A stretch of DNA of 19,197 nucleotides, from assembly GCF_015220045.1 (NCBI RefSeq), contig NZ_JADBGB010000007.1:1-19197 (forward strand). The letters run 5' to 3'. This DNA is from Marivivens aquimaris (GTDB lineage: Bacteria; Pseudomonadota; Alphaproteobacteria; Rhodobacterales; Rhodobacteraceae). Shown piece after piece: positions 1 to 19,197 of the stretch. Below the pieces are notes generated by a model. That model saw only the letters and a program-made list of their open reading frames with translations. It was not told the DNA's origin and did not search any database. Position numbers and translations under genes: made by a program. Position 1 is the first letter of the stretch, and each line of letters starts with the position of its first letter.

Positions 1-871
1 TCATGCGCATGTCATGCTGACGATGCGGGAGCTGACAGGCGAGGGGTTCGGGAAGAAGGACCGCAGCTGGAATGCACTAGACCTTCTGATGGGCTGGCGC
101 GAAGCTTGGGCGCGGGACGCAAACACTGCCCTTGAGCGGGCAGGGCGGTCGGAGCGGATCGACCACCGGTCGCTCGATGTTCAGCGCGCCGAAGCCGAGC
201 AACAGGTCGAGCGGGCGCGCGGGGGTGGGCAGGAAGAGCTGGCGCTTGAGCACGAGAAAAAAGTGGTCGAGCTCAGCCGGGAACCTGAGCCGAAAATCGG
301 CCCATCGGCCAATGCCCAGGAGAAACGCGGGATCGTCACGGAGCGCGGTGAGGCTTTCCGCGCGGCTCAGGCGCGCAATGCGCAGCGCCAGGAGCTGGGC
401 TGGCGGCAGTTGGAATTGCGGCTTGAGTTGATGGAGCGCGGGCGCGCCTTCATTGCCACCGCGCGCGAGCGGCTGGATCAGCTATGGGGTCGCGCAGAGG
501 CGGCGATGTCACGGATCAAGGAGAGGGTTATGGGCGAGGTTGAGAAGCCGCAGGCTGGGGCCGAGCGGGGCGATATGGACGCGCGCCGGGCGGCGGTGTT
601 GGGGCGCGATGTTGACCGACCCGGGGTGCAAGCACCGGATGTCGGGCGGGAGAGGGTTGCGCCTGACGATCCAGACCGCGAGCGTCGGGACGCCATTCTT
701 GGGCGTGCGCGCGATATCGGACAGGAGCGGGATGCAGCGGCGGTAGAGCGGGACATTGCCGCCCGTGACGGCGAGGGCCGTGACCAAGGGCGTCGGGATG
801 ACATTCTTGGGCGCGGGCGGGATACTGCGTCCGAGCGCGGGCAGGGCCGCGACCGCGACAGAGAACGTTAA
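1..871 (+). CDS. mobA: MobA/MobL-family relaxase, C-terminal part (continues from 19197)
   Basis: This is the remainder of the relaxase begun at 18791, entering in frame from the window's right edge. Codons at 2-10 read His-Ala-His (residues 137-139), followed by Val-Met-Leu-Thr-Met-Arg, the conserved third relaxase motif. Residues after about 190 leave the catalytic fold and become a long, highly charged Arg/Glu/Asp/Ala helix-rich region. The tail carries three spaced copies of an Arg-Arg-x-x-(Ile/Val)-Leu-Gly-Arg motif (from 584, 683 and 791). The stop is TAA at 869-871. Two small genes follow at once, so mobA probably heads an operon ending at the hairpin near 1600. Taken alone this part would look like a truncated relaxase; circular continuity makes it intact. 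Confidence 0.92.
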   Translation, partial: HAHVMLTMRELTGEGFGKKDRSWNALDLLMGWREAWARDANTALERAGRSERIDHRSLDVQRAEAEQQVERARGGGQEELALEHEKKVVELSREPEPKIGPSANAQEKRGIVTERGEAFRAAQARNAQRQELGWRQLELRLELMERGRAFIATARERLDQLWGRAEAAMSRIKERVMGEVEKPQAGAERGDMDARRAAVLGRDVDRPGVQAPDVGRERVAPDDPDRERRDAILGRARDIGQERDAAAVERDIAARDGEGRDQGRRDDILGRGRDTASERGQGRDRDRER

Positions 872-891
872 AAACTGAAAGGAACCACACA

Positions 892-1155
892 GTGTTTGAA
901 GATCGCTACCACAAGGACCAGCCCGCCGTGAAGTCAATGGCGCAGCGCATTGCGGACAATAGCCCCCAAGTGTTCGCGACCACCGATGATTTCGTCGCTG
1001 CCTACGGACAAGAGGCAGCCGACATGGTTGCCAAAGGTGGCCTGCTGGCGGCCCTTTGGGACATCGGAATTGATGCTGTTCCCGCATCGTTCGAAGGGGA
1101 GGGGCGCGACCAGCCAAAGGGGTTGAAGACTAGCCTTGCTCGTAAGGACGGCTAA
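892..1155 (+). CDS. Small hypothetical protein in the mobA operon
   Basis: An 87-residue protein starting at GTG 892, with a good ribosome binding site (GAAAGGA at 877-883) 20 bases after the mobA stop. The composition is soluble and mildly acidic, with no signal peptide or membrane segment. The central part (about residues 25-60) looks like a helical domain, with Phe-Val-Ala-Ala-Tyr-Gly-Gln-Glu and Leu-Leu-Ala-Ala-Leu-Trp-Asp. I do not recognise a family. Tight spacing behind the relaxase and two bases before the next start suggest co-transcription, so a role in mobilisation or its control is possible. That is inference from position only. Confidence 0.7.
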   Translation: MFEDRYHKDQPAVKSMAQRIADNSPQVFATTDDFVAAYGQEAADMVAKGGLLAALWDIGIDAVPASFEGEGRDQPKGLKTSLARKDG

Positions 1156-1157
1156 GC

Positions 1158-1586
1158 GTGTGGCGCTCATCAGAAGTTGATCGTGAACCGTTCGTTCTGC
1201 CAAGCGGACGGACCGCCTCAATCAAGTATACGTTCGTAGTGTCACCTAATCGGCCTGGGCTTGGCTGTCATGGGCTGTTTCGGCCCGACGACGGGATTGT
1301 TCTTTGGCAGAATGGAACGGAAGAACCCTGCCTGCTGTTCGGCGGTAGCTCCAAGGCGCTCGACGATCTGCGTGAGCATGCAGCCCTTTTGCCCTGCGGA
1401 CCCGCTCGGAAGAAGGCGCATGAAGCATATCTGAAAGCTCGCAAATATCTTTGGGGTGAGATGGTCGGGCGCACGGTCTCAGTCGAAGGCGGTGGTAATG
1501 CCCAGAACAACATCTGGGTTGTCGGCATCGAGGAAAGCTCGACCGTGGAATTCGAGATCATGCTGGCGAGAGGGCAAGTCGGCTGA
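1158..1586 (+). CDS. Hypothetical protein, last gene of the mobA operon
   Basis: A 142-residue protein starting at GTG 1158, two bases after the preceding TAA, so probably translationally coupled. No signal peptide or membrane helix is visible. The N-terminal half is beta-rich and contains Trp and Cys residues (Gly-Cys-His-Gly, Glu-Pro-Cys-Leu). The middle has an amphipathic stretch around residues 60-95, rich in Ala/Lys/Glu. The C-terminus again looks beta-like (Ile-Trp-Val-Val-Gly-Ile). I cannot assign a family. It ends 13 bases before a strong GC hairpin, consistent with being the operon's last gene. Base composition matches the mobilisation genes rather than the AT-richer island to its right. 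Confidence 0.65.
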   Translation: MWRSSEVDREPFVLPSGRTASIKYTFVVSPNRPGLGCHGLFRPDDGIVLWQNGTEEPCLLFGGSSKALDDLREHAALLPCGPARKKAHEAYLKARKYLWGEMVGRTVSVEGGGNAQNNIWVVGIEESSTVEFEIMLARGQVG

Positions 1587-1599
1587 CTTTGCGCGGCAA

Positions 1600-1625
1600 T
1601 GCCCCCGACAGTTTTGTCGGGGGCA
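1600..1625 (+). terminator. Hairpin terminator after the mobA operon
   Basis: A perfect 11-bp inverted repeat (TGCCCCCGACA / TGTCGGGGGCA) with a four-base GTTT loop, just past the stop of the gene ending at 1586. No T-run follows on the plus strand and no A-run precedes it, so it lacks the full intrinsic-terminator signature. It may act in both directions, because a minus-strand gene ends at 1644. Confidence 0.6.
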
Positions 1626-1643
1626 AGTGGCGCGGCTCTGTGC

Positions 1644-1904
1644 CTAGCAGTCAGGCAGGTTGTCTAGGTTGTTCTGAGAAGTCTTGTCCGCATACGTCCG
1701 CAGATACTTCTTCCCACCCTCGTTGACGACATGAATATCGGTTCGGTAGCCAGCACGATCGACGAAATAGCTGTGCGTCCTGCTCTCAATGTCGCTGATG
1801 GCGTCAGCCTTGGACCGGGGTGACCAGTATTCCCCACCATTACATAGGCGGGTGATATCTCCATCCCGATCTTTGCCCGATGCAGTTACTCTTCGATCAG
1901 CCAT
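1644..1904 (-). CDS. DUF3892 family small protein
   Basis: An 86-residue protein beginning Met-Ala-Asp-Arg-Arg-Val-Thr. I take ATG at 1904 rather than the upstream in-frame codon at 2066. AAGGAC lies a short distance upstream of 1904, and the extension would run through repeat DNA. The features I remember for DUF3892 are all visible: Lys-Asp-Arg-Asp-Gly-Asp-Ile near the start, a Cys-Asn-x-Gly-Glu-Tyr-Trp-Ser-Pro motif, Asp-Ala-Ile-x-Asp-Ile-Glu, a central Tyr-Phe-Val, and a C-terminal Lys-Tyr-Leu-Arg-Thr followed by Asn-Asn-Leu-Asp-Asn-Leu-Pro-Asp-Cys. The family is widespread and has no known function. It lies downstream of the unknown gene 2136-2993 on the same strand, with a direct-repeat copy between them. 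Confidence 0.85.
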   Translation of the reverse strand: MADRRVTASGKDRDGDITRLCNGGEYWSPRSKADAISDIESRTHSYFVDRAGYRTDIHVVNEGGKKYLRTYADKTSQNNLDNLPDC

Positions 1905-2022
1905 TTTAGAATGTCCTTCTACATGAGGTATGAATCGTAACAAGAACCACATGATAACAGGTTTTTGGGTGGAACAAAAGAGAAACGCCGTAGCAGCCCT
2001 TTTTGAAGCGCCCATTAATGAG

Positions 2023-2119
2023 TGTGATCCCGGAAGCGTGTCGGTCTCGCTTTGAGAGATAGACATGGCAGGGGATCGACGGGCTGACGCCTGCTCACCT
2101 CAACCCTGACAGTTTCCAA
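2023..2119. repeat. Direct repeat, left copy (97 bp)
   Basis: This copy matches 3057-3154 with roughly nine mismatches and one single-base indel, by hand alignment. Shared landmarks are TGTGATCCCGG at the left end, GGCAGGGGATCGACGGGCTG in the middle, and AACCCTGACAGTTTCCAA at the right end. On the minus strand it lies upstream of the DUF3892 gene. Together the two copies bracket the gene at 2136-2993. No transposase or clear terminal inverted repeats are seen. Confidence 0.85.
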
Positions 2120-2135
2120 GTCCACGTCCCAAGGC

Positions 2136-2993
2136 CTATTCTTCGGGAGCTGCCTGGCAATCCGACAAGAGAAGCCGTTTGACCTGACCACTCGCCGATG
2201 TCACGGGGCGCACCCGCATAAGCAGTTTGTTTCGGGTGCCCGTATTACTGCCGTGAAGCGACCAGGTCAGGTTACCCAGATCACCCGCTGGGAAGTCGCC
2301 ATCGGGCCTGACAGGCACGACACGTTCCAGCTGGTCAATGAAAGCGCGTCCGTTGCGCGACAGAGAATTATACCGGGTCATGTTACCTTGGTACACTGTC
2401 AGCCCAGGTGCTTCTTCCCGTGTGTTAACCCAATCCTTGGTAGCGGTGTTGAATGAAACAAGTGTTTCTCGGGGCCGACCGATGTCGATACGATTGATGG
2501 TACCCTCAGGTCCAATTGGTCGATGCGCCGCCTGAAGGCTGCCTTCCAGCTTTTCAGCGAGGTCGTCGAGATCAACTGGAGTTTTCTGCAGTGGAGGAGG
2601 CTCACGTCTCTCATACAAACTGCGGAGATGAGGCGTTTCTGGCTCTGCATCCAGAAAACCAGTTGCTCTCTTGAACGCCACTTTCAGAAAGTCACAAAAT
2701 GGCGCTGCGGTAAGGGCTACCGCTGCTGCGGTCGTGGCTGGATTGGCTTCCATTAGGACGATCAGCTCAAAGATGAAACTTCCCTGCCGTGCAGGCTTCA
2801 TGATTATTGAGGCATTTCTGAGCGCTGTCGCGCGCGAAACTACCTCTCCTGTCATGTAAGCGTGAGTGGCGATATGGACGGCGCGAGAAATGCCATCAAT
2901 CGATGTTGCTCCGTCATATCCTGGGAGGGAATGATCGTCTGCAAGGCCGCCTTGATAGCTTATCCGAATTCGATGTTGGGATAGAGTAGGCAT
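2136..2993 (-). CDS. Uncharacterised protein bracketed by direct repeats
   Basis: A 285-residue protein if translation starts at ATG 2993, which has AGAAAGG at good spacing. A TTG six codons upstream (3011) is the alternative. I do not recognise the family with confidence. The N-terminal third looks like a compact domain, with Ile-Ser-Tyr-Gln-Gly-Gly-Leu-Ala-Asp near residue 13 and a helix containing Ala-Val-His-Ile-Ala-Thr-His-Ala-Tyr. A hydrophobic Ala/Thr/Val segment around residues 84-97 could be a weak membrane helix or a buried core helix. A proline-rich linker near residues 124-137 leads to a C-terminal domain of mostly beta character. Base composition is less GC-rich than the backbone. 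The bracketing repeats suggest it arrived, or was duplicated, as a unit. Confidence 0.75.
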   Translation of the reverse strand: MPTLSQHRIRISYQGGLADDHSLPGYDGATSIDGISRAVHIATHAYMTGEVVSRATALRNASIIMKPARQGSFIFELIVLMEANPATTAAAVALTAAPFCDFLKVAFKRATGFLDAEPETPHLRSLYERREPPPLQKTPVDLDDLAEKLEGSLQAAHRPIGPEGTINRIDIGRPRETLVSFNTATKDWVNTREEAPGLTVYQGNMTRYNSLSRNGRAFIDQLERVVPVRPDGDFPAGDLGNLTWSLHGSNTGTRNKLLMRVRPVTSASGQVKRLLLSDCQAAPEE

Positions 2994-3056
2994 AATGACC
3001 TTTCTGCTCAATGTTCAGTATTAAAAGCAAAATCTTCAGGTTGAGAGAAGAGATTT

Positions 3057-3154
3057 TGTGATCCCGGCAATGTGCCAGTCTCGCTTTGAGCGATAGACAG
3101 GGCAGGGGATCGACGGGCTGACACCCGCTCACCCCCAACCCTGACAGTTTCCAA
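3057..3154. repeat. Direct repeat, right copy (98 bp)
   Basis: Partner of 2023-2119, same orientation, about 1.03 kb apart. On the minus strand it lies 64 bases upstream of the ATG of the 2136-2993 gene. Each copy is therefore found upstream of a minus-strand gene. This would fit a duplicated promoter or control segment, or recombination scars around an inserted module. It contains a short CGGG/CCCG stem around TGACA; the left copy has this only imperfectly. Confidence 0.85.
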
Positions 3155-3448
3155 ATCCTGTTGATCCGCCTGCCATCCTGGCAGGTCCGAGAAAACCGGC
3201 AAGCGCCGCTGTTGGCGTCGGTTCCGGTCGAGAATTCCGGTTCCTCCCACGCGCAGGCGCGCGGTTCCCTCCCAAATTCACGCCCTCCACCCGGTTGTCA
3301 CGGCCCCGCCAGGCCACAGGACGGGCTTTGCCCTTACCTGCTCTGCCCTTCGGAATGCATGGGCATTCCAAAGATCAGAACAGGAAGGCCCGCCCATCGG
3401 CGGAAAGGGAAAGAGACCCGGCCCGCGTTACTCGAAGGAGGGTCACAA
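3155..3448. promoter_or_regulatory. Hairpin-rich leader upstream of ardC
   Basis: No gene is supported here; the open frame upstream of ardC has no ribosome binding site and no ArdC-like residues. The segment holds several inverted repeats. One is a perfect 7-bp stem at 3169-3185 (CCTGCCA/TGGCAGG). A second is a bulged stem at 3194-3223 (AACCG and GCGCC pairing with GGCGT and CGGTT). A third is a perfect 7-bp stem at 3352-3369 (GGAATGC/GCATTCC), and there are shorter GC stems between. The ribosome binding site for ardC is GAAGGAGG at about 3434-3441. No convincing -35/-10 pair was found. Folded single-stranded promoters are known in leading regions of conjugative plasmids; whether this is one is inference. 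Confidence 0.45.
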
Positions 3449-4333
3449 ATGACCGCAGCGAAGTTTGACGTTTATTCCCATGTCACCAATCAGATCATCG
3501 CGCAGATCGAGGCGGGGACGCCGCCTTGGCGTAAGCCGTGGACCGGCTCTGGGGCATCGGTCAGCTTGCCAGAACGGTTCAACGGGGAAGCTTACCGGGG
3601 GATCAATATCCTGATGCTTTGGGCGACCGCGATGTCGAAGGGCTACAGCTCAGCCCGCTGGATGACGTTCAATCAGGCCAAGGAGCTTGGGGGCCATGTC
3701 CGCATGGGCGAGAAATCCGCTACCGTTGTGAAATACGGCACCGTCGAGCGGGAGGACGAAAACGGCGAGGAGCGTCAGATCCCCTATGCCAAGGCCTACC
3801 GTGTGTTCAACGCCGATCAGATCGAGGGCTTGCCCGCTGAATTCTACATCCTGCCCGATCCGCCGCGCGATCTTGACACCGTGGCCGACCCCGAGCTGGA
3901 GGCGTTTTTTGCCGCGAGCGGCGCGCAGATCGACAGCACCGAGGAACCGCGCGCCTATTACAATATCAAGACCGACCGCATCCACATGCCGCTGATCGCG
4001 ACCTTTCACAGGGCCGCAGGATATTACGGCACCTTGGCGCATGAGCTGACCCACTGGACAGGGGCGACAAAGCGACTGGACCGTCTGGGCCGGTTCAATG
4101 ATCGCAAGGCCTATGCGTTCGAGGAGCTGGTCGCGGAAATCGGCAACTGCATGCTTTGCACACAGATCGGGGTGGAGCCTGAATTCGACCAGAGCGCCGC
4201 CTATGTCGAGGGGTGGCTTGCTGCGATGAAGGAAGACCACCGCGCGATATTCCGCGCTGCGTCGGAGGCGCAAAAGGCCGTGGATTATATCATGGAGCGT
4301 ACCGCGCAGGCCGACCGGATGGCCGCCGAGTAA
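3449..4333 (+). CDS. ardC: ArdC antirestriction protein
   Basis: A 294-residue protein starting at ATG 3449, behind a strong GAAGGAGG site. The N-terminal domain (about 1-125) is the ArdC single-strand-DNA-binding domain, with Tyr-Ser-x-Val-Thr-Asn-Gln-Ile-Ile near residue 9, Pro-Pro-Trp-Arg-Lys-Pro-Trp near 25, and Tyr-Arg-Gly-Ile-Asn near 49. The C-terminal part is a zincin-like metallopeptidase domain with His-Glu-Leu-Thr-His at 198-202 and Phe-Glu-Glu-Leu-Val-Ala-Glu at 224-230, which likely supplies the third zinc ligand. ArdC proteins coat incoming single-stranded plasmid DNA and protect it from host restriction enzymes. Length and both domains are complete. It stands alone, convergent with the restriction operon, and ends at a strong terminator. 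Confidence 0.95.
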   Translation: MTAAKFDVYSHVTNQIIAQIEAGTPPWRKPWTGSGASVSLPERFNGEAYRGINILMLWATAMSKGYSSARWMTFNQAKELGGHVRMGEKSATVVKYGTVEREDENGEERQIPYAKAYRVFNADQIEGLPAEFYILPDPPRDLDTVADPELEAFFAASGAQIDSTEEPRAYYNIKTDRIHMPLIATFHRAAGYYGTLAHELTHWTGATKRLDRLGRFNDRKAYAFEELVAEIGNCMLCTQIGVEPEFDQSAAYVEGWLAAMKEDHRAIFRAASEAQKAVDYIMERTAQADRMAAE

Positions 4334-4358
4334 CAGCCTGCACCGCCGAAATGATCGA

Positions 4359-4387
4359 GGCCCCCGTCAGCAGGCGGGGGCCTTTTT
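4359..4387 (+). terminator. Rho-independent terminator of ardC
   Basis: A perfect 8-bp GC stem (GGCCCCCG at 4359-4366 with CGGGGGCC at 4375-4382), an eight-base loop, then five T residues at 4383-4387. It starts 25 bases after the ardC stop. This is a classical intrinsic terminator on the plus strand. Confidence 0.92.
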
Positions 4388-4428
4388 GCGTTGTGGCGTT
4401 ATCCTGGGCGTGGGCGGTTTCAGGGTGA

Positions 4429-4502
4429 CCTGTCGGCGGGCAACCTAAAGGCCACCCGCCAACAGGCCCGGCGCTTCGCGCGGACGGGCATAGGATGCCC
4501 GT
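4429..4502. repeat. Cluster of three hairpins between convergent genes
   Basis: Three inverted repeats stand side by side. The first is 4429-4466, CCTGT-C-GGCGGG pairing with CCCGCC-A-ACAGG. The second is 4471-4481, GCGC-TTC-GCGC. The third is 4484-4502, ACGGGCAT-AGG-ATGCCCGT, a perfect 8-bp stem. They lie between the ardC terminator and the 3' end of the minus-strand defence operon. They may terminate the minus-strand transcript, though no T-run follows in that direction. Their number suggests another structural role. Confidence 0.6.
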
Positions 4503-4537
4503 AGGACGAGAAAAGTTGAGTGACCCGCGAAGGGGGG

Positions 4538-5296
4538 TCAGGTGATTTCTTCAATGTCTCCTGCCAGCAGCTTTGGGAGAAGATTGGATCGGATGCCTTC
4601 CATCTTTCTTTCATAGGCGTCTTTTCGATCGAAGCGAAAGGTCCGGCTAATAAATGAACTCTTGTTCGATGGTTCCTTGTTCCAATGTGCGAGAATATAA
4701 AAATTGTCCTTTAGATAATACCCAACGACCTTGCAGGTTCGGTGCGAGCTTTCCTCTTCAATCCGATCGAGCTCGCCATGCCGTGTTTGGTGTGCAAGCT
4801 GCTTCGAACTTGGCCATGGCACCTGCCAACGTCTGCCGGTTTGGTCGAGCACGCAAACCTTCGCAACCTTATCCAGATGCGCTACTCGCCTTTCTTCTAT
4901 GGAGAATTCCTTCTTTTCGCCCTCTGACAGGCTCACTGGTTTCAGGCGGCTTAAATCGTCTGCGTTCCGAAATTTGCCGTCTCGCCAGAGACGACGACGA
5001 AACAAGCGGTTCTTCAGATCAGGAGGGTTATAGGAATACTCGATAGCATCGAGTGTAACAGGCCTTCGACCAACGCATCTTACAACAATCTTGTATTTTG
5101 GGCGAGGGATGCCGTTCGAAACCTCAAAGTCAAAAACGGCCTCACATTTTAACCGTGCTTGGTCGCGTTTTTGGTGTCGAAATCGCAACCAGAGCCCAAG
5201 AATACCCGTGATCGTGCCGATTGTGCCCGTGACCGCCCCCCAGATGGCGACCGCTTGAGTGCCTGTGAGTGCGGAGAAGTCTATCCAACCAGCCAT
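4538..5296 (-). CDS. One-pass membrane protein, last gene of the defence operon
   Basis: A 252-residue protein of unknown function starting at ATG 5296, four bases past the stop of the restriction-modification gene, so almost certainly co-translated with it. A single hydrophobic segment at about residues 14-38 (Ala-Ile-Trp-Gly-Ala-Val to Leu-Gly-Leu-Trp-Leu) is followed by Arg/Lys-rich residues. This suggests a membrane anchor with the bulk of the protein in the cytoplasm. Residues 45-145 look beta-sandwich-like, with Lys-Ile-Val-Val-Arg-Cys-Val-Gly-Arg-Arg-Pro-Val-Thr and Leu-Ser-Glu-Gly-Glu-Lys-Lys-Glu-Phe. This resembles anchored Ig-like hypothetical proteins I remember, without a name. 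No nuclease or protease motif is visible. Base composition is AT-richer than the upstream gene, hinting at a separate origin. Confidence 0.75.
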   Translation of the reverse strand: MAGWIDFSALTGTQAVAIWGAVTGTIGTITGILGLWLRFRHQKRDQARLKCEAVFDFEVSNGIPRPKYKIVVRCVGRRPVTLDAIEYSYNPPDLKNRLFRRRLWRDGKFRNADDLSRLKPVSLSEGEKKEFSIEERRVAHLDKVAKVCVLDQTGRRWQVPWPSSKQLAHQTRHGELDRIEEESSHRTCKVVGYYLKDNFYILAHWNKEPSNKSSFISRTFRFDRKDAYERKMEGIRSNLLPKLLAGDIEEIT

Positions 5297-5300
5297 TTGG

Positions 5301-8300
5301 TCACACAGCGCTTTCCAGCAGCGCGATTTCGTCTTCGGTCAGGTCGAACAGATCATAGACGATGCTGTCTATCTGGGCTTCAGCCTGGGCGATTTCGGCG
5401 GTCAGGCGGGCGATCTCGGCGCGGTCGCGGTTGATCCAGTCCTCCCAGTCGGAGCGATCGGCCAGTGGGATGTCGGCCTTGAACACCTTCTTCACCTCGG
5501 CGCGGAAAGTGGCGAAGTCGGGCAGGGTCCACCATTCCTGAAGCCGGGTTGTCAGCTTGGGTTCACGTTCAGGCGGGCAGAGATCGGGAATCCGGCGCGT
5601 CAGGGCCGTTTGCAGGGCCAGACGTTTATGCGCGGCACTACTGGCGCGCTTGCTTTCAGTGGCGAGCTGCGCGCGCCTTGTGTCATCCCATTTCGGGATT
5701 GGCAGCTTTTCAACGTATTGTACCCGCAGCTCATGGTAACCGCCCCGCACTGGCGGGCTCATAGATGATAACATGAACCAGAGCACCTGACTGTTTAGGA
5801 GCGCCAGCAAAGCCTGGTCATCGGACGGGATCAGATAGGACTTGTCGTTCGAGAAAGCCCCTTGGGGTTCGAATGAAAAATTTCGCTCGGCGTTGAAGTG
5901 CGGATAGCTGATCTTCGGCGCGGCAAAGTGCGGAGCATAGGCCTCCTGCGCCTGTTGGAGCTCGAACCATTCCTGTTTCGTGGCGCGCTTTTCCAGTTTG
6001 TCCCTGAAGGGCAGCAGCCATTCCCGGATGGCGGGATAATCGTCAATGTCGATCCGGTTCTTGGGAATGTAGATCAGCCACAGGCCGCGCGGTTCGGCAC
6101 GCCAGCGTTTCAGGTCTTTGCCTTCGAGGAAGGGCTTCAGCAAATCGGCAGACTTTGGGTCCTGGGCACAGAGGCGTTCTTTGGTAACGTTGTCGATCAC
6201 AAAGGCTCCGTTCAACCCTGTAACAATCCCCCGGCATGGTGCGCCATATACGCTTTTCAGGGTCTTCCTGCCCTTTTTGATCTTGTCCCGCAGGGCGCGC
6301 AGGGCGGGGTTTTCCAGTTCCCATGACCCGGCCCCCAGGGCTGTTTGTGGATACGGGCCGGCAGCGGCTTCCCAAGTGGCGAGGAAGTTGTTTTCCGGCA
6401 GAGCATCCACCTTCCAGAAGCGCAGCTCATGCCCCTTGGGCGCGGCACCTCGTTTCATGGTCAGGATGGCCGGATAGGTGGTCACCCCCTCGAAGACTTG
6501 CAGGTCGCCAAAATCGACTACGCTTTCGATGGTCGCCTCTTTCAGAAGGTATTCGCGCAGGGGCTTGCCCGAGCCGGTCTTGAAGAAGGTGTTCGAGGAA
6601 ATGTAGCCCAAGCGCCCACCCGGTTTCAGCAAGCGCAGGCCGCGTTCGTAGAAATAGCAGTAGAGATCAGCCCGGTCGGACACGACCTCATAGCGCTTTT
6701 CCAGATAGGGTTTCAGCAGCTTCAGGAATTCCATCCGCACATAAGGCGGGTTGCCCAGGACCACGTCAAAGCCACCTTCGGCAAAGACGCCGGGGAAGGC
6801 GGTTTCCCAGGTGAAGGCGTGGTCGAGATAGGCGAAGTTGCTGTCCTCGATCAGGCTGTCACCGACGCGGATGCTGCCCGACAGGCTGTCGAGAAGCTTG
6901 CCGCGCCGGGCGGTCTTGATCCAGAGCGACAGCTTGGTGATCTCGATGCTTTCCTCGTTCACGTCCACGCCGAAGAGGTTGTCGGTCAGAATTTCGCTGT
7001 CGGGGACATAGTCGAGCAGATCGCCAAAATGCTCGGCCTTAGGCAGCAGGTCTTTGATCTTGTCGTTTACGCGGGTCAGTTCGGCCTTCATGAAGTCGAA
7101 GGCCATGATCAGGAACACACCGGAGCCACAGGCGGGATCGACAATGCGCAAAGATTTCAGGCGATCGCGATAGGCTTGCCAAGCTTCGAGCTCGGCCGAC
7201 TTTTTCCGCCAGGGGATGTTTTCGTAGTCGGTGACATCCGCGCCCTTCTTGGCGTGAGCGCGCATAGTGTCGTCGAAGATTTCCCGCAGATGCGTGCCCA
7301 GAGTTTCGGCCACGATGAAGCGCGCGATATAATCAGGGGTATAGACCACCCCGTCACGCTTGCGCCGCCCGCTTGTGCCAGTGGTTTTCTCGGGCTCTTC
7401 CTCTTCACCGCGCGCGATCGCTTGCAGGCGTTCCACGTCCGCGATGGACTGTTCAAAGATATGGCCGAGGACCGTGACCGAGACCTCGGAGGCGAAGTCA
7501 TACTCGCCTAGGGTTTTGAACCCTTCGCAGATGTCATCGGGGATGTTCAGCCTGTTGATCACCGCGTCTTCGCGGAACAGACCCCCGTTGTAGCGCGGGA
7601 TTTTCAGCTCGTTATTGCCCACGTCGATCGCGCGGAACAGACCTTTGAAATTGTCCCAGACGGGGCGAGGGTTGTAAGGGTCACGCGCGATGAAGGCGTT
7701 TTCCAGTGTGTTGTCCGGTAGCAGGCCGGTATCTTCGGCAAAGGCGATGAACAACACCCGATCGAGGATCTTCTGCGCGAGGGCGATCGCATCGAGGGGC
7801 GCGATCGCGGTATCGGCCTTCTGGACGGCGCTCAGGAGCTTGAGGCGCAGGTCCTTGTAGTCCTGATACAGGCTGTCGGTGATGTCCTTGTCTTCGCGGC
7901 GGCTTTCTTTCAGCAGATCAGCCGTGCGGCCAGACAGCAGATTTTCCGCCGACAGAAGCAGCATGAATCGCGCGTATTCTGAGGGGTCTGTCAGTTGGTC
8001 GAGGCGGAATTCCTCATAGGCCGAGGTGCCTTCCCCGAAACCGTAGAAGCGCAGCTCGATCATGTTCGAGACCATAACCCATTTCACGCCGCGCGCGTTC
8101 ATGGCGTATTCCCACGCCTGTTGAACGGGGCTCTTGTTCCGGCCCGGCATGATTGCATCGAGGTCGCGGGTATCCGCGCCCTTCAGCTCGAATGGTGCCA
8201 CGATGTCAGGCGTCTTGCCGCCAAAGCGGCCAAGCGCCAGATCGACGCTACCGCGCAGAATATTTTGTTCGGTTGAGACGTTGTAGTCTGCCCCGCCAGC

Positions 8301-8492
8301 CGGGCCATGGTAGCCGAGAACACCTTCAACGATCTTGGAGGCGAACTGCCCATGCAGGGCGGTTTCCTTCAGGCGTTCAATCCGGCCCGAGCTGATCAAC
8401 TCTGCCCAGGCTTCCAGCGCAGCCAGATGCTCTGACGGGATCGGATCGGCTTTGATGTGGCGCTTCAGGGTCTTACGGTTGAACAAATTCAT
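5301..8492 (-). CDS. Type IIG-like restriction endonuclease-methyltransferase fusion
   Basis: A 1063-residue single-chain restriction-modification enzyme of the Eco57I-like kind. An N-terminal nuclease domain shows Gly-Ser-Val-Asp (Asp84), Pro-Asp-Ile-Val (Asp96) and Phe-Glu-Leu-Lys (Glu102, Lys104), fitting a PD-(D/E)xK site. A helical connector leads to an N6-adenine methyltransferase. Tyr-Thr-Pro-Asp-Tyr-Ile-Ala at 384-390 precedes the SAM-binding Asp-Pro-Ala-Cys-Gly-Ser-Gly at 452-458 and the catalytic Asn-Pro-Pro-Tyr at 581-584. The last third is a TaqI-like specificity domain (around 780-960, with Tyr-Val-Glu-Lys-Leu-Pro-Ile-Pro). A coiled-coil end closes with the Val-Tyr-Asp-Leu-Phe-x-Leu-Thr signature. 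Both activities look intact. It starts three bases after abiEii. The recognition sequence cannot be read from the protein. Confidence 0.9.
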   Translation of the reverse strand: MNLFNRKTLKRHIKADPIPSEHLAALEAWAELISSGRIERLKETALHGQFASKIVEGVLGYHGPAGGADYNVSTEQNILRGSVDLALGRFGGKTPDIVAPFELKGADTRDLDAIMPGRNKSPVQQAWEYAMNARGVKWVMVSNMIELRFYGFGEGTSAYEEFRLDQLTDPSEYARFMLLLSAENLLSGRTADLLKESRREDKDITDSLYQDYKDLRLKLLSAVQKADTAIAPLDAIALAQKILDRVLFIAFAEDTGLLPDNTLENAFIARDPYNPRPVWDNFKGLFRAIDVGNNELKIPRYNGGLFREDAVINRLNIPDDICEGFKTLGEYDFASEVSVTVLGHIFEQSIADVERLQAIARGEEEEPEKTTGTSGRRKRDGVVYTPDYIARFIVAETLGTHLREIFDDTMRAHAKKGADVTDYENIPWRKKSAELEAWQAYRDRLKSLRIVDPACGSGVFLIMAFDFMKAELTRVNDKIKDLLPKAEHFGDLLDYVPDSEILTDNLFGVDVNEESIEITKLSLWIKTARRGKLLDSLSGSIRVGDSLIEDSNFAYLDHAFTWETAFPGVFAEGGFDVVLGNPPYVRMEFLKLLKPYLEKRYEVVSDRADLYCYFYERGLRLLKPGGRLGYISSNTFFKTGSGKPLREYLLKEATIESVVDFGDLQVFEGVTTYPAILTMKRGAAPKGHELRFWKVDALPENNFLATWEAAAGPYPQTALGAGSWELENPALRALRDKIKKGRKTLKSVYGAPCRGIVTGLNGAFVIDNVTKERLCAQDPKSADLLKPFLEGKDLKRWRAEPRGLWLIYIPKNRIDIDDYPAIREWLLPFRDKLEKRATKQEWFELQQAQEAYAPHFAAPKISYPHFNAERNFSFEPQGAFSNDKSYLIPSDDQALLALLNSQVLWFMLSSMSPPVRGGYHELRVQYVEKLPIPKWDDTRRAQLATESKRASSAAHKRLALQTALTRRIPDLCPPEREPKLTTRLQEWWTLPDFATFRAEVKKVFKADIPLADRSDWEDWINRDRAEIARLTAEIAQAEAQIDSIVYDLFDLTEDEIALLESAV

Positions 8493-8495
8493 GAA

Positions 8496-9419
8496 TTAAA
8501 GGGCTTTCTTGATGCTGCCCCATGGCAGCGAAACATAGAGATCGTGCATGAGAGCAAAGCGCTCTTCAAAGGGCGCAAGGTCACCAATTTCGAGGGCGAG
8601 CGTTTCCCAATCGGCCTGGGCGCGTTGTTTGATTTCCGGGTCATCCATGGATTCTGGCTTAGCCTCGATCCCACGGCTGCGGCATTTCTCGATCAACGTG
8701 GTCAGGATGGCTGTTTTGTCAGCACCGCTGAAATCATGCTCGCCAATCAGAAATGCGATGTCGTAGACGTCCTGTCGCCGGTTGCGCTTGCGTATGGTTT
8801 GCTGAAGCAGAGCGCGGAATTTTTCGGCAATGAGCTCATGGATCGTGAACGCGCGCACCGCCACACCGGCCCCGTGCAGGTTTAGCTCCTGGAAGGCATA
8901 GACTTGATCGCGGAAGCTGATCTCGACATCAAGAACTCGGCTTGCCTTGCCGTCCGCCAGCCGGGCCTCTTCACCTGTGCCGCGCTTGGCGGAGCCAATG
9001 CGGACCCGGAGCGCGGGGAATTCGTGATCCTCAAAATTCTCTGCGCGCGGCATTTTCTTCACCGATTGCACCCGGCAAAGAAGATCGGGATAGCCGAGCC
9101 TGATCGCGGTTCTGGGCAAAAGTTCATTCAGTTCGGTGGTGAGCTTTTCCGTCAGGTCGGCGGGTTCTGCCATTGAGGTGAAGTCCACATCCCCGGTGAC
9201 CCGATTGCTTTTGAAAGCGAGGGCCATGACCGCCCCGCCCTTTAAAACGAGTGTTTTCGATAGTGAGGGGGCTAGGCCGATTGCCCCCAGGACAATCTCC
9301 GTAACCTGGCGATCTCGATAGAGCGTTGGGTTTGCACGTGCGGCTTCGACCCATGCGCGAACATCGACATCGACGATGTCGAATTTGCTATCTTGAGCGT
9401 GGGGGTCGTTGTCAGACAT
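8496..9419 (-). CDS. abiEii: AbiEii/AbiGii-family nucleotidyltransferase toxin
   Basis: A 307-residue protein starting at ATG 9419, overlapping the end of abiEi by eight bases. It carries the motifs of AbiEii toxins (DNA polymerase beta-like fold). These are Lys-Gly-Gly at 60-62, Arg-Val-Thr-Gly-Asp-Val-Asp at 73-79 (metal-binding Asp77 and Asp79), Asp164 within Val-Leu-Asp-Val-Glu, Ala-Glu-Lys with Lys200, and Asp-Val-Tyr-Asp at 217-220. Known AbiE toxins transfer nucleotides, for example to tRNA acceptor ends, stopping growth reversibly; the paired antitoxin controls the operon. All catalytic motifs are present, so it looks active. The unusual point is its placement directly in front of a type IIG gene in one operon. 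Confidence 0.9.
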   Translation of the reverse strand: MSDNDPHAQDSKFDIVDVDVRAWVEAARANPTLYRDRQVTEIVLGAIGLAPSLSKTLVLKGGAVMALAFKSNRVTGDVDFTSMAEPADLTEKLTTELNELLPRTAIRLGYPDLLCRVQSVKKMPRAENFEDHEFPALRVRIGSAKRGTGEEARLADGKASRVLDVEISFRDQVYAFQELNLHGAGVAVRAFTIHELIAEKFRALLQQTIRKRNRRQDVYDIAFLIGEHDFSGADKTAILTTLIEKCRSRGIEAKPESMDDPEIKQRAQADWETLALEIGDLAPFEERFALMHDLYVSLPWGSIKKAL

Positions 9420-10293
9420 TTATTGATATCATCCAGCGTTCTGAGAATTCAGGGGCATAGTCGGCGTCAGGGTCGAGTTTGCGCGATCCGCCCCGTTGAG
9501 CAAACTGCTCCCAGTTGTGCAGCGCCGGATCATCTATGTCCATGACTTCAGACAGAATATAGCCTGCGCGGACTTTGGCGATCTTACTGTCGAGGAGATC
9601 AATTGCGGCAATAATTTCGGGCACCCACTGATCCGCCTCATTTTCCCAGACATCGAGAACATGGCGCATGCCCCCACAAAGCTGTGGTTCGGCAAGCATG
9701 TCAGCAAAGGTTTGGCCAATTGAAGTGATCCGCGTTTCCTCACCACTCACGGGGGCCGGTGTCCAGGGGTGGCTTGATACATGCACCACGATCGGGCGGC
9801 GACGGATCGTACCCTTGAAGCCAGGCCTATTCAGAACGGGCGCTTCGATCTGGTCGAGATCGGGCAGGTCTACATGAAGACGTTTATCCCGGAGCGCATT
9901 CCACAGGGGTCTTTTGGGGGTTGTCAGGTGCAGCGCCTGTGGGCTGCGGTCAGTAAGCCCATAGCGCTGCATGGCAGATAGATGCGAGACGTAGGCGAAA
10001 GGATCAGCGATGCAGGCGACCTCTTCCGCCGACCCAGCTCTCGTTGATTGCGTCACACGCCACACGCCCGAGCGGAAGTCAGAGTCCATGACAAGCGCCT
10101 TCCGTGCCTCAAGGCGCCGTAGCGCATTTTTGGCGCGTGTCTGATCCCAGTCGTGCGGGAGGCGCTTCAACGGCTCGCCGTTCAGCGCCTTTTTGTGAAA
10201 CAGGTGGTAGCCTAGAACGAAGAAATCATAGAAGGTTATGACCGGCAAGTCCTTGTCGGTTATATCTTTTTCGATACCTTCGGTAAAATTCAT
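9412..10293 (-). CDS. abiEi: AbiEi-family antitoxin and autoregulator
   Basis: A 293-residue protein starting at ATG 10293, with AAGGA six bases upstream, inside a palindrome. The first 95 or so residues are a winged-helix region. Tyr-Val-Ser-His-Leu-Ser-Ala-Met-Gln-Arg-Tyr-Gly-Leu-Thr at 101-114 is the hallmark of the AbiEi antitoxin domain, which runs through the rest of the protein. Known AbiEi proteins bind inverted repeats ahead of their own operon and repress it, and neutralise AbiEii without a stable complex (type IV). The next gene's start lies within this gene's last codons. Two long palindromes directly upstream are the obvious operators. Confidence 0.87.
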   Translation of the reverse strand: MNFTEGIEKDITDKDLPVITFYDFFVLGYHLFHKKALNGEPLKRLPHDWDQTRAKNALRRLEARKALVMDSDFRSGVWRVTQSTRAGSAEEVACIADPFAYVSHLSAMQRYGLTDRSPQALHLTTPKRPLWNALRDKRLHVDLPDLDQIEAPVLNRPGFKGTIRRRPIVVHVSSHPWTPAPVSGEETRITSIGQTFADMLAEPQLCGGMRHVLDVWENEADQWVPEIIAAIDLLDSKIAKVRAGYILSEVMDIDDPALHNWEQFAQRGGSRKLDPDADYAPEFSERWMISINV

Positions 10294-10297
10294 CTGA

Positions 10298-10338
10298 CGT
10301 CCTTACCCCTATGTCCTTAGGACATAGGGGTAAGGACG
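10298..10338. promoter_or_regulatory. Perfect 41-bp palindrome (operator 1) over promoter and RBS
   Basis: Two 19-base arms (10298-10316 and 10320-10338) are exact inverses around a three-base TTA loop. It ends four bases before the abiEi start codon. It shares the core TATGTCCTWAGGACATA with the palindrome at 10390-10434. The ribosome binding site AAGGA (minus strand, 10304-10300) lies inside one arm, and the likely -10 hexamer lies within the palindrome. Bound AbiEi would block transcription. In a transcript entering from upstream, the hairpin would hide the ribosome binding site. Confidence 0.85.
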
Positions 10339-10350
10339 GCGTTGTGTCAA
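10321..10350 (-). promoter_or_regulatory. Putative promoter of the abiE-restriction operon
   Basis: On the minus strand a perfect -35 TTGACA (10350-10345) is followed after 18 bases by a weak -10, TATGTC (10326-10321), which lies in operator 1. The predicted start would fall near the centre of the palindrome, so its own transcript would not contain the full hairpin. The promoter placement is inferred from consensus only. Confidence 0.5.
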
Positions 10351-10389
10351 GAGTGGCCATCATCGTATGCCACTTAGCATATTAGACGC

Positions 10390-10434
10390 GACTGCGATAT
10401 CTGTATGTCCTAAGGACATACAGATATCGCAGTC
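10390..10434. promoter_or_regulatory. Perfect 45-bp palindrome (operator 2)
   Basis: Two 21-base arms (10390-10410 and 10414-10434) are exact inverses around TAA. Its centre lies 94 bp from that of operator 1. The core TATGTCCTWAGGACATA is shared; the outer arm sequences differ from operator 1. It is upstream of the inferred -35 and 23 bases beyond the WGR gene's stop, so it may also help end that transcript. The paired layout fits the two-site binding described for AbiEi repressors. Confidence 0.83.
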
Positions 10435-10457
10435 AGATGTAAATAGCGACTTCAAAT

Positions 10458-10709
10458 TCACCCAAACATCGCCAGCTGCTGAGGCTCCACCCAATAGCCG
10501 CGCTGACGCTTGGACGCTTCCAGTGTGATCAGAGCCGCGACCGCTTGGCTTTCATCCGCGAACCAATCCATCCGAACCTGACCGCCCTGGCCTATCCGTC
10601 CCCATTCCCGATAGAGCGTCCATTCGCCAAACAGGTTGGGCATGACGGCCATCCGGTAGAACCGGGCGACATTCTTCGCAGGCAGGTGTTTTTCGAGATA
10701 GGTCTGCAT
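10458..10709 (-). CDS. WGR-domain protein
   Basis: An 83-residue protein consisting almost entirely of one WGR domain, named after the Trp-Gly-Arg motif seen here at about residues 36-38 (Glu-Trp-Gly-Arg-Ile-Gly). It continues with a helix rich in Ala (Ala-Val-Ala-Ala-Leu) and Tyr-Trp-Val. WGR domains bind nucleic-acid ends in poly(ADP-ribose) polymerases; the free-standing bacterial version has no settled function. It starts three bases after the integrase stop, so the two form an operon. From memory this integrase-WGR pair recurs on alphaproteobacterial plasmids, which hints at a role in the recombination reaction. That is inference. Confidence 0.85.
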   Translation of the reverse strand: MQTYLEKHLPAKNVARFYRMAVMPNLFGEWTLYREWGRIGQGGQVRMDWFADESQAVAALITLEASKRQRGYWVEPQQLAMFG

Positions 10710-10712
10710 GGG

Positions 10713-11342
10713 TCAGAGATGATACTTGCGCGCGATTTCCAAGGCTTCGGCCTGTTCGGTGCCGATGTATTCCTTGGTGCTTTCGATGCTGGCATGGCCG
10801 AGCAACAACTGAGCTGCGCGCAGGTTGCCGGTTTGCTGATAAATATGGGTAGGGAAGGTGCGGCGCAGCGAATGCAGGCCATAGAGGCTGGGATCGAGGC
10901 GGGCCTTTTCCAGCCAGGACTTGAAGAGCCGCCAGAGCTGGCTTTCGCTGAGATGGGTGTGGGACCACCGTGCCCCCTGCCCCGTGAACAACCAGCCATG
11001 CAGCGGCTTTTCAGAGTCGGCGAGATAGGCCCGCAAACTGTCGCGCGTCCCCGAGGACAGCCGCGCCTGGACCGGGCGTGCATTGCGGGCTTCGGTCTTC
11101 TTCTGCCGAATTTCCACGATCTCGCGCACGCCTGCCGGTGTGGCTACGTCTGAGACCCGCAGGCGCACCAGGTCAGAACCCCGGAAGCTGGTGTCGAGGG
11201 CCACGTTGAACAGCGCCAGATCGCGCAAGGCGCGCTCCTGGCGCAACAGCAGCCGGATCAGCGCCACTTGGTCGGGCGTGAGGGGCGGCTTCTTGCCCAC
11301 AACGCGGCCCTTGTTCCAGGTGGTCTCGGGGGTGGCAGACAT
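10713..11342 (-). CDS. Short tyrosine recombinase (integrase family)
   Basis: A 209-residue protein starting at ATG 11342, with AAGGA upstream. The catalytic set is complete: Arg54 (Phe-Arg-Gly-Ser-Asp), Lys81/82 on the beta hairpin, His157-x-x-Arg160 (Gly-Leu-His-Ser-Leu-Arg-Arg), His183 (Leu-Leu-Gly-His) and the nucleophile Tyr192 (Ser-Thr-Lys-Glu-Tyr-Ile-Gly). It is about 90 residues shorter than XerC/XerD because the usual N-terminal core-binding domain is reduced to about 45 residues. On a plasmid of this size the likely job is resolving multimers. Integration into another replicon is the alternative. Whether it has its own site nearby is considered separately. Confidence 0.9.
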   Translation of the reverse strand: MSATPETTWNKGRVVGKKPPLTPDQVALIRLLLRQERALRDLALFNVALDTSFRGSDLVRLRVSDVATPAGVREIVEIRQKKTEARNARPVQARLSSGTRDSLRAYLADSEKPLHGWLFTGQGARWSHTHLSESQLWRLFKSWLEKARLDPSLYGLHSLRRTFPTHIYQQTGNLRAAQLLLGHASIESTKEYIGTEQAEALEIARKYHL

Positions 11343-11597
11343 GGCAAATCCTTGCAGGCTTTTTTAGCATTTTGCCAACAAACCTTGCATGATGAAAGCG
11401 GCCTGTCGCGGAACGCGTGGTTCTGGCCATGTTTTATTGGGGTTTCGACCATGGCACTTATGCAAGCTTCTATCATAAAGCTCGCATGATAACTAGAAGG
11501 GTTCTGTTGTGACGTCGCTAACTGTGACCAACAAAATTCTCTTTATTTGCAGGGATGTGGCCGTAAGGTTGCCTATGAAACCAAGTAGGATAGCAAA
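11343..11597. other. Intergenic region between integrase and 11598 gene; possible recombination site
   Basis: No gene is supported in these 255 bases. Two features stand out. A near-repeat lies at about 11345-11356 and 11378-11388 (minus strand TGCAAGGATTTG and TGCAAGGTTTG), just upstream of the integrase. An inverted repeat TATCAT-nine bases-ATGATA lies at 11471-11491. Tyrosine recombinases cross over between short inverted arms separated by 6-9 bases, so the latter is a candidate core site. This is weak evidence, as short repeats arise by chance in AT-rich DNA. Confidence 0.3.
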
Positions 11598-12197
11598 ATG
11601 AAAATTAGGATCAGCCAGTTCATTGATTTTGCATACGGAGACAAGCGTAAGGATAAGGCTAAAGCCCGAAGCATAATTGACGATTTCAATCTGCCGTATG
11701 ACCCCATCAAGGATCGCTACAAGCAATTTCGCGAAGCAATGACTGCCCTTGAAGAACAGGAGATCACAGCCAAACAGTTTTTGGACCTACATTCTAGCGT
11801 TTCCGCAAATAAGTCTGCTGGATACAAAGTGCTGTGCCAAAACTACCTTGATTTAAAGGAGGATCATGCGCTCATTTGGCAGGGGCGTAGCCCTATTGAG
11901 GCAAATATTTCTGGACTAAACATCACAACAGCTTGGTACTTGCGCACAGAAGAAAACAATCAGAGAAGAATTATTTTCTTACACTTTGGAAAAGAACAAT
12001 TGCCGAGAAAGAAGGAGCGCGGCTTTCTAACTGTACTACGATTGGCGAAGCCAGATTCGGCGGGAGTCGGCATTCTCAATATCCAAGCCGGTACTCTGAT
12101 AACCGCAACGCGGCTGGATCAAAGCGAAGCTGATTATCTGCATGAGCGAGCCGCCAAATTCATGGAACTTGCCAAGGCCATCCAGGCAGGCGGCTAG
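11598..12197 (+). CDS. Hypothetical protein, AT-rich orphan gene
   Basis: A 199-residue protein starting at ATG 11598, preceded by an AGGA motif. I do not recognise a family. The first half is helical and charged (Lys-Asp-Lys-Ala-Lys-Ala-Arg-Ser-Ile-Ile-Asp-Asp; Arg-Glu-Ala-Met-Thr-Ala-Leu-Glu-Glu-Gln-Glu). The middle alternates strands (Thr-Thr-Ala-Trp-Tyr-Leu-Arg-Thr; Arg-Arg-Ile-Ile-Phe-Leu-His-Phe-Gly-Lys). The end is an Ala/Glu helix. No membrane segment or obvious active site is seen. Codon use is plainly AT-richer than the neighbouring recombinase and RepA, pointing to recent acquisition. It stands alone in its orientation, and its neighbours on both sides run on the minus strand. Confidence 0.72.
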   Translation: MKIRISQFIDFAYGDKRKDKAKARSIIDDFNLPYDPIKDRYKQFREAMTALEEQEITAKQFLDLHSSVSANKSAGYKVLCQNYLDLKEDHALIWQGRSPIEANISGLNITTAWYLRTEENNQRRIIFLHFGKEQLPRKKERGFLTVLRLAKPDSAGVGILNIQAGTLITATRLDQSEADYLHERAAKFMELAKAIQAGG

Positions 12198-12205
12198 CAG
12201 TTTAG

Positions 12206-12259
12206 GTCGCCTTGTCGGTTGGACGACGGGACATTAGAAATCTAACGCTTTGAGGCGAC
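12206..12259. other. Possible bidirectional terminator-like structure
   Basis: Between the convergent genes ending at 12197 and 12307, GTCGCC (12206-12211) can pair with GGCGAC (12254-12259), enclosing a small TTAGA-AA-TCTAA hairpin (12234-12245). The outer pairing is long-range and there is no T-run, so termination is only a possibility. Confidence 0.25.
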
Positions 12260-12306
12260 ATATACGGCTCGAAAGAAGGCTTACGCTACTGTTTGCAAAT
12301 TAAAAA

Positions 12307-13491
12307 TCAGTCGAAGTTTATCGCTTCGAAGAACCCTTTCAGACCATTCTGGAACGGATCGAGCGCATGTATTCGCTCTTCGGCCCAGACGATCCACTCG
12401 CTGAGAGGTCTATCTTCAATGGCGGTATCACCCTCAATTTGCAGACGGTGGCGTAGTTCGTCGATGAACGCCATAAGCCGATCGCGCTCCCGCCAGTTGT
12501 TTGCGTGCTCCTGAAACCGACACCAGCGCTTGTGGTCTATCTCCAGCTGTCTTTGGCGCTCACGGCGTTCTGCCTGCTCTTGTTCGTAGCGGCGGTGCCA
12601 TTCTGCGCGCTCCCGCGCCTCCTCTGCCAAAAGCGGCCCTGCCGCGATAATGGCGCTTACAATATCAGGCAGCATAATCGCCATCTTCTTCTTGGGCGTT
12701 TCAATCCAGTCGCGACTGCGGCCATTGACGTAGGTGTCGAACCTCACGCGCAGAAAGCCAGAGGAAACAAGGCCTGTTTGGTGGTGATGAGGAAGGGCCG
12801 TCCACTTCCCTGCCCCTTCCATGATCTTTGTCGCCCTCGACATTTTCTCAGCGATTACGCACTTGAGCTCTTGCCCGCTGACAAGGAATTTCACCTTGCC
12901 TGTAAGCTTGGCTTCGCCGATCTGTCCCCCTTGCTTCTCGATCGCGCGAAACAGGGTGCTTGTCACCCTGAAGCGATATCGGTCACGCGCAGTGAGGTCG
13001 CTGATATGAGGAAGTGACCCTCCCCAAAAGTCGCGCGACCGTTGCCGGTTTTCCGCTCGACGGCTCTCCTGTAGCTGACGGTGCTCTGCGACCCATGCCT
13101 TCACCTTCGGGTGCAGCGCTCGCATATGGTCAAGGCTTTCGTCGTCTTCATCGAAGGGTGGTAGTTCCGCAACGGACTCAGCGTCGCGAGATGGGACGGA
13201 CGCAGGTACTGGCGGTTTACCACTGCCCCGCGCTGGCTTGATTGAAGGGGAGGTCTTTTGGGGCGGTTCAAATGACGGCAAAGGAGGCATTTCAGGAGCA
13301 CGGCCAACGGCCTTTTTCTGCCAGTAGCCCAGGGGTGGCGTAGGGATTTGGCGCTTTCGACAAAGAGCGGCCAAGCCTGGCCCGTTCGTCGCGAGTTGGG
13401 GGCCAAGCTTGCTCATGGGTGTCTGCCAGACCAGTTCGTAAAGTTCCTCGCGAGACATTTCCTCTGCGGGGCGGGTAACGATGCCATCCAT
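12307..13491 (-). CDS. Uncharacterised protein with HTH-like N-terminus
   Basis: A 394-residue protein. I place the start at ATG 13491, with GAGAAAGG just upstream; an in-frame extension to 13590 lacks support. Residues 13-65 match a widespread hypothetical family I remember by its pattern: Arg-Glu-Glu-Leu-Tyr-Glu-Leu-Val-Trp, then Leu-Cys-Arg-Lys-Arg-x-Ile-Pro-Thr-Pro-Pro, then Gly-Tyr-Trp-x-Lys. This resembles a DNA-binding helix-turn-helix. A proline-rich linker (about 65-105) leads to a mixed domain (165-285). A strongly charged helical stretch (288-350, Glu/Arg/Gln-rich) is likely a coiled coil. No enzymatic motif is visible and the function is unknown. It diverges from the yefM-yoeB pair. 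Confidence 0.75.
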   Translation of the reverse strand: MDGIVTRPAEEMSREELYELVWQTPMSKLGPQLATNGPGLAALCRKRQIPTPPLGYWQKKAVGRAPEMPPLPSFEPPQKTSPSIKPARGSGKPPVPASVPSRDAESVAELPPFDEDDESLDHMRALHPKVKAWVAEHRQLQESRRAENRQRSRDFWGGSLPHISDLTARDRYRFRVTSTLFRAIEKQGGQIGEAKLTGKVKFLVSGQELKCVIAEKMSRATKIMEGAGKWTALPHHHQTGLVSSGFLRVRFDTYVNGRSRDWIETPKKKMAIMLPDIVSAIIAAGPLLAEEARERAEWHRRYEQEQAERRERQRQLEIDHKRWCRFQEHANNWRERDRLMAFIDELRHRLQIEGDTAIEDRPLSEWIVWAEERIHALDPFQNGLKGFFEAINFD

Positions 13492-13551
13492 GTGGGCCCT
13501 TTCTCCCTCGTGAATTCTCCATGAAATTGACAGCCGCCTTCGTATCACCCC

Positions 13552-13581
13552 TTTACTTGTACTTAATATTGTACATATAGA
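13552..13581 (+). promoter_or_regulatory. Promoter and operator of yefM-yoeB
   Basis: An inverted repeat TGTAC-eight bases-GTACA (13558-13562 and 13571-13575) contains a full TGTACA hexamer at 13570-13575, the core reported for YefM operators. It sits between a -35-like TTTACT (13552-13557) and a -10-like TATAGA (13576-13581), spacing 18. Repressor binding would therefore occlude the polymerase. Hexamers were chosen by consensus only. Confidence 0.6.
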
Positions 13582-13602
13582 GGGAAGCAAAGGAGAGTCG
13601 AC

Positions 13603-13854
13603 ATGGATGTTATGACCTACTCAGACGCACGAGCTCAACTGAAGGGCGTCATGGATCGAGCGATCCACGACAAGCAAGAAGTTGTTGTGACGCGCAAAAA
13701 AGGTGAGTCCGTCGTGGTTGTATCCTTGGAAACCTGGAACGCCGTCAACGAGACGTTGCACCTCTTGTCCACGCCGAAAAACGCATCCCGCTTGCGCGCG
13801 TCAATCGCGCAACTCGATGCTGGAACTGGCGAAGAGCGTGAGCTTACCGAGTGA
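13603..13854 (+). CDS. yefM: YefM-family antitoxin
   Basis: An 83-residue Phd/YefM antitoxin starting at ATG 13603 with AGGAG at 13591-13595. The N-terminal DNA-binding and dimerisation part shows the family pattern: Tyr-Ser-Asp-Ala-Arg-Ala-x-Leu-Lys, then Val-Val-Val-Thr-Arg-Lys-Lys-Gly-Glu-Ser-Val-Val, then Trp-Asn-Ala. The acidic C-terminus (Gly-Glu-Glu-Arg-Glu-Leu-Thr-Glu) is the flexible segment expected to wrap and block the toxin. The gene overlaps yoeB by four bases. Together they would stabilise the plasmid by post-segregational killing, with the complex repressing its own promoter. Confidence 0.93.
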   Translation: MDVMTYSDARAQLKGVMDRAIHDKQEVVVTRKKGESVVVVSLETWNAVNETLHLLSTPKNASRLRASIAQLDAGTGEERELTE

Positions 13855-14117
13855 AGCTGGTTTTTTCCGATCAGGCTTGGGAAGATTATCAGTACTGGGT
13901 CAGCACCAACGACAAGGTACGTGACCGGATCAACGAGCTGATCAAGCAATGCAAGCGGACCCCCTTCAAAGGAACCGGCAAGCCGGAACCTTTGAAGGGC
14001 GATCTGACCGGCTGGTGGTCACGGCGGATTTCTCAGGAAGATCGAATGGTCTACCGGGTCAGTGGAGCTGGTGATGGCCAAAGCCTAGAGATTGCGCAAC
14101 TGCGGTTCCATTACTGA
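13851..14117 (+). CDS. yoeB: YoeB-family mRNA endonuclease toxin
   Basis: An 88-residue Txe/YoeB toxin starting at GTG 13851 within a GTGA overlap with yefM. YoeB cuts mRNA in the ribosomal A site. The family signature is complete: Trp-Glu-Asp-Tyr-x-Tyr-Trp at 10-16, Ile-Asn-Glu-Leu-Ile-Lys, Thr-Pro-Phe-x-Gly-x-Gly-Lys-Pro-Glu-Pro-Leu-Lys-Gly (catalytic Glu in Pro-Glu-Pro), Trp-Ser-Arg-Arg-Ile, Asp-Arg-Met-Val-Tyr (catalytic Arg), and the C-terminal Phe-His-Tyr with catalytic His and Tyr. Length is usual, so it should be active. It ends 12 bases from the convergent partition gene. Confidence 0.95.
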   Translation: MKLVFSDQAWEDYQYWVSTNDKVRDRINELIKQCKRTPFKGTGKPEPLKGDLTGWWSRRISQEDRMVYRVSGAGDGQSLEIAQLRFHY

Positions 14118-14129
14118 ATGGTCCGAAGG

Positions 14130-14411
14130 TTAGCGCGCAAGCTTTTGATACCCTTCCCACATCATCTCTATTAGCTGTCCCTGCGTGATGCCAAGGCGCT
14201 CTGCCTCAGCGGCAATCGCTTCCCCGACTTCAGGGAAGACTTTTGGATGCAGCTGATAGGTGCGAGGGCTTGGTTTACGCCCCGGTTTCTTGCGTGGGGT
14301 TCGATCAAGGAACCCCCTCGCCTCTCCAACCTCATCAACGCGGCGGACCTCAGCTGCCGTAGTGTCTTTCGGTCGGGCCTTCAGCCCTGCAAGCCTATTT
14401 GAGCCGCTCAT
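14130..14411 (-). CDS. Small ParB-like partner of ParA (ribbon-helix-helix)
   Basis: A 93-residue protein whose start lies 17 bases inside the end of parA. A disordered basic N-terminal half (Lys-Ala-Arg-Pro-Lys; Arg-Lys-Lys-Pro-Gly-Arg-Lys) is followed by a ribbon-helix-helix-like domain from residue 50. There, Arg-Thr-Tyr-Gln-Leu-His forms the DNA-contacting strand, with two helices around Gly-Ile-Thr-Gln. This matches centromere-binding partners of small ParA proteins, such as ParG. It likely binds the five repeats at 15088-15177 and stimulates ParA through its flexible N-terminus, which holds candidate arginine fingers. It has no sequence likeness to large ParB proteins that I can see. 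Confidence 0.75.
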   Translation of the reverse strand: MSGSNRLAGLKARPKDTTAAEVRRVDEVGEARGFLDRTPRKKPGRKPSPRTYQLHPKVFPEVGEAIAAEAERLGITQGQLIEMMWEGYQKLAR

Positions 14412-15063
14412 AGACAGCCTCCGTGAAGTCTTTGGCGTTCTGCAAAGCCTTATCGACCTTGCCGCCAGTTACCATGTCAGGGTCTTTCATCATCGCGGTC
14501 AGATCACCGCCATAAGCGAAGATTTCTGAAAACGCTGCGCGCGCGACGAGGGATGGCTCGATGACGTCGATCCCTGCCCCGCGGAGCTGTAGTTCCAGCT
14601 CCTTTTGAACGCGGCTTTTCACAGCTGCGCTCGTTTTGGTCAGAACAACGGCGTGACGGATTGTGCGGCCAAGCGCCTCTTCCTCTTCTCGGATCAAAGC
14701 CAAGGCTTCAGACCCGATCTCCGCGTCGAGCGCCGTTGGCTGCATCGGGACGATAACCAGATCTGCTTGAGAGATAGCGCGACTGACAAGCTGCGATGCT
14801 ACGCCTTCAAGATCAACAATCACGATCTGCCCATCGCCATCTGATGCCCTGATCGTCGGCACTATCTCAGAGCGCCCTATATCCTGATGAAGCGTCACAC
14901 CTTTGGGGAGTCCGTGAGATGCCCATCGGGTCAGTGACTTGTTGGGGTCGCAGTCCAAGACTGTCACTTGAGCTCCCATCCGAGCGAACTCTGTGGCCAG
15001 GATTACAGCACATGTGGATTTTCCAACGCCCCCTTTGGGGCTTGCCATGACGATGACGGGCAT
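14395..15063 (-). CDS. parA: ParA-family partition ATPase
   Basis: A 222-residue small ParA/MinD-type ATPase. The deviant Walker A box Lys-Gly-Gly-Val-Gly-Lys-Ser-Thr is at residues 10-17. Walker A-prime reads Val-Leu-Asp-Cys-Asp-Pro-Asn-Lys-Ser, and Walker B Ile-Val-Ile-Val-Asp-Leu-Glu. It has no N-terminal helix-turn-helix, so it is the short (type Ib) form that does not itself repress the promoter. ParA moves plasmid copies over the nucleoid with a centromere-binding partner, here the overlapping downstream gene. The start codon at 15063 lies 24 bases from the first of five repeats, which would then be both centromere and operator. Confidence 0.93.
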   Translation of the reverse strand: MPVIVMASPKGGVGKSTCAVILATEFARMGAQVTVLDCDPNKSLTRWASHGLPKGVTLHQDIGRSEIVPTIRASDGDGQIVIVDLEGVASQLVSRAISQADLVIVPMQPTALDAEIGSEALALIREEEEALGRTIRHAVVLTKTSAAVKSRVQKELELQLRGAGIDVIEPSLVARAAFSEIFAYGGDLTAMMKDPDMVTGGKVDKALQNAKDFTEAVYERLK

Positions 15064-15087
15064 TGCTCGGCCTCATACTATTTCCAT

Positions 15088-15177
15088 TACCGGAAACATA
15101 TCACTTACCGGGAAAATTTCCAATACCGGAATAAAATTTGATACCGGATTTAAATCCGTAACCGGTTTTAAATCCTG
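15088..15177. repeat. parS: Centromere-like array: five 18-bp repeats in exact register
   Basis: Five units begin at 15088, 15106, 15124, 15142 and 15160, each 18 bp with no gaps. Each opens with (T/A)ACCGG followed by an A/T-rich remainder; units 4 and 5 share TTTAAATCC. The array fills the gap between the repA stop and the region ahead of parA, ending one base before repA's last codon. This is the expected place for the binding site of the small ParB-like protein. Replication iterons are a separate set upstream of repA, so a partition role is favoured. Confidence 0.85.
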
Positions 15178-16212
15178 TCAAGGTCTACCGCGTTTCTCGA
15201 ACCACTTACGGCAGAAGCCTACGAATGCGGCATCCACATCCCTCGGAGCCTCCACGATCCAGTCGCGCCACTCACTTTCCAGGTGACGTACATCCCAACC
15301 AGGCGCGGCCTGTCGCGCCCTATCGTAGGTTTCAGATTTTAGTGGAGGGATATGCCCTTCGATAAGAGAGGGCGGGGTCATCGTACCGCGATTGGTGAAA
15401 ACCACCATGTCCGCCACTTCATCGAAAAATACTTGATAATCGGGCAGGTGATCATGAACAGCCAGCTGCTTGATCATCTGACGAAATCGCTTTTCAGGGC
15501 TTTGCGACCCAGACTTCATAAGCAGGTGCTTTAGGGTAATCTTCCAGCTCTTTTGCTGACCACAGTGCTTGCGTGCCAGCTCATAAACGCGGCGTTCAAT
15601 CGGCTTGCGCAAGCGAAAGTAGTCGCGGTGAAGGGTCAACACCTCTTCGTTTTTGATTGCATTGAAGACCCAGTCCGACAGCTTGACCTCACACCAGAGC
15701 AAACGACCGTCGAGGCCTTGCTTTCGACGGATGGAGGAGGCGTCGATCAACCCGAACCCATCAATCTGTTCTTCGTCACCAGAAACGATGTTCGTTCTGA
15801 TCCGCGTGCCTTCCAACCGGTCAAGCGCATCCATAAGCGAGATGTATTCTCGACCACTGGTGCCACGGTTCGTGAAAATCAGGAGTTCGTGCGAATTGAT
15901 ACGAACGCGGGGCGAGACCGGTTCCCCATGTTTAAGTTTCGCCATAATCTGACTGATGCAGTAAATCAGGATGTCCTTGTCATAGATGGTTGCCAACCCT
16001 TTGACACTCGGCGTGATTTCTAACCAGTGATCGCCGTTCCTATAACGCTTCACAGAAGTCTCCGGTTTCTTGGAGAGTGAATAGAACGGATGCTCCATAT
16101 GTTGCATAACGTCCTTGAGAACAGCGTCTGCAACGTCACAGATGAACAGATCGTGCTGAGGGTGACGATCAGGCAAGAGGGGTGTCAGTGGGTTCGTGTT
16201 TTCAGTTACCAT
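15178..16212 (-). CDS. repA: RepA replication initiator (RPA family)
   Basis: A 344-residue initiator of the alphaproteobacterial RPA family. Conserved blocks visible in order are Asp-Leu-Phe-Ile-Cys-Asp near residue 21, Met-Glu-His-Pro-Phe-Tyr-Ser-Leu, Gly-Leu-Ala-Thr-Ile-Tyr-Asp-Lys-Asp-Ile-Leu-Ile-Tyr, Phe-Thr-Asn-Arg-Gly-Thr, Phe-Gly-Leu-Ile-Asp, and Tyr-Phe-Arg-Leu-Arg-Lys-Pro-x-Glu-Arg-Arg-Val-Tyr-Glu-Leu-Ala-Arg-Lys-His-Cys-Gly. It should bind the iterons and open the AT-rich tract upstream. The ATG at 16212 is the first available start but has no clear ribosome binding site. Iteron 1 covers codons 2-7, so initiation of translation or transcription here may be tied to RepA binding. Confidence 0.95.
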   Translation of the reverse strand: MVTENTNPLTPLLPDRHPQHDLFICDVADAVLKDVMQHMEHPFYSLSKKPETSVKRYRNGDHWLEITPSVKGLATIYDKDILIYCISQIMAKLKHGEPVSPRVRINSHELLIFTNRGTSGREYISLMDALDRLEGTRIRTNIVSGDEEQIDGFGLIDASSIRRKQGLDGRLLWCEVKLSDWVFNAIKNEEVLTLHRDYFRLRKPIERRVYELARKHCGQQKSWKITLKHLLMKSGSQSPEKRFRQMIKQLAVHDHLPDYQVFFDEVADMVVFTNRGTMTPPSLIEGHIPPLKSETYDRARQAAPGWDVRHLESEWRDWIVEAPRDVDAAFVGFCRKWFEKRGRP

Positions 16213-16310
16213 AGCAGTACATTCGTGTTTTCAGTTACTCATGTCAAGATTCGTGTTTTCAGTTACCAAAGTTCGTGTTTTCAGTTACCGAGATTCGTGT
16301 TTTTAGTTAC
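16193..16310. repeat. oriV: oriV iterons (five copies)
   Basis: Five direct copies of the 17-mer TTCGTGTTTTCAGTTAC start at 16193, 16222, 16250, 16272 and 16294. The first four are identical; the fifth has one change (T for C). Start-to-start spacing is 29, 28, 22 and 22 bases; 22 is close to two helical turns. They lie directly upstream of repA, with copy 1 extending into its first codons. These are the expected RepA binding sites for replication and copy-number control. Confidence 0.93.
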
Positions 16311-16365
16311 CGATCGACTGCGTAACATGTTGATTCAAAATAGTAAAACAGGCCTCAAAAACAGC

Positions 16366-16395
16366 TTAACACTATATTTAACACATATTTAACAC
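16366..16395. repeat. AT-rich unwinding element with tandem 11-mers
   Basis: Two perfect tandem copies of ATATTTAACAC (16374-16384 and 16385-16395) follow a partial copy sharing TTAACAC (16366-16372). The surroundings are strongly AT-rich. This is the usual form of a DNA unwinding element, placed between the iterons and a DnaA box. Confidence 0.75.
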
Positions 16396-16403
16396 TGCAA
16401 GCC

Positions 16404-16412
16404 TGTGGATAA
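16404..16412. promoter_or_regulatory. DnaA box
   Basis: TGTGGATAA here is the exact complement of the consensus DnaA box TTATCCACA. It lies nine bases from the AT-rich tandem repeats and 94 bases from the nearest iteron, completing the layout of an iteron-type origin. Confidence 0.8.
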
Positions 16413-16426
16413 CTTTTAAAGTCACC

Positions 16427-18271
16427 TCAGTTCAGTGGATTCTGATCAAACCGTCCGCGGTAGGTCTTGCTCTTGAAGTACAGGTTCTGCTTTGCCTTGA
16501 GCGGGTTGCGGTTGCCTACCAGCAGCAGCAGATCATCCGCCTTCATGCCAGTGATCTGCTCAGCGGTCATGAGCTTCTGTCGCTGCTCTGAATAGGAAAA
16601 ATCCCGACCCTCGTTCGGGGCCTTACCCTCTCGAATTTGCTGAGAATAGACAGTGCTTTCCCCGAGGTGGCGCGCTGCCCATTCGGCGGTTTCGATATCG
16701 TTGAGGTTGAAGACGCGCTTGGTGATACAGGAGCCAAAGATCGAACGGGCATCGTTTGGCCCATAGGCCTTTTCGACCTGACCCGTGTCCTGGGTAACGA
16801 ACAGCGCTTCGACACCCGCTCCGGCGGCGACGTTAGCAATGTTCATGATCTGCTCCATGCGGCCCATCCGCACGAATTCATCAAGAACCAGCAGGATCGG
16901 GGCCTTGACCTTGCGCCGCCCGTCCTGACGCACGACCGTGCCCAGGACAAGGTTGATGAACAGGCGCATGAAGATCGCTTGCTTGTCCACCTGGTCGAGA
17001 GGCACCGCGATGAAGAGATCGACCCGATCATCGAGAAGATCATCCATGCGGAAGCTGGACCCAGCCAGGAAACGGCGCATGTTGTCGGACTGCATCCACT
17101 CAAAAGCTTTTGAGACCGCTGTCTGAATCGACCCGCGTTCTCTGTCTCCCGCGCGCAGAATGGTGGCAGCGGTCTGAGCCGGGCGGTGGCCGACAAGGTC
17201 GGCGTTTTCGGCCCAGGCCTCAAGCGTGCCGTCGAGGTTTGCTGACAGAAGCAGATCGGCGACGGCGATCAGATTGCGCCGGTTGGGTTCTTCCTGGGTC
17301 ACGATCACTTCGATCGCCGCCGCGACCAGCTGGCGGGCCATTTCCGAAAAATGTGCCCCGTCGCCTTGTTCCGGTTTGACCAAGCCGTCCGCAACCAGGG
17401 CCACGTCGCGCGCCAGCTCGTGGGGCCGGATGTAGTCGAGCGGGTTGAACTGATCCTTTCCATCCTCGACGAGGCCGAAAGGGTTGAGGACGGCCACCTT
17501 ACGCCCGAGCTCTTCGCGGTGGCGGCGCGTGACGGCGAAATTCTCGCCCTTGATGTCCAGGACGACGACCGGCCCCTGGTGATCAAGGATCGCCGGGATC
17601 ACGGCGCTGACGCCCTTGCCGCCGCGTGTTCCGGAGACGACGAGGTGATGCCCGCCACGCCAGCCCTTCGCATCGTTCTTGATGTAGCGCAGGAGCTTGC
17701 CCTTGTGCAGGGCGAGGGGCAGGCCGGTCTTGTTGCGCTTCAGCTGGGCCACGTCACGCGGGTCCATCCATCCCGCTTGCCATGGGCCGGTGCGGGATTT
17801 GCGGTTGCGGCCAATGCGCGGATTGAAGATCGCCATCAGCGGGGTGCTGACAGCGACAGCCACTCCAAAGGCCCCAAGCGCGAAGGAGATCGCCATGGCC
17901 TGTTTCTGGGGATCAGAATACCGCGCCAGCCCCTTGAGCCCTTCCCAAATGGCACGGGGGAGGGGCCAGCCAGCGCCCGTCCATGCCTGGACTGTCGCCA
18001 GTATGTCGCTGAGCGGGCCTCTGAGGGGCGTCAGGGCAGTGAGGACGGCCACGCACAGGCAGACCCATGCGAGGAGCTTTAGGGGCGTCCTGTGGCGCTC
18101 AGCGGTGGTCCCGAGGGTATCGAGGATGGTGGCCACGGCGATGATCGGGAAGGCATAGGTGGTCACCGGGTAGATCGCGACCGCTTGCGGAGCGAGGATC
18201 AGGGCGGCAGCGGCTACGATCACAGTGCCGATCATGATCACCCAGTGTCGGGCTTCCAAAACAAAACTCAT
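16427..18271 (-). CDS. traG: TraG/VirD4-type coupling protein
   Basis: A 614-residue type IV coupling protein that brings the relaxase-DNA complex to a mating channel. The N-terminal 150 residues hold about four hydrophobic segments (roughly 9-31, 34-50, 66-82 and 124-150) anchoring it in the inner membrane. The cytoplasmic ATPase has Walker A Gly-Thr-Arg-Gly-Gly-Lys-Gly at 214-220, Val-Val-Leu-Asp-Ile-Lys-Gly-Glu at 236-243 and Walker B Leu-Leu-Val-Leu-Asp-Glu-Phe at 460-466. A Thr-Gln-Asp block follows at 493-495. It looks complete. Its start overlaps the stop of the upstream TraD-like gene by four bases. No mating-pore genes occur on this plasmid, so it must work with a channel supplied in trans. 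Confidence 0.94.
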   Translation of the reverse strand: MSFVLEARHWVIMIGTVIVAAAALILAPQAVAIYPVTTYAFPIIAVATILDTLGTTAERHRTPLKLLAWVCLCVAVLTALTPLRGPLSDILATVQAWTGAGWPLPRAIWEGLKGLARYSDPQKQAMAISFALGAFGVAVAVSTPLMAIFNPRIGRNRKSRTGPWQAGWMDPRDVAQLKRNKTGLPLALHKGKLLRYIKNDAKGWRGGHHLVVSGTRGGKGVSAVIPAILDHQGPVVVLDIKGENFAVTRRHREELGRKVAVLNPFGLVEDGKDQFNPLDYIRPHELARDVALVADGLVKPEQGDGAHFSEMARQLVAAAIEVIVTQEEPNRRNLIAVADLLLSANLDGTLEAWAENADLVGHRPAQTAATILRAGDRERGSIQTAVSKAFEWMQSDNMRRFLAGSSFRMDDLLDDRVDLFIAVPLDQVDKQAIFMRLFINLVLGTVVRQDGRRKVKAPILLVLDEFVRMGRMEQIMNIANVAAGAGVEALFVTQDTGQVEKAYGPNDARSIFGSCITKRVFNLNDIETAEWAARHLGESTVYSQQIREGKAPNEGRDFSYSEQRQKLMTAEQITGMKADDLLLLVGNRNPLKAKQNLYFKSKTYRGRFDQNPLN

Positions 18272-18555
18272 GACCGGTCCTCGTCGCTATCGGGAAACAG
18301 AATCTGCCACAGTCCACGGTCGCGATCCCGCTGGGTGAGGCGGTCTGGTAGGTCGCGCCGCACGATGCTCTGAAGAGCGGGTTCGGCGCTCAAACGGTCG
18401 AAGACCAAAGTGCCCAGGAGCCATTTGAGGCGGTCTTCGTCTTTCTTTTCGGATAGACGCCGCCGGGCATCGAGCGCTGCGATTTGGGCGTCGAGCTGGG
18501 CTTTCTTCTCGGCCAGTTCTTTGATCCGGGCGTCGGTTGGGCGGCTTTGGGACAT
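18268..18555 (-). CDS. traD: TraD-like mobilisation accessory protein
   Basis: A 95-residue, highly charged, probably helical protein. An N-terminal coiled coil (Leu-Ala-Glu-Lys-Lys-Ala-Gln-Leu-Asp-Ala-Gln-Ile) is followed by Arg-Leu-Lys-Trp-Leu-Leu-Gly-Thr-Leu-Val. This is the pattern I remember for the small TraD protein of Agrobacterium-type transfer regions, and it overlaps traG by four bases exactly as expected for a traD-traG pair. It is likely a relaxosome accessory at oriT. This TraD is unrelated to the F-plasmid coupling protein of the same name. The start is ATG 18555, with an AAGG motif upstream. Identity rests partly on context, as the protein is small. Confidence 0.72.
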   Translation of the reverse strand: MSQSRPTDARIKELAEKKAQLDAQIAALDARRRLSEKKDEDRLKWLLGTLVFDRLSAEPALQSIVRRDLPDRLTQRDRDRGLWQILFPDSDEDRS

Positions 18556-18610
18556 GGGGCAACCTTAGCAATAATGAAGGCGAATGTAGTGGTGGATTGA
18601 TAGGTTGAAA

Positions 18611-18660
18611 AGAAAGAAATGCGCGCTTATACATTGTCTTCGACAACGTGCGCGTCCTCA
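18611..18660. other. oriT: Candidate oriT core
   Basis: The site lies between divergent traD-traG and mobA, where Agrobacterium-type plasmids have oriT. A TTGTC-TTC-GACAA hairpin (18634-18646) is followed directly by CGTGCGCGTCCT, comparable to RSF1010, where an inverted repeat precedes the nick region containing TAAGTGCGCCCT as I remember it. A second look-alike, AAATGCGC (18617-18624), lies just before the hairpin. The nick position cannot be fixed from sequence alone. Confidence 0.5.
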
Positions 18661-18661
18661 T

Positions 18662-18761
18662 GGGGGTAAACCCCCGCGCCGGACGGCTTCCCCCCAAGGC
18701 GGCAGCGCCGCCTGAACGAGGGTTTCACCCTCGCGCTCCCGACCAGCGACACAGGCGCTGG
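18662..18761. repeat. Four tandem hairpins between oriT candidate and mobA
   Basis: Four perfect inverted repeats lie in a row. They are GGGGG-TAAA-CCCCC (18662-18675), GGCGGC-AGC-GCCGCC (18698-18712), CGAGGGT-TTC-ACCCTCG (18717-18733) and CCAGCG-seven bases-CGCTGG (18743-18761). None is followed by a T-run. They precede the mobA ribosome binding site at 18774. Such clusters occur in transfer origins and in folded single-strand regions; they might also control mobA translation. Confidence 0.75.
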
Positions 18762-18790
18762 ACCCTGTTTTGAAGAGAGGCGTCCCAAGC

Positions 18791-19197
18791 GTGGCGATCT
18801 ACCATCTCAGTGCAAAAGTGATCAGCCGGGCAGGGGGCCGTTCATCTGTCGCAGCCGCCGCCTACCGGACGGCTGGGCGGCTGCGGGATGAGCGGCAGGG
18901 GTTGGAGCATGACTACAGCCGCAAGGGCGGGGTCGTGCATTCAGAGATCATGGCCCCCGAGAACGCCCCCGACTGGATGTGCGATCGCGACCAGCTCTGG
19001 AATGCGGTCGAGGCGGTCGAGAAGCGGCGCGATGCGCAGCTTGCCCGTGAGATCGAAGTGGCCCTTCCCCGTGAACTCGATCGTGGTGAGAGGTTGGAGC
19101 TCTTGCGCGGATTCGTGCAGCGAGAATTTGTTGATCGAGGCATGATCGCCGATGTGGCCATTCACGAGGGCAAAGCCCGTGATGGCCAGGGGCAGCC
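18791..19197 (+). CDS. mobA: MobA/MobL-family relaxase, N-terminal part (continues at position 1)
   Basis: This is the relaxase that nicks the plasmid at oriT and pilots the single strand during mobilisation. The start is GTG at 18791, preceded by the purine-rich AGAGAGG at 18774-18780. The opening Ala-Ile-Tyr-His-Leu-Ser-Ala-Lys is typical of MOBQ relaxases. Tyr25, in Ala-Ala-Tyr-Arg-Thr, falls at the same residue number as the nicking tyrosine of RSF1010 MobA as I remember it. The frame runs off the window after 135 codons plus two bases (cc). With the first window base (t) these give Pro136, followed by His-Ala-His-Val, the metal-binding motif. The whole protein would be 425 residues. It is divergent from traD/traG, with an oriT-like interval between, as in Agrobacterium tra regions. 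Family assignment is secure; the exact start is likely but not proven. Confidence 0.93.
   Translation, partial: MAIYHLSAKVISRAGGRSSVAAAAYRTAGRLRDERQGLEHDYSRKGGVVHSEIMAPENAPDWMCDRDQLWNAVEAVEKRRDAQLAREIEVALPRELDRGERLELLRGFVQREFVDRGMIADVAIHEGKARDGQGQ

Follow-up and report, generated by a model that had tools for sequence, protein, structure and literature searches.

A type IIG restriction gene is likely the third gene of a self-regulating toxin-antitoxin operon on related plasmids

We report that the type IIG restriction-modification gene on a small plasmid of Marivivens aquimaris (NZ_JADBGB010000007.1) is likely the third gene of a self-regulating AbiE toxin-antitoxin operon, an arrangement found again on related plasmids, where its parts are exchanged. 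An earlier note on this DNA (the window: the whole analyzed stretch of 19,197 nt) had proposed that an AbiE pair, a type IIG enzyme and a membrane protein form one composite system. This proposal is supported in part: AbiE and IIG genes form a recurring joined block, and the four genes are not one fixed system.

Organization of the AbiE-IIG locus

Four minus-strand open reading frames follow one another with an 8-nt overlap (abiEi/abiEii), a 3-nt gap (abiEii/IIG) and a 4-nt gap (IIG/gene 4), coordinates that match the genes and joints given in the earlier note; from these joints, a single message is predicted for all four. The first gene, abiEi (9412..10293, minus strand), encodes a 293-aa AbiEi antitoxin and presumed autorepressor (PADLOC PDLC02237, E = 1.6e-116; the match to Pfam AbiEi_1 is weak, E = 0.026, and under the cut-off). 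It overlaps abiEii (8496..9419, minus strand), which encodes a 307-aa AbiEii nucleotidyltransferase toxin (PADLOC PDLC02306, E = 7.8e-112; Pfam AbiEii, 1.1e-27). An AbiEi-family gene overlapping an AbiEii nucleotidyltransferase gene, with inverted repeats at the presumed promoter as putative AbiEi sites, places the pair among AbiE type IV toxin-antitoxin systems, a type in which AbiEi counteracts AbiEii toxicity and does not bind the toxin directly, and the PADLOC and Pfam matches agree with the AbiE and type IIG families named earlier.

The third gene (5301..8492, minus strand) encodes a 1063-aa enzyme that matches PADLOC PDLC03609 across residues 38-1062 (E = 4.6e-145) and the Pfam domains Eco57I (8.3e-45), TaqI_C (1.8e-9) and N6_Mtase. 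Residues D84, E102 and K104, which we take to be nuclease residues, are invariant in six aligned sequences, as are the motifs DPACGSG (452-458) and NPPY (581-584). No Pfam nuclease domain matches the enzyme, and the putative nuclease is proposed from the conservation of these three residues. Like type IIG enzymes (PADLOC REase_MTase_IIG; Eco57I/MmeI-like Pfam families), the protein thus combines an N-terminal, putative nuclease region, an N6-adenine methylase and a TaqI-like specificity domain in a single chain; unlike the usual members, it is encoded behind a toxin-antitoxin pair, and its specificity domain (approximately residues 850-950) is exchangeable, being swapped independently of the rest of the enzyme. 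We rejected an identity as the BREX methylase PglX, since NCBIfam BREX_1_MTaseX scored 121 bits where the cut-off is 500; no other BREX models were found among the listed matches of eight window proteins (for protein 3, the best 25 of 82 PADLOC matches).

Gene 4 (4538..5296, minus strand) encodes a protein of 252 aa whose N-terminal segment is hydrophobic and for which Pfam, NCBIfam and PADLOC gave no match at E 0.1. When solved structures were searched by sequence, the methylase part of the IIG enzyme matched adenine methylases, and no credible match was found for either AbiE protein or the gene 4 family. Where dS is measurable and not near zero, pairwise comparisons give dN/dS values of 0.05-0.15 for both AbiE genes and the IIG core; the single gene 4 pair gives 0.29.

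Upstream of abiEi lie the gene of an 83-aa WGR-domain protein (10458..10709, minus strand; Pfam WGR, 6e-20), whose position is conserved, and a tyrosine recombinase gene (10713..11342, minus strand; Pfam Phage_integrase, 2.6e-24). On the other side, a convergent gene for an ArdC-type antirestriction protein (3161..4333, plus strand; Pfam ArdcN, 1.6e-41, and MPTase-PolyVal, 6.2e-46), also conserved in position, is separated from the operon by a terminator-like hairpin (4357..4384, plus strand) that is kept in relatives. The true start of the ArdC gene may lie downstream of 3161. Known RNA families gave no match in the window at the gathering threshold.

AbiE and IIG genes recur as a joined block

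An IIG-centered genome scan, in which 80 loci were kept of 154 relatives, identified AbiEi-AbiEii-IIG with a 3-nt AbiEii-IIG joint at 9 of the 80 loci; the collected loci partly overlap and include duplicates. The three-gene block, with its 3-nt joint, is also present at five plasmid loci, from Pseudosulfitobacter (one of 12 near-identical plasmids fetched), Thioclava, S. alexandrii, Phaeobacter piscinae and Paracoccus alcaliphilus, the last two interrupted by insertion sequences. All 12 measured AbiE-IIG loci have 3 nt between abiEii and the IIG gene, as do L004 and L005 by coordinates. Among 390 genomes of the window's order, eight carry a close IIG, seven a window-type AbiEi (one of them partial) and three both (hypergeometric P = 2e-4); without the window's own genome, both occur in 2 of 389 (P = 0.004). 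The search for the gene order and the comparison of co-occurrence with chance, both suggested in the earlier note, favor the joined AbiE-IIG pair; the intact four-gene order was found only in the window.

Slot exchange in a modular plasmid island

The block sits in a plasmid island with the order recombinase-WGR-[slot A]-IIG-[slot C]-ArdC, bordered by the recombinase and ArdC genes; the WGR gene marks a border of slot A. Slot A holds either AbiE or a BrnT-BrnA toxin-antitoxin pair, the latter at 4 of the 80 IIG loci. The exchange borders are sharp, at window positions ~10463 and ~8511, the second of them 19 nt ahead of the IIG start, and the IIG cores of the four BrnTA loci are 97-98% identical to that of the window. 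Three specificity-domain clusters are each found with AbiE and with BrnTA.

For 67 of the 80 IIG loci, 60 of them with more than 900 nt upstream, no AbiE or BrnTA pair was seen, so the IIG gene does not require such a pair. In the 136 upstream open reading frames of these 60 loci, we found helix-turn-helix models with at most six members each and two AAA_21 matches (Pfam label 'putative AbiEii toxin'); BrnT and AbiEii models were absent from the 25 most frequent families out of 54 in Pfam. These frames do not support a general rule of a toxin-antitoxin pair in front of IIG, which we dropped. Conversely, AbiE pairs of the window's AbiEi subfamily occur without IIG (L009, L010 and L127-L131; L008 is truncated), and in G127 the DNA after such a pair, whose AbiEi is 73% identical, holds ~44 codons of the same IIG gene before that gene breaks off.

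Slot C contains the anchored gene 4 protein, Bro-N, DUF3800 or a 159-aa protein. Among the collected loci, gene 4 lies behind IIG only in the window and in Paracoccus alcaliphilus, where the four-gene order is split by IS5 and the IIG/gene 4 gap is again 4 nt. The four-gene order proposed as a composite defense system was found as one intact copy and one IS5-split copy. Gene 4 relatives were found in 2 of 72,556 plasmid records, and family members occur apart from window-type AbiE or IIG, for example between terminase and portal genes on a phage contig. Further four-gene copies are possible, as the 70 gene 4 homologues (two at 91-96% identity) come without genomic context. Gene 4 is probably optional cargo.

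Paired palindromes at the operator position

Two long perfect palindromes, absent from the earlier note, lie just upstream of abiEi. P1 (10390..10434) has 22-nt arms and P2 (10298..10338) 20-nt arms, each around a 1-nt center, and both are presumed AbiEi operators, with P2 presumably overlapping the promoter. They share the core TATGTCCTNAGGACATA, a 17-bp sequence found at these two places only in the whole genome with at most one mismatch allowed. On the minus strand, TTGACA starts 32 nt before the center of P2, and a TTGAC box is present at 14 of 17 checked loci, missing at that place in L127, L129 and L130; the presumed abiE promoter is assigned from this box. A strict sigma-70 scan of 4300-10760 found no promoters, against a mean of 2.5 in shuffles, and missed the presumed abiE promoter too.

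At least one perfect palindrome precedes abiEi at all 30 loci of the AbiEi subfamily with fetched, readable upstream DNA, some of them near-duplicates, which is not a selection effect, and 25 of the 30 have two. This count draws on the fetched part of 145 records with AbiEii matches and excludes L044, which lacks upstream DNA, as well as L036 and L124, where AbiEi is partial. Palindromes are 41-45 bp in the window, with arms of 19-28 nt across all sites; paired centers lie 87-115 nt apart (~94 nt in the window). The center is conserved and the arms are variable: outer arms differ between sites and lineages, yet all 37 distinct palindromes are self-complementary at each of the first 19 positions, in script-derived pairing counts where sites were gathered via the core or perfect arms, so that symmetry at short distances is partly selected for and arms below ~9 nt fall outside the listing. 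The ArdC terminator hairpin, taken as a control, is nearly invariant and had little power (no both-arm and two one-arm counts, both from a single change in L050).

Such perfect symmetry with variable arm sequence unexpectedly goes beyond the needs of an ordinary operator. Pairing without arm sequence is what would be expected of an extruded cruciform or a single-strand hairpin bound at a conserved tip. That these operators are read as structure, with arm pairing mattering and most arm sequence not, is a doubtful idea that we put forward tentatively.

Relation to known AbiE systems

AbiEi of Streptococcus agalactiae binds two 23-bp inverted repeats and thereby represses its own abiE operon, which also stabilized pUC19 (PMC3985639). 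Both systems have bicistronic repressor and nucleotidyltransferase genes with inverted repeats over the (in our case presumed) promoter, and arm length is similar (22-23 nt in the window's system, 19-28 nt overall). As described there, the S. agalactiae operator consists of a single repeat pair, separated by 3 bp and with four mismatches, the outer 11 bp being perfect, whereas the window's subfamily usually has two perfect palindromes with a conserved center and variable arms, and the window's system adds a restriction gene after a 3-nt gap. Mycobacterium tuberculosis Rv2827c likewise has two inverted-repeat sites upstream of the antitoxin gene: it binds two pairs of 23-bp repeats, with pairs 4 bp apart and 13 bp between repeats (PMC7319586), compared with 1-nt-center palindromes ~94 nt apart in the window. 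In a Streptococcus suis integrative and conjugative element with SezAT and AbiE, AbiEi represses its own promoter via two palindromic repeats and helps retain the mobile element (PMC11062541); our locus shares two palindromic repeats at a presumed AbiEi promoter and the mobile-element setting. AbiEi of S. suis is described there as also binding oriT, whereas the core in our genome is confined to P1 and P2.

Proposed mechanism and alternatives

We propose, with a probability of roughly 0.7, that AbiEi acting at two operators sets the expression of toxin, antitoxin and IIG enzyme together, as one assortment of a modular island in which gene 4 is optional. AbiEi, AbiEii and the IIG enzyme would be made from one operon, which AbiEi may repress by binding both palindromes, one over the promoter, thereby setting IIG and toxin levels. 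The enzyme would methylate its own site and cut unmodified incoming DNA. If AbiEi were lost or outpaced, AbiEii would arrest growth; this would stabilize the plasmid, and infection may be met by growth arrest as well. The gene 4 protein would be an optional accessory, in a slot filled by unrelated genes on other plasmids. The earlier suggestion that AbiEi governs the whole set is plausible, since AbiE and IIG are joined by 3 nt behind two operator-like palindromes; a four-gene unit is not supported.

The free exchange of slots, the 67 IIG loci with neither pair seen and the AbiE pairs found without IIG are all what one would see if these genes were neighbors in a defense hotspot, brought together by recombination, each working alone and with no regulatory meaning to their adjacency. 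We consider this unlikely: the AbiEii-IIG gap is constant wherever measured and too short to hold a separate promoter unless this lay within the toxin gene, both alternatives seen in slot A are toxin-antitoxin pairs, three of the four BrnTA loci have an AbiE-type palindrome upstream of BrnT, and the TTGAC box lies at the same 32-nt distance in both BrnTA loci measured.

The model of the earlier note, a four-gene composite with the toxin guarding the restriction enzyme, here taken as fixed and with the membrane protein as essential effector, draws on the tight joints of the window and on the 4-nt joint repeated in Paracoccus alcaliphilus; it is highly improbable given the variable slot C, the gene 4 relatives elsewhere and the many IIG loci where AbiE was not seen. 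Overlapping with our preferred reading is the idea that the pair is an addiction device that specifically keeps the restriction gene or its plasmid from being lost or swapped out, to which we give a real chance, though short of even: a toxin-antitoxin pair persists ahead of IIG in the island though its type changes, a recombinase gene flanks the block, and an abiE operon stabilized pUC19 in the assay mentioned above (PMC3985639), while most IIG loci again show neither pair.

The locus shows a toxin-antitoxin pair placed as front end before a restriction gene, with AbiE or BrnTA swapped at one border just ahead of nearly the same enzyme. The palindromes add a puzzle, as their arms match each other exactly but need not agree with those of the neighboring operator, to which the same protein presumably binds; if they are indeed read as structure, a switch sensing supercoiling or single strands would govern toxin, antitoxin and restriction enzyme of the plasmid at once, for instance when it enters a cell. 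The swap of pairs makes it testable whether toxin-antitoxin repressors stand in for controller proteins, which time restriction once a plasmid has arrived in a new cell.

Recurrence of the AbiEi-AbiEii-IIG block

Four minus-strand genes lie end to end in the window: AbiEi (10293-9412), AbiEii (9419-8496) and a type IIG restriction-modification enzyme (IIG, 8492-5301), all identified by profile search, and gene 4 (5296-4538), an open reading frame of no assigned family. This layout, reported in the earlier note, is confirmed, with joints of -8, +3 and +4 nt between successive genes. The window belongs to contig 7 of a genome of 4.05 Mb in seven contigs. It includes genes matching plasmid genes that, in relatives, carry the annotations conjugative DNA transfer, replication initiator and ParA. 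The dN/dS ratio is 0.05-0.15 for AbiEi, AbiEii and the IIG core (pairs with usable dS) and 0.29 for gene 4 (a single pair).

A scan centred on IIG, covering one genome per species, gave 154 relatives, 80 of which were kept. AbiEi-AbiEii directly precedes IIG, with the 3-nt gap, in 9/80 of these loci (L038, L039, L041, L044, L045, L048, L050, L063 and L077). The same block is found on plasmids of Pseudosulfitobacter (12 near-identical plasmids, one fetched), Thioclava, Sulfitobacter alexandrii, Phaeobacter piscinae, where the IIG gene is IS-interrupted, and Paracoccus alcaliphilus, where IS elements break both AbiEii and IIG. Neither AbiE nor BrnTA was seen in 67 of the 80 kept loci, 60 of which hold more than 900 nt upstream. 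Co-occurrence was checked against chance in 390 genomes of the window's order (Rhodobacterales, judged by the window's named relatives): a close IIG is present in eight, this AbiEi in seven (one partial) and both in three (P 2e-4), or in two when the window's genome is left out (P 0.004). In another genome, behind a more distant AbiE pair (AbiEi 73% identical), the same IIG gene runs for about 44 codons and then breaks off, so the association predates the near-identical group. The three-gene block is thus real.

Elsewhere, IIG has other neighbours. Mrr-type endonuclease genes overlap it downstream at L051:11207-12124 (Pfam) and L100:6527-7426 (by similarity to L051) and lie upstream at L037:6752-7708 (Pfam), while in Rhizobium sp. 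SSA_523 (L012:4034-7892) IIG comes after an RloB gene and another one annotated as an ATP-binding protein.

A plasmid island with exchangeable slots

In most island members, the block lies between tyrosine recombinase and WGR genes at one end and an ArdC gene at the opposite end. The window's ArdC antirestriction gene (3161-4333) is convergent to the restriction operon and sits in the same island on most relatives. A 427-aa protein of no confident family (12307-13590) has 92-95% identical counterparts next to this island in L041, L042 and L077.

Three slots of this island vary. At the first, four loci (L040, L042, L054 and L071, the last on a contig starting inside WGR) lack AbiE genes and carry about 2 kb of other DNA between WGR and IIG. 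This DNA encodes BrnT (Pfam BrnT_toxin, E 1.1e-26 or better, in all four) and a CopG-type antitoxin (in L054 Pfam 1.3e-5, 26.3 bits, below the cut-off of 28), and homology to the window restarts at 8511, 19 nt ahead of the IIG start. The second slot is the IIG specificity domain: the enzyme core (residues 1-745) of island members is 94-98% identical to the window's, and the specificity domains form clusters, three of which each occur with AbiE and with BrnTA. The third slot, behind IIG, holds gene 4 in the window and Bro-N, DUF3800 or a 159-aa protein in others; outside the island, L062 likewise has the DUF3800 gene behind IIG.

Gene 4 encodes a protein without a match in Pfam, NCBIfam or PADLOC at E 0.1. 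Its 70 homologues, given without genomic context, conserve the N-terminal segment. It is present in 2/390 genomes of the order and 2/398 of the phylum, the window's genome counted both times, and among 72,556 plasmid records relatives occur only in P. alcaliphilus and Aliarcobacter, in the latter adjoining a Lit-type peptidase gene. On one phage contig a relative lies between terminase and portal genes, on another beside DUF2971. In all fetched cases but the window and P. alcaliphilus, it is found away from this AbiE and IIG. The earlier note's proposal of a composite four-gene defence operon is thus partly supported: the AbiEi-AbiEii-IIG block holds, while the full set, given the varying slots, is one assortment.

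Perfect palindromes upstream of abiEi

Two perfect palindromes, P1 (10390-10434) and P2 (10298-10338), precede abiEi and share the core TATGTCCTNAGGACATA, which has no further site in the window's genome with up to one mismatch. Their arm scores are 22 and 20, against a best of 10 in 100 random 390-nt sequences. A comparison of 47 palindromes (37 distinct), taken from AbiE loci both related and distant, gives self-complementarity of 37/37 at every distance from 1 to 19 from the centre, then 36, 36, 33, 11 and 2 of 37 at distances 20 to 24. Only the inner five positions are invariant; all four bases occur at positions 8-16 and 18-22. Across 52 close pairs of distinct palindromes, which are not independent events, changes fall on both arms at 76 positions and on one at 12. 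A deeper sample behaves alike, with 28 palindromes taken from 15 loci, one of them the window and the rest with AbiEi or AbiEii 36-75% identical to the window's (28/28 at 1-19; 27, 26 and 24 at 20-22; 16 at 23; 4 at 24); there is one exception to the core, at position 5.

Perfect palindromes with arms of 18 nt or longer number 87 in 1.79 Mb of partly overlapping locus sequence, and 80 of them carry the TATGTCCTNAGGACATA core; three of these 80 are in BrnTA loci, and elsewhere the core never lies more than 400 nt from an AbiE match. Of 30 fetched loci of the general AbiEii family, only L161, which belongs to this AbiE subfamily, has such perfect palindromes; in L140, L141, L145 and L150 there are inverted repeats of 18-23 nt carrying 1-3 mismatches. 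Perfect palindromes thus look like a trait of this subfamily.

Such varying yet self-complementary arms precede abiEi in the window and in L123, L127-L131, L161 and L166-L168, whose hosts are Alphaproteobacteria and, in one case, a betaproteobacterium (Acidovorax). Contig 5 of the window's genome carries another AbiEii-family gene (57259-58092), at a locus without long palindromes. The layout of the AbiE palindromes recurs at L093:5698-5862, in two perfect palindromes about 111 nt apart that have 26-27-nt arms and a different core; AbiE is not matched there, and the 500 nt behind them show no clear gene.

Reading of the control region

Arm lengths, mostly 22-23, match the 23-bp AbiEi repeats of published accounts (PMC3985639, PMC7319586), so the palindromes are most likely AbiEi operators. 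A strict promoter scan found no promoter. Of 17 loci checked, 14, including two BrnTA loci, have a TTGAC box starting 31-35 nt ahead of the centre of P2; L127, L129 and L130 lack it at that distance. Within a locus, P1 and P2 disagree at 7-11 of their 14 outer positions (20 loci), even though both should be bound by the same AbiEi.

Exact arm pairing with free sequence is beyond the needs of an ordinary operator. One possibility is that the DNA is read in a paired form, as a cruciform or hairpin; the other is that template switching copies one arm from its partner. That arm lengths span so narrow a range, and that perfect palindromes of other kinds are rare, speaks, though not decisively, for a function.

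Literature searches in open-licence PubMed Central covered AbiE alongside type IIG, toxin-antitoxin and restriction genes sharing an operon, BrnT together with AbiE and restriction, and perfect-palindrome or cruciform antitoxin operators; among the matches listed, no title or opening of an abstract reports the present arrangement. AbiE and type IIG systems are known kinds; their arrangement here is new.

An AbiE-type palindrome with 23-nt arms also precedes BrnT at L042:7307-7353, L054:7307-7353 and L071:1482-1528, with no AbiEi match present, and is absent before BrnT in L040. The BrnTA-IIG genes of L042, L054 and L071 may thus have kept or acquired an AbiE-type promoter. BrnT is also preceded, at L040:7309-7348 and L054:7254-7289, by a second palindrome type with 16-18-nt arms around a 4-nt loop.
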